From the NCBI GenBank assembly GCA_964023275.1, contig OZ029927.1, positions 21,626,980 through 21,690,979 on the forward strand: a stretch of 64,000 nucleotides of DNA. Reading direction: 5' to 3'. Source of the DNA: Norana najaformis (Eukaryota; Annelida; Clitellata; Crassiclitellata; Hormogastridae). Under the pieces are notes generated by a model. That model was not told the DNA's origin. It made no database searches and worked only from the letters and a program-made list of their open reading frames with translations. Made by a program: the position numbers and the translations under genes. Of this stretch, positions 1 through 64,000 are shown one piece after another (within the stretch, counting starts at the first letter, position 1; each line of letters begins with the position of its first letter).

Positions 1-1276
1 GCAGATCTCACTGAATTTGATCGGGTATGGAGAACATGTTCAGATCTTAATCCCCTTCCGATGGCCCTTCTTCCAGCGCTTCTATCCTCTGATGATCAGG
101 TAAATAATATTAACAATAATAATAATAATAATAAATTAATAATAATAATTAATAATAATAAGACAATTTATATAGCGCCGTAACATGGCCGAGGCAGAAG
201 AGAAGGGCGCTGTACATGAGTTCAAAAATCGACAACAGTCATAACTTATAAAAAGATGTCTTGAGCCGTGACTAGAATGTGTCCAGGGATGGGACATTTG
301 TCACGTGTTCAGGAGGACTGTTCTTAGCGGTGGGTCCGGCGACAGAGAAGGAACATTCGCCGAACTTCGTGGAAGGCCAGTAAAGATTTCGCTGCCCACA
401 GTAAAATCGTTAATGCATTTATTTAAGAAAATTCTGTAGCATTTTGCACATTCTGCTACTGCATTGATAAAGCGGGCAGTACGGTTGGTTGAATACTGGC
501 ATTGTAAATGCCAATAAACTCCCACCAGAATTACAACAATTATCATCATAGGAACTCACCGCCACTTCAGTCTCTGTGCAGGTCTTCCACTAAAAAATGA
601 AAACACTCCTCTTCCGCAGATCTTATCCTGAATCCCCTTCTCCCCCTTATCTATGCTGCAGATCCAATTCCAAACACCACCCACCGTAGCCATCTGACTG
701 TCCGCCTGCCGGATTCCTGGATCTTGAGCTGGTTCCTGTGACTTTTATTTCGTAGGGTGCTATAGAAATCTTGAGGTTACCATTGCAACTGTAATTTTGG
801 TTTGAGATGATGGGTGTTCCATTGATTGATGCTTTATACTCAATATATACTTACTTACTTATTTATGCACACTTTGTCAGGTGATGACGCTTCACAAGCG
901 AGTTAAGATGTCAAACGATGAGCTGCAACTGGGACTTTTCATCCTCGCTCACAGAAACGACGACTTTGGTGAAAAGCCTTTTGACTACTTTGAAGATCTC
1001 ATCTGTGACACTCCTGGTCACCCTCAGAAGGCGAAGGAAAAGGTGCAAGAGCTGGTCAAGTATCGGAATTTACGGAAAGTTCTGGAGGACCTGGTTTCCT
1101 GGACACCACCCAAGTTCCCTGTAAGTGGATTTAAGTTGGCTGAGTACGGGGTTCCCAAGGGAAAGCAGTATGCAAAAGTGCTTGGCTTCCTTAGACAGAA
1201 GTGGAAGGAGAGTCGTTATACACTCGGGGAAAGTGATTTATTGAAGTTCATGGATGAAGCCAAGAAAAGCAAGTGA
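1..1276 (+). CDS. TRNT1: CCA tRNA nucleotidyltransferase 1, C-terminal part (5' end outside window)
   Basis: Two exons are visible: 1-99 (frame 1, ends at GTAAAT) and 881-1276 (after TTTGTCAG, same phase, stop TGA at 1274-1276). Together they give about 164 residues that resemble the C-terminal tail of animal TRNT1: EFDRVW and LLPALL in the first exon; LGLFIL, FPVSGF, a K-rich turn and FLRQKWKESRY in the second, matching the FPVSG...LREQWKKSGY ending of the vertebrate protein as I recall it. TRNT1 adds CCA to the 3' end of nuclear and mitochondrial tRNAs. The catalytic head lies upstream of the window, so only the tRNA-binding tail is present. The second exon reads as an extended frame because it opens with an in-frame GTG ATG, but the acceptor shows that this is not a start. 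I see no frameshift. Confidence 0.88.
106..165. repeat. (AAT)n microsatellite
   Basis: AAT/ATT triplets run from just after the donor of the first TRNT1 exon and end where a short interspersed element begins. Confidence 0.85.
162..223 (+). mobile_element. Short interspersed element with a GCGCC...GGGCGC hairpin
   Basis: This 62-bp unit begins GACAATTTATATAGCGCCG and ends GGGCGCTGTACAT..GTTC. A near-identical copy sits at 56269-56330, also preceded by an AAT microsatellite. AGCGCC and GGGCGCT can pair. It looks like the tail of a SINE integrated at, or expanding into, AAT repeats. Confidence 0.6.
562..805 (+). mobile_element. LINE 3' fragment (family A)
   Basis: The sequence matches the other family-A copies (best ones at 2348-2707, 13050-13435 and 43560-43860). 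Landmarks are TTCCGCAGATCTTATCCTGA, a CT-rich stretch, GGATCTTGAGCTGG and the terminal GGTGCTATAGAAATCTTGAG. It is 5'-truncated, sense on +, and lies in the TRNT1 intron. Confidence 0.65.
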
Positions 1277-1780
1277 CAATGTCTGTGCAGTTAACTGAAA
1301 CAAAAAAGTTTCACTGTCATGCAAATGTTTTTTTAACGTATATTTTTCTTGAAGATTTTAGTCCACAAATGACAGTTTTGACGTTAGATTTCCATTCAGC
1401 TGCACCGTCTGACTTAAGTTATGGAAATTCTAATCTGGTTTAATTTGTTTGCATGTGTGCACCTGCTCACGATTTCTACAGTGATGCAGGCTCGACCGTA
1501 CTGATCACTTTTCAGCGACGTTTGAGATACTTTGCTAACAATATGCATGGGTGTTACTTTTGATGCTCTAGTTTACTCAGTGTACTAGTCCAAGATACGA
1601 ATGCTTAGGATGAACCCTTTTCCCTTTTATTAAAAAATTCCAGGTTCTTTCCATGTTGTTAATGTAATTTTGCATAAGTTTTCAGGTGTAAACATTACTG
1701 AAACTTAATTAGAAAAATGATTGCAAAAATGTTTTTTTATTATTATTTGTATACGGCATTTGTCTCTGGTCGCAGTGCAT

Positions 1781-1786
1781 AATAAA
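1781..1786 (+). terminator. Polyadenylation signal AATAAA, probable TRNT1 3' end
   Basis: AATAAA lies about 505 bp after the TRNT1 stop in AT-rich sequence. It is the first canonical signal I found on this strand after the stop. Confidence 0.45.
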
Positions 1787-1841
1787 TGTACAAATAAGTT
1801 GCCTGAAAATAAGTTATCGGTTTTTCCTTGTGTGATAAACC

Positions 1842-2048
1842 TTAAATCATGGAACTACGCAAAGTGAAAAACATCACAACCAAGTTCTGACTTCTTGAGT
1901 GTCTTCTCCTGCTTCCGAAAAAATCATCCGAATCCTCTAGTTCTGATAAGTTCGATTCATCAGATGAATCTTCATCTTTAAAAACCTGCTCTGGAACGCC
2001 GTTGACATCACGCGTATGAAAGTTATGTTTCTTAGAAGAATTTGACAT
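1842..2048 (-). CDS. Possible small acidic protein or first exon (hypothetical)
   Basis: An ATG-initiated frame of 68 residues starts at 2048 and stops at 1842. It is hydrophilic with an acidic serine-rich centre (DEDSSDESNLSELEDSDD) followed by a basic RRRHSRS patch, which is unusual for random AT-rich sequence. The last ten or so residues (VVMFFTLRSSMI) look like read-through into non-coding sequence, so this could be a first exon with a donor near the RRRHSRSQN segment. I do not recognise a family. An acidic N-terminus like this occurs in nuclear proteins and in some transposases. Chance is not excluded. Confidence 0.25.
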   Translation of the reverse strand: MSNSSKKHNFHTRDVNGVPEQVFKDEDSSDESNLSELEDSDDFFGSRRRHSRSQNLVVMFFTLRSSMI

Positions 2049-2204
2049 TTTTATAGTATGTTTACAGATAATCGAAACTATATTTTGCAACTGAAACTAC
2101 CAATACTAAAAATAGAATGACGCCATTTGTTTCCATAGACGATTTAAATCATAGAGCCATCCTAAAGTAATAGCGAGATATTTCGGGGGTAAACCGTAGC
2201 AGTA

Positions 2205-2280
2205 AGGTTCGTAATCTCGAGATTTCTACAGCGCCCAACGAAAAGGCACGTCACGGGGAACAGCTTATTCACAGGCGAAG
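2205..2280 (-). mobile_element. LINE 3' tail (family A), very short copy
   Basis: CGTAATCTCGAGATTTCTAC, AGCGCCCAACGAAA and CAGCTTATTCACAGGCG are the reverse complement of the family-A 3' end. LINE sense is on the minus strand. The copy breaks off after the ACAGGCG motif. Confidence 0.7.
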
Positions 2281-2347
2281 GTTAGGACTATGATCCGCGA
2301 GTTATCAAATATACGACTTATGAAAGCTGTCATGGCCAATGGCTGTA

Positions 2348-2707
2348 ATTCGTAATTCCAAGATTTCTACAGCGCCCAACGAAAGCCGCGCCGCGGGGAC
2401 CAGCTTATTCACAGGCGCTCAGTCAAAACAAAATCGATAGGCAAAAGGGTTTGGTTCCAGGTCAAAATCCAAAAGTCAGGCAGAGAGAACAGCGTGGCAG
2501 CTACGGTTGGTGATGTTTGGGGTTGGAGAGCAGAGAGAGAAAAGGAAGAAGGGGTGTCAGGATATGATCTGTGGATGAGGAATGTTTTCAGTTTTGAATG
2601 AAAGGCCGAAGCAGAAATTGCAAGCGGTGGAGCATCGGTGAGTTTGTATGATGGGTCAGAAAACTGTCGCAGTTCTGGGGGGAGTTTATTCCAGAGTGGT
2701 GGGGCTG
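2348..2707 (-). mobile_element. LINE 3' end with reverse-transcriptase C-terminal remnant (family A, longest copy)
   Basis: On the minus strand this copy starts with codons reading LWNKLPPELRQFSDPSYK, the hallmark C-terminal block of CR1/L2/Rex-like non-LTR reverse transcriptases. It continues through LAISASAFHSKLKTF, then the 3' UTR and the terminal GGGCGCTGTAGAAATCTTGG followed by ATTACG. It defines family A as the 3' ends of a LINE. The plus-strand reading is not coding. Confidence 0.75.
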
Positions 2708-3060
2708 TGAGAGCTGGACCTTATCAAGAAATATGAAGAAGCAAGAATCAACGCATTTGACATGAAGTACCTGCAGCAGATTCTTAGAGTACCGTGGACT
2801 GCCAAGAAGACAAACGAATGGGTTCTAAAGACTGCAGGAGTAGAGAGGAGTTTGTTTGGATTAATCAAATACAGGAAACTTTCATACTTCGGGCATGTGC
2901 TACGAAAGAATAGAGACTGCTTAGAGGAAAAGATCAACCAAAGCCCATTTCCTGAAACCCGAGCTCAGGAAAAACCCAAGATGATGGATCGATAACATCA
3001 GGTGGCAGCCTGAATTACATTTCGACCAGTCATTACAGGAGACCTGCGGGATAGAGGGGG
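2708..3060 (+). pseudogene. Non-LTR retrotransposon reverse-transcriptase fragment (second LINE family)
   Basis: The frame from about 2720 to 2995 reads RINAFDMKYLQQILRVPWT, KKTNEWVL, AGVERSLFGLIKYRKLSYFG and HVLRKN. This is the characteristic region after the RT domain of endonuclease/RT LINEs (the KKTNEWVL...AGVERSLL...FGHVMR type). Downstream, WIDNIRW continues in another frame after a stop, so the copy is frameshifted and dead. It abuts the end of a family-A LINE in the opposite orientation, suggesting nested insertion. Confidence 0.8.
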
Positions 3061-4650
3061 ATGACACGAAATTGTTCATGGTGCAGCCAATCCTCGGCTC
3101 AAGGACGGTTGAAGTCAAAAGAGTACAAAGCGCCACCAGCGAGTTTTATTGGGGTAAACGGGAAAAGGGTTAAAACCAGAATTTATGACGACTTGCAACG
3201 TTCATGCGTACTGAAGAGGCGTTCTGAAGCATTACTGCCAAATCATTGTCTACTTTCTTTGACAGTAATTAGAGGTCATAGCTCATTTACGGCAAAAGCT
3301 GTTTGCCCAAAGACGATTAACACTGCAATTATCATGATACGAATAATTTCAAATAGTTGTTTTGGAGTCTGAATTGGAGGCAATTTGCGTGGGAGCAAGG
3401 ATGTAAAGCGCTATAACAAATAAACTTCCATGACCACAGATAACATATTTATGTGAATTTACCTTTCGACAGCTAATTCGGAGCGACACTAGGTGTTAAA
3501 CGAGACTGAGTATGTAACTCCTGTCTACAATTAAGTCCACACTATGAGAAATAAGTCTGTCAATAACCTGGACACCCAAAAATCTTTTTCGAACCTTTAA
3601 CACACGTTTCAAAGAGGAACCCCAAGGAACATTATTCAGTCACTGAGTAACATAGGCGAAAAATGAACTGACGTCATATGGCTCTGTATGCAATATATCA
3701 TCTGTGCGTTTATGTTGATATGGCTAATGCGACGATAAAGAATAAATAAAACCTTTTTCTCGTCGTAAGTTTAATTGAATTTATTACCATTGATGATCAT
3801 TTGATAGAGATTGTTGGAAAAAAGTAAACGCCAACTATGATGTCACTGATGTGTGTTGTATGTTTCGAACAATTCACATAATTGCTTTCAGTGCATCTGG
3901 ATAAATGAGACCGGAATAGGCCAAGAAATTATCCCTAGATAATTTTATCTGATGATAAAATGTGCGAGAGTTTTGTTATGATCTAGTACATCGTTGTTAC
4001 TCTGGACCGTAGTAGGCGTCTGTTCAATTTGCAAGGGAGTGATGTAGGCGTCTGTGAACACCGTTGTTTCCTATTCTTGCCATCGCCATTATGATTTTGA
4101 CAGAAGATTGCATTGTATTCATAATCCCGTAAATGAAATTCCAGCTAGAACGTGATTAAGCTGTGTAGATCACAGTAAAGTACTGCCATCGGTTCTGTTT
4201 TATTTCACAGCTGCAATTCCAAAGTATTGGCTGTCAGTATTGCTTCTTCAAACCCCCAACTGGTTTGTGATTATTGACACATTCATGGCTTTTAAGACTG
4301 TCTTATTCATTTTTTTAACAGTCCAGCCCTGGTGACAGAAAAGTAGAAGTGTTACTAAAAGGTTACTGTAGCATCCCTAGCCAGAAGGAGCTGCACATGT
4401 GGACACGACAGATGGCTAAACCACTGAATAGGCAGATGGTTAATGCTGTATATGTTCAAAACAGAAATATTTATATAATGTGTAAACATGTCTTGAATGT
4501 CCTGAACATGTCTTAGTGTTGTATCTGTTCAAAACAGAAATATCTAAGTAATGTGTAAATATGTCTTTAAAAAAGTGCTGTTACTTGTTGCAGAATATTG
4601 TGTGTGAAGTTGTTTATGCATCAATATTTAACAAATACCGCACTGTAAGA
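3061..4650. other. Gene-free stretch upstream of the zinc-finger exon
   Basis: AT-rich, without recognisable coding sequence. It could hold the promoter and non-coding 5' exon(s) of the zinc-finger gene. A repeated segment (TGTTCAAAACAGAAATAT with AATGTGTAAA) occurs twice near 4450-4570. Confidence 0.5.
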
Positions 4651-4697
4651 AGATTGCAGTGGGCAAGAGGAATCATACTGCACCCACAGATTTGAGC

Positions 4698-5678
4698 ATG
4701 GCATTTGGAAATCTTGCAGGCTTTTTAGAAATGGAACTGGGTGCAAAGCAGGCAACAGCCTTTGGCAGCATAACTGACATCCAGAACTTTACCGGCGCAT
4801 TCGGCACAAGAAATCCAATTACAAAGTCGGACGGAACCGAACAGAACATCACTTTTCAGCAGGAGCTCGACGCTAAAGAGAAGAACAAAGTGGCTCAAAA
4901 GCTACACAAATGTGCGGAATGTAACAAAATGTTCACACGAATTGCCGGACTTAAGATTCACATGCGGTCACACATCGGCGACAGACCCTACATCTGCACG
5001 GTCTGCCAGAAGACTTACGTCACACCAGGCGATCTCACGAAGCACATGAAAGCTCACGCACCCCAGTTGAAACCGTTTGTGTGTTCGTACTGTTCGAAGG
5101 CGTTCTCGGCGACCAAGAACCTGAACGCCCACATCCGGACGCACACTGGGGAAAAACCTTACGCATGCTTGATCTGCCTTAAGCAGTTCACGGCCGCGTC
5201 GAATCTCAAGAAACACATCGTGGTCCATACGGGCGAAAAGCCGCACGCGTGCGTCCAGTGCGGCCGCCAGTTTTCGTTCTCGAGCAACCTGCGCAAACAC
5301 ATGAGGATCCATACCGGGGAGAAACCCTACAGGTGCGACATCTGCGGGAAGCTGTTTGCCGTGGCGTCGAACCTTCGGAAGCACGGAATCGTGCACACTG
5401 GGGAAAAGCCACACCTGTGCAAGATCTGCGGAAGGCAGTTCTCGTTTCTCGTCAACCTGAAGAAGCATATGAGAACACATACTGGGGAAAAGCCATACAG
5501 CTGCAACGAGTGTGGCCGGCTTTTCGCCGTGGCGTCCAACCTGAAGAAGCATGGGATCATACATACTGGGGAGAAACCTTATGCGTGTATGGTCTGCGAT
5601 CGTCACTTCTCGTTCATGGGCAACCTTAAGAAACACATGAAAATACACGTCGAGAAAGACACGCTAGTTCAGCTGTGA
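4698..5678 (+). CDS. C2H2 zinc-finger protein, nine fingers
   Basis: One coding exon. The frame is open from 4659, just after TTGCAG (a likely acceptor at 4658), and the first ATG is at 4698, giving 326 residues. After a 70-residue leader without BTB, KRAB or SCAN signature come nine C2H2 fingers from about residue 72 to 318 (first cysteine pairs CAEC, CTVC, CSYC, CLIC, CVQC, CDIC, CKIC, CNEC, CMVC). Fingers 3-9 are joined by TGEKP linkers; the second junction is longer (HAPQLKP). Fingers 5-9 alternate between two types, FSF..NL.KHM and FAVASNL.KHG, so they arose by duplication of a two-finger unit. Fingers 4-9 all have Asn at helix position 3 and Lys at position 6. The array is far more GC-rich than its surroundings. 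It is probably a sequence-specific nuclear DNA-binding protein. The orthologue is not identified. Confidence 0.9.
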   Translation: MAFGNLAGFLEMELGAKQATAFGSITDIQNFTGAFGTRNPITKSDGTEQNITFQQELDAKEKNKVAQKLHKCAECNKMFTRIAGLKIHMRSHIGDRPYICTVCQKTYVTPGDLTKHMKAHAPQLKPFVCSYCSKAFSATKNLNAHIRTHTGEKPYACLICLKQFTAASNLKKHIVVHTGEKPHACVQCGRQFSFSSNLRKHMRIHTGEKPYRCDICGKLFAVASNLRKHGIVHTGEKPHLCKICGRQFSFLVNLKKHMRTHTGEKPYSCNECGRLFAVASNLKKHGIIHTGEKPYACMVCDRHFSFMGNLKKHMKIHVEKDTLVQL

Positions 5679-5787
5679 ACAGCGTGACATGAGACTACTA
5701 CCATTTGAAGTGCTTAGATTTTGTAGTTTGTGTGCAGTGGTGGCATGTGTTCAGCAACAACTTAGTTGTTCTTTGCCTGAGCTGGTC

Positions 5788-5793
5788 AATAAA
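5788..5793 (+). terminator. Polyadenylation signal AATAAA for the zinc-finger gene
   Basis: A canonical signal 110 bp after the stop in GGTCAATAAACTG. Confidence 0.5.
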
Positions 5794-6014
5794 CTGTGGT
5801 TCCCAGATTTCAGCTATCTGTGTGGCACCGAGAAATTTTGACAGCTTCTCTGCTTATTATTCGCTCAGTTTGGAAAATTGTTGCAGACAAGAGCGGTAAA
5901 GCACTGTATTTAGTTCTAGCAGCTGATAGATTTTGACAGGCTTTGCTGCAATCAACTTAACCATCATTGTAGCTGACTGAACATCTTGCGTTCTTGGTGT
6001 AAATGTAAATGTAC

Positions 6015-6260
6015 ACATTTTCCTATCGCGACTGCATGGCCTTGACCTTGCTCATTTTCAATGAATTAATTGGGTGAGATCCTTCGCCACCGCTGCCTGT
6101 TTGATTGGGCGTCATGCCATTTAGGGTCCCGATGTATGGACCATGCGAGTTCAAGTTTCAAATCTCTTAAATGAGCCATGATCAGGACATGAACCTGCAT
6201 GTTGTATTCCTCCCAGGTTGTGTAACAACCTGAAGCTTGACCTTGCTCACTTTTCATTGC
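6015..6260 (-). mobile_element. tRNA-derived SINE (family C), diverged copy
   Basis: Shares CTTGACCTTGCTCA, CAATGAATTAATTGGGTGAG, ATCCTTCGCCACCGCTGCC and the GGGTCCCGATGTATGG block with 8535-8760 and with the inverted repeat at 30719-31284. The promoter boxes read on the minus strand. Confidence 0.55.
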
Positions 6261-6427
6261 CTATGTTTTGTCAGTGGTTGAAACCATCCTTTTTGAGCAG
6301 AATGTTGTTTGTTGGGTCTTGAACGTGTCCGAGTAGTTTCCTACCGGAATATGAGCACTCAATTATGATTACAACTTGGGATTCCTGTTTTGCAGACTGT
6401 TAGCTGTTGTCTTCAGCTTTTGTATTA

Positions 6428-6535
6428 TAATCTCGAGATTTTTACAGCGCCCTATGAAAGCCATGTCACGGGGACCATCTCATTCACAGAGGCTCAGACG
6501 AACAAAATTGATAGGCAAAAAGGGTTTGCTGGTAA
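6428..6535 (-). mobile_element. LINE 3' tail (family A)
   Basis: TAATCTCGAGATTTTTACAG, CGCCC, GGGGACCATCTCATTCACAG and AAATTGATAGGCAAAAAGGG match the family-A 3' end in reverse. Confidence 0.7.
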
Positions 6536-7879
6536 AGTGGTGCCACCTGTTAAGTACCATGTTGTAACAAGGTTGCATTACACGTGCACTTTCAGTTACC
6601 AGGAAAAACATTGAAACCCTGCTAAACCATTCACCACAACTGACCGGTTAATACTTGTTGCATCTGCTAGTAAATGTTGTTTCCAAATGGAAATTTAGGC
6701 GTATTAACAGTAGTTGCAAGTTATAAGACAGAAGTGATGCTGCCGTTTTTAAACTTGGTAAAAAGCAAGACTGATCATTGGAACTTTGTACTGCTGAAAT
6801 TTAGGATTTCAACCAGATTTCACTGTATGTCTAAAGAGTTTGTGAAACTATATGTCCAGTACTAATCCAATCTGGAGACAAAGTTGCAATATCAAAAGGC
6901 ATCAATAATTGATGACCACTTTGAAGTAACTTGGCGCTTTGTAATTGTGTAGGAAAGTATTAGCACAAGATGTACACCAACACTTTATAAGCAGCGATGC
7001 ATAAAACACACATGTTCCTTAGCACCTTTGAAGGTTTTTTAAAAAAGCACTGTGCAAATAACCACTTAAATAAATACAGGAAGCTACCAAGCAGGAACTG
7101 AGAAGTCGCAGAAACCAGAGGAAAGGATATCATCTTGTCAATCCCTGTTTTCGTACTTCTGTATTATTATCATTGTCCTTAGTGTTGAGAATTTACTAGT
7201 TTTAATCGTTTCCTTTCAAGGTAACTGGCTTTTTATTTATTTATATAAAGCACTTGTAAAAAATTTTTTTTTCAAAATTCAGTCCAGTCAAAATTTTTTG
7301 AACTTGGCATTCACACCAATATTGCTTAGCAGCTTCAATCAACTGAAGGCTCGAGTACTGTTACATTGACACGACACAATTTCTTTGATTATTAGGTGGC
7401 ACGATAATCATAAAATGAAAAATATGTAAACTACCCCCATTCACCAACTGTTCTGTGAACACCATCAACAAGGTTTATGTATTTGCTACGATGCCGACAT
7501 TGGTCCGTATGGAAATAATTCGTATGTGATGGTAATTTGCAGTGTAAATTTTTTTATATACTTTTGTTTGGGCATCCTGCTACGGATGCTATGCATTAAT
7601 GGGTCAAGCGAGCACCTGTGACAGTTTGGCATGTAACTAGCAGAGTAGCTGTTTAGTATTCAGGCTGTTTTCTTAAATTTACATATAGTTTCTGTTTTTG
7701 TAGAGTTTTAGCCTGCAATGTTGTCAGCGGCATATCCAGACTTTGAAGCGGACTTGCTACGTTTCCCCGGCTTTTTTATACCAGATTAAATGCTTGAGCT
7801 GTGTTTTATGTGCTTTCAAATACGTACAGGACTTAGCTGCAAACTAGAAACTGCGTTTGCTTATAAGTGGAAGTCTTTG

Positions 7880-8045
7880 GTTCAGTAGCATGCTGTGTCG
7901 GCAATTCAACAATTGCGAGTTCGAGTCTGCCGAGTAGACTCCGTGTAACGACCCTGGACAAGTCGTTCGCGCACACTTGTCTCACGCCTTGGAGTGAATA
8001 TTTGCTGATACAGCGTGATGACTAAGTGCAGTAAACAAAAGCAAT
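7880..8045 (+). mobile_element. tRNA-derived SINE
   Basis: Head TTCAGTAGCATGCTGTGTCG resembles a tRNA A-box region, and GCGAGTTCGAGTCTGCC carries a B-box-like GAGTTCGAGTC. It is followed by the CGACCCTGGACAAGTCG body also seen at 43106-43210. Confidence 0.6.
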
Positions 8046-8534
8046 GAATTTTTTGTATAAAAATTCAAACATTGTGCTTGTGATGATGGAAGAAATATTA
8101 CCAGTAACATGATGTAATTTTTCAGTGACGTACAAACTGCATCAGCTACGCCAGACAAGCCTTCACTGGGAATGCTTGGAAGTAGAGGTGCTACAAAAAT
8201 GCTCTGAATTAATTAAGTGATGCGCTAAGTATCAGATGAGGGACGCTGCTGCTGTTCTCATCCAGTCTGACATAAAACAGGGATTCGCACAGATGCGAAC
8301 GTAGATTTATCAGCAACGAGAAACGCTGGACACTTAACGCAGTGCCACCGTCTGCTAAAACATTGATGGCCTCGCAAAATAGAAAGAATACAAAGCCAAC
8401 AGCAAAATAATTATCAAGATGGCAACTTTAAACGGCAACTAAACCGACAACATACAGTTGAACTGAAATTGCATCTAACAAAGACTTCTGAGCTTAACCC
8501 ATGCAAATACCATCACTTCAAATGCACACTTTAC

Positions 8535-8760
8535 ACTTCGTTGACGCTGCTCATTGTTCAATGAACTGATTGGGTGAGATCCTTCACCACTGCTGCCCAT
8601 TTGAATGGGAGCCATGGCTTTTAAGGTCCCTCTGTATGGGCTGTGGCAACCCAAGATTCAAATCTCAGAAACAGGCCACAATCGGTATGCGAACCGCAAC
8701 CCTCACACACAGAGGCGCCTCAGCATACGCTTTAACCGACGTAGCTGCATAAGTCATACA
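8535..8760 (-). mobile_element. tRNA-derived SINE (family C)
   Basis: On the minus strand GGTTCGCATACCG is a B-box-like motif preceded by a GGTTAAAGCG A-box-like segment. The rest, including CAATGAACTGATTGGGTGAG, matches 6015-6260 and 30719-31284. Confidence 0.6.
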
Positions 8761-8885
8761 TACTGGTGCATCCGTACATGATTGCACCCTGGCTTTGGAT
8801 TGGATTAGATTAATTGGCTGGCTGATACAAAGTGACAACACCGACTGGAATAAACAGAACCATCAAAAATAAATCCCAGCTATGG

Positions 8886-11800
8886 TTAATCAACTCCAAA
8901 GTCGCTGTCACTGTCGCTGGGTTCCCCGTTTTCGGTTCGTATCGTCTTCTGAATAATCGTGGTGTCTGGCAACATACCATGTCTGACAAAACAAAAGCAC
9001 AGACGGGTTACCAGTCCATTTGCAAATCCAACACAGATGAAACAACTCACTTGTAATGCAGCAATAGCTAATAACAGATTTTTGCATGAATCAAGCTGCT
9101 TAATGAAGAACATCTTTTTATCTCACAAAGGTGCCATGTCCGTATTTGCAACTTAACAGAATCAAAGTTTGAATTAAAAAACTACAGGTTGACTGATGGA
9201 AGCCGCTATAGAATACCTTACATTGGACGAAATGCAGTTCTCTCTTCTATGCTGCAGTGATAGGCGTCAGAAGGTGAAATGATAGCCAAATGGATTGAGC
9301 ACTTTGCTTGTAACGCCAAGAGTACAGGTTCAAGCCTACTCTCAGACGGTTACTAGGCAGGGACCTTGAGCAAGTCCTTCATTCACAATTGCAGCACCAC
9401 TGATTGATGCTAAGTCATTAGTTACTGGCGCCTAATAAATGCAGAAGTAAAATAATTTTCATAACATGGTTACCGCGTAAAGACCCTGAGCCAAGGCCTT
9501 TTCGTAAAGTTACTTAGCGTCACCAATCAAAGCTCTGTCTTTAAACAGTGGCACTTAATAAATGCAGAAATAATAATAAACTGAAAGAACATGACGTCCT
9601 GGTAAGTGGTTCTCCTACATACTTACAAATAATTCAAGCAATACGACAGATGAACAATTCTGCATTCCTCCATGCCCCCAACACCTTTGTATAGCGACCA
9701 AACGTGCAAATCTACCCAAAGAACGCCAGCACTCACTCGATGAGAAAACTTTCTACATCTGTCGAGTAGAATTCATCTCCGAATTCGTCGCTGAGGTGGA
9801 CAAAGTTTCCTATCAGTTCTCCCTTGCGGTATATCAACAGAGCGGGAACACCGCTGATAGCCTGAAGAAGAATGACGAACGCAGTGCTTAGAAAACGATC
9901 ACACATTGGGTACAACTGGTTTGTAGAGGTCTTAAAATCACCTTAAGGGCATAGCTCGCTCACCAGGGTGAAATTTGCAGGGGGGGCAGAAACTGCCCCA
10001 CCGGTTCAGTCTATCTTGTTTAGGTCTTTCCCTTCACTGGTTCAGATCTTTCCTCTCAGTTTAGACTATCTCCCACCAAAAAGTTACATTTTCTCCCGTC
10101 CACAGATCTATTCTATCAAATCGCACCCAACCATACATCTAACTACCAGTAGTCTTAAACAGATCACAAGAAAATTCCTGGGGTTCATATCGCCCGAACC
10201 TTCTCCCCTTTGATAACAGGTGGTCACCTTCACGGATTCAAAAGGTGAAAACATCCTGAGACTCCTCCATGTATTCAGAGCAGTGACGAGTCTTTACACA
10301 GTCTTCCAGTGCACATACGCACCACTTCATTTTGACTTTGTTGTTCAGCACACACTTTCAAACTAAGGTACTTTGTAAGGTACTTAAAAGGCACTTAAGG
10401 TACTTATAAGGTACTCTATATTTGGTGTTCTGGCACATACACACACGCTACAACTACATAACAACAGCTGCCAGTGACTACTACCAAATCTGACTGAAAA
10501 TCTACCAAACACTGAGCTGAAAGCCTAACGCCAACAAAACCGAGAAGTGTCGTACAAAGTTGATGCTCAGATGAGCGGTCGATGCTCGAATGCGGCAGAA
10601 TTTCACGTGTGGATATTCCTGCGCGAGGCACTCCAGGCATCGATTCATGGACTCACATGCGGCTACGCCCTTAAAAACAAATCAGAACGGTAAATAAGCA
10701 AATGCCATAGCAACGCTTACATTCAAAGTCTCTAAGGTATTATTCAGTCTGAATAATCTATGATAAGGTTAGAGGTTAAAACCTATAGGCATCTCCTAAA
10801 TATCATGATACATACTAAGCCAGTACATGCAAAGTAACAAAAACCAATACCTACAATGGGATGTAGGAAAGACATCAATTATAATCTAATCTAATGACTT
10901 CTATAATGCCGTTAGAATAATGCATTAATTGATGGTCACTTATCCAACCTCAGTTTGTAGGTGGCAAAGAATGACTCCCTGAATAAAATTTCTTCCTTAG
11001 CATAATATACGTCATTAAATTAAAAAATAATTCGAGGAAACCGAAGTCATATCTTAGTCTTCGTACCTTTTCATAGACATGAATGACTACTGTAACCATA
11101 GCACATTCCGAATCGATTGCTTCTACGAATTCTTCCTTTGTCAGCTCTTTCACCTTGCCAAATTTCGGCCTAAAACAGATTTAAAAACTTGAAACAATCA
11201 TCAGCAAGAAACATACACACGCCAAAAGTGTTTAACTATTTGCTCTAAATAAGCATTGACCAAAAGTCACAAATGTATATTCTACAAATGTGTTATCACC
11301 TTATCATTGCAGGTTACTGGCATTCCAATGGTTACAGAATATCCAAGTTATGCAGTTTTACTACAAAATTACTAAATCAATCAAAGTCGATACTAACCTG
11401 GACCGAACCCTTCTTACCTATCAATTTTATTTTGACTGAGCGGGTTTCCGCAACTTACCTATCACTGGGCACTACAGAAATCTCGAGTTTACAATTACAA
11501 TTATGGAATACAAAACATTCATTGAGAACCTTCTTTGTGTAACCAGCTAAATGTCCCAGCCGATGCTGTCTATACATTTAGCAATTTCTGCTGTTAAATT
11601 CTTATTTGAAACCATTTCTAAGTATCTGAATTGTAACTGGCAAATGCAGAGTAACATATTTTGGCGAAACTGCTGTGCGACGTACGTGTTTTCAACAACT
11701 TTACGAAATTCTTCTAGACGTTTCTGGCGATATTCTTTGAGAAATTCCTCTTCAAATTCATCAAATTCGTTTTCCAGCTGCCGCATAAATTCAGCGTCTT

Positions 11801-14292
11801 TCTCCTTCTCTTTTTCGTCATCCATCTGTAAAAGAAATCACCCGGGATACTTAACCCTTTGGTTGAGCTCTGCTTGTGAGGGGGAGCCTGCCAGCACTGT
11901 CTGCTTACTCATAAACTTTTTCTTTTAATGAATGTAACATCATTTATTATTATTATCGTTGCCACCAAAACCACACCACCACCACCAGCACCACCACCAC
12001 CATCAACAACAACAACAACACCACCACCAACAACAACATCATCAACAACAACATCATCAACAACAACATCATCAACAACAACATCATCAACAACATCATC
12101 AACAACAACATCATCAACAACAACATCATCAACAACAACATCATCAACAACAACATCATCAACAACATCATCAACAACAACATCATCAACAACAACATCA
12201 TCAACAACAACATCATCAACAACAACATCATCAACAACAACATCATCAACAACAACATCATCAACAACATCATCAACAACAACATCATCAACAACAACAT
12301 CATCAACAACAACATCATCAACAACAACATCATCAACAACAACATCATCAACAACAACATCATCAACAACAACATCATCAACAACATCATCAACAACAAC
12401 ATCATCAACAACAACATCATCAACAACAACATCATCAACAACAACATCATCAACAACAACATCATCAACAACAACATCATCAACAACATCATCAACAACA
12501 ACATCATCAACAACAACATCATCAACAACAACATCATCAACAACAACATCATCAACAACAACATCATCAACAACAACATCATCAACAACATCATCAACAA
12601 CAACATCATCAACAACAACATCATCAACAACAACATCATCAACAACATCATCAACAACAACATCATCAACAACAACATCATCAACAACATCATCAACAAC
12701 AACATCATCAACAACAACATCATCAACAACAACATCATCAACAACAACATCATCAACAACAACATCATCAACAACAACATCATCAACAACAACATCATCA
12801 ACAACAACATCAGAATTTGCATTTCAATGCTATAAATTCAGTGGAATAAAAAATTATTACCAGAAAACAGAATAAAACAGTCTTCTTCACCTAATGGTTA
12901 AAAAGAATCACATACATGGGTTCGACACGTCATTGAAAGCTTCTTGGCGAGCATCAGTTTCTCTTTCTCCTGATCCTCCCTCTTCTCTGTCTCGAGTTGT
13001 TTGAAGCGTCTCCAGTCATTTATAACACCTTTTGGTCCGGTCTGTGGACGACAAAATGACAAACCCTTCAACATAAACAACTCCCACAAAATTACATACA
13101 CCCGCACCTCTCTACAGTTTTCTGACCCATCATACAAACTCATCGATGCTCCACCGCTAGCAATTTCTGCTTTGGCCTTTCACTCAAAACATTCCTCTTT
13201 CACAGATCGTACCCTGACACCCCTTCTTCCTCTTATCTCTCTCTCCTCTCCAACCCCAAACACCACCCCCCATAGCTGCCACGCTGTCTCTCCGTCTGAC
13301 TTTTGGATCTTGCCCTGGAACCGAACCCTTTTTGCCTATCGATTTTGTTTTGACTGAGCACCTGTGAAGAAGCTGGTCCCCGCGGCACGGTTTTCATTGG
13401 GCTGTAGAAATCTTGGAATTACGATTACGCTTAAAGTAAAGCCTCCATGGCTCACAGGGGAAAGTAGGGCAGGTACAATCACAAAACAGCATGTAATGCT
13501 TATAAAATCTCTGCTTATATATAACACATAATAAAAAGGCACCTTTTCACACTTTTACGCTTCCAGAGGTAGTTTTATATTGGAATGTGGCTCCAGTGCA
13601 CTAATCTTTATGAGCACTACTTTGTGACCTTTGCAAACCACTTACACTTAATCCCACCAGGAAAAACTTAAGATCGGCCTATTCTAGTCAATTGTTTGTT
13701 CCAACTTCCCAAAAAAGACGTGTGGTTTTGTGCCTTTTCAAATGCTGGTCCACATCTACGGAATTCACTTCCAGCAGCTTTAAAAGAAGTTTTTCTTTCT
13801 CTTATATCACTTCGCAAACAATTGAAGACTTGTCTTCTTCCAGCTACCCACGCTTTTGAGCTGTAATGTAATGTAATGTAATGGCAACAAGTTATATAGC
13901 ATCATAAGTAGCAGGCTACTTCTAGGGTGCTTTACAAAGTCAATTTAACCTTTTTTTAGGTGAATTCATAAATTAACACGATATAAATATCTGATTAATA
14001 AGAATAATAGTTTGTACTCTGTATCCTAAGTGTGGGCGACCGTTTTATAAATGTGCACTTAACACAGTTCACTTTCTTTGTACAGAAGCTTGCTTACATT
14101 TGTGCAGCTTCCTGAATACTGGTTCAAGTCAGGCTCAGGTATGAATGTTGGCAACTTTCCACTTTTGTCTTTAGCTGATTCTTTGCCTTCACCCTTTGTC
14201 TCGTTGTCTGCATCATCGTCTTCATCTTCACTGCTACTACAGTAGTAGTGAGTTTTCTCTCCCAGAATCCGATCATCAAGACTGAGCGCCAT
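8886..14292 (-). CDS. PDCL: Phosducin-like protein, complete, seven coding exons
   Basis: Exons on the minus strand: 14292-14098, 13041-12916, 11825-11686, 11169-11067, 10669-10556, 9861-9737 and 8982-8886. All have GT-AG borders and consistent phase, giving 299 residues (vertebrate PDCL is about 300). The start MALSLDDRILGEKTHYY fits the family N-terminus and is followed by an acidic SSSEDEDDD run. Exon 2 holds the G-beta/gamma-binding helix TGPKGVINDWRRFKQLE and KKLSMTCRTH. Exon 3 has EEEFLKEYRQKRLEE. The thioredoxin-like domain spans exons 4-6 (VIHVYEKG; CLAQEYPHVKFC; VPALLIYRKGELIGNF). The tail is acidic SDSDSDFGVD. The family works with the CCT chaperonin to fold G-beta and load G-gamma in the cytosol. 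Intron 2 carries the CAT/CAA satellite and introns 5 and 6 carry SINEs. All key segments are intact. Confidence 0.93.
9275..9452 (+). mobile_element. tRNA-derived SINE (family B)
   Basis: GATAGCCAAATGGATTGAGC resembles a tRNA A-box region and ACAGGTTCAAGCCTACT a B box. The body CCTTGAGCAAGTCCTTCA and tail GCGCCTAATAAATGCAG match 24946-25125. It lies in PDCL intron 6. Confidence 0.8.
9475..9575 (+). mobile_element. 5'-truncated SINE (family B)
   Basis: ACCCTGAGCCAAGGCCTT and GGCACTTAATAAATGCAG are the 3' half and tail of the SINE at 9275-9452, which lies just upstream in the same orientation. Confidence 0.6.
10879..10940 (-). mobile_element. SINE 3' tail with (ATTAG)n end
   Basis: Reverse complement of the GCGCTATAGAAGTC plus ATTAG-repeat tail seen at 29470-29545 and 57640-57712. 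It lies between PDCL exons 4 and 5. Confidence 0.55.
11395..11510 (+). mobile_element. LINE 3' tail (family A)
   Basis: CCTGGACCGAACCCTTCTTA, ATTTTGACTGAGCGGG and ACAGAAATCTCGAGTTTACA are the family-A 3' end, sense on +. It is about 110 bp long, inside PDCL intron 3. Confidence 0.65.
11956..12812 (+). repeat. CATCATCAACAACAA satellite in PDCL intron 2
   Basis: A nearly pure array of the 15-mer CATCATCAACAACAA interrupted by 12-mers CATCATCAACAA. Between successive 12-mers I count runs of roughly 4, 4, 6, 7, 6, 6, 3 and 2 fifteen-mers, then a final 8, so there is a loose higher-order pattern. Since 15 and 12 are multiples of three, several frames stay open for almost 300 codons (His/Gln, Thr/Ser, and Met/Leu on the other strand). 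These are not genes. The array lies between PDCL exons 2 and 3 and must be spliced out. Confidence 0.97.
13050..13435 (+). mobile_element. LINE 3' end (family A)
   Basis: Coding remnant FSDPSYKLIDAPPLAISALA, then a CT-rich 3' region, CCTATCGATTTTGTTTTGAC, GCACCTGTGAAGAAGCTGG and GGGCTGTAGAAATCTTGG with an ATTACGATTACG tail. It is sense on +, in PDCL intron 1, and starts next to exon 2. Confidence 0.8.
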
Positions 14293-14299
14293 TTTGCTA

Positions 14300-15216
14300 T
14301 ATCGGCTCGTTAGTGCGGAAACACTGCCAAAAGCACACCAACTGTAATTATAATTAGAAATTTATAGTGCCACTGAAATAAAAACTAACCTGTGGTGCTC
14401 AAAGCATTACTCTAGAGAAGATAACTGGGTAAAACGTCGGTCAGTTGCTATATTGTAATGTAATGAAGTGAATAATGCTTTAACATAAAGACCTGGAAAA
14501 ACCTGATCAACGTTGGTCATCATCTTCGATATGTGTGCCTCCTTCAAATTCAATAAGCTCACATATAAGTTAGACAGCGTTATATAAATGTTCAGTTACA
14601 TTGCATAACAAAGCATATTTTTAAAATTAGCATATTTTAAAAATCAGCTATAACTGGAATTAAAGTCTCTATAAAGTATACAACATCGTCTGCATCTTTC
14701 CAAAGTGCAAAAAGCAGGAAAATAAATGACAAAAACACTTCTAACTTGCGGGACGAACGCATGAAACCGACTAGCACTCACGGGCGAAGGCGAGAAATAG
14801 TGTCCAATCTTACAGCGTATTAATATATTGAAATTGCTTTTCTCAACAAACCTCCGAAAACAATTCTTGTAAAATGTAAAAGTCACACAGAAGTTTTAAT
14901 TATTAAAAAAGCGAAATTTTCAGGAAAATCGAGTTACCGTTAACAAAACCCCGAGGTCGACTATTTCAATCTGTTCGCTTGGTTCTGGCTTACTTTAGAC
15001 GTAACTTTGGCGCATTAGTTACGGCGCAAAATAAACTGTAAATTATTTTATTACAAGTTAATACAGAGTACTAAGCGAGCTCAGACACTGAAAACACATT
15101 AAACCTCAGCGAAAATGATCAGGCATTTTCCAGAAAGGCAGCGGCCTACGCTAATAAGTAAACAAAGTTGATATACCAAGCGTCTGTTAACAAGCTGGTT
15201 CCCCGGACCTAGCCTT
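14300..15216. other. PDCL upstream region
   Basis: About 900 bp upstream of the PDCL start codon. It probably contains the promoter, but I recognise no specific element and no ORF. Confidence 0.4.
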
Positions 15217-15300
15217 CGGTGGCGCGGTATCGTAATCGTAATCGTAATCTCGAAATTTCTACAGCGCTCAGAAATCTCTAGCTTACGATTACGATAAAGG
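15217..15300. mobile_element. Two LINE family-A tails joined tail to tail
   Basis: CGTAATCGTAATCGTAATCT precedes CGAAATTTCTACAGCGCTC, which runs directly into AGAAATCTCTAGCTTACGAT. This is two opposed copies of the 3' terminus with their hexamer tails. Confidence 0.55.
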
Positions 15301-15639
15301 TAAATGTTTAATGGATAGACGATCACAGCGGGTCCCGTTCTCACCACGACTAACCTTGGTAACCAGTTTCGTCTAGCTTAGCATGGATTCCTTAAATTTT
15401 CTTTTTAGCTAGGCCGTGAATGTCGTACATGCATTTTAAATAGCATATTCATATTACAGCATTTAAATTTATGCAGTTATTTGAAAATATTCTTAATCTA
15501 ACTGAGGAGTAGCTTAACATTTTGCAGAAATTTTGCCAATAATTGAGGCCCCACAAAGATCACAGAGCTACTCACTTGATTCATTGGCTGTCAACCCACC
15601 AATCCTAATCCAGGATTGTTTTTATTTCAGAAGCCAATT

Positions 15640-15880
15640 CCCTCAGAAATACTCAGGTGATTCCTCTTCTTCCCCTTTTCTATCTTGCAGAACCGATTCC
15701 AAACACCACCCACCGTAGCCGTCTGACTGCCTACCTGCCTGACTTTTGGATCATGACCTGGAACTAAACCCTTTTGCCTATCGATTTTGTCTTGACTGAG
15801 CGCATGTGAATGAGCTGGTTCCCACAACTTAGCTTTCGTTGGGCACTGCAGAAATCTTGAGATTACAACTAAAAGAATAG
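15640..15880 (+). mobile_element. LINE 3' tail (family A)
   Basis: TGACTTTTGGATCATGACCT, GCCTATCGATTTTGTCTTGA, GTGAATGAGCTGGTTCCC and GGGCACTGCAGAAATCTTGA end in AGATTACAAC. 5'-truncated, sense on +. Confidence 0.75.
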
Positions 15881-16417
15881 CATATGTGGTGCAGTAAAAG
15901 GGGTTTATAGATGTATTACGACCAAAAATGCTTCCAACTTTAATCAGTATCATAAAAGTAAATGAAAATTACGGGTCAAATTACAGATGCCATCAAACAG
16001 CAATTCTTCCATACACAGTTAGTAGTGTTCTGATCTAAAGGAACTGAAACAAAGCTCAAATAAGGGAGATGTTAACGGTTACTTTGCTTTATTAACAGTT
16101 ACTTTGCTTTGTTAACGGTTACTTTGCTTTGTAACGTAAATCTTCAATCATGTAAATCAGTTGCATATTCAGCTATACCAACAAAGTATTTAACACCATC
16201 TTTTAATTTCAACCTTAAAATACATTTGATTGACCTTTTGTTATAAAGTCCATCTACTTTTAGGTAACTTTGTGGCATAACACATCACTTCAAAGCTATT
16301 TATATGTAACAGTCATTTTTAATATAAAAAAATCCCTTAACTTTAGAACTTGAGGGGAAAATTATCACATGAATCTTTAAAGTACTGCCTTCTAATTTTA
16401 GAGCTATTAAGAGAAAT

Positions 16418-19400
16418 TCAATTTTTATTTTTGGCTTTTAGAAAATTCTGAAACATGTTCTGTGCTTCTTCTGCGAAAAGTGGTTGAAGCCTTTCTAAAA
16501 TTAAGTCCGACAGTTTTAACCGTTCGTGGCTGATCCCTAATGCAACATTTCCCTCACTCTCTGCACAAGGCATAGTGATCAAGTCGTCTTCAATCTGCCA
16601 ATAATTCAAAGTTGTATCACCCAACTGCAGATGAGCTACTGCCATGCTCTCAATTACAGAACAGCTGTCAACAGTTTTATCAGCAATATCTAGCAGTTTC
16701 TGGGAGCTGTGTTCTCTGCATTTTACTACACCTTCACAATTATCTGAAAGTAACAAGGGTACAGACAGATCAAAACCAGTTTTACTAAAATTAAAACTGT
16801 CAGTATTTTCTTTAGCTTTTTGTCCCAACAGTTCCTGGGAACTGTGTTCTCTGCATTTTAGAACGTCTTCATACTCGTTTAAGGGTATTGGTGGTGTAGC
16901 CAGATCAAAACCAGTTTTACTAAAATTAAAACTGTCAGTGTTTTCTTTAGCTTTTTGTCCCAACAGTTCCTGGGAACTGTGTTCTCTGCATTTTAGAACA
17001 TCTTCATACTCGTTTAAGGGTATTGGTGGTGTAGCCAGATCAAAACCAGTTTTACTAAAATTAAAACTGTCAGTGTTTTCTTTAGCTTTTTGTCCCAACA
17101 GTTCCTGGGAACTGTGTTCTCTGCATTTTAGAACATCTTCATATTCGTTTAAGGGTATTGGTGGTGAAGCCAGATCAAAACCAGATTTACTAAAATTAAA
17201 ACTGTGAGTATTTTCTTTGGTTTTTGATCTCTGAAAATACTTCTCTAGCTTCAATTGTGTATGAGCATTCTTCCATCTCCAGATGTCCGCTGTTTCAGCA
17301 AAATCTATTAATCTATTTTCTTCCACTTTTTTCACACCGTTACTGTTCTCAACTTTTTGTTCATCTGTCCAATTATCTGCATTTTCCATAGTCAGATCGT
17401 GTACCACACGAGGCTCAGATTCCTGACCTTCTTTGTCTCCGAAGTCATGTTCATACACAACACCCTTATGATGCACTAAAGGTTTAAACTTACATCTTTT
17501 CATTATCGAGCTACGAATTTGACTGATCTTTCCTCGGTTGCTAGTTCTTGTTTTGACAAAGGAATCTCTCTTAAACATTGCAAAATCATTTGGTGGGCAG
17601 AAAGAAGGTGCTGGAGACTTGTCTAAATATTCAGCAAAGCACGACATCTCTCCGCGTTCAGGAATAGCTCTACCAAGACGGTCCGTAACGTTCGTCAGAA
17701 TCGGAATCACGGCTCTTGGACCAACTATAGAAACAAATTCCTGCAGCTCTGTAAACGACGAATGGTCAGAATACGGAACAACGAACACGTCGCTTCGGTT
17801 CAACCCATTGTTTAGATTAAGCACAAGATACAGTGCCGTGGGAATTATAGCAAGCGTGGGCATCTCTTCATTCCAGAAATCCATATTCCTCTGGTTTATC
17901 TGTCCCTGATCCACGACCTGTATTCTAGTTTCTGATTCTGTCGTAGTAAATACATTTGGCACCTCAAGCAATTCAAGCCGGTGCATACGCTCTTCCGTGA
18001 CGTAGATTTGCACACGAAAGTGCTTCGCGATAGCCACCAGCAGACCCTCTTTTCCAAGCTTCCGAAGTCCGATCACAATCCGATGGTCAGGATGGCATGA
18101 GATTATCTGCAGAATTTCAGTCATGGCCTGCTCACGTGATGGAAAATCGCATCTCGGACTGCAGAAGGTGTTATCGAGGTACAACACGTTGACGGCCGAA
18201 GAACAGACACGAGCAAAAGACTCCTCATAGTTCAGAGACTGCGAGTATCGGAAGTCACCCGTGTAGAGAATCTGGCCAAAGTAGCCCTCGAAAAGGAACA
18301 TGACAGCTCCCGGGCAGTGATTGGCGTCGATCAACGTCACTGAAAGAGATTCGTTGCTTTCTGTAGCAAACTGAAGACAGTGGCTTTCATTCAAAGCAAG
18401 TCCACGAACTTGCTGTGGATTCAGCTGCAAAGTCAACAAAAATAAAACTGTATCAACTTCTTCAGTGACACAAGTTTAGGTAGATTGTTTAGGGCAGGCC
18501 ATGTCTGCAGTGCTTTTGAGCAGTCCTTAAAAGGCGTTATATAAGTGTCTAGATAGTTAATACATACATACACATAAATAAAAGCCACTGGGGGTAATCA
18601 AGAATGTAATTCAGAAGTTACCTTTATCCCCTACTTGTCCAGTTACCTGCGCTTTCAAGATGAATTCATAAACTAGTGCTACATAAATACAAATAATAAA
18701 TAAATATAAATAATAAATAAATATAAGTAATAAATGTCTGAATAATAATAATAATACTAAATACATAAGAATCTCATTACAGAACACATCAGTTTTTTAT
18801 CACTGAAATAAGAAAACTGAATAGCATTGCTTCGAGCCGAACTAATCAGAGGCGCTGATCACATGAATTCTGATACAAAACTATAGGAAACATGGATCGT
18901 AAATCTATTTGTTTTAAAATAAGACTATGTTAGAGCACAGTACTTTTACAACAACACAGTACTCACAAAGTTAGCATTGTAACAAGGTTCCAGCATAATT
19001 CAGTACGTTGTGGCTCACACAGAAATGAAGCTGCCAGATAATTGGAATATTTCTTGCATGCCATCTTTAGCCATCGGCGCCTTAGACAAGGTTAAACGAT
19101 TACAGTATCATTTAATGGCCTTAATAAATGACATCATAGTCATCAGGTCGCTGTTTAATTTTGCTAAATGTATGCCCTGGCACAACCAGGGTGCGTTTCA
19201 TGTCTGCTTCCAGTAAGTGCAGAGTTAACTTTCAGGTGCTCTGTTTTCAGTGCAAGCACCATGTGTTCCTTAGGCATTCTTAGAGTACACTCAGTGGAAA
19301 CTCAGAACAGAAACTGACTACACTCCCAGCTTAACACAATATGACACCATATTTCTAGGGTACCGCTTACACCTGCAGTGACCAGCAGCGAAATTACATA

Positions 19401-19641
19401 GTGAGTTAACCTGATAAAACATGAAAAGACTCGTCATGGCTAAGACGACTACCTTAAACTTATCTAAAAGCAGTATTTTCGTCACAGGACTGCAGTAAAT
19501 GGGTTGAGACCACGAGGGAGTCAGCCCTTCGGTATGATCGCTGTGCATGTGAGACAGGAAGAAGAACTGCACGTGTGCGCAATCACGCACTTTCCAGTAG
19601 TCCACAGCAATCGGAGGATGGTGAAGAACACGACCACTCAT
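16418..19641 (-). CDS. DCLRE1B: Apollo/SNM1B-type 5' exonuclease with an internal repeat array
   Basis: Two exons: 19641-19453 and 18424-16418, joined in phase 0, about 731 residues. The N-terminus resembles vertebrate Apollo (HHPPIAVDYW; FFFLSHMHSDHTEGL; LYC/IYCSPVT). Metallo-beta-lactamase motifs are present: HMHSDH at residues 31-36, DANHCPG at 96-102 and YTGDFR at 117-122. The beta-CASP part includes IGLRKLGKEGLL and VPYSDHSSFTELQEFV. Apollo trims 5' ends at telomeres and acts in crosslink repair in the nucleus. The C-terminal half is unlike vertebrate Apollo: residues about 460-640 are four 45-residue tandem repeats, each with NFSK.GFDL. The chain ends in a helical-looking SDLILERLQPLFAEEAQNMF. 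It is longer than vertebrate Apollo (about 530). Artemis (DCLRE1C) is less likely given the N-terminal match. Confidence 0.9.
16696..17235 (-). repeat. Coding minisatellite, 135-bp unit x4, in the Apollo exon
   Basis: Units begin at 16696, 16831, 16966 and 17101, exactly 135 bp apart, so the reading frame is kept. The middle units differ by only a few bases (for example CATACTCG and CATATTCG), while the outermost units, especially 16696-16830, have diverged. The near identity indicates recent unequal exchange. Confidence 0.95.
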
Positions 19642-19738
19642 TGCTGCCTCCTAAACAGGGCATAAATTCACAGACACTTTATGGTGCAAAGTTTTACAGC
19701 ACAGCTAGGCTCGAGTCTTTCCACCAATAACTTAAGCT

Positions 19739-19880
19739 CTAGGCATAGTGGCTAAAGCAGTGGCTTTCGAATATGCGAGCTGGGTTCGAATCCTGGGCCC
19801 GTCGTATGAAATCGCCATAGACCGCATTGTTGAACTGGTGTAACCTCAGAGATTATCAACAACTTTATTTTCTTTGCTTC
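19739..19880 (+). mobile_element. tRNA-derived SINE
   Basis: AGGCATAGTGGCTAAAGCAG is A-box-like and GGGTTCGAATCCTGGGCCCG holds a perfect B box (GGTTCGAATCC). A non-tRNA body and a T-rich end follow, so it is a SINE and not a tRNA gene. It lies just upstream of the Apollo start. Confidence 0.65.
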
Positions 19881-20169
19881 GGCATAAGGGTGCATGTCTA
19901 GTCCTCTGCTTTGCCGGCTGATCTTCACACCAACAGGGTATTCATTTTATAGTTGCAAATGCTGGATTCCACCAAGATCCATGACTGACGATCATTTTCG
20001 TCGGTTACTAATGGACGGACCATAAACGAGCAGAAGACTACGGGAGATAGGAGGAGATGGCCGTGACCGGAAGAAAGGCAAAAGGCAGCGTGGGGCGGGA
20101 GGGAGGAACCAGTGTGGAGTATTGCAGTTCTCGTGAGAATTTTACGTCGATGCATATTACATAACATTT

Positions 20170-23100
20170 AACATTTAAAATAAACTGTAGAAATAAATTA
20201 ACTAATAAAATGGCGGTACACTAAGCATATTTTCTGTTTTACTTAAAGCACGATTCTGATAAAGTCGAACATTGATACTGCAGCTGACATTTGGTTCTGC
20301 CGCCAAAAGTTCATTAATTCAGTTCGCATTAAATATTTATATTACTTTTATAACAACAGCTCAGAATCCATATAGTCTCTGTAGTCTTAACTCTCTGGCA
20401 AAATAAAATGTTTTTACTTTATTTTTAAATATAGCAAAAGTAACAATATGTTTGTTTCTCCGAAAAAAATCAAATATTCATAAGCGAAGTTTTCACAGAC
20501 TATTATTACCTTGGATTCTTCGTAATCACTCGGCAAGGTATAGCGCCAATTTTGAAGTACGGTAGTTGAATCGATGAATCTGTTATGTATTCGATTATTA
20601 TTATTAATATTATTAACTAGCAATTAAATAAAATTATATATGAATCATATAACATTTTGCATGGCACATTTCAGGAAACTCTAAAAGGCCTAAAAGTTCC
20701 TTTCTCAGTTTTTCGGGTCAATGTTCCTTTTTCGACGTTCTTTGAAATACACTTTTTGCTAGTTTATGTACTTTCTATTCAAGTAGATGTATTGTCTATT
20801 TTTCAACTGCTTAAACAAATATTTTTCTATTATTCCAGTAAAATCAATCATTGCTACTTACCGGCTCCTAAAAGGTGATTCTGAAAGACGAAAAATATTC
20901 TGATTAGGCGTTACAGTTTGAAATTTCATCGATTGTTCCGCTATTTTTGCGACCACGACAGTGTTAATTATAGCAATTTCGTAGTTAATTAGCATTATTC
21001 ATAGCAGTACGCAAATCCTTAAATTGCTCATTTCACACAAAAGCTGTTTCGGCAGACGCAGAGCAGTTAACCGTTAATGAACTCAAATCGAAATGAAACC
21101 CATACTCAAGGTTAATTTTTGTGCCAGGTCCAAATCAAAAGCCAGACTGGGAACGTGCAGCCATTGTGATCCCAAGGCAGAAATATATTCGTAAGTCGAT
21201 TTTATGTACTTTACTTGGTAGCCGTTTTCCATAAGAATGCATTATGTTGCACTAAATATTTCGAAAATTTCACCAGCCTACACGGTAACTTACCGCTTCC
21301 ACCTAAGTTACATTTTTATACAATCCCCGTCAAATACTATCAAAATATATTCTGACAGCAAGCAGTTAGGGGTCCTCCGCAAAAAATTACCTACTTTGGA
21401 CCCCTCCCTCCCCCTTGTCCGCATTTGGCCTCCCCTCCTTGCTGAGGTCCGCACTCCAAAGCCAGTAAACAATGAAGGCCAGCATCGTGAAAAACGTCAT
21501 TAATAAACTACTCTTTCTCTTATTTAAAAGAACCTCACAATGGCACCATGCATAGCAGATCTAAATACATGTAGATGCGACTTAAGATAAGTTGAAAACT
21601 TGAAATGTTTTTGGCTGTCTGCAACAGAACAGTGCTATTGATGAGCCAGTGCAGTAGTGTCTGCCATTTGACTGAAGTTGGTGTTTAAAGCACAGGTTGT
21701 AACTAAAGCTGTGTAAGTGCCAAATTTATATGCGGACCTCCGCATAGGCCATAACCCTCCCTCTTTGCAGACGTCTTTTATGGACGACCCCTTAACATGT
21801 TGACCCAGCTTTCGGACTTTTGTTCTTGAGATATGCATCACCCATTTTACTGTGGTCCAAGCTCTCAACAGCAGACCAATTTCTCGCTTCCCTTAAGTTC
21901 GCCCAGCATTATTTGCCTTTCAGTTCTGTTGGATTTGGTATCTAAATATCGTCTGTTTGGTATTATAAAACCCACCTTTTATAAGAACCAGTGCATAAAC
22001 TCACAGAAGTACACAAATCAAGAATGTGGTGGTTGACAGGTTTAATAAAAATCAAAAACTTTCAAAGCAACAACTGCTTACAGAAATTTGAAACAGCTTT
22101 CATTCTATACCTTCAACAAGTATACAGAATTTTAGTTGATCACAAAACGATAGCAACTTCTGCCAGTGCGTACACTCAGCATGGCTACGGCAGCATAGTC
22201 AGGAATCAGAATTTTATCAAGTAACACCAGCAGAAACTGAAAAGGACAACCACATTACCACAGCCTCTGAACACCTCTCACAATCTCAGGATGACTGGTC
22301 AGAAAATGCCGAAAGAAATTTAAAAGAATTTGGAATTTTAAGTCAGTTCCACTGTTCTATCCGTGCTTGTTCACTGTCCTTTTTCTGTAAAAAATTTGTA
22401 AATAAAAACCATGGTAAAAGGCTCATCTCAAAATTCCTCAAACTCCACACCGCAGACCAAGACACGTGCTTCACACCTTCCACTTCTGAGGAGCACTTTA
22501 CACTATTATTGGAGTTTCCACATTCGTCAAAATTCGTCACACTGCAGATTAACGACCACTTCAGACCACAAGTTCCAGACACAGCTCGCAGGTTAATTTA
22601 CCACCTCTGGGTACAGCGCGACCAACTGCAAAACCATTAGTCCTCTATCCATCACGGACAACTCTGCTCTAGGTTGCATCTTCCGAAGTCCAAGAAACAC
22701 CCACAGCTAGGCGACATCCCACCATAACAAGTCCGTCTCCAACTCTCAGCTTCACCATGAAGTCTTTGGAGATCAAGTTTGCAGCACAGAGGTTGGCACC
22801 TCCAAAACCAGTAACCAATCCGCTGGCACGGCTCTCCAGTTTTGAAAAGCACAGCATTGAAACATCAACCAAGACACAAAAGCAAGGCAACATATTACAG
22901 GCGAGGAAAGCAGTCAGATGCCAAGCAACAGGGGTAGGCAGGCGAGGTTAACTTAAATTTCGACCTGAAAAGAAATTCGACCAGGGTGGAAACAGTGTAA
23001 CTGTCAAATTATCAAGTAAAAGGTGAGAAAATTTTGTCAAATCACGTTACAAGGATCAATCAATTTTGATGCCTTAAAATGCCAGCGACTATAACCATCA

Positions 23101-23261
23101 CCACCTACGACATATACAATGAACGATTTCTACAAAAAGATAGTTTAACCAGCGACGCTCGGACACTCAACAGTGTCTTCACACGACCGTGGGATGCCCC
23201 ATGCCGTCCGGTGCCCTTGCCGTTTTGTCAGCTCCGGTGCACTGGTGCATGACGTCAACTC
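20170..23261. other. Gene-free stretch between Apollo and CNBP
   Basis: No supported coding exon. The part near 23 kb is likely CNBP 3' UTR (that gene is read leftward). A degenerate pair of segments rich in CCCTCC and GCGGACCTC/GAGGTCCGC occurs at about 21400-21470 and 21730-21800, and a related stretch lies near 40440-40500. This suggests another dispersed repeat. Confidence 0.4.
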
Positions 23262-25460
23262 TTAGGCCTCAAGCGGGCACCGTTGGGCAGTATGACCCAC
23301 TTCGTTGCAGTTGTAGCATCTCACCTGGGAGAAGCCGCCGCCGCCGCCACTGCCACCACCGCCGGCGCTACTCCCACCACCCTGGGGACAGTTGCGTGCA
23401 AGGTGGCCTGAATCACCACACCTGAAACAGAAGAACGAAACAAAACACTAACTACAAAATTTCTGCACCTACTGGAAGCTACACGAGACACACACATGAA
23501 ATGCTACACCATCACCTAATGCATATCAAATACTCAGGTATACACAGACCACAATTTGCATTGCGCATTTAACTTTACACAAGTCAAAAGCACAGAATTG
23601 CTTAGCACCATCAATCTTAAGTGGTGCTATATAAATACCCTTCCATAATCTTTAGTGGTGCTACATTAATAAAAGAAATTACTAAATTAACAAAACCCTA
23701 CTGGCAACAATGAAACAGCTTTTGTGACACAACAGAAATCTGACAATGCCCCAAAAACTTTTTAAAATAACCTCAACAATTCAAATTTTATTACAACTGC
23801 TAGTCCTGCCAATATTACTGAATAACCAGCAGTTCAAGGCTGTCAAGCTTAACCAATTATGATGACTCTAAATGTTAATTTAGATAAACCAGTGATGATT
23901 TTACATTATAACCCAAGAATTTTATTTCAAAATATGATTCTGAATGGATTAAAAACTGCAGTTATGTTTGGCAAATGTATAAGTTAAAACAGATATCTTT
24001 AACTCAAATATGTATCAAGTCTTGGCAACAATTAAAAGCACTAGTTGTGTCTATGTTTCACCTGCCAGCATCAAAAAATAATTCTACGACACAAAACCCC
24101 AATTCTGAGTATCAACACGACAACACGTACCTGTAGCAGCCACCACTGCCTCCTCCACCACCACTGCCTCCACCACCACCACCACCGCCTCGTCTGCTCT
24201 CGGGGCACTCCCTGGACATGTGTCCTGGCTCCCCACAGTTGTAGCAGGAGCCACCTCCACCTCCACCGCCACCACCACCTCCTGACCTTCTCTCCGACCG
24301 ACCCTCGGGGCAGTCCCGAGACAGATGCCCCGACTCCCCACAGTTGTAGCACTTGCGGCTATCGCCGCCGCGATCATCCCCACGGTCGCGTTCCGTGCAG
24401 TCGCGCGACATGTGCCCCACTTTCCCGCAGTTGTAGCACGTACCTAACACACAACGCACAACTCATATGTTTCACAGGGAGACCAGCGACCATCCGGTGC
24501 ATCAGTGAACCAATGTACCGTTTAATGGCCTGAAAACAAAGAGCAAAGTTCACATCAGTCACAGGTCTGACAGGAATTCACTCTTTGCCCATTCACATGC
24601 ATTTAAAAGAAAACAAAACTGCAAAAATATTTACCTCCAAGACAAAGAAATGTAAAAATTCAAAACTCACCAAAAAACAAAAAAAATTAGCAGAAACAGC
24701 TACGATTTGATTAAGTACAGATACGCTGCCATAAGAACATTCTCAATCCCAACAGCTTGTCTTCAGCATTAGTTTATTCATCACAAGCTTAGAATATTTT
24801 TACAATAAATGATATTCCTTAAAATACTCCTTATTTCCATAAAAAAGCCAACTGCAGGTATAGAACACTACATATTGGGATCTAAGTAAACACTTTGTCA
24901 AAATCACCTCTTGACAGAATTTGAGCTTTGTCCTAATAGAAAACCATGAGGCGCAGTAGCCAACTGGATAGAGCGCTTGGTTTGCAATGCAGTGTGTACG
25001 GGTTCGAGCCTCCTCCCTTGAGATGGTTACTGTGGAGGAACCTCGAGCAAGTACTTCACTCAAAATTGTTCTGCACCATCAAATGACTCTCAGTCATTAG
25101 GTATTGGTGCTTAATAAATGCAAAACCTTTTTAGAAGAGATATTTTACAAAGTGTATAAAACTTTCACATTATGCACAGTGTATCAAAAGAAATATTCTA
25201 ACAAAACATAGCAGATTTATATCGACAAAAGAATGGAAAATGACAGGAGCTGTGTTATGACAGACAGTCTGCTGTTAATAAAAAAGACAAACGAAAAATC
25301 TGTGCAAATAATTCTCACCAGGTCCACCATTTCGTCCTCCTCCACGGCTTCCTCCACGTGGTCCTCCGCGGCTTCCTCCTCCTGCTCCTCCTCCAGAACG
25401 GCAGTCACGCGCAAAGTGGCCGCTCTTTCCGCAGTTGAAACACTTGTCTCGATCACCCAT
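23262..25460 (-). CDS. CNBP: CNBP-like CCHC zinc-knuckle protein, three coding exons
   Basis: Exons 25460-25319, 24443-24131 and 23421-23262 give 204 residues. The start ATG at 25460 is preceded by TTTTGCAG (acceptor near 25473), implying a non-coding 5' exon. Six CX2CX4HX4C knuckles are seen: [70 protein letters not shown] and [14 protein letters not shown]. The fifth is split by intron 2 inside its first codons. An RGG-like segment ([19 protein letters not shown]) follows knuckle 1, as in vertebrate CNBP; the other linkers contain long glycine runs. CNBP-type proteins bind single-stranded G-rich nucleic acid and promote translation, mostly in the cytoplasm. The vertebrate protein has seven knuckles. 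Another CCHC family such as Gis2/byr3-like is possible, but the RGG position favours CNBP. Confidence 0.88.
24946..25125 (+). mobile_element. tRNA-derived SINE (family B), best copy
   Basis: GCGCAGTAGCCAACTGGATA is a tRNA-like A-box region and GGGTTCGAGCC a B box at the expected spacing. The body contains CCTCGAGCAAGTACTTCA and the 3' end TTGGTGCTTAATAAATGC. It is full length, inside CNBP intron 1, opposite to the gene. Confidence 0.85.
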
Positions 25461-26734
25461 GGTGAACAATTCTGCAAAATTCAACAGAAAACATGTCTCA
25501 AAATATTCGTTTTTAAAAAATAATACGATTCACTAAAATTTTTTTAATTTATTCAAAGCTCATCACACATTGGTAAACCAAGATTTGATGCACTCAAGTC
25601 AAAAAAGAGAAAAGTAAAAGGAATATTCTGGTTCTTGATGGGGCAATCACCCACTTCACAATCGCCCATGTTACATTTCACGTGAAGCAGCTCAGGCGTT
25701 TTGAAAAAAAAACACATTTCCTAAGCTTACAACATTTTTGCCAAGACTAAAATACTGGGGTTTGGAGAAACTACCACTAAATCCAATGTTCTGAAACTTG
25801 AACGACTGTAACACATAAAACAATTGCTCGCCGTGAACAATCAACGCACAAAAACTCAAATAAAATACGATATTATCGGGTAACTGCGAACAAAACTCTA
25901 ACAAATGCGCGAAATTGTTCAGAAGTTGCTAAAAGTTTCTACTGTAATTTTTAACAATCACTTAATTAATTTTATTACAATTCAGTAAAATTGCGTGTTA
26001 ATTCTTTGTTCGCGTTTAGTCGCGGAACACGCGTATTCCGTCTCGGCCCGTTGTGAAAAACTGGTTCTCACCAGTCTAACAAGTCGGCCACCCACCCCCA
26101 TTATCCACGAGTCAAAAAACTTCCGTCATTTCGAAAGATCCCTGCCATTTTTACGTAAAATCACCCCTTAACAACTTAAACTGCGTCGTTATTATTTGGA
26201 AAATTTCGAATACTTAAGTTTATCGAGTCCAAACGACGACGCGCTTTCCTCAAACAAACTGGAACAATGAATCACAAAATGGCGCGTCTACGTTGTCTGA
26301 CGTTAAAAACATATCGATACGCTTGTTTCCAAAATTAAGAATCAAATTTAGGAAATATTTACGAGAAAGTGTAATATACTAACAGCTGAATGCAGGCAGC
26401 AAAGATTTCTGGCAGATGATTTGCCAAACAGGGCGGATTACGACGGATTTTATGTCTAACTTTTCAGACAAGAAAACCACCTCACGCAACCGTCTTCCCT
26501 CTCCGAGCCAAGAACGCACAGATATTATATCGTTACTGATTCCCTCTTCCAGTATATGATAGTTCAATTTGGCGTCATCTGGCGTCTGCACATGTAGCGG
26601 CTGACAGCTTTTGTGGACCTAAGTTGTACAGTGAAAATTAGACAGAATAACAGAACACGTATGCAGGATGTAATACTGGTTCCAAATTTTATCATTAGTA
26701 AAATTGTCTGGCAGAAATCTGCCTGTCTGGATCT

Positions 26735-26825
26735 CGACCTGGAACCGACCGTAACCCAATAAATTCGCCGGTGAATAAGCTGATTCGCGCGACTTGGCTT
26801 TCGTTTGGGCGCTGTAGAGATTGAA
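26735..26825 (+). mobile_element. LINE 3' tail (family A), short
   Basis: ATCTCGACCTGGAACCGACC, GGTGAATAAGCTGATTCGCG and TGGGCGCTGTAGAGATTG mark the last 90 bp of family A. It is followed by GAAAAATGAGCAAGGTCGAG, a family-C motif, so two repeats are joined here. Confidence 0.65.
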
Positions 26826-27094
26826 AAATGAGCAAGGTCGAGGTCATACGTTCGCTATCGGAAAACAAGTACACTTACGCTTACATGTTTACCGATTTTT
26901 TGTCAGAGCGCCTTCAAAAAGTGAGTTCCCACAACGTAGTTTTAGAATTTTTGATGACGTACTTTCTTGGGTGCTGAAGAAATTTCGAGATTTCGTTTGT
27001 AATGATAAAATTCGAGTATTTTCAACGTGCCAAAACTTAGCCATAATGAGCAAAATTGGAATGAAGTCAATCATGCTTTATTTTCTATCGTAAT

Positions 27095-27265
27095 CTTGAG
27101 CTCGAGATTTCTACAGCGCCCAACGAGAATTAAGTCGTGGAAGCCAGCTTATTCACAAGCGGTAAGTTAAATCAAGATCGATAGGCGGCAAGGGTTCGAA
27201 TCCAGGTCAAGATACAAAAGTCAGGCAGGTGGAAGGTAGGACGAATACGGTGGATGATGTTTGGA
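27095..27265 (-). mobile_element. LINE 3' tail (family A)
   Basis: GAGCTCGAGATTTCTACAGC, GCCCAACG, CCAGCTTATTCACAAGCGG, GATCGATAGGCGGCAAGGGT and the GTCAGGCAGG block match family A in reverse. Confidence 0.7.
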
Positions 27266-28423
27266 ATTGGATATTTTAAAATTCGTTTCGAACTGTAAGC
27301 TTCTCTTAAAATGTGTAATCTGTGCTGCGTTGTTGAATTAACTAAAAGTGACACTTCTACTGTGTGTAGTAAGATTTTAAAAATCACTCTAATAGTTGAT
27401 GTGCGCCGTTACTGTTACTAGTTTGTTAAAAAGTGGTTACTGCATATGTCAAAAAATCTGCTTTCACTAGGTGCTGTTTTTCATTTCTGTAGCAGTTGCA
27501 AAGTACATCCACAAAAATTCGCGCAAAAAGAATAGCCTAAAATAAGTATCAAAAACAAAAATCGTAAACTTGAACTAATAACGTAATTTTATGTTAAACT
27601 GTAAACCAGCAGAATTGCTTTGTGCGCATTAAAGACACACTTTAAGCGCTAAACAATTATTCCTGATATTTTTTGGATCATATATGATATTCATATTTAC
27701 GAACCTCTTCCAGTAGTTTGTTCGGTAGAGGAGCTGCTGTCGCAAGGTCAAGGTGAAGTTGACCTGCAGTTGAAGGTAAGCATTAAAATTAGTAAATTAG
27801 TAAATAAAGTTTAATTGTGCTAATAAATGTATAGCAGTTGCTATGCGAGTGTGATCAGAAAGCAAGCAAGCCCTATGAAGAAATTTAGTGATTTTCGCAA
27901 GGCTGTTGTCAGAGATGCTGCTATTTACTGTGAGCGGTTCTTGGCAGTCCCTGTATTAAATTTCAGATAAGAGCATACGTAGGTGCGAGAAAGTCGTGAT
28001 TCCGGTGAAACACAGTTCGATTGGCAGATTCTGAATTGTTAAGCAGAATTTCTGCTTTAAAGTTGGATTGTTGTCGAAATTTTTTATCTTGTAGGTGTGC
28101 ATGAAAAGACAATTTTTTGCTAAATTACCTGTAATGTTATTAATGCACTTGAATTCACTTGAGGAGGGATTCCGAGGTGCTTCAAAAGGCTAGAGTCATT
28201 GCATTCCTTCCGTTCTTGACTCAAGAGGTTTGTGTTTTGGCACACTTTTCTTCCTTAGCCTGCCTTTCTGTCTCATCCTAACGACCCTTGGAATTGATCT
28301 GAGTGCAAAACTGTCATAAATTTATGCCATTTGCATCATTATAATGACGCTGTAGAAATTCTAAGATTAGATTGTTTATTCTAATGCAAGGGTTTCTTCT
28401 TTAGGTTCATCTGCGACTGCAGA

Positions 28424-29425
28424 ATGGCTTCCCTTGGGGGACACACTTTTCGTTCGATCCAGAGTTGGACTCGCTTCGTTTTGTCGCATACACAAAATCC
28501 TATGGGCAGATGGAAACAGGGTTCAAGTGGCACGAGATGTGTCACATATGACATCAGGAACATTTTATTTTCACCTGAGAAGAGTTCTTCTGATAAACAC
28601 TTCCATAGGGTATCGACTACAAAAGTAGCTTCAAACATCGAGCTTCGAAAGATTGAGAGAAGTGAGAGTACCAGCGAAATAGACGGCCACAGCAGGACCA
28701 AATCACTTGTCATCATCTTGTTCCCATTCACCATGGCCTCGCAAAACGTTGTGAACAAATACTGCAGTCTTTACCACAACTATGGCCTCGATGTCCTTGC
28801 AGTGCGAGGCCATTTTCACCACTCGCTGAATCCAGCTAGTGGTCGCACACTCGCCAGACGACTTCTCGAGTATTTGACGCAAAACGAGACGCCTCTAAAC
28901 ACAGCAAGATTTGTGTTTCATTCAGTATCATTTGGCGACTACTTGTATGCGTTAACACTGAACGAAATGACAGAACATCCACGCAAGTATAATCCTGCAA
29001 AACGGAAAATCTCTGGACAGATCTTTGACAGCCTGACGACCGTTGTTCCAACAGTTCCTGCGTTGCCGGTTCCAATAATCGGCCGCTGGTTGCAGTATCT
29101 TACAGAGAAATCTGTCGCTCTGTACTGGCTCGCGTTCGGCAAGCACAGAGATTTCCGTGAGAAAGTTCTGGATGTTTTCAGGCGAGGCCCGGTCCAAGGA
29201 AGCGCATTGGTCTTTTGCTCTTTTGACGATCCACTGAGCGACGTACAATCTGTTGACAAGATGATCGAACGTTGGAGGCGTGAGCGGTCAATAGATGTAG
29301 CAGTCAGTTCGTGGACTGTGTCGAAACATGGACGACACTTTCACCGATACCCCGAACAGTACAGAAGGGCAATTCATACTTTTCTCACAAAGCTTCATGT
29401 AGTTCCTCAGACTAGGTCACCTTAA
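28424..29425 (+). CDS. TMEM53/DUF829-like alpha/beta-hydrolase-fold protein
   Basis: A single coding exon of 333 residues. CTTCTTTAG just upstream (ending about 28402) suggests a spliced 5' leader, and ATG 28424 is the first in frame. From about residue 93 the chain follows the DUF829 pattern: SLVIILFPF, then NKYCSLYHNYGLDVLAVRG, a nucleophile-elbow-like HSVSFGDY at 166-173 (Ser169 corresponds to the Ser of HVFSNGG in vertebrate TMEM53), GQIFDS, then LVFCSFDDPLSD (candidate acid) and VSKHGRHFHRYPEQY (candidate His). So a Ser/Asp/His set may be retained. Vertebrate TMEM53 is a nuclear-envelope protein of about 277 residues linked to BMP signalling; its enzymatic role is unproven. The N-terminal 90 residues here are not family-specific. 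It could be another DUF829 paralogue rather than the direct TMEM53 orthologue. Confidence 0.75.
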   Translation: MASLGGHTFRSIQSWTRFVLSHTQNPMGRWKQGSSGTRCVTYDIRNILFSPEKSSSDKHFHRVSTTKVASNIELRKIERSESTSEIDGHSRTKSLVIILFPFTMASQNVVNKYCSLYHNYGLDVLAVRGHFHHSLNPASGRTLARRLLEYLTQNETPLNTARFVFHSVSFGDYLYALTLNEMTEHPRKYNPAKRKISGQIFDSLTTVVPTVPALPVPIIGRWLQYLTEKSVALYWLAFGKHRDFREKVLDVFRRGPVQGSALVFCSFDDPLSDVQSVDKMIERWRRERSIDVAVSSWTVSKHGRHFHRYPEQYRRAIHTFLTKLHVVPQTRSP

Positions 29426-29469
29426 ATAATCTGGGCAGCCCAACGGTGTATGATTTTTGATTCGGATTT

Positions 29470-29545
29470 TGTCTTGAAGCGACCATCGATTGATGCCTTG
29501 AGCATTATATAACAGCGTTATAGAAGTCATTAGATTAGATTAGAT
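29470..29545 (+). mobile_element. SINE 3' tail with (ATTAG)n
   Basis: CGACCATCGATTGATGCCTT leads to AACAGCGTTATAGAAGTC and ATTAGATTAGATTAGATTA. The same tail is at 10879-10940, 57640-57712 and 61260-61335. Confidence 0.65.
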
Positions 29546-29734
29546 TATGGTGGTTTTGTTTTTAGTTTCTTTCACATTATTTAAACTGTGAACAAACGTA
29601 CAGTGGGGACATTTTATTCTGATACTGAGTTTAATATGTTGGGTTAATTTAGGATTCTGGGGTTGTACAACGTTCACGTTTATTTACTGGAGTTTGTTTT
29701 TCGCTTTTTCTAGACTTTTGTAAAAGGTTTACTT

Positions 29735-30005
29735 AGAAGAAGAGAATAGCCGTCACTTAAGCTGGCGCTGAGAGGCAGCCTTGGTGTTATCGACTTCATT
29801 TTCTTGGCCTCGGTCTATGAGGGCGTGTGGCCAGTCCAAACCCTTGCTGCCTGATCTTCTGACTGACAGTGTGCAGCCAGTGTACTCATCTATAGCCAAG
29901 TTTGCTAGGGGGCACACGTGGAGAAGAAATCTAAAATTTCGGCCCTGGCGGGGATTTGAACTCTTGACGAGTGTACAAACTAGTTCATCATCAAACACCC
30001 CGTAA
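29735..30005 (-). mobile_element. tRNA-derived SINE, antisense
   Basis: On the minus strand the head region contains AAGAGTTCAAATCCCCGCC (B-box-like) followed by a body with AGATTTCTTCTCCACGTGTG. The body resembles the element split by the hAT insertion at 60300-60960. Confidence 0.6.
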
Positions 30006-30718
30006 ATGGTTTAATTAGACTAATTAATTAATTTAATTAACAAGTAGTTTAGAACTTGGTGATTTGAGATGTTCTGAAGAGATGCTGTGAAACTGTCAGG
30101 TACATACAACTGATTTTGAGTTTCATCCACATGCAAAGGTTCACCTTTAATGTCTGCAAAGGTTGGTTAGTCACGTGCACATATGTGGCAACGGTTTTGG
30201 TTCTGTCGTTGGCGCTGCGCCAATTGGAGGGGTTTGTAAACGAGTTATTCTGCAGTTATTGGCAAGATATGGATTCAAATTTCTTTAAAGGTCGGAAACA
30301 TTGATGTCTCTATAAAAAGACAATCACGTGTAACCAATCACACGCCGAGTTATTTGTTCATTTACGGCAGCTGTTTCTATCAATATAAATGACCAATTTT
30401 ATGTAGATATATGCAAAACTATTCGCTTATTCACTGGCAGCTGTGACCAACTTCACTTCGTGGGCCTTGTACAGAATTATTCATTTGTTTACTCTGTTGG
30501 GCTCTGATTGTAAGTAGAAACTTTTGTAGCGCCTGTATCTAACACACAAAGCATCAACAGATGGCGCACCAAAATCAAGCAACAGCGGGACAAATACACC
30601 CAGAAAACGGTGACTAGGCCAATAATTGTGAAGATTGGCTCCAGGCCCAGCCCACAATTAGGCCCCCTAGTTATATACGTACTTTATTTTTTATTTATTT
30701 TTTAATATTTTTTTACAC

Positions 30719-31284
30719 GCATTATTCCCAAATTGGACAACAAAGGACTTGTTGGTTAAAATGTAAATGCATTTCTATGGTGACCATATGGCCTCGACCC
30801 TGCTCATTTTTCAATGAATTTATCAGGCAAGATCCTTCACCACCACTGCCCTTTTGAACGGGCGCCATGCCATTTACAGTCCCCGTGTACGGAGCGTGCT
30901 AGCCTGAGATTAAAATCTCCGAATACAGCCACTATCGGTATGCAAACCGGCATCCTCACGCACAGAGGCACCTTGACGTACGCTTTAACTAATCCAGCTA
31001 ACCGGGCCAGTAAGAAATCACTGCTCCCGAACATTTTCAACCCACATTAAAGTAGATCTGTTAGATACCCATGTTTCAGCACCCTTGTGGGGTTTTTAAA
31101 AGGCACTAGATAAAGAGCTATTTCTGTAAATGGCATGGCGCCCTTTCAAAAGGGCAGTGGTGGTGAAGGATCTTGCCTGATAAATTCATTGAAAAATGAG
31201 CAGGGTCGAGGCCATATGGTCACCATAGAAATGCATTTACATTTTAACCAACAAGTCCGTTGTTGTCCAATTTGGGAATAATGC
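30719..31284. repeat. Near-perfect inverted repeat, 161-bp arms, 244-bp loop
   Basis: The left arm 30719-30879 (starts GCATTATTCCCAAATTGG, ends GCCATTTACAG) is the reverse complement of the right arm 31124-31284 with, by eye, only two mismatches. The arms contain family-C SINE sequence (CTCGACCCTGCTCATTTTTC; ATCCTTCACCACCACTGCCC). The left arm plus loop forms one nearly complete SINE, and the right arm is an inverted copy of its end. No target-site duplication is obvious at the outer borders. Confidence 0.92.
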
Positions 31285-31897
31285 ATCCATACATATGAGG
31301 TTACATGTACTCTTGTTGGGTTAGTTTCGACAACTCGGTGTCCAAGAAGATACCTGTACAGAGGTTTAAAAGGCGTTGGATTTAATGCATGTATAGAGCA
31401 ACACCATTCCAACAACAGTCAGACAAACCACGAAATAAAAAGCGCTGCTGCTATCACTCGCACCTGTTTATTATCACCATTCCGTATCAAATGCACTTGT
31501 GTGTATCCAACCGAGCAGTTATACTGCACCTTTTTCTAAAGGCTCGACATAAACGCTCGATTCAACATCAACCGTGCGCCAGATAAAACCAAATGAAATG
31601 TGCTGTACTGGCGTAAAAACTCATTCAACTGGAAATGCAAAGAAAAAACAAGATAGATCTATACAAAATGTTCTCGGAAAGAATCACAATGGTGTTAACG
31701 TCATGCCAGACACGACCTAACTTTGCGAAACGACTCGAAAAGGCCTTGCTCCTGATTGTCAGTTCCTGGCACAATCCTGATTCATCGGCATGTCCCCTGT
31801 ATTAGTCGAAGCTCCACTGTCAAACAAGCCAAGGTAACTGCAAGGTACAGGAAGGGGTCAGCTAACCTGAAACTACAACAGACATCCTTAACAGTCT

Positions 31898-32067
31898 TAT
31901 CGCTAACATGTCTTGCTTAGCTCTTCGTATTTATCGCTAACATGTCTTGCTTAGCTCTTCGTATTTATCGCTAACATGTCTTGCTTAGCTCTTCGTATTT
32001 ATCGCTAACATGTCTTGCTTAGCTCTTCGTATTTATCGCTAACATGTCTTGCTTAGCTCTTTGTATT
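31898..32067. repeat. 34-bp tandem repeat, 5 copies
   Basis: Units begin at 31898, 31932, 31966, 32000 and 32034 (TATCGCTAACATGTCTTGCT...). The first four are essentially identical and the last is slightly diverged. Confidence 0.93.
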
Positions 32068-34385
32068 CATCACGTGTCCTGTTCAGGGTAGACCATCTCG
32101 AGCTCACGGTCCCAGTTACGATTGGTTCAACATCACATCACAAACAAGATGTGCAATCAACATAATTATACATTCTTCACTCAATAAAATGAAGAACTGG
32201 TGACAAACTGTGTGTCCAAGAGATTTCTTACTTATCGTACACAGCTCAGCGGTTTTGGTTTTCACGGGAATGTAAGCAGAAACGAAAAATCCTTTAGGGT
32301 CTCATCCAAGCGCAATTTAATAACAATTTGTGTATAAAAATGACAAGAATGTGCAGTACAGATATACCGTGACGGCAACAGGCCAAGTAAACTTAAAACT
32401 GGCAATGGAATATCATAAACAATCAAACACAAATTCGACCTGTACCAAAGTTATGTTCAACATTAGATGTTCAACAAATCCTACGAATATCAAACACACG
32501 ATTCTTGAAGGACATCTTTCAATGCGATGGTGAATGCCCTAATACGAAACTCTCGCAACTCAAACCATAGTGACCACGTTCTACGGCAAAGGGCCATTCA
32601 AGTATAAAAACACAGTAAACATTCTTCTACCCTTCACCAACGATAAAACCACAGAAGTAAAAAAGCACCCTTTTCAGTTTCTGCACAGTGTGTTCTGTAG
32701 CAAATGTAAAGCTGGCGTTCAACTATAAAACTCGTCCATCAATAACATTCTTTCTGCTAAAACGATCTTTCTGTCGAATCGCAAACAAAACCGACAATTG
32801 GGTAACCCTTCAACGAGACAACCAGTGGGTTCAAAAGTGCAAACTATACAAAAACGATAATGGAATATAATACTACACTTTCGCGTAACAACTAAAATCG
32901 CTAGAAGCAATGACGTCCTGTATCTCGTCTCATGCAACACAGCTTTGTTGCTCAAATAAAAACAACGTATCATGTATCAATCATAAAACATGTTCATGTG
33001 TTGTCTTTCAATAAAACACCTGGATGACAACATGCAACTGAACGAAAGCATGAGAAAGAACGAAACCTTGAAGCATGTGAAACGTGCAATAGTAACAAGT
33101 ATGATAATAACAAATAAAAATAATAATTAATAAAAATAGCGTACAATCTAGTACAATCTTCACAATAATGTCAATTTTCTTATCCACAGTAGCAGCAATA
33201 ATTCACAATACCAATACTTCACGATATATTATTGCAGTACCAAGTTTCAACAGCCCATCTACAACAATGACCTTGGCTATTGCTACTATTATTATTATTA
33301 TAACAGACACAACAACATGTGTTAATTCGTTATCGCTACTACAAATTTTGTACAAACGTTAAAAAATGTTATGATAATTACTGGACCAAAACATTTTGCA
33401 GTGTAGCAAAAGCCAGCTTAAATAAAACTGAAATCTGAATAAGTTACAGAATATATTAATGCCACCCTTCACAATACGTAACATTTAAACATGAATCTCG
33501 TCATAAAGACAACATCACTGGGGATTTAAAAATGCTCAGCTTAACATGCAACTCCAGTGGTGGGTTCAGGGTGAGGTACAAGCCTTACACTTCCAGTGGT
33601 GGGTTCAGGACAAGGTACACACCGTAAACTTGGTGTAACTATTGGTGATGCATTACCTAATTATTGTTTACCAATTTCTCCACTGTCACAGCTCCCACCA
33701 ACTTCAAATACTGGACTGCTCCAGAACTCCATGTTTTCCATGAGCTCGCATGTACCAAGAATAGGTCTTTAGACAGCGTCAATGATATCAAAGAGCAGGC
33801 AAGAAAACAAAAATTGTTCAGCTGATGGACATATGGCGCGTTAACAAAAACGAACAATTCAATACCTAACCGCTACTGTGTCACATACATAAAATACTCC
33901 AGCTTGTTTACGAGATAAACTAAAGCCATAGATTTTTACCGGATACTGTAGAAAATGACAATAAACAGTCCTTCTTGACAACTAGTCATAAATTATCGAT
34001 CATCACATGCTACACAGCAAAGATGCACCCTAGCTAAAAGTAACAGCTAATAGCAGCAGCAACTAGCAACGAATAGTCGTTAAGCAAATGCATCCAGTGT
34101 ATACATCAACAATTTTTCGGACGAGAAGTGTTCTCTTGCGTAAAAAACACAATCGAGACATTTCTGCTCCAGCGAGTCCAATCATCACGTGATCTAAGCA
34201 AACACAGCGACATTTCCAGTTCCCACGGCAATATTCACAAACAGATGTACATCCTGTTCTCAAAAAACCTCAACACCATATCAGCTAGCAAGCACAGCGT
34301 TTTTGAGAGACACATAAAAGGTGTTACATTGTCTGGACGCATGCATATACTTTAAGCAGTGCCACGCAAACTGCCCTATCTCAAT

Positions 34386-34505
34386 AGTAGCCTTTGGATA
34401 CTACGGTAGCTAGCCCTTATTTGGATACTATGGTAACTAGCCTTTACTTGCTTACTATGGTAACTAGCCTTTATTTGCCTACTGCGGTTACTAATGGTTA
34501 CTACC
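34386..34505. repeat. About 33-bp degenerate tandem repeat, 3-4 copies
   Basis: TACTATGGTAACTAGCCTTT recurs with changes (TACGGTAGCTAGCCCTTATT, TACTGCGGTTACTAATGG) directly before the 27-bp array. Confidence 0.75.
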
Positions 34506-34598
34506 ACTCGGTTACCAATGCTCTACAGACTGATGGCACTAGGAATTGCAGGTGACGTTCAGTGTTCCTCTGTAACGAGGACATCAAAAGACTTATGT

Positions 34599-34841
34599 TG
34601 CACCGTTGTTCTCATGCATTCAAGTTGCACCGTTGTTCTCATGCATTCAAGTTGCACCGTTGTTCTCATGCATTCAAGTTGCACCGTTGTTCTCATGCAT
34701 TCAAGTTGCACCGTTGTTCTCATGCATTCAAGTTGCACCGTTGTTCTCATGCATTCAAGTTGCACCGTTGTTCTCATGCATTCAAGTTGCACCATTGTTC
34801 TCGTGCATTCAAGTTGCACCGTTGTTCTCATGCATTCAGTC
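34599..34841. repeat. 27-bp tandem repeat, 9 copies
   Basis: The unit TTGCACCGTTGTTCTCATGC plus ATTCAAG is repeated without spacers. Because 27 is a multiple of three, several frames stay open; these are artefacts. Only the eighth unit differs clearly (ACCATTG, TCGTGC). Confidence 0.95.
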
Positions 34842-36010
34842 ATTCATTCTGTGCGTTTCTACAGATGCTCCTAAAGACGTCACCTTTTGTGAGGTGCTTA
34901 AACTGTACTATACTAAGGCTGTACTGACAAGTACACACTTAAATCAGCTCAGAAGTGCTCCCATCTCAGCACTGGGAGAACAGCTTTGATAAAAGGTGCA
35001 GAGAGTGAGACCTGATCAACAGGAAGACTATTTTAAGTCAAAGTCTATTCCAAACTCTTTTCTTCAGCTCTGCATTTTCAAATTCAATGGCAGTGTGCTA
35101 CTGCAGAACTGTACAGCTCATCATCGTAAATCCATAAATTTCACAAGCAAATGAGTGGGAAGTTCAAAAGCTACACAATAAACTGTCACTACCATTTACT
35201 GCCACCAGGTGTAACGAGAGAGCAACTTCAACAAACAGTCACTCCACCAATTTTCTAAAGTCTCTAGCTAAACTATTACCTAAGCTCTACTCGAAGTTCA
35301 ATTTATCTGCTACGAAAACACTTCACTGAAAATAAATTTCTAAATACGGTTTACTAAAACAAAACTACGCGCAAAAGCCTTTGGATAAATAACACTTGAC
35401 GTTCAACCAAGCAACGCTATGAAAAAATAGCACGATAGATTTCACACATTGAAACGAGAAAGATGTCGGAAAAGGACTACGTACAACTAGGTCAAGTACA
35501 AGATGGCACTCGCAAAAATGTTCACGAACGTGAGCACAACTTTATCAGCATCCCAAAGGGATTAAATGCTATTTATCGTTGACAAACAAACAAAACGCAA
35601 CGTCTCAAATACTTTTCCGAGAATCGTGCCAGTCAACAACTTTACTGGGCAAAGTTTATCACCAGAGTGCAGTTCCATTTCAACCCTACTAAGGGAGATT
35701 TGTTCCACATTGACCTCAAATACCCGGGGCAAATTTTTCTGGACAGGAGATTTTCTACATGAATATCTGACAAATAATAATAATAATAATAACAACAACA
35801 AATAATAATAACTATTCAAAAACTAGTGAACATTGGTCGTTCCCAAACAACGCATCAAAGTTTTTCCAATTCCTAAAGAATCCCGTTTACCTCTTGCTAA
35901 ATAATAATAATAACATCAATACTACTAATGATAATAATACATGTAATGACATACAAATAATAGTTACACAGCAAACGGGCGAGAGAGCTGTTCTATGCAG
36001 AATATCAGAA

Positions 36011-37141
36011 CTACTTAACGAAGCCAATCTCAGAGACCATTCTGTGCAAATGACAGGGACACACAGTACCCAGGACCGAATTCAGCTCGGGGTACGGATT
36101 TTTCCTCCAGATGGGCTGGAGCACGAGTTCGTTGATTTTCCGAAGACTTGGCACCCCCCTGGTCAGGACGTGGTATATACATGGCAGTGGGGTGCAGTCA
36201 ACCGTGACCAGGGGCCCATTCCACGGATGGTAGCCAACGCTGATGCTCTGCACGTTGGGAAGATCTAAGTCAGTCAGATAGAAACCACGCGAAGCGGAGA
36301 CGTCGAGATGTTGCAGGGTGTTCGATTTCATCGTGTATAAGCACAGCCCGGTGCTGTTTGGTGTCCAGACTTCAACTTCGAGAGATTTCAAGCAAGGCAG
36401 AGAGTCAAGCAACTTGTTGAGTAGCGACTGGTCGAGCGACTGGAAAACGAAGTACCTTCGGAGAACCAGTTTTTCAAGGCGTTGCAGTTTGCTTATCGCT
36501 TCGACGGACCTCACCGACCAATCGAATTCCAGTTCCAGATGAGAAAGGTTCAGTGCCATCACCGTAAACGACTCGAAAAAGCCGACGAAATGACGCTGAC
36601 GATGTCGCGTTCGACGCACGGATTCAGCATCTTCTTCTGCCGAAACCTTCTTCTCTTTCGGTTTGACCGCCGTCTCTTTCCATCCGATGCTGGCAGCCGT
36701 GAGTTCCTTACACCGGATGCCAGCAAGAAACGAGCGCATATAGTCTAACCATCCATCACTGGCATCGCCAATGTCAAACGCAAACTTCAGTAGCTTAACA
36801 GACGGTGAAACGCTGACAACGTACGCGAGAAATGAATTCATTTTCATCTGGTATTTCGCGTAGCAACTCGAATCGCATAGATGTCGCTGGTGTTGTTTCA
36901 GTGTTATCCGTTCCCCAAACGAATGAAGCATAAACTCGGTGAGGTCGAGGTGACTCCACAAGACGGGGGACTTCATGAGACTCTGCCATTCCTTGCAGAC
37001 CTGGGCTGCCACTCCCTTTTCCACAACGCTCAGGTACCCGAAGACCCTCAGCTTGCACACGTCCGGCAAATTCTGGAAAGTAAACGAAGGCGTAACGGTC
37101 GGCTCATTCCACTGCAACACTCGGGAGAATACTCTTCCCAT
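36011..37141 (-). CDS. F-box protein with leucine-rich C-terminal part
   Basis: An ATG at 37141 gives 376 residues in one exon. The F-box is at about residues 23-67: NLPDVCKLRVFGYLSVVEKG, AAQVCKEW, then SPVLWSHLDL. Beyond it lie irregular leucine-rich segments (LSHLELEFDW, LQRLEKLVLRRY, LPCLKSLEVEVW, LQHLDVSA) typical of substrate-binding LRRs. A lysine/glutamate-rich insert (KPKEKKVSAEEDAE) interrupts the middle. The frame is open upstream to 37543, but TTCCCATTGCAG ends near 37364, so residues before that are intron read-through; the coding part could extend up to the acceptor. F-box proteins are substrate receptors of SCF ubiquitin ligases. The F-box resembles that of FBXO39 from memory, but the rest does not let me assign an orthologue. 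Confidence 0.75.
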   Translation of the reverse strand: MGRVFSRVLQWNEPTVTPSFTFQNLPDVCKLRVFGYLSVVEKGVAAQVCKEWQSLMKSPVLWSHLDLTEFMLHSFGERITLKQHQRHLCDSSCYAKYQMKMNSFLAYVVSVSPSVKLLKFAFDIGDASDGWLDYMRSFLAGIRCKELTAASIGWKETAVKPKEKKVSAEEDAESVRRTRHRQRHFVGFFESFTVMALNLSHLELEFDWSVRSVEAISKLQRLEKLVLRRYFVFQSLDQSLLNKLLDSLPCLKSLEVEVWTPNSTGLCLYTMKSNTLQHLDVSASRGFYLTDLDLPNVQSISVGYHPWNGPLVTVDCTPLPCIYHVLTRGVPSLRKINELVLQPIWRKNPYPELNSVLGTVCPCHLHRMVSEIGFVK

Positions 37142-37910
37142 ATTCCAGTCCCCGCTGAGACAAGGTATGCGCCTGTGTCGGGCAGCACAAACGGATGTCG
37201 TCGGACTGATACCACTGCGTCTTCCAGAGTCAGCACGAGGTCGCTTTCGTTTTGGCGTCAGGTGACGAAACTCAAAGTGCTGAAAACGAATCCAGACTTC
37301 TCGCAGGAAGGAAGCGCTAGCAGAGAATTTACTATCAGCCACTGGTGAAGGACATTCCGCCTGCAATGGGAACAGACAAAAACAACTGCGAATTAATAAA
37401 TAATTTTTTGCGATATTTATTAAGCAAAACCTACACACATACCAGAAAGGGCATCGGCAGAGTTTTGAAAGTGAGGTCAGAGGGCAATGGCTGACAAATT
37501 CGGAAGTGGAACAAGTAGGGATCGTAGTGTTCTGTGTAAACAAAAACTTTAACGATCTTTTCCTAGTCGAGCCTTAGCCGACTGTTTCTCGTGTTGCAAT
37601 TATCAGAAATTTCCACGAACTCTTGTTACTCATCGCAGTCGTTTTTCTTGCTTTCTTGAGTCATTTCTCCCACTCCAACACACCATCTACTGAACAAGGA
37701 TTTAAATTCCCATTTCCTCCCCAGAAGACTTCCCAGGCTTTAAGCCCAGCTATGGGAAAATGCACATAACATTAATTTTTAAAGCCCAAATTGGACGGCC
37801 AAAAACACGTGCTATAAATATTTTAAGTGGAGGTATCTCCCTGTAACCACACCCTTGCTCATGCTGGCACTCCCTAATATTTCTAATTACTGTGCCTTTG
37901 ATTCAAGTTC

Positions 37911-38850
37911 TATGCTGCTGATTCAATTCCCATGCCTCTGATTCAATTCCTGCACTTCTGATTCAATTCCCATGCCTCTGATTCAATTCCTGCACTTCTG
38001 ATTCAATTCCCATGTCTCTGATTCAATTCCTGCACTTCTGATTCAATTCCCATGCCTCTGATTCAATTCCTGCACTTCTGATTCAATTCCCATGCCTCTG
38101 ATTCAATTCCTGCACTTCTGATTCAATTCCCATGTCTCTGATTCAATTCCTGCACTTCTGATTCAATTCCCATGCCTCTGATTCAATTCCTGCACTTCTG
38201 ATTCAATTCCCATGTCTCTGATTCAATTCCTGCACTTCTGATTCAATTCCCATGCCTCTGATTCAATTCCTGCACTTCTGATTCAATTCCCATGCCTCTG
38301 ATTCAATTCCTGCACTTCTGATTCAATTCCCATGTCTCTGATTCAATTCCTGCAGTTCTGATTCAATTCCCATGCCTCTGATTCAATTCCTGCACTTCTG
38401 ATTCAATTCCCATGTCTCTGATTCAATTCCTGCACTTCTGATTCAATTCCCATGCCTCTGATTCAATTCCTGCACTTCTGATTCAATTTCCATGTCTCTG
38501 ATTCAATTCCTGCACTTCTGATTCAATTCCCATGCCTCTGATTCAATTCCTGCACTTCTGATTCAATTCCCATGTCTCTGATTCAATTCCTGCACTTCTG
38601 ATTCAATTCCCATGTCTCTGATTCAATTCCTGCACTTCTGATTCAATTCCCATGCCTCTGATTCAATTCCTGCACTTCTGATTCAATTCCCATGCCTCTG
38701 ATTCAATTCCTGCACTTCTGATTCAATTCCCATGTCTCTGATTCAATTCCTGCACTTCTGATTCAATTCCCATGCCTCTGATTCAATTCCTGCACTTCTG
38801 ATTCAATTCCCATGTCTCTGATTCAATTCCTGCACTACTGCTTCAATTTC
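37911..38850. repeat. 20/40-bp minisatellite, about 23 copies of the 40-mer
   Basis: Two related 20-mers alternate strictly: ATTCAATTCCTGCACTTCTG and ATTCAATTCCCATGYCTCTG. The Y position is C or T in an irregular order. The array is almost uninterrupted for over 900 bp, upstream of the F-box gene. Confidence 0.97.
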
Positions 38851-41221
38851 CATGCAGACAGGCTGATTCTACTGCAATAGGCTACACTAACACAGCAAGG
38901 CTTAATTTTTCAACAGCAATTTAACAACAGTATGAATCATCAAATCAGAACAAGTTGTGTGCATATTTTCCACGAATGTTAAACAAATTCTCAGACTAGA
39001 CCACCAGTATCCAATTTCTCCAGACACAAATTAGATATTTAATGCAGATACTAATGATAAATAACAATAACATTTACAACAGAAATACGATCAATCAAAT
39101 CTCCTGCAGCTTACCCGACTCATAGCGAGCACGGTAATCACGACGGAATCTCCAGTAACGATTTATTGATATTTTTCAAACTCAAAAACTATTCGACTAT
39201 TCAGCTAGAAACTCTGCAATTATTTCATTCAGAGAAATCTTCTCAAAGTATATTTCTTGAAAAGCGATCCGAATTGCAAGAACAAGAAGATATCTCATTC
39301 ATCAACGAAACTTTTTCAGACTAAATTTCTTCAAAACCTACTCCAGCATAAAAACTAACACGATATTTCATTCATAAAGAAAACTTTTTCAAACTAAATT
39401 TCTTCAAATCCTATTTTCACTCAACCGCCAGTTCCCTAAAGCTGCAAGTCCGCTTATAAACAAAACGGGATATTTTCATCGCTTTTTAGCATTGACCAGA
39501 CAGACAGACAGCCGACCAAGATGGAAAGCCTTTCCACGAAACACCTCCCATAGCCGCCGCGGCCATGTCGTCAACCACCACCGGCCTCTGCCCATCGCCA
39601 ACCGCATCTTTTCAGAGAAAGCGGAGGTCGTGCAGTACACAACAGCTGTGTGTGAGCCAGATGTGTCATTATTATCGGACCGGTTTTACTGCCCAGACGC
39701 CGACATCGGCGAACTTTCAGCCGAGCCATAAAGATCAGATAGCTGCGGGTAAAATCGACAAAAGGGAGAAGAGTTGAAACTCTAACGCAAGGGGCGTGCG
39801 CCGTTGATTTTAATAGGGCGGTTCGCTGCCGACTTGCACGTACGTATTCGACCTTCACGTCGGCAGACCACAATCAATGTCTGAAAGGCTGCATATGGGC
39901 GCTACATAATGTTTAATTGCACCGACGATTCAAAGGCGCCGAGCAACACGTCGATTGGCCCGATTCATCAGAAGATTTATTTGTGTTGCATGACACTACA
40001 CCGATCTTTAAAGGCGCTAAATAATTGCTCAAGACAGGCTCACAAAAGGCGCCACATAAATAAAAAAGACGCGTCTATTTGTGCTTATACCTGAGCATTT
40101 ATATGGCGCATGCAGAGGAATCTCTTACATGCTCTGGAAAATGGCTCTCTGTGGGACACAAAAGCTGAGCCTGAAATGATAAAAGCTTGGCCTGGTTAAG
40201 ATTTTTTGTTAAAGTCACGGTTCAGCAAATAAAATTCAGTCTTTCCCTATACAACATACAATACGATACAACTATAATTTAATAATGCCCTTCTTGCAAA
40301 ATGCAGAAGTGCGCACTGAAGCCGGGAAACAGTAAACATTAAGAGCCGTAAACAGACTTAAAGAGGTAAGTTTTCAGCTTGGAGCGGAAAAGTCACAGTA
40401 AGAAAGTTGCAAATGCCCTTCATCACCTTTGGGTAACCCCTCCCTTGCTCCCCTCTGCGAAAGTCCTTTAAAGACGACCCATATACACAAACTTTAAGCG
40501 AAATCTGTATCTTCTATACTACCTGTCTTAAACATAAAAGCATTCTGCTGCATAGATTTGAAAATAATGCAGGTCGAGAAATAAAATAACCTGGATTCTC
40601 AAAACTACGCAGGTGTTCGGTAATTATAAAATGGGGGCATACACCGAACGAATTGCTCCTCCACACATGACTGACGCCTGCCGTTACCGTTTACGGTCAA
40701 TCGATTTCTCGTCACGTCCTTCCTCACGACGCTACCAAAGTAGAACATTCCCCTTCAGTTTCCACTGTTGATGATTAATTCTTTCAATATTTTCTCCGCC
40801 AAAGCCCAACGTGTTTACCTTTGCTACACTTGTCTTCATCCCCATAATGTCCAATTCGAAAACACTGCGCAACAAGATCTATGTCATCCTTTAATCGTTT
40901 TGTTTATCAAGTCCGTGTATTGACACGCCGCAGACATCGTTCCGGGCGGCATTCATCACCTATCCAGGTATTCTGTGTACATTGTCGGAGACGCTGTTGT
41001 CTACATGTTTTCACTGGACTGTTGTTTCAAACAAACGCTCTCGGAGCTCACAAACTAGCGCTTCTCGGAAATTTTTGACACGTGACTTAAATGATACAAG
41101 CTAGACAGTTTTTCACTGGAAATGACCTGAAATCGACTCGAATTTCACATCTGATGAGTCGCGCTGGTTCGTTTAAACTGTGTTGTTAGTTATAATTCCT
41201 GTGAACAAAGACTGAGTGACA

Positions 41222-41320
41222 CATAGTAGTCGATTGGTTTGAGTGCTCGGCCTGTAACGAGCAGTGGGCAAGTTCAAAGCCTCCTCTCGCCCAAGATGGT
41301 TCATGTGTAGGCCCTTTCCT
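41222..41320 (+). mobile_element. tRNA-derived SINE (family B), 3'-truncated
   Basis: TCGATTGGTTTGAGTGCTCG and GGCAAGTTCAAAGCCTCCTC match the head of 24946-25125. It ends in a run of TTAATTAA-like sequence. Confidence 0.5.
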
Positions 41321-41619
41321 CTAATTAATCAATTAATTAATTAACTACTTAGTTAATTAAGTAATTTTGTAATTAATCATACTAAATTAGGAATTATGTT
41401 CCTTAATCCACAGCTGCTCAGCGCTATCAATTGATTAATTGCCTAATTACATAATTAATTAATTAGGTAAATTTTAACTAGATAGTGGTACTTAATAATA
41501 ACAAGAACAACAATAATAATTCTGCGCTTCAACTCGATTGCCTTCCCGGGCACCTTTGCCATCTCAGAATACAATTTTTTCTGGGTGATCTTTTTACTTC
41601 AAGTTTTAAATTAGAAAAT

Positions 41620-42570
41620 TCAAGTTTTAATATAGAAAATTCAAGGTTTAGTTTTCAATGAGAAAATTAAACTTTTCAATTAAAAATTCAAGTTTTCAAT
41701 TAGAAAAATCAAGTTACCAATCACAAAATTCAAGTTTTCTATTATAAAATTCATCTTTTCTATTAGAAAATTCAAGTTTTAAAATAGAAAATTCAAGGTT
41801 TAGTTTTCAATGAGAAAATTAAACTTTTCAATTAAAAATTCAAGTTTTCAATTAGAAAAATCAAGTTACCAATCACAAAATTCAAGTTTTCTATTATAAA
41901 ATTCATCTTTTCTATTAGAAAATTCAAGTTTTAAAATAGAAAATTCAAGGTTTAGTTTTCAATGAGAAAATTAAACTTTTCAATTAAAAATTCAAGTTTT
42001 CAATTAGAAAAATCAAGTTACCAATCACAAAATTCAAGTTTTCTATTATAAAATTCATCTTTTCTATTAGAAAATTCAAGTTTTAAAATAGAAAATTCAA
42101 GGTTTAGTTTTCAATGAGAAAATTAAACTTTTCAATTAAAAATTCAAGTTTTCAATTAGAAAAATCAAGTTACCAATCACAAAATTCAAGTTTTCTATTA
42201 TAAAATTCATCTTTTCTATTAGAAAATTCAAGTTTTAAAATAGAAAATTCAAGGTTTAGTTTTCAATGAGAAAATTAAACTTTTCAATTAAAAATTCAAG
42301 TTTTCAATTAGAAAAATCAAGTTACCAATCACAAAATTCAAGTTTTCTATTATAAAATTCATCTTTTCTATTAGAAAATTCAAGTTTTAAAATAGAAAAT
42401 TCAAGGTTTAGTTTTCAATTAGAAAATTCAAGTTTTCACTTAGAAAATTCAAGTTTTCACTTAGAAAATTAAAGTTTCAAGTTTTCAATTAGAAAATTCC
42501 AGTTTTCAATTACAAAATTCAAGTTTCAAGTTTTCAATTAGAAAATTCCAGTTTTCAATTACAAAATTCA
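41620..42570. repeat. 152-bp AT-rich satellite with nested ~19-bp subrepeats
   Basis: The landmark CAAGGTTTAGTTTTCAATG recurs at 41642, 41794, 41946, 42098, 42250 and 42402, exactly 152 bp apart. Each unit is itself built from variants of GAAAATTCAAGTTTTCAATT. After 42420 the simple subrepeat continues in less ordered form. This is a higher-order repeat of five full units. Confidence 0.96.
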
Positions 42571-43105
42571 CTCAAAACTTGGCAATACCTGAACTGCTAT
42601 CATTGTTCAATCACTCGTTAGCCAACAACAGCGGCAATTTACTGGAAATTTCAGGTAATCGTTTTTTCTGATCTGGCAATCACTCATGTTTTGAGATCAA
42701 GCAATTACTAACACAAACACTGACCTTGAGCAATTGCCCATTTTTTAGCAAGGGCAATGCCCGACTTATCAACATCATATGCTACTCAAATTTTATAATC
42801 AGGCAATTATTCAACCTCTCAGATGTCAAGAAATTGATAATGTTATTACACTGAAGCCCCATCTGTCCAGGCGGCTATCAGTCAAATAAACTGTTCATTG
42901 TGAAAAGCCAATTATATGACTACTTAAGAAGCACAACAAAAGCCGATAAGAAGTTCAAACACGTCCGATTAGAACTTGAAAAGGCACATGTCAGTCAAAC
43001 AAGTGAATACAATACATGTATGTCAAACTCAAGCAAAAACTCGTCAGTAAGTAAAACCCCAAAAATTTCTAGATCAGCTCTCTCCAAGCATACAAGTGCG
43101 GCATG

Positions 43106-43375
43106 GTGGTTTATTGGTAACACGTCTGGTCAGTGATCATGCGGTTGCGGGTTCAGCTCCGTTTAACGACCCTGGGCAAGATGTTTGCGCACACCATGCC
43201 TCTGTCAACAAGCAGTAGAATTTGGTACCAGCGTAAGCTGCAAATTAAATGGCAAGTCCTGTGATGCGCTGGCCCCGTGTCCAGGACCTTGGAATTCGTC
43301 CACTGCCGGCTCAAGGGCCTAAAGTAAAGGAAATGAGTGCCTCCCCTACGTCTCACTTGTGGGATATCGGGTTTA
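43106..43375 (+). mobile_element. tRNA-derived SINE with long body
   Basis: The head has GGTTGCGGGTTCAGCTCCG (B-box-like) and CGACCCTGGGCAAGATG. The body TCCTGTGATGCGCTGGCCCC and TTCGTCCACTGCCGGCTC is shared with 57036-57155. Confidence 0.65.
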
Positions 43376-43559
43376 CTTTACATACACACATATTGATTGG
43401 CTTTCTTGACTTTTTGAACCAGTGATTCTGGAAGTGGAGGTCAGTGAACTGGCTCTGGTCTGTCGAGCTCTGGCCACTGGTCCAAAAACATTCTAAAAAA
43501 TTAATATTTTTTCAACCCATTCACAAAAATTAATAATTTTTCATTGCAAAAAGAAGATT

Positions 43560-43860
43560 ATCGTAATCGTATTGTAATCGTAATTCCGAGATTTCTACAG
43601 CGCCCAACAAAAGCCATGGGACCAGCTTATTCACAGGCGCTCAGTCAAAACAAAATCGATAGGCAAAAGGGTCCGGTTCCAGATCAAGATCAAAAAGTCA
43701 GACGGAGAGACAGTGCGGCAGCTACGGGGGTGGTGGTGTTTGGAGTTGGAGAGGAGAGAGATACAAGGAAGAAGGTGTGTCCAGGTACAATCTGTGAAAG
43801 AGGAATGTTTTGAGTGAAAGGCCTAAGCAGAAATTGCAAGTGGTGGAGCGGCAAAACCTG
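43560..43860 (-). mobile_element. LINE 3' end (family A)
   Basis: TCGTATTGTAATCGTAATTC (hexamer tail), CGAGATTTCTACAGCGCCCA, AAAATCGATAGGCAAAAGGG and the GAGTGAAAGGCCTAAGCAG coding-end remnant. About 300 bp, sense on the minus strand. Confidence 0.8.
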
Positions 43861-44789
43861 TTTAAAACCGTAATTGTAATTAGTAACTTCTAGTGCACAA
43901 GGCATCAACCAACGCAGCAAAGCCAAAACTGCAATCAGGTCAATATCCAGGTCAGTCCACTATGACGGAGAGGCAGCCTATGTTGGACAGACCCATACTT
44001 CATGCACTCATCCACAAGCCAACAATTACACGTTTGCCATTAGCAGTCTGCAAACAACAGAGTTACTGCTGGTCCCCAGCTTAGAAAAGTTTAAGAACTA
44101 CTAATCTAGGCTAGTGTAAGCATCACTTGCACTCTTACGATGCACTCAAAGGCGCTTGTTATTATTATTATTATGTGTCTAGATAACTAAGTGACTCCAG
44201 GCCGTCCATGACTGAGCATGAATGTTCAAAAGCTAAACCGATTAAAACTAACAATTCCCATAATTTATCTACATGCAATGATTTCTTATAAAGTAACAAA
44301 CATGATTCTGGCACTTGGATGCCTCTAAAAAGGAGCTATATAAATGCCCCGATACATTCATGTGTTCTTCAGTTGGCCCTAGTAATATTTTCATGTGCCT
44401 TTTAGTTCCTGTTTCCCATCCGCCTATGAAAACATGTCAGGCTCTCGATTGCTGTACCTTGGGCTGGCCTTGTAGAACGATATCCCTTTAAACATCACAC
44501 ATTTCGGTTTGACCAAATGCATCCAAAATTACAGCTATTATGAATTTAGATCTCACTTAGTGTTTTTTACGGCCTTCTGAAAGATGGTGTATAAATGCAC
44601 TGGTAAAAACCCACTTTCCAAGGGATACATGACCTTTTTAAACAGTGTCGTAGTTTCTACACAAAAACTCAGCTCCGCAAGCTGTCTGAAATGTGAGTCT
44701 TCTGCTTTACACTTAACTCAGATACAATTCCTTGGCAAAGGATTCCCAGGCACAGAATTTAATTCTCCATTAGATATACAAAAATACCC

Positions 44790-45000
44790 TGACAGAGATT
44801 AAAATTCCCTAGCAGAGATTAAAATTCCCTGGCAGATATTAAAACTCCTTGGCACAGACTAAAATTCCCTGACATAGACTAAACTTGCCTGACAGAAAAC
44901 ACGATTCCCTGGCAGAGAATAAAATTCTCTGACAGAAAACACAATTCCCTGGCAGAGAATAAACTTCCCCAACAGAAACATACAGTTATCTGGTACAAAA
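44790..45000. repeat. About 21-bp degenerate tandem repeat
   Basis: TCCCTGGCAGAGATTAAAAT recurs with many substitutions (ACAGAAAACACGATTCCCTG and similar) for roughly ten copies, an old, decaying array. Confidence 0.75.
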
Positions 45001-47384
45001 AAAATTCTCTGGAACAGATGAACTCACCTGTCACTTACTATAACACAGTTCCTACGGATAGAACACTTTTCCCTGGCACATGATAAAGCCCTTGGGAAAG
45101 TATACTATTCTCTAACAAATACCTGTAAACTGATACAGTTCCCTGAACAATCAACAAAGTAAATTTTGCACAAGTCGAACAAACTTTTCGGTAACACAGT
45201 GGCCTGTCTGACCTATCTGCGAAAACCTCAAGAAGTATGCTACAGCTGTTTTTCCCTTGTGTTCGATTGCTATCAGCGTATTATAATAAATGCTACACAC
45301 GTATCCGTGTCAGGCTGACCTAGACGAGCACATGACACAAAGGACTGTTTACTGAGTAGAAAAATTAGGGATAGGGAGAACAGAGTTTGATTCAGTTGGC
45401 ACTGCTCTTACTTATTAAAGCACATATGTACAACTTGACTGTGAGCAAAATACGGAAAACAAATGGAAAAATATGCAAGACATCATATTCACTGTCGCGA
45501 GCTAGTCGCAAAGTCAGCGTTAAGAAGAAAAAGTCAACACAACTTTTTACACGTTTCTTCTCCTCGTTGTGTAATCCCCAACTCCCATAACTCGAGTCTC
45601 CCTCTAGACTGTCATCCTGCCCCGTATATATAAAATTTAGCAAGTAAGTGGGACCTGCCCACCCCTTGGTCCTGACATTCACAACAAAACCACAATTTTT
45701 ACACTAATAATAAACTTAACCCTGTAATTTTCGCTATATATGGCCGCTTGTGGTCATCCTACTAGTAAACAGAGTGGTAACCCCTGACTGAAGGAGAAAG
45801 CAAAGCACTGCAAGCTATCGGTAGGATTATCAAATACACGAGTAAGTAATTAATCAGTAAGTAACAGAGTAAAATACTTTCATTGGTGACAATAAATTAG
45901 GAAATCGGGCAAGTTTCTGTGGCGCATATAAGAATGTCTAAGAAAAGTTCTCATTAAATATGCTTCACCAGATGCTGATACCCTGGAAACAAATCGCAAC
46001 TGTGCCAAACTGTCTTTTCAATTTGCTTATGGCACGCATCCATGTGTTTCAACATGTTTTCCACGTTTTGCGTGCAGACCTTAATGTATTTTGGATATAC
46101 AAGTTGTGTTTATGCATGAAAACGCCACCTAAGTTCTCCCAAATTGGAATAAGGCCTGCATCCATCAATCATGGGAACCACTCACTTATTACTTACTTAT
46201 TTATTTGATATTTCATCAGGTGGTATGCAGCACTCTAATTTCTCTCGCAATCTGGACTGGCCATATTATTAACAAGTAGGGCGACCGCAAATGGCCGTTT
46301 AACGAAAATTACCCCTTAACCTAACGATGGTTATCTGTCATCAAAAAAAAATCGAGCTAGCAGTATTCACTCAATATACTGCTCAGCACTGTTCCACAAT
46401 TTGCATGATGTACACACGGATTAAACTTCAAATTTTGACTGTTTCAGCTTCGAAATTGGCCTGTGCAACAATTTCTATCCGTTTAAAAAACGGCTGTTAT
46501 TGCATTCCACAGTTTCCATCACAACGACACTATCAGCAAAAGCACTACACAAATTAACAGGAAAAGCTTCTACGTGCACGCAAGCGTTCACTTTCACGTA
46601 CTTCGCCCCAAATGTTTTGCTGACTTGGCAATCTAACGGGAAAACAAAAACCCTCCCTAATCGCGTTGCTCCATTTCTCGGTTTTGGGTTATCAGAAAAA
46701 TGCCGGTCAGTGAGACGGAGTAGGGCATTAATGAACAACTAGCACGCGAAAAACATTCGCAAATCAATCGTAAAACTCACTCGGTCTAGTGATGCGTGAA
46801 ATCCATTTCCGTCGATCACAGTTACCCGCAGACGGCCACAGAATCGTTGAAGTTGTTACTTAGGTTGCACAACGATACCTTCCATTTTCCTCTTCCCCTA
46901 TGCAAGGGGGAACAATGGCATTGCCCATCATCAGCTGGCCGTATTATGCATACCACGTGAGTCAGTTCTCGTGCCAGGCAACAGCCAATCAGGGCAATCG
47001 CTACGGAATAAATCTATTTTTACACTGAACCAAAGCCGGGTCTTGTAAATAGGTGAAAAAAGTATTTTTAGTCATTCTCTATTCTTTGCACTGCTTCCGG
47101 TTAAACTTCTTCGTATCTGAGAATCTAATCTAATATTTAACATTTATTGACATTTAAGTAAAGTAAATTGAAGCAGACAAGCTACTGAAAATACACGGCA
47201 TATCAAAAGAGCAAAGGACATTTGTAGGTCACTGCGGTGCAGTTTGTGCTGCAAACGTTCTCCAGATTTCGTCAGCATCCCCAAAAAACTAAATCGTGGG
47301 AACCAGCTTATTACAGGCGCTTCGTCAAGAAGAACGTAAATGAGACAGTTATGACTATTAGTTATGGTTATTATATTTTATTTT

Positions 47385-47475
47385 GACTGAGAGCCTGTGA
47401 ATAAACTGGTCCCCGTGACGTGGTTTTCGTTGGGCGCTGTAGAAATCTCAGGATTACGGTTACGATTAATTTCGG
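47385..47475 (+). mobile_element. LINE 3' tail (family A)
   Basis: TTTTATTTTGACTGAGAGCC, AAACTGGTCCCCGTGACG and GGGCGCTGTAGAAATCTCAG end in GATTACGGTTACGATT. A reverse fragment (CGTGGGAACCAGCTTATTAC) lies just upstream near 47295-47325. Confidence 0.75.
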
Positions 47476-47824
47476 TTCTAAGTTATAGGCCAGCATTCGG
47501 CATAAATATCATAAATCCAGACAGCCACGTTCACTTTGCCCAGAGTGGGCCTGCATCGTGTTACTGGTCCCCGTAGCAAATTGTGGCCAGCAATGGGCTG
47601 TGTGTAGACCAATATGGCTGTCGGAAAAGATTATACACAAAGGAATTGTTTACAAAGGGGCGGACCATGTAATCAAATATAAAGGATATGGCGCAGTTGT
47701 ATTAGTTCTGAAGCTATCAGTCGATGGCGCACCAACGTACACACGACTTTTCTTGCACACACTTTATTCATCTTGCTTTCATCCTTTGACGCTGTAAACT
47801 TGTCTCACTAAACGACGCCCAACA

Positions 47825-47980
47825 TTAGACTCTTGGATCTTGACCTGGAACCGGATCCTCCTTGCCTATCGATTTTATTTTGACTGAGCGTCTGTGAATA
47901 AGCGGGTTACCGCAACTTAGCTTTCATTGGGCGCTGTAGAAATCTCGAGTTTACGATTACTATTACGATTATGGCTGGAA
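47825..47980 (+). mobile_element. LINE 3' tail (family A)
   Basis: TTGGATCTTGACCTGGAACC, GCCTATCGATTTTATTTTGA, TTGGGCGCTGTAGAAATC and TCGAGTTTACGATTACTATT mark the 3' end, sense on +. Confidence 0.8.
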
Positions 47981-48671
47981 AACGGATGCAGTAATCATAA
48001 ACCTGCTAATTCGAAGCAAAAGTACAGAATTCCCCAAGGTATTTTTGAGATTTGTCATTCATTATCGGTTATTATTCGTTACGAGGATCATAATCTAATT
48101 ATGTCCGTGAGAGGGAGGCAGCGCATCACGTATCAGTATACGTGAGAGAAATTTCGCAGGGATACATAGCTATCTCAGTTCACGTATTAACAAAAAAATA
48201 TTAAAAAATGAAGATTACGTTCAGGATTGAGGATAATTCAGCTAATGTTAAGCCCGGAAGCAGCTGTTTGATGTGCTTAGGCCACAAGGCCAGTCTAGTT
48301 CTTGCCACGCATCACGTCGTTGGTCAACTCAAACAGCATACAATCGGGGATATAACATAGCATTTTGTCGTCATTTGTTTTTCTTGCGCCACCTAGCAGT
48401 TAACCATTAACAATAAAGTTTTGTTTATTTAATAATTTTCAATTTTGCTTAATTAAAATCGATTCCAAGCCGCTGTGTTTAGTTTTTATAAAAAGTTCTG
48501 AAAGAATGTCGTTTTTAAAGCGTTGGGGGCTCTCAAATCTGGCGATCCCTAAGTTTAGCCTATCGTATGGCAGCGTTCATAGTTTCGCCTTTGTAATTGA
48601 TTGTAGAATCTGTAATTTATATGTAGTCTGTGTGATCATATTTTGCCGTATGCCTATGGTAAACGATTCAA

Positions 48672-50758
48672 ATGAAAAGAAAAATGGGAGAAGTGCATTT
48701 GGAGCGTGAAGTTTTGGTTAGTTTATTTAATTATTTTGTTTTATAAGGACTACATGATTACATTTAATAAAAATTGTAACAAATTACAGTGCGTTCACTT
48801 AGATAGTAGGAATAAAGCCATGTTAATTGTTTGTGATTTTAAAGAAGAATTTTGTAAACAACGTTCATTTCTTGATAGATACTACGCTTCGATTAGAGTT
48901 GGTGGGCGGATTTCATTATCGACGATGTAAGACAGGAGCACATCAAAACGATGCATGTCATGTATTCAGCATCCTATGTATCGGAATGACATAAAACGAC
49001 GTTGATTTAATGACAAATTGAAAATTAGTGAACGAATTATGTTTATTATTTTAAGTGACTGTACATTTATTTTTTGTATTAATGTTCATCTGGTATATCT
49101 GAATTGTACTGAATTGTACGTCAGTGTGTACATCTTCTCCTTCAGAAAAACTACTTATGGACTCAGCTGTTTGGTAAGCCGCCAATAGTAATGAACGCAT
49201 CAGCTAAGACTACACATTTCACCCTAAGGGCATGCCCATTTGTTAATTGCCCCTTATGAATATTCAGTAATATACGTATGTACTTGTGTATGCATAATTC
49301 TGCATAATTGTTATTGACTGTTTAGCGTAGAGAGTATGAATGTATCCTCAGAGAAGAAGTTTGTTCAGTTCTGATGAGTCTGCAGACGTTGTTAAGCGTG
49401 AGTGTTCTCGCATTTCTTAAATTACAACTTAATAAGTTTAAGTTGGAAAGCAAACCTGTGATTTTCACACATTGCTGTGAGGTTACTTAAAAGGTGCTAT
49501 GTAAAGAATCAGATGTAACGTACACATAGGCTTACTGTGTAAACTGAATGATGTATGTATGTGTATGCAATGTATGTGCGTATTTATATATGCATATGTG
49601 AATGCATGTGTATGTTCGTATATATGTATGCATTTTTGTATGTGTAATTATTTGTATGTGTATGTATCTATGTATCTGTGTGTGTATGATTGTATGTATA
49701 TATTTATGTATGCGTGAATGCTTGCTTGCATATATGTATGTATATGCAAGTATGTATGTTTATATGTATTTATGTATGCATGTATATATGCATGCACGTA
49801 TGTATGTGTGTGTGTATATCAGAACATCTATGCAGTTACTTTCAAGTTAGGTTTGTATACAAATGTATTGTGTATGTATTTTTGGCTACACTTGTCATCA
49901 GTTAAGTTACCTGGCAGTTTCTTGCCTTGTCTGGCCTTACCTTGTCTTTAACTTACTGGTACCCTGTCTTACTTTGCCTTACCTTGTCTTACATTACCTT
50001 GTATTGTCTTATTTTGTCTTACCTTACCTTACATTATTGTACCTCATGTGACCTTGCCTTGTCTGGCCTTACCTTGCCTTGTCTGGCCTTACCTTGCCTT
50101 GTTTGGCCTTACCTTGCCTTGTCTGGCCTTACCTTGCCTTGTCTGGCCTTACCTTGCCTTGTCTGGCCTTACCTTGCCTTGTTTGGCCTTACCTTGCCTT
50201 GTCTGGCCTTATCTTGTCTTGTCTGGCCTTACCTTGTCTTGTCTGGCCTTACCTTGCCTTGTCTGGCCTTACCTTGCCTTGTCTGGCCTTACCTTGCCTT
50301 GTCTGGCCTTACCTTGCCTTGTCTGGCCTTACCTTGCCTTGTCTGGCCTTACCTTGCCTTGTCTGGCCTTACCTTGCCTTGTCTGGCCTTACCTTGCCTT
50401 GTCTGGCCTTACCTTGCCTTGTCTGGCCTTACCTTGTCTTGTCTGGCCTTACCTCATCTTGTCTGGCCTTACCTCATCTTGTCTGGCCTTACCTTGTCTG
50501 GTCTTACCTTGTCTTTAACTTACTGGTACTCTGTCTTACTTTGCCTTACCTTGTCTTACATTACTTTGTATTGTCTTATTTTGTCTTACCTTACCTTACT
50601 GTACCTGATGTGCATTGCCTTGCCTGATCTTGCCTCTGACCTGCCTACCCCTTCCCTGCCTTATTTTCTTCTGCCACCCTTGTCTAAACCGCTTCTCAAG
50701 CGTAAATGTTGAAACTCTAGGTAGACCAGAAGACATCGTAGAAGTAATTAGACGAAAG
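48672..50758 (+). CDS. ROGDI: Tentative 5' exons of ROGDI
   Basis: Three small open segments with good splice borders connect in phase to the solid ROGDI exons: 48672-48716 (MKRKMGEVHLEREVL, donor GTTAGT), 49146-49173 (after CTTCAG; KNYLWTQLF, donor GTAAGC) and 50721-50758 (after CTCTAG; RPEDIVEVIRRK, donor GTATGT). The sum of all twelve exons is 984 bp, divisible by three, giving 327 residues. LEREVL...W...L aligns loosely with the leucine-rich ERAVLEEEFRWLL start of the human protein, but the typical EVHAVL segment is not clear. True first exons may differ. Confidence 0.4.
49600..49830. repeat. TATG/TGTATG-rich microsatellite
   Basis: Irregular TATGTATGTG and GCATGTATATATG runs, keeping several frames open (Met/Cys/Tyr/Val peptides). 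Not coding. Confidence 0.85.
49916..50690. repeat. 20-bp minisatellite flanked by ~110-bp direct repeats
   Basis: The core at about 50050-50500 is some 22 copies of GTCTGGCCTTACCTTGCCTT. On both sides lies a related but distinct ~110-bp block containing TTTAACTTACTGGTACYCTG and TATTGTCTTATTTTGTCTTA (about 49935-50045 and 50507-50615). The array ends about 30 bp before a putative ROGDI exon. Confidence 0.93.
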
Positions 50759-50816
50759 GTATGTTGCTGATGCATGCGAATGGCACACCTAACAATCAGT
50801 TTTCTCTTTCTGTTAG

Positions 50817-53800
50817 GACGCTGCCAACAGCTTAAACTTCAACTTTTTGCCAGGTATATTTACTTTCTATGTTTACATTTCGAAATGTTTACAGCTGCTA
50901 TTGATTGTAAAATGCCCACAAAATGTTTGGAAAACAATCAACCAAAGTCCTGTTAGTTGAAAACAAGACTGCTGGCACAACTGATGTATGTGCCTGTGTG
51001 TGTGTGTGGGTGTGTGTGTGGGTGTGCATGTGTGTGTGTGTCTGTGTGTGGGTGTGTGTGTGCCTGTGTGTGGGTGTGAGTGCATGTGTGTGCGCCTGTG
51101 TGTGTCTGTGTGTGGGTGTGCATGTGTCTGTGTATGGGTGTGTGTGTCTGTGTGTGGGTGTGCATGTGTGTGTGTGTGCCTGTGTGTGTGTTTGTGAAGC
51201 CACTTAAAATGAAAAGTGCTGTGCACATGACTGTCTAATTGATGAGAATTGATGTAGGTTGAAATGAATGCTGAGCAGAGTGAGTTTTGACCTTCTGGAT
51301 GTTGACTGTTGACCTGATTGCGGCTTAGCTTTGGTTGATGCCATTGGTTGATGCCAAGTGCATTCAACACTGGTGCATTAGAAGTAACATTATTATTATT
51401 ATTATTGTTGTTGTTATTACTGTTGTTATTGTTATTATTATTTTTATTATTATTATTTTTTTTATTATTATTATTATTATGAGTGCATCAAAGTTAAACA
51501 GCATGCATACTTCTGAGTAGATGTCCCAAATTGAGCCGTATACAGACACCCGCATAATTTGAGTCAAGTTATTTAAAGTCCTTTAATGAACCCAGAGTTA
51601 TTTAGGGCAGCCACTTTATGATTGAGAGCCTTTGCAAAAGCGCCAACAGCTCGAACCGGATCTTCAACAAGACCGACCGCTCCAAGCAAAACAGAGAACA
51701 TGGCTTTTGTTATTTCAACGCTTATTGATTCGGCTAACATCAATATGACCTTTTCCCGCCTCTGTTGCGCTGCGCCATGGATACGTGTGCCGCGGTTTTA
51801 TGCCGGACATTCGGAGGAAATGCGAGAGTGCGGTGGAGCTGGACCTGCACGCCGCTGCCTCTGTTCGTCTGTGTTGCCGCCTCGATTCTTTGCACGAAGA
51901 TTTATTTCCATTCCAGAGCACAAGTGATTTCCGAAGGCTTTGTTGTCCGCTACGAGAGTTGTCTGGTGTCCTGTTGGCTTGGATCAGTGATGCTTCACAG
52001 ATGCACAATGTAGTATTTGGGTCACAGGATGCGTAATGCAGTATTCAGTTTACGGGGTGCGTAATGTAATATTCAGGTTACAGGGTGCGTATTGTAATCT
52101 TGGGTTACGGGATGTGTATCGTAAGTAGGTTACGGAGTGCATAACTTAATACTTGGGTTACAAGATGTGTCCGGGTTTCCCAAGTTGTTTTTCTGGTAGC
52201 AGACGACATCGAGTGTGCTCTGATACCAGATATGTCTGTGAGTAGCCTTGCTGTGTATGTGTCTGACGTTTCCAGACATTACTTTCTTCAGTGAACTTGA
52301 CACAAAGGTCTCATTTTGATCAACATGTTAAAAATGGCTGGAAAATGTGGCTCAAATTTATTTAAGTCCAATGTAATATTTTGGTTAAGGGTTGGTTGGG
52401 GATTTTCCAAACAGTTTATAGTTGTGTAGCTTTTTGATTGAGTGCTCGGGTTATTTGGTTTCTGCCAAAAGCAGCCACGTTTATTGTCACAGAAAGTGGC
52501 CGTCATGTGATGTGGATCAAAGGTTAGAGCTTGGATTGGATTTGGGTCTTGGAATACAAATTTTGATTGGTTGGAATGATGGATTCCTCTTCTGGTTCAC
52601 TGCCCTCAGGCAGGTTCAAACGTCCGATGACGCCACTCCTCTCTGTGCTGAGCTTCTTCTTTCAACTTGCTCTATCTGTCCGCCATCATCCAATCGAGCA
52701 GCATCTGTCTGGGTCTTCCTCTTGTCCTTCTCCCCTCCATTCTGCCCTCAGTTACGGTTCTCAAGAGTGAGTCCCCTCTCAGTATGTGACCAATCCATTT
52801 TCTCTGTCGCTTCCTTATTGTAGCGATAGATCTTTCTTCTCCAACTCTTTTCAGCACCTCCTCGTTTGTTACATGCATTGCATACGTTATAATGGATTAC
52901 AGATTTCAGTTGGATTGCAGATGTTGGATTAGACTTCAGGTGTGGGATTGGACTTTGGATCTTGGTCTGGGCTTCAGGCTTTGGACTGGATTTTGGTTCA
53001 TGACTAAGCTGTGACAGTGGAAGCTCCTTACGATGCTGTCGTTGGGATCCGTGCAAAATACTGTCTTATGAAGAGGATTTTTCAGCCCACCGATCTTAGG
53101 ACTTCACACAGCCCAAGATCGGGACGGTTGGCAGAGTCGTGGAAATGGCAACGCTGCGGAGAGGGGCATGCCATCTATGATGATGATTTTTATGGGGATT
53201 GGTTATGTCGAGGTTGTGTTCCAAAGCCAAATGAAGTTAGGGATTCCTATCTCAGTCTGTGTTAAATCAAAATTCATGTCGTAATGAAGCATTATACAAG
53301 GAGATCCTGGTGTATCTTTTTCTGATCGTGTTTTGCTGTTGTGTTGGCGCAGTCCCGGTGGAGTTTGCTTGGCTGCTGCGTTCGAATGGACTCGTGCCAA
53401 GATTTAGACTTGGGAGCTGTACATAAATGAATACCTTGCACATTTATGCTGCGATGCACTGGGGGATTCGTTTTAAAAAGATTGGAATCGTTTTATATCT
53501 AGTTCATTGTTATTATTATTTTAAATCTTGTTTTCGTTATGTATTAATTAATTATTATCTTATGTATTATGATTTTAAAGCTTGTTTTGATTATTCATTA
53601 TTTAATTAAATAATTATTTTTGTTTGTAATGATTTTAAATCTTGATTATTTTATTTTTGTATTATTTAATTTATTTATGTATTGTTATTTTATTTGTTAT
53701 TATACTTAAATCTGAATTTAATTCTGAATATTTCCTTGTCCATTGTTCAACATTTTACTGGAAGTTATGTGTACGGTGTTTTTCTACTTGCAGAACAGGG

Positions 53801-56800
53801 TTTCACATTCAAACCAGAAAAGTTCCTGTTATCGAGTCCAAAGTAAGCCGTGTTTGTGTATTTTAAAAGCTGCTTTTATACAGTTTTATTATGAGCCGTG
53901 TTTGTGTATTTTAAAAGCTGCTTTTATACAGTTTTATTATGAGCCGTGTTTGTGTATTTTAAAAGCTGCTTTTATACAGTTTTATTATGAGCCGTGTTTG
54001 TGTATTTTAAAAGCTGCTTTTATACAGTTTTATTATGAGCCGTATTTGTGTATTTTAAAAGCTGCTTTTATACAGTTTTATTATGAGCCGTGTTTGTGTA
54101 TTTTAAAAGCTGCTTTTATACAGTTTTATTATGAGCCGTGTTTGTGTATTTTAAAAGCTGCTTTTATACAGTTTTATTATGAGCCGTGTTTGTGTATTTT
54201 AAAAGCTGCTTTTATACAGTTTTATTATGAGCCGCGTTTGTGTATTTTAAAAGCCATGTTTGTGTATTTTAAAAGGTGCTTTTATACAGTTTTATTATCA
54301 GCCGCGTTTGTCTATTTTAAAAGCTGCTTTTGCACATTTTTATAATGACTGAGTCTTCATAGCTTTTGTTCAGTGTGGCTGTTTTCATCTGTTGTATTTT
54401 TTGAAATTTTTTTAGATATTAACTTTCTTATTTTAAAAATGAAATTGCCATTCCAACAAGAGTAATTTAAAGTGAAATTGAATGAAAATATTACATTGCT
54501 GTTGAAACGGCAGTAATTGTAAGTTTACCATTGAGCTGAAACACTTTGTGGATAAGAAAGAAATGTCTTTGACAGATACTTATAGGAGCTGTATAAATGT
54601 TTGGTTACATTACATCCAGCTGAGGGTGCTCTATCAGTTTACCAGTAGAGTATGAAACAGTACAAATATCATTTTGATGGTGATGAGTGGTGTGTTGTTT
54701 GTAGTGTCAACCAGCAGGTGAAGTGTATGGTCACGATTGTTGGCGACTTAATCTATGAGGCGGTTAGTAACTCTTCTGCTTAACAGAGAAATCATTTCAG
54801 ATATAATAAAGATTTTCTAGTGAGATGTTCATAATTCGGTTGATTTTCAAAACGTGAAGAACCGTTCTGAGGTAAGTGGTAGGTGAATGATTCCAGCGTA
54901 GAAAAGTTCTAATTTTGCCAATGTTGTGATTTTTCTTATTTGATTGCAATATTTCTTTTTATGGCATTTTAAAGAGTTTATAATGATGGTTTGATATCAA
55001 TTTTTAGTTTTTGTTTCATTCCTTTGTACGAATTTAAATGCCTGAAATAATTTGGTGCATTGAAAATAAGTTTCTGCTAACGTATTGTAATGATGCTGAA
55101 AATGAAATTATGTCATGCATTTACAGATGAGAGCCGCTGTAATGTAAAGAGGAGTCTAATCAGACATTTATGCAGTGACTTTAAAAAGCACCAAGTCATG
55201 TTACAGTGGCATGTGGTCTGTTTGGTAGCACGCTAGGTGTTTAATCCAGTTGTTGTGGTTTTGAATTTGCTTAGCTGACCTCGTGTGATGACCTTGGATG
55301 ACCTGTTTGACCCTTAAAGATTCAGATTTACTTACCTTGAGCACATAAAGAGTGCAAGAAATGAATAAATAAAAATAAAAATGATACATCTCCTGTTATT
55401 TTGAGACTTCGGTGCCGTTTATTTTGCAGACGCATTTCCTGATTCGTACTAATTGTGATGTTTAGATTTTAAGTGGAAGGTCTTTCAAAGTAGCTGCCAT
55501 TTAAAGATTAGTTGCTTATGTATGCTGATGCTCCGTGTTCTTTTATCAGGATTTGGTGCTGAAGCTGCAGAAACAGCAGATGGTTCCGTATCAGACGCGT
55601 ATCTATCCGGATATTCCGTGGAAGCTTCAGCAAGTAAGAAAGAAACTGGAGACAGCCAGTCTTTAAATAGAGCTTCAGCAAGTAAGAAAGAAACTGGAGA
55701 CAGCCAGTCTTTAAATAGAGCTTCAGCAAGTAAGAAAGAAACTGGAGACAGCCAGTCTTTAAATAGAGCTTAAGTAACGCAAGTGTTGGTTCTGTTCATC
55801 AGATAGGATAAGGTTTCTAGAAGATTATTAAGTTTAATCTTAAGTTATGGACAAGAGCACAAGAGCAACTGCAGACAAAGTTCAAATTTTTCCTTTCTGT
55901 AGAATTGCTGATGCTGAGCTATACTTGATGTTGGCCTTAGTTTTACATTTTATTCAACCACCTTTGACAAATCACTAACCATCACTGATTGTTGCACAGA
56001 AAATTGCAACAGATTTTGACTGGACTTTTCAACGAGTTTTGACTATGGTTTGCCTTGAAATTACGGTTTCTGATATCGTATGCTGTATGGGAATGGCGTA
56101 GATTAGAAGCCGTAGATTAGATCAGAATGCAGCGCTCTTGAAGGGAGTGTGCTAATGAAAATCATTGATTGACATTCTGTGTGAGTAGACGCTATTCAGT
56201 GAGGCAAGCAACTCTGGTCTTCCCTGGTGATCCGCGAAAATATGTTCTTTTAATAATAATAATAATAAGACAATTTATATAGCGCCGTAACACGGTCGAG
56301 GCCGAAGAAAAGGGCGCTGTACATAAGTTCAGGCGAGTAGAGGCTATTCATTGAGGCAAGCAACTCTGGTCTTCCCTGGTGATCCAGGAAAATATGTTCT
56401 TTTGAGTAAGTAATGCATTTGTTGAGTGACCGTATGACCATCAGCAATGCGAGGAATCATAGGGAGATGTACATGCTTACAAATAAATATTTAGGATTAA
56501 GACACTCCTTCAAATTGAAGGACATTTCAGCTGCTGTGTGAATATATCGGCAGGCCAACCTTGTGACATTTTTTTAATTGATCATTTTTGGTGATAAAGT
56601 TGAATCCTGATGTGTCTTCTGTTTCAGCTTCAGGATGCAAGAAACCAAGTCCTAAAGGCCCTGTCCATTATTGAAAACTTTGAAGGATCATTTAAATTCT
56701 CAACTGGGCTCCAGGTTTTGAATGTAAGTCTAAGTCAAAATCTGTAGAGGTTGTGTTGAATGTTATCTTTAAGTAAACGAGGTTTATATATTCTTGTGCT

Positions 56801-59741
56801 GCAGGTTCATGACACGTTGGGTTTGCTCAGTGGTGATGTTGGTGTTACTTTTTTGCTAGGAATTTTTACACATTGTTAAGTTACAGAGATATGTAAAAGT
56901 AACATGCTACATTCAGGATTTGTTAAGAGTGATGTTGAACAGCTGGATGTTGAAAACCCTTTGTGACATGTGAAGCATTCCAAAAAATTTCTTGATGTAA
57001 GTTCAGTTAATTTATAATTTTCAACTTCTTTTATGAGAGGTCCTGTGATGCGCTGGCTCCCGTATCGAAGGCCTTGTGATTCGTCCACTGCCGGCTGAAG
57101 GGCCAGAGAGCAGGAAATGGACACCTCACGTGGGTCTTGGGAGATTTACTTTACTTGAAGTTGTTTTACATAAAATCATACTTTTTTCTTTCCATTCTTT
57201 ACGTAGTAAGGTGGCTTTTCCAAAGATGAAATACCTTACAAAAAATTTTCTGTTCTCTTTCTTCAGATTTTAGAAGCAATCTCAAGCAATCTACAGCTTG
57301 GACGCGAATGTTTGAACATTCCAAAACGCAAAACGCTTGAAGAAATCGTTAAAAATCCTGCTGTTGTAAGAAACTTCTGTTACTGCAGTAATGGACTTTC
57401 TCAATAATACTAGAAATATTCAGTTCTCTGTGTTTGCAAGGGACTCCCGGTAAAGACCTTCTTCGGTGACACAAGCGTTGTTTTCATATCTAATCTGATA
57501 TAATCTTCGGGTTTCTCTGACCTATAGGAGTTTGACCCAACTTCTTGAAAGGTTCATGATTTTTGACTGCGATTTTGACGTGCCGTATAGCGTAAATGGT
57601 AGAATTAAAAAATGTTTGCCATCATTTTGACTAAGCCATGCAGCGACCCCTCAACTGAAGCCTTGGGTATTATGATAATGGCGCTATAGAAGTCTTTAGA
57701 TTAGATTTGCTAGATGCTTACATAGACACAAACTACACATCGCTTTGTTATGTGTTCGTGTTGTAGCGAGCGTTTCAGCCTGCTCTGCCGCAGGACGCGG
57801 CCGTCAGCTTCTACGTTCAAGAGCAGAAGCTGATTCTGACCGTCTACCATCTCTACACCAATCAGATGAATCGTGTCGACATTTCGTCCAGATACCAGGT
57901 GGAGTCACATGTGTCTTGGACTGCTGGATGGACGTGTAACTGGAGGGATGGAAAGTTGGTCAGATGGATGCATCGGTGGATGAGTTGAAAGATGGGTGGA
58001 AGGATGGATAGATGGGTGGGCAGAAGGATGGATGGATGGGTGGACGGAAGGATGGGTGGGTGGAAGGATGGATGGATGGGTGGGCAGAAGGATGGATGGG
58101 TGGACGGAAGGATGGGTGGGTGGAAGGATGGATGGGTGGGAGGATAGAAGGATGGATGGATGGATAGATACACGGGAGGATGGTTTCGTGTGTGGAGGGA
58201 TGGCTTCGTGAGTGAATGGGTGATGGATGAACAGATGGATGGGGCGTGGCTTGGTGTATATCTATATATATATATGGATGGATGTATTCATGATTGGATG
58301 GAAGGAAGGACAGATGGATGGATCTGCAAATGAAGGGATGAGGAGATGGTTCGATGGATGTGTGGGTGGGTGGGTGGATAGATGGATGCTTGAATGAATG
58401 ATGGAAGGATGGATGTTCCATTTACAAATATCTGTGCAAATTTAATCTAATATACTTGGAGACTTTCCTGGTCATGAAACACGAGACTTCAGTCACTGGG
58501 ATTTTCAAAGTAGTGCTCTGAACAGTAAGTAAGTAAGTATATTCTTTGGTAATCAGACAAGCTAACAACATTAACTGTCTTTTTTATGCCAGAAAGGATA
58601 AAGTAAGTAAGTAAGTATATTCTTTATTAACCAATAGCTAATCGGTTTACAAGTGTTTAAGAACACAAGAAAAACTTAAAATGCATAAAACATCCTAACA
58701 ATAAAGCATTTACGCGTTAAATTGTCAGTGGGCGCAATAATACGGTCATGGGTTGGGGACGTACGGAATAACTGAGGGTTTTATCTGGTGGGAGTAGCTG
58801 ATGTAGGCATGGTGAAAATCTAAAGTCAGAGAGATGAGAAACTGTGTAAAGGAAGTGGTTTTAGGTTCTGCAGTTGATGGCAGGAGGGCTAGAAAGCAGA
58901 AAAGGAGGTTTGAGGGTAGGGAGGATTTTGGAGTGAATGGTGCAAAAACGGTAGTAGACTAGATGTGTGTTTTTGTGTCTCAAAGGTGGAATGCGTCATT
59001 CCGTGGCTGAATGAAATGCTGCTGCTTTTCGTGATGGCCTCACGAAAGTGTCAAGAGCTGAAAGACAAGGTAACAAATGAAGACGGCAGATTATATGAAT
59101 GAGCATAATAGGATATGTGAGCATAATAGGTTATGTTAATGTAATAGGATGTGTATATAATAGGCTATGTTAATATAATAAGATGTGTATATAAAAGGTT
59201 ATGTGAACCTAAAAGGTATGTGAGCATAACAGGCTATGTGAATATATTAGGATGTGTATATAATAGGATATGTGAATATAATAGGATATGTGAGCATAAT
59301 AGGCTATGTGAATATAATAGGATGTGCATATAGTAGGATATATGAATATAGTAGGATATGTGAGTATAATAGGTTATGTGAACGTAATGTGTATACAGGC
59401 AGGCAGACTCCCAACACATGTGGAGCTCTGACCAATGGATTCTTCATCCAGAATTCAATAATAATTACTTAATGTTTTAAAAGTTGACACCTACTTATTT
59501 TGATTAGGTCAGCCTACTAATGAGTTGTCTCAACGACTCTGAACCAGTTTCCACGTTCGATTCGTCCAAGCAAGTATTCAACCGTTCCAATCAGACGCCA
59601 CTCCTCATCAACCTGTCGCCAGACCACAAAGATACAGACAAGCGATTGCTGTCACAATCACAAGATGGCGCCAGCATCCAGAACAATCACGTGCTGCTTC
59701 GTACGGAGGTCAGCTGGCTCTGGCCGCAAGCAACTGACTAG
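50817..59741 (+). CDS. ROGDI: ROGDI homologue (RAVE/V-ATPase assembly factor)
   Basis: Nine well-supported exons: 50817-50853, 53794-53842, 54705-54762, 55550-55633, 56628-56723, 57267-57365, 57767-57898, 58986-59069 and 59508-59741. All borders are GT-AG and the phases agree. Signatures matching ROGDI as I recall it: FNFLPEQGF...[35 protein letters not shown], a middle part with [32 protein letters not shown], and [15 protein letters not shown]...CQELKDK. ROGDI is related to yeast Rav2 and acts with DMXL1/2 and WDR7 to assemble V-ATPase; loss in humans causes Kohlschutter-Tonz syndrome. After the conserved CQELKDK the human protein ends within about 15 residues, whereas this one runs 77 more with no known domain. 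Almost every intron carries a tandem repeat. Confidence 0.9.
50985..51200. repeat. (TG)n microsatellite with GTGGGTGTGCATG variants
   Basis: TG dinucleotides interrupted by CC, CA and GG for over 200 bp, about 130 bp after the donor of the 50817-50853 exon. Confidence 0.93.
51390..51482. repeat. (ATT)n microsatellite
   Basis: ATT and GTT triplets run almost without break. Confidence 0.9.
52640..52880 (-). pseudogene. LINE reverse-transcriptase C-terminal fragment
   Basis: The minus strand reads [55 protein letters not shown] and LDWM. This is the familiar tail of I/Jockey-like non-LTR polymerases (NEEVL.R..E.R.L...I..R...W.GH.LR). It is 5'-truncated and lies in a ROGDI intron. It differs from the fragment at 2708-3060. 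Confidence 0.82.
53846..54345. repeat. 48-bp tandem repeat beginning at a ROGDI splice donor
   Basis: Units carrying GCCGTGTTTGTGTATTTTAA recur at 53847, 53895, 53943 and so on at a 48-bp step, eight or nine copies, ending in irregular partial units. The first unit overlaps the donor GTAAGCCG at 53843. Each unit contains a TTTTATACAG acceptor-like motif. Confidence 0.95.
55215..55375 (+). mobile_element. tRNA-derived SINE, diverged
   Basis: TCTGTTTGGTAGCACGCTAG (A-box-like), GTTTTGAATTTGC in place of the B box, GACCTTGGATGACCTGTTTG and an AAATAAATAAAA tail. Similar in layout to 7880-8045. Confidence 0.45.
55624..55767 (+). repeat. 48-bp tandem triplication spanning a ROGDI exon end and splice donor
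   Basis: Three identical 48-bp units start at 55624, 55672 and 55720. Each contains GCTTCAGCAAGTAAGAAAG, so the last codons of exon 55550-55633 and its GTAAG donor exist in triplicate. A fourth start (GCTTAAGTAACG) is diverged. Confidence 0.97.
56183..56404. repeat. ~70-bp direct repeat flanking a short interspersed element
   Basis: CAAGCAACTCTGGTCTTCCC and GAAAATATGTTCTTTT occur in both 56183-56253 and 56332-56404 with a few differences. Between them are an AAT microsatellite and the 62-bp element at 56269-56330. Confidence 0.85.
56269..56330 (+). mobile_element. Second copy of the GCGCC...GGGCGC short element
   Basis: Nearly identical to 162-223 (CACGGTCGAGGCCGAAG against CATGGCCGAGGCAGAAG) and also follows AAT triplets. 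Confidence 0.65.
57036..57155 (+). mobile_element. SINE body fragment
   Basis: GAGGTCCTGTGATGCGCTGG and GATTCGTCCACTGCCGGCTG match the body of the SINE at 43106-43375; the tRNA-like head is missing. It lies between ROGDI exons. Confidence 0.6.
57640..57712 (+). mobile_element. SINE 3' tail with ATTAG end
   Basis: CAGCGACCCCTCAACTGAAG, then GGCGCTATAGAAGTCTTTAG and ATTAGATTTG. Confidence 0.6.
57925..58420. repeat. GGATGGATGGGTGG minisatellite
   Basis: Tetranucleotide-based GGATGGAT, GGGTGGAC and GGAAGGAT units, decaying to the right, start about 26 bp after a ROGDI donor (57899). The purine-rich strand is the coding strand. Confidence 0.93.
59095..59395. repeat. About 15-bp AT-rich tandem repeat (AATAGGATATGTGAATAT type)
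   Basis: Variants of ATAATAGGATATGTGAATAT recur for 300 bp. The array begins about 25 bp after the ROGDI donor at 59070. Confidence 0.9.
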
Positions 59742-59784
59742 CAGTCCATCACGTCTGTTGCACTTTTTACAAGCAACTTCATTG

Positions 59785-59790
59785 AATAAA
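59785..59790 (+). terminator. Polyadenylation signal AATAAA for ROGDI
   Basis: A canonical signal 44 bp after the ROGDI stop in CATTGAATAAATATT. Confidence 0.65.
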
Positions 59791-60079
59791 TATTAAGAGA
59801 TTAACCTGCCAAGCATCAAAAATATTTTGAATCAGAAGCAAGGGATATTTTGCGTGGATAACTTGAGCGGATGGAATTCAGCGTTCTCTTTGTAGCGGCA
59901 TTGTTGAAAGGCTAGACGGTTTTGATAAAGTTTGGTAATTTTCGCATTTTGTTTAGAGCGTTTAGCTAGTGCCCACACACACAATGGCTACTTGGAAGCA
60001 CTCCCAGTGCTGCCCAGCCCCGGGTAGGGAGGACTGGGTGCAAGTGGTGATGTCTTTGAGAGGTCTTGATACACCTTAG

Positions 60080-60144
60080 ACCGAGTGACAGAGAGAGAGA
60101 GAAAGAGAGAGAAAGACACAGAAAATGGAGAGAGAGAGAGAGAG

Positions 60145-60184
<40 letters not shown>

Positions 60185-60295
60185 GGGAGAGAGAGAGGCG
60201 GGGAGAGAGATGGGGAGAGACAGAGAAAATGGGGGGAGAGAGAGAGAGAAGCAGAGAGACAGACAGACAGAGAAAATGGAGAGAGAGAGAGAGTG
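60080..60295. repeat. (GA)n purine-tract microsatellite
   Basis: GAGA runs with GAAAATGGAG and GGCGGGGAGA interruptions over about 215 bp on one strand. Mirror-like purine tracts can form triplex DNA. The open frames across it are artefacts. Confidence 0.95.
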
Positions 60296-60299
60296 AAGC

Positions 60300-60960
60300 A
60301 ATTCTTTAATTCTAACCCAGAGAGGCAGTTTGAAGTGTTGACGACTTCATTTTGCTGAGTTTAGACGGATGAGGACCGTTGGTCTTTCCTCTTTTCATCA
60401 CTTGTTATTCCCACCAACTGCGTATGGTCTGTATGTGCATTTTTATCACTGAGTTTGCTAGTGGAGCAGAAATCGTGAAAAATCTGAGAGTTCAGAGATT
60501 TGAACCCTGACCTTTGCACTGACAGTCCAGTATGCTACCTGCTAGGCCAGCAGTTCTTAAACATTTTGGTCTGAAGACCCTGTTACGTTCTTAAAAATTA
60601 TTGAGGACCCACAGCTTTTATTTATGTGGGTTATATCTATCAGTATTTACCCTATTAGAAATTAAAACTGAGAAATCAGTGTATTAATTCATTACAACAT
60701 AACAGTAATAAACCCATTATATATTCATATTAAGGACATATTTTCTAGTAAAAGTGACTATTTTCTTGTGATATTATGGAAATAGTTCCAAGTATTTTCT
60801 CAGTATTATTATGAAAATAGTTTAGACCTTGAGGATTCCTAGAAATGGTCTCGGGAACTCCCAGGGGTCCCCAAGATCACACTTTGAGAACCACTGTGCT
60901 AGACTGTACTCATACCAAGACCATGTGAGCAACCCATGGGTACACAAGTGCATGCGAGCA
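60300..60960 (-). mobile_element. tRNA-derived SINE interrupted by a hAT element
   Basis: On the minus strand, GGTAGCATACTGGACTGTC (A-box side) and CAGGGTTCAAATCTCTG (B box) mark a SINE. It is cut at 60547 by the hAT insertion, and sequence with a repeated TGCTAG resumes at 60897. The body resembles 29735-30005. Confidence 0.6.
60548..60896. mobile_element. Non-autonomous hAT (Charlie-like) DNA transposon, 349 bp
   Basis: Imperfect terminal inverted repeats: the left end starts CAGCAGTTCTTAAAC and the right end, reversed, starts CAGTGGTTCTCAAAG. It is flanked by 8-bp target-site duplications TGCTAGGC (60540-60547) and TGCTAGAC (60897-60904), as expected for hAT. There is no transposase ORF, so it is a MITE-like internal-deletion copy. 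Internal phrases such as TTATGTGGGTTATATCTATC and TATTAGAAATTAAAACTGAG strongly resemble, from memory, a hAT-Charlie repeat abundant in placental mammals. Confidence 0.88.
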
Positions 60961-61259
60961 AACAAACGCGCAGAGTAAGCGGTTTACGAGTTACGTTTAT
61001 GAATACATAGTACACTGTATTTGTGATACTGAAGTTTAGTTTACATTCCCTCATGTAGTCGTAACACTTTTACCTCCACGGGATTTACACAGGTATATTT
61101 TTCGAGCAGTTTCATATCACCGAACACAATTTCACGTTTTGCCAATTTGTGCAAGTTCACGGGGTTTGTGCATCACCAACCGAAATAACAAATGTGGCAC
61201 AATAGAGTTTGTATATATCTGTATTTGCAGCGAATATTCAGAGTTGTCTCATTTTATAT

Positions 61260-61335
61260 TAGCATCTAATCAAATGACTTCTATAGCGCCGTTGCCATAT
61301 TGCACAAAGCATCAGTTGATGGTAACTTCAAGGGA
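61260..61335 (-). mobile_element. SINE 3' tail, antisense
   Basis: CTAATCAAATGACTTCTATAG, CGCCGTTGCCATATTG and CATCAGTTGATGGTAACTTC are the reverse of the GCGCTATAGAAGTC tail with its preceding GATTGATG motif. Confidence 0.55.
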
Positions 61336-63214
61336 AACCTTAGTGGCATTAAAATCTGTCAGAGGAGCATTTGTCGAAATCCGAGTCAGGGAAACCAGAA
61401 GTTGGGATAATGTGGATAGCATAATTTACAAGAAATGGTCGATTCTTTGAGGCTACGCGGGGCTAGCAGATACGGGGATACGGGCACTGCACACGAATGG
61501 GCAGGAAAAATTTGGTCCCTTACAAATTGTGAGAAAGTGGGTCGCATGATGCACTAGACAGCGGCCACAGAATTTTGATACGCCACTTGGCGCTGTATGC
61601 CTTGTTGTGTTGCTCTGTCGGAACTTAGTTTTTAACTGTATACTAACTATTGATTTGATGTTAAAAGTAAATGCATAACTTTGTCAGGAAAATTAATTAA
61701 ATATTCACTGACCATTTTATTTGGTTTTCAAAGTAACAACTTCTTTTGGCAGAGAAATGAATAAATGTTGCCAGTATTGTGAGTGATTCCTTGACCATTT
61801 AATATGACCGTTGTACAGTATTATTATTATTATTGTTATTATTAAAGCAACACGTCTGTGTGTGTTAGAGCATTCTATTCTCATTTGACCGAATTGCAGA
61901 GGCAAATGTTCAGTAAATCACTTGCGATTCCGATTATGTCTGTTTTGAAATTGTTTATCAATACAGTGTACTCGTGAAAGCAATGTCAACATACACATGC
62001 TATGGAATATCGTGTACGTTTACATTTATCCCAAAGTTAATTCTGCTTAAAACAATGATCAACCTCATTTTAATGCTATACTTGATACACCCCCAATGGG
62101 TGACCTTGTGTGTATTGGCAGCAGTGGGGTGTGTATGGGGAAATCAAATCTTCATTGGGAGATAGCCTGAACCATTGGAGCAATATATCTGAACTAGTGG
62201 GGAAAATTCTCGAACCGATGAGCGAAACTGTTTCACTTTCCACTTCTACAACTTGCGTCTTGATTAAAACATTTACATGGGAAGCCTTAAGCGGAGCTGA
62301 ACATAATTTGGGTGCTGTATCTACCAGGATGTGTCCGTGTGTATCACAATACAACCTTCAGTAGAAGTTGTCCAAGAATGCAGTTTATAAGTCTGGATAA
62401 AACTTGGGTTTATCCACACAACATCAGACTCTGTCTGGAAGGAACATCCCTTGCAGAAAAGTCAAATGACCAACACATACTGTACACGAAAAACTATGTA
62501 CTGCATTTGCCTTCTGAGCTTGAGAGACATTTACTGCCTTTAATTGCTCAAATATTCCATATTAAATTAAGAAAAATGTAATAACTGGGTTTATATTACC
62601 ACCACAGAAATATTTACAAGTCATCATATGTGTATAAGTAGTCGGGGAAAATGTTGGCTTTCCAATTTCTCATTTTATATCAGTCCGTGCTTCCTGTTGT
62701 CTGTGGGTCGTTGTCTGTGTTGTTGTCCTGTTGTCCGTTGGTCATCGCAAAATCATCAAATTGTGTTATATTAGTAGCAGTTGGACTCCAACGATTCAGA
62801 AAGCAGCATAGGTCTGAAACAATCACGAGACGATTTCTTTCACGGTTGTAGAGTATAAATGTGTTTGCAGTCTACGTTGACATTAGAATAGTTCCTTCCT
62901 CCACAGATTTTCTGAAACCGAAGAAACAACAGTTGCCTTAAGAATCTGTGACAACAGCATCCATTTATTTCAACATGGAAACGTGGCTGTATTTTATAAG
63001 CTGTTAAACAACTACCCTGTCCCTGGCACAGCTTCTGCATGCTACTTCCGCAATATGTCCCTTCTGGGGAAAATTCTCTGCTACTTCCTGTTAGGTAGAG
63101 GCCACGACAGCAACTGCCAAAAAGACTGTCCCAATTTTGCAAACTTTACCCAAGCATACAGACTTTTGTTAAACTTTTTCTGTTCTCATATTATTCGCAA
63201 GATAGCGCCAGCGT
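61336..63214. other. Gene-free stretch between ROGDI and the kinase exon
   Basis: No supported coding exon on either strand. It contains an ATT microsatellite near 61819-61845. Part may be the 3' UTR of the leftward-read kinase gene. Confidence 0.4.
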
Positions 63215-63385
63215 TCACCATCATACAGAGTAGCTCTTAGCAGCTTTCTGAAAGAGGTTACATATCAGTTCACCATCGCAGAGTACCACATGGCAGCTTT
63301 CTGAAAGAGGATATCAGTTCACCATCACAGAGTGCCTCTTAGCAGCTTTCTGAAAGGGGTTACATATCAGCTTAACCAGAACTGA
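63215..63385. repeat. About 50-bp tandem repeat, 3 copies
   Basis: TAGCAGCTTTCTGAAAGAGG and ATATCAGTTCACCATC recur near 63241, 63294 and 63343, with unit lengths of about 53 and 49 bp. The array ends a few bases from the kinase stop codon, in its 3' UTR. Confidence 0.85.
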
Positions 63386-63390
63386 TTTGC

Positions 63391-63495
63391 CTACTTAGAC
63401 TTGAGAACTGGAGGTCGTAGGTAATCGTCTTGCGCTAGGGTAAGAACGTCGGGCCGCAGATCTTTGGAATAAGTAAGACATCGTCGAATAAAACT
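63391..63495 (-). CDS. TLK: Tousled-like kinase, last coding exon (rest outside window)
   Basis: After GTTTCAG (minus strand) the exon reads SFIRRCLTYSKDLRPDVLTL followed by AQDDYLRPP and a short lysine-containing end, stop TAG at 63391-63393; 34 residues. FIRRCLTY...RPDVLTLAQDDYL is the end of the kinase domain of tousled-like kinases as I recall from plant and animal members. TLKs are nuclear Ser/Thr kinases that phosphorylate the histone chaperone ASF1 during S phase. The tail after the kinase domain is much shorter than in vertebrate TLK1/2. No further exon was found up to 64000; upstream exons must lie beyond the window. Confidence 0.75.
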   Translation of the reverse strand, partial: SFIRRCLTYSKDLRPDVLTLAQDDYLRPPVLKSK

Positions 63496-63904
63496 CTGAA
63501 ACAAAGAAAGAAGTTTGATTACGACTGAGCAAAATTAATTACTTTGGGTCTTGTGCAAACTGTGCTTATCCCTCTTCGCCAGTCCACTGGATTACAATTC
63601 TGGAATGTGCTTTTACTTATAAGCACCCTTCAATTGATGCCTAGCACATAGAGACAATTGTGAAATTCAGGCAAGAAGACGATTTTAGTATTTTCCTAAG
63701 TGTAGATTTTGCTATTGAGTTTATCTGACCTATATTCATTTGTGATAAGAAGATAATTAATTTGTTAGGCCAGACTATCATTAATAGCGGCATGACTAAT
63801 TTGCACATGCACTTCATAAAATCAGACTGACAGAGGGTGACAAGTGCATCCTGTAGTTCAAGTCAACACCGAGTCTCTGTATAGACAGACGTGTAGATTT
63901 ATGT

Positions 63905-64000
63905 ATTTGTGTCCGTATACATGCATGTATGTGTGTATGTTTGTGTACGTATGTGCTTGTGTGTGTGTCCATGTGTGTGTGTATGTATTTTGCACTTTCT
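63905..64000. repeat. TATG/TG-rich microsatellite at the window edge
   Basis: CATGCATGTATGTGTGTATG and GTGTGTGTCCATGTGTGTG continue to the end of the window. Confidence 0.8.

What the first reader, a model, noticed from the sequence alone, without database searches (positions are those of the whole stretch)
60540..60904. hAT element resembling a mammalian Charlie-type repeat in an invertebrate genome, with target-site duplications
Seen: a 349-bp element with inverted ends and 8-bp duplications TGCTAGGC/TGCTAGAC, inserted in a SINE. Known: hAT elements make 8-bp duplications, and hAT families such as SPIN moved horizontally between tetrapods and invertebrates. From memory, its interior (GGACCC..AGCTTTT.TTTATGTG; TTAAAAATTATTGAGGACCC; TATTATTATGAAAATAG; CCAGGGGTCCCC) follows a repeat common in placental mammals closely enough to suggest horizontal transfer or a very slowly diverging family. 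The surrounding genes are not mammalian, so simple contamination of the whole window is unlikely.
Basis: partly seen in the sequence, partly recalled or inferred. Interest (0 to 1): 0.75.

Follow-up and report, generated by a model that had tools for sequence, protein, structure and literature searches.

The report
Mammal-like jumping DNA in an earthworm
A short, long-dead piece of jumping DNA in an annelid (earthworm-like) genome belongs to a family whose sequence is almost the same as one remembered from placental mammals, which points to an ancient jump of DNA between very distant animals, although the mammal side still has to be checked in a repeat database.

Summary
60548-60896 is a 349-bp non-autonomous hAT element with inverted ends and 8-bp duplications TGCTAGGC/TGCTAGAC. 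It belongs to a resident family (348 and 382 first-look candidates, 40 scored each time) dispersed over a 608-Mb genome, so it is not contamination. The genome has haemoglobin-linker genes of annelid type, closest to Lumbricus. Target duplications centre on TA in 21 of 22 good copies, the Buster-group signature. Longer copies show an internal deletion of a larger transposase-bearing element. The family looks extinct: the best scored copy is 91% like the consensus.

But the recall predicts what the window does not show: recalled ends match the annelid consensus at 321 of 335 aligned positions, siding with it at 48 of 49 sites where the window copy departs; the recalled interior equals the majority of nine unprinted loci at 206 of 209 columns. 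If the recalled sequence is mammalian, horizontal transfer is the only reasonable reading.

The parts
60548..60896 (+). non-autonomous hAT (Buster-type) element, 349 bp, one copy of the resident family; 85.3% identical to the family majority sequence
60548..60561 (+). left terminal inverted repeat CAGCAGTTCTTAAA (family form CAGCGGTTCTCAAA)
60883..60896 (+). right terminal inverted repeat TTTGAGAACCACTG
60540..60547 (.). left target-site duplication TGCTAGGC (TA at places 4-5)
60897..60904 (.). right target-site duplication TGCTAGAC
60456..60547 (-). SINE-like repeat ending near the insertion point (orientation judged by eye from tRNA-like boxes; start approximate)

Best explanation
The element is a dead, internally deleted, non-autonomous copy of a Buster-group hAT transposon that once spread by cut-and-paste in an annelid genome. 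Shown: inverted ends; 8-bp duplications centred on TA; dispersed star-like copies; longer relatives in which the left part abuts decayed transposase-coding DNA on the opposite strand. Inferred: the transposase of the longer form bound the shared ends, cut the short forms out and pasted them at nnnTAnnn sites; activity stopped tens of millions of years ago. The same family, at about 96-99% consensus identity, was present in the placental-mammal lineage (recalled, probably a Charlie family, name not checked), so it moved horizontally between the two lineages, directly or through third parties, near the time when both amplified it.
For: Family and dispersal. Duplications: 22 of 40 copies with at least 6 of 8, control 3.2%; TA at places 4-5 in 19 of 22 on the left, 17 on the right, 21 on either side, as described for Buster-group TcBuster (nnnTAnnn, passage of PMC3499496). 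Deletion derivative: in 7 of the 9 loci (of 58 searched) that match the recalled interior at 85% or more, the family's left part, ending at majority position 233-239, directly abuts it; L037 (728 bp), L039 (463 bp) and L089 (695 bp) have both ends. Age: 37 of 40 copies, mean 89.1% identity, K2P 0.119 to the majority; best of 40 scored 91%; mean pairwise 0.801, maximum 0.862 over 666 pairs. Host: 29 matches to PF16915; linker best match 2gtl L1, E 1.7e-56 (Lumbricus recalled). Mammalian likeness: recalled ends 226/236 and 95/99, 48 of 49 discriminating sites; interior 206 of 209 columns; recalled peptide with branch length near 0 amid eight decayed annelid copies; 40 interior matches at 78-93%. 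A recalled MER20 repeat gives 0, a weak control, since the tool warns that an empty answer alone shows nothing.
Against: The mammalian sequence is recalled, not retrieved; its species and family name rest on memory. The recalled ends were typed, after the majority was printed, so a reader must take my word that the recall came first; identities leave out gaps (the recall has 8 bases more in the left part). The interior was written, after L039 (printed) had shown about 90 nt of it; the other loci had not been printed. Loci for one search were found with the recalled peptide, which favours similar copies. In the peptide search the best E-value belongs to a sister lineage at 53% identity, not to this family. 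No full-length autonomous copy was found: neither of two longer copies, on C1 and C6, has a recognised right end in place. A second mammalian control, MER5A, did not complete.
Confidence: 0.82

Rival explanations
1. An ordinary annelid hAT family whose resemblance to mammals is limited to the conserved terminal repeats; the recalled 'mammalian' sequence actually comes from another animal.
For: No mammalian DNA could be searched. Buster-group similarity extends over about 106 bp of the terminal regions (PMC4298943, results section part 1 of 2). Five paper searches for sequence strings gave only a human ALDH1A3 primer that covers the terminal repeat alone and one unrelated listing.
Against: The likeness runs through non-terminal and coding DNA at 96-98.6%. 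Two readers assigned it to placental mammals, although both may share one memory.
Confidence: 0.13
2. Contamination of the annelid assembly by mammalian DNA, or an assembly artefact.
For: The likeness to a mammalian repeat itself.
Against: Matches lie on 16 contigs and on the remaining one, C10; many have their own target duplications and all decay independently from one majority; the left flank is a resident SINE-like repeat.
Confidence: 0.01
3. Vertical inheritance from the ancestor of annelids and mammals with very slow change.
For: Related but distinct transposase lineages are numerous in this genome, so the group is old there.
Against: The non-coding ends have no reason to stay 96% identical for more than 500 million years (divergence recalled), while copies inside this genome have drifted to about 80% pairwise.
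Confidence: 0.02

Closest known systems
Placental-mammal hAT-Charlie repeat (recalled; probably Charlie1/Charlie1a, name not verified)
   Same: ends and transposase C-terminal DNA recalled at 95.8%, 96.0% and 98.6% identity to the annelid majority, gaps left out
   Different: host phylum; the annelid has deletion forms of about 300-357, 413, 463, 695 and 728 bp
Buster1 and Buster2 (Tang et al. 2015, PMC4298943; abstract and results part 1 of 2 seen)
   Same: Buster-family MITEs from internal deletion, shared between distant animals (Buster2 including a bat) at more than 87% identity; similar ends, e.g. CAGGGCTTCTTAAAC
   Different: different families and hosts; average divergences 0.9-13.5%, mostly lower than here
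SPIN (hAT, Buster group)
   Same: same group (PMC3499496, passage) and, from recall, horizontal transfer between tetrapods and invertebrates
   Different: different sequence (recalled); not compared here
ZBED5/FAM200-like domesticated Buster genes
   Same: recalled similarity of the transposase C-terminus
   Different: those are host genes; not compared here

Membership tests
hAT superfamily | 8-bp target-site duplication | tested here: met
   22 of 40 copies agree at 6 or more of 8 places; 3.2% of 1560 control pairs
hAT superfamily | short inverted ends beginning CAG | tested here: met
   majority CAGCGGTTCTCAAA ... TTTGAGAACCGCTG
hAT superfamily | transposase with C-terminal dimerisation domain | tested here: inconclusive
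   an open-frame relative, L092, 42% like the recalled peptide, scores PF05699 at E 4.9e-4, 20.3 bits, just under the cut-off of 21.4; the family's own decayed transposase was not scanned
Buster group | target duplication consensus nnnTAnnn | tested here: met
   TA at places 4-5 on at least one side in 21 of 22; signature from PMC3499496
Buster group | transposase groups with Buster/SPIN in a tree | not tested
   no reference transposases were at hand; a PDB sequence search with L092 found 0
Recalled placental Charlie family | 80% or more identity over 80% of length to the curated consensus | not testable with these tools
   no Dfam/Repbase; 226/236, 95/99 and 206/209 to the recalled sequence
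Horizontally transferred element | identity far above that of vertically inherited neutral DNA between the hosts, patchy distribution | tested here: inconclusive
   identity as above, one side recalled; distribution in other species not testable (the genome has no relatives here)

The most novel reading that the evidence does not exclude
A human repeat family came from a soil or freshwater invertebrate pool: the annelid genome holds about six sister lineages of this transposase at 39-57% identity to the recalled peptide, so annelids or their associates may have been the source from which an early placental mammal acquired the family, and the annelid copies give an outside clock for that event.
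Probability: 0.3. Interest if true: 0.8.

Novelty: new member of a known kind. Interest (0 to 1): 0.64.

Why it matters
Transfers of hAT elements between mammals and invertebrates are known, but the cases I recall are later, affect a few mammal lineages, and involve insects, planarians or snails. A family carried by placental mammals in general (recalled), nearly identical in an annelid, would push such exchange back towards the origin of placentals, give human DNA fossils an outside source that can be dated, and raise the question of the carrier between soil animals and mammals.

Tried and rejected
Contamination or artefact: rejected. Mammalian DNA as accidental contamination in other collections: viral contigs gave 0 and 1 stretches for exact 20- and 17-mers and 64 for an interior 18-mer, with no BLAST match beyond; genome contigs gave 7 for an 18-mer. 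In those 7 and the one viral stretch, alignments to the majority were 23 nt at most, and weak interior alignments (65-100% identity, E 0.016-0.86) are taken as chance. The peptide search of viral contigs had 32 pattern matches and 0 relatives; plasmids and phages gave no match. Sequence strings in papers: searches found 0; one search found one human primer (passage), terminal repeat only; one search found one C. elegans paper (listing only). Molluscan haemocyanin gave 0, but its controls also rang nowhere, so this does not show absence. Host species: Bimastos eiseni was considered (17 chromosomes) and rejected, since its largest chromosome is 71.78 Mb against 63.9 (passages); Indoaustriella scarlatoi was rejected at 1.58 Gb (passages); the species was not found (listings, 22 of 24 and 12 of 385). 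Rfam at gathering cut-offs and tRNA scans of the window: 0. A weak second match to the family at 53594-53730 (67%) is taken as chance.

Literature seen: abstract and part 1 of 2 of the results of PMC4298943; passages of PMC10294476, PMC7070016, PMC5753468, PMC3499496. Searches listed 25 of 36, 15 of 236 and 20 of 149 papers; no title or abstract start listed reports this family in annelids. The library misses most subscription journals.

Full report
What is there. The window holds a 349-bp element at 60548-60896, bounded by imperfect inverted ends and by TGCTAGGC/TGCTAGAC. Searching the whole genome in which the window lies (608,420,607 bases, 17 contigs) with this stretch gave 348 candidates, of which 40 were scored, giving 43 matches; besides the window itself they are 73-85% identical and lie on all contigs except C10. 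With the family majority sequence as query there were 382 candidates, 40 scored, identity 85-91%, including one on C10. The 14-letter end CAGTGGTTCTCAAA occurs 177 times exactly, the reversed control 8 times; this end is shared by other families, since of the 8 loci cut around such sites only L050 shows a long match at over 70%.

Anatomy. I fetched 40 copies with flanks. Ends were placed by best match; for several copies (for example L011, L014, L015, L027, L029, L042, L046) one end is poor or lost. 22 of 40 have flanking 8-mers agreeing at 6 or more places; 3.2% of 1560 mismatched pairs do. In those 22 the central two bases are TA on the left in 19, on the right in 17, on either side in 21. 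That is the nnnTAnnn signature stated for TcBuster of the Buster group (PMC3499496, passage). A majority sequence of 37 copies (three length variants dropped) has 336 positions; copies are on average 89.1% identical to it, K2P 0.119, and the window copy, at 85.3% and 0.165, is the second most decayed. Mean pairwise identity is 0.801 and the maximum 0.862 over 666 pairs, close to what a single burst followed by independent decay would give. These copies were selected by similarity to the window copy, so the mean is biased. No scored copy exceeds 91% to the majority, so the family looks long silent; with neutral rates of 2-4e-9 per site and year (assumed) this is some tens of millions of years.

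The longer form. Three of the 40 copies are longer (413, 463 and 728 bp). With a recalled peptide as query, 150 matches were scored of 307 candidates; by E-value the best is a sister lineage at 53% identity with an open frame, while the closest by identity are decayed pieces at 73-89% over 36-66 residues; the rest are mostly other lineages at 30-57%. Of 58 loci searched, nine match the recalled interior DNA at 85% or more. In seven of these the family's left part, ending at majority position 233-239, directly abuts it; in five the left part starts at position 1, in L098 at 38 and in L090 at 55. L080 has a partial left part about 15 nt away, and L050 is rearranged. L089 is a 695-bp derivative with both ends. 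On C1 (L176/L174) a longer decayed copy has 25%-identical homology to residues 193-555 of the open-frame relative L092, and the left end; neither it nor the copy on C6 has a recognised right end in place. So the short element is an internal deletion of a larger element whose transposase reads on the opposite strand.

Host. The haemoglobin-linker domain PF16915 (annelid by recall) gives 29 matches and molluscan haemocyanin 0, although the controls of that search rang nowhere either. A linker fragment is closest to linker L1 of 2gtl among 8 PDB sequences, E 1.7e-56 (Lumbricus recalled). The host is therefore very probably an annelid, perhaps a clitellate. Two named 17-chromosome candidates were excluded.

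The mammalian link. No tool holds mammalian genomes or Dfam. Recall is only a lead, so I tested what it predicts. The recalled ends match the annelid majority at 226 of 236 and 95 of 99 aligned places, gaps left out (the recall has 8 bases more on the left); at 49 places where the window copy differs from the majority, the recall agrees with the majority 48 times and with the window once (typed after one search had printed the majority). The recalled interior, 268 nt, written, finds 40 scored of 50 candidates in this genome at 78-93%, and equals the majority of nine loci at 206 of 209 columns with a clear majority of at least three copies, 3 ties apart. These loci had not been printed; printed copy L039 covers about 90 nt of the interior. 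On a midpoint-rooted tree of transposase fragments the recalled peptide has almost no branch of its own and sits amid eight decayed annelid copies, themselves 57-86% identical to it (group support 0.90); about six other annelid lineages, at 39-57%, lie outside. As a control, a recalled MER20 repeat found nothing, with the tool's warning that an empty answer alone shows nothing; a MER5A control did not complete. The recall is thus a real sequence nearly equal to the ancestor of the annelid family; that it is mammalian, and probably a Charlie1-type family, is memory.

Mechanism and history. The likely course is: an autonomous Buster-type hAT entered the annelid lineage or was already among its sister lineages; its transposase moved deletion derivatives by cut and paste to nnnTAnnn sites; the copies then decayed. 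One of them landed at or near the end of a SINE-like repeat. If the recalled family is mammalian, an identity of 96-99% between sequences that are otherwise free to drift excludes vertical descent and requires horizontal transfer, direct or through intermediates, near the time when both lineages amplified it. The sister lineages in the annelid make an invertebrate source plausible, not shown.

Comparison. Buster-family MITEs shared between invertebrates, and in one case a bat, are published (PMC4298943), and SPIN is the classic case (recalled). A survey of vertebrate transfers found few involving mammals and birds (PMC7070016, passages). The listings of my searches of the open library (25 of 36, 15 of 236, 20 of 149 papers shown) held no report of this family in annelids. 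The kind of event is known; the pair of hosts and the apparent age would be new.

Noticed in passing
window 16766-17226: A 135-bp tandem repeat (3.4 copies, 97% matches) lies in frame within the C-terminal tail of a DCLRE1-type (DNA repair metallo-beta-lactamase) reading frame at 16418-18475 on the minus strand.
   Followed up: no
window 37893-38855, 12004-12812, 41610-42476, 50051-50504, 53846-54254: Minisatellite arrays with units of 15 to 152 bp, several with 95% or more matches between copies.
   Followed up: no
L077-L106 (own genome): The genome carries about six distinct related hAT transposase lineages, some with long open frames (for example L092, 598 aa; L097, 435 aa), and some with right ends 70-77% like this family.
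   Followed up: partly
L059-L069 (own genome): Eleven places give the same PF05699 match at identical score (E 1.5e-22, open frame 81 aa), which suggests a different, more recently active hAT family.
   Followed up: no
G000 C1:9374001-9733765: Six matches to the transposase interior within 0.36 Mb, five of them ending at query position 192-193, suggest a locally duplicated truncated copy.
   Followed up: no
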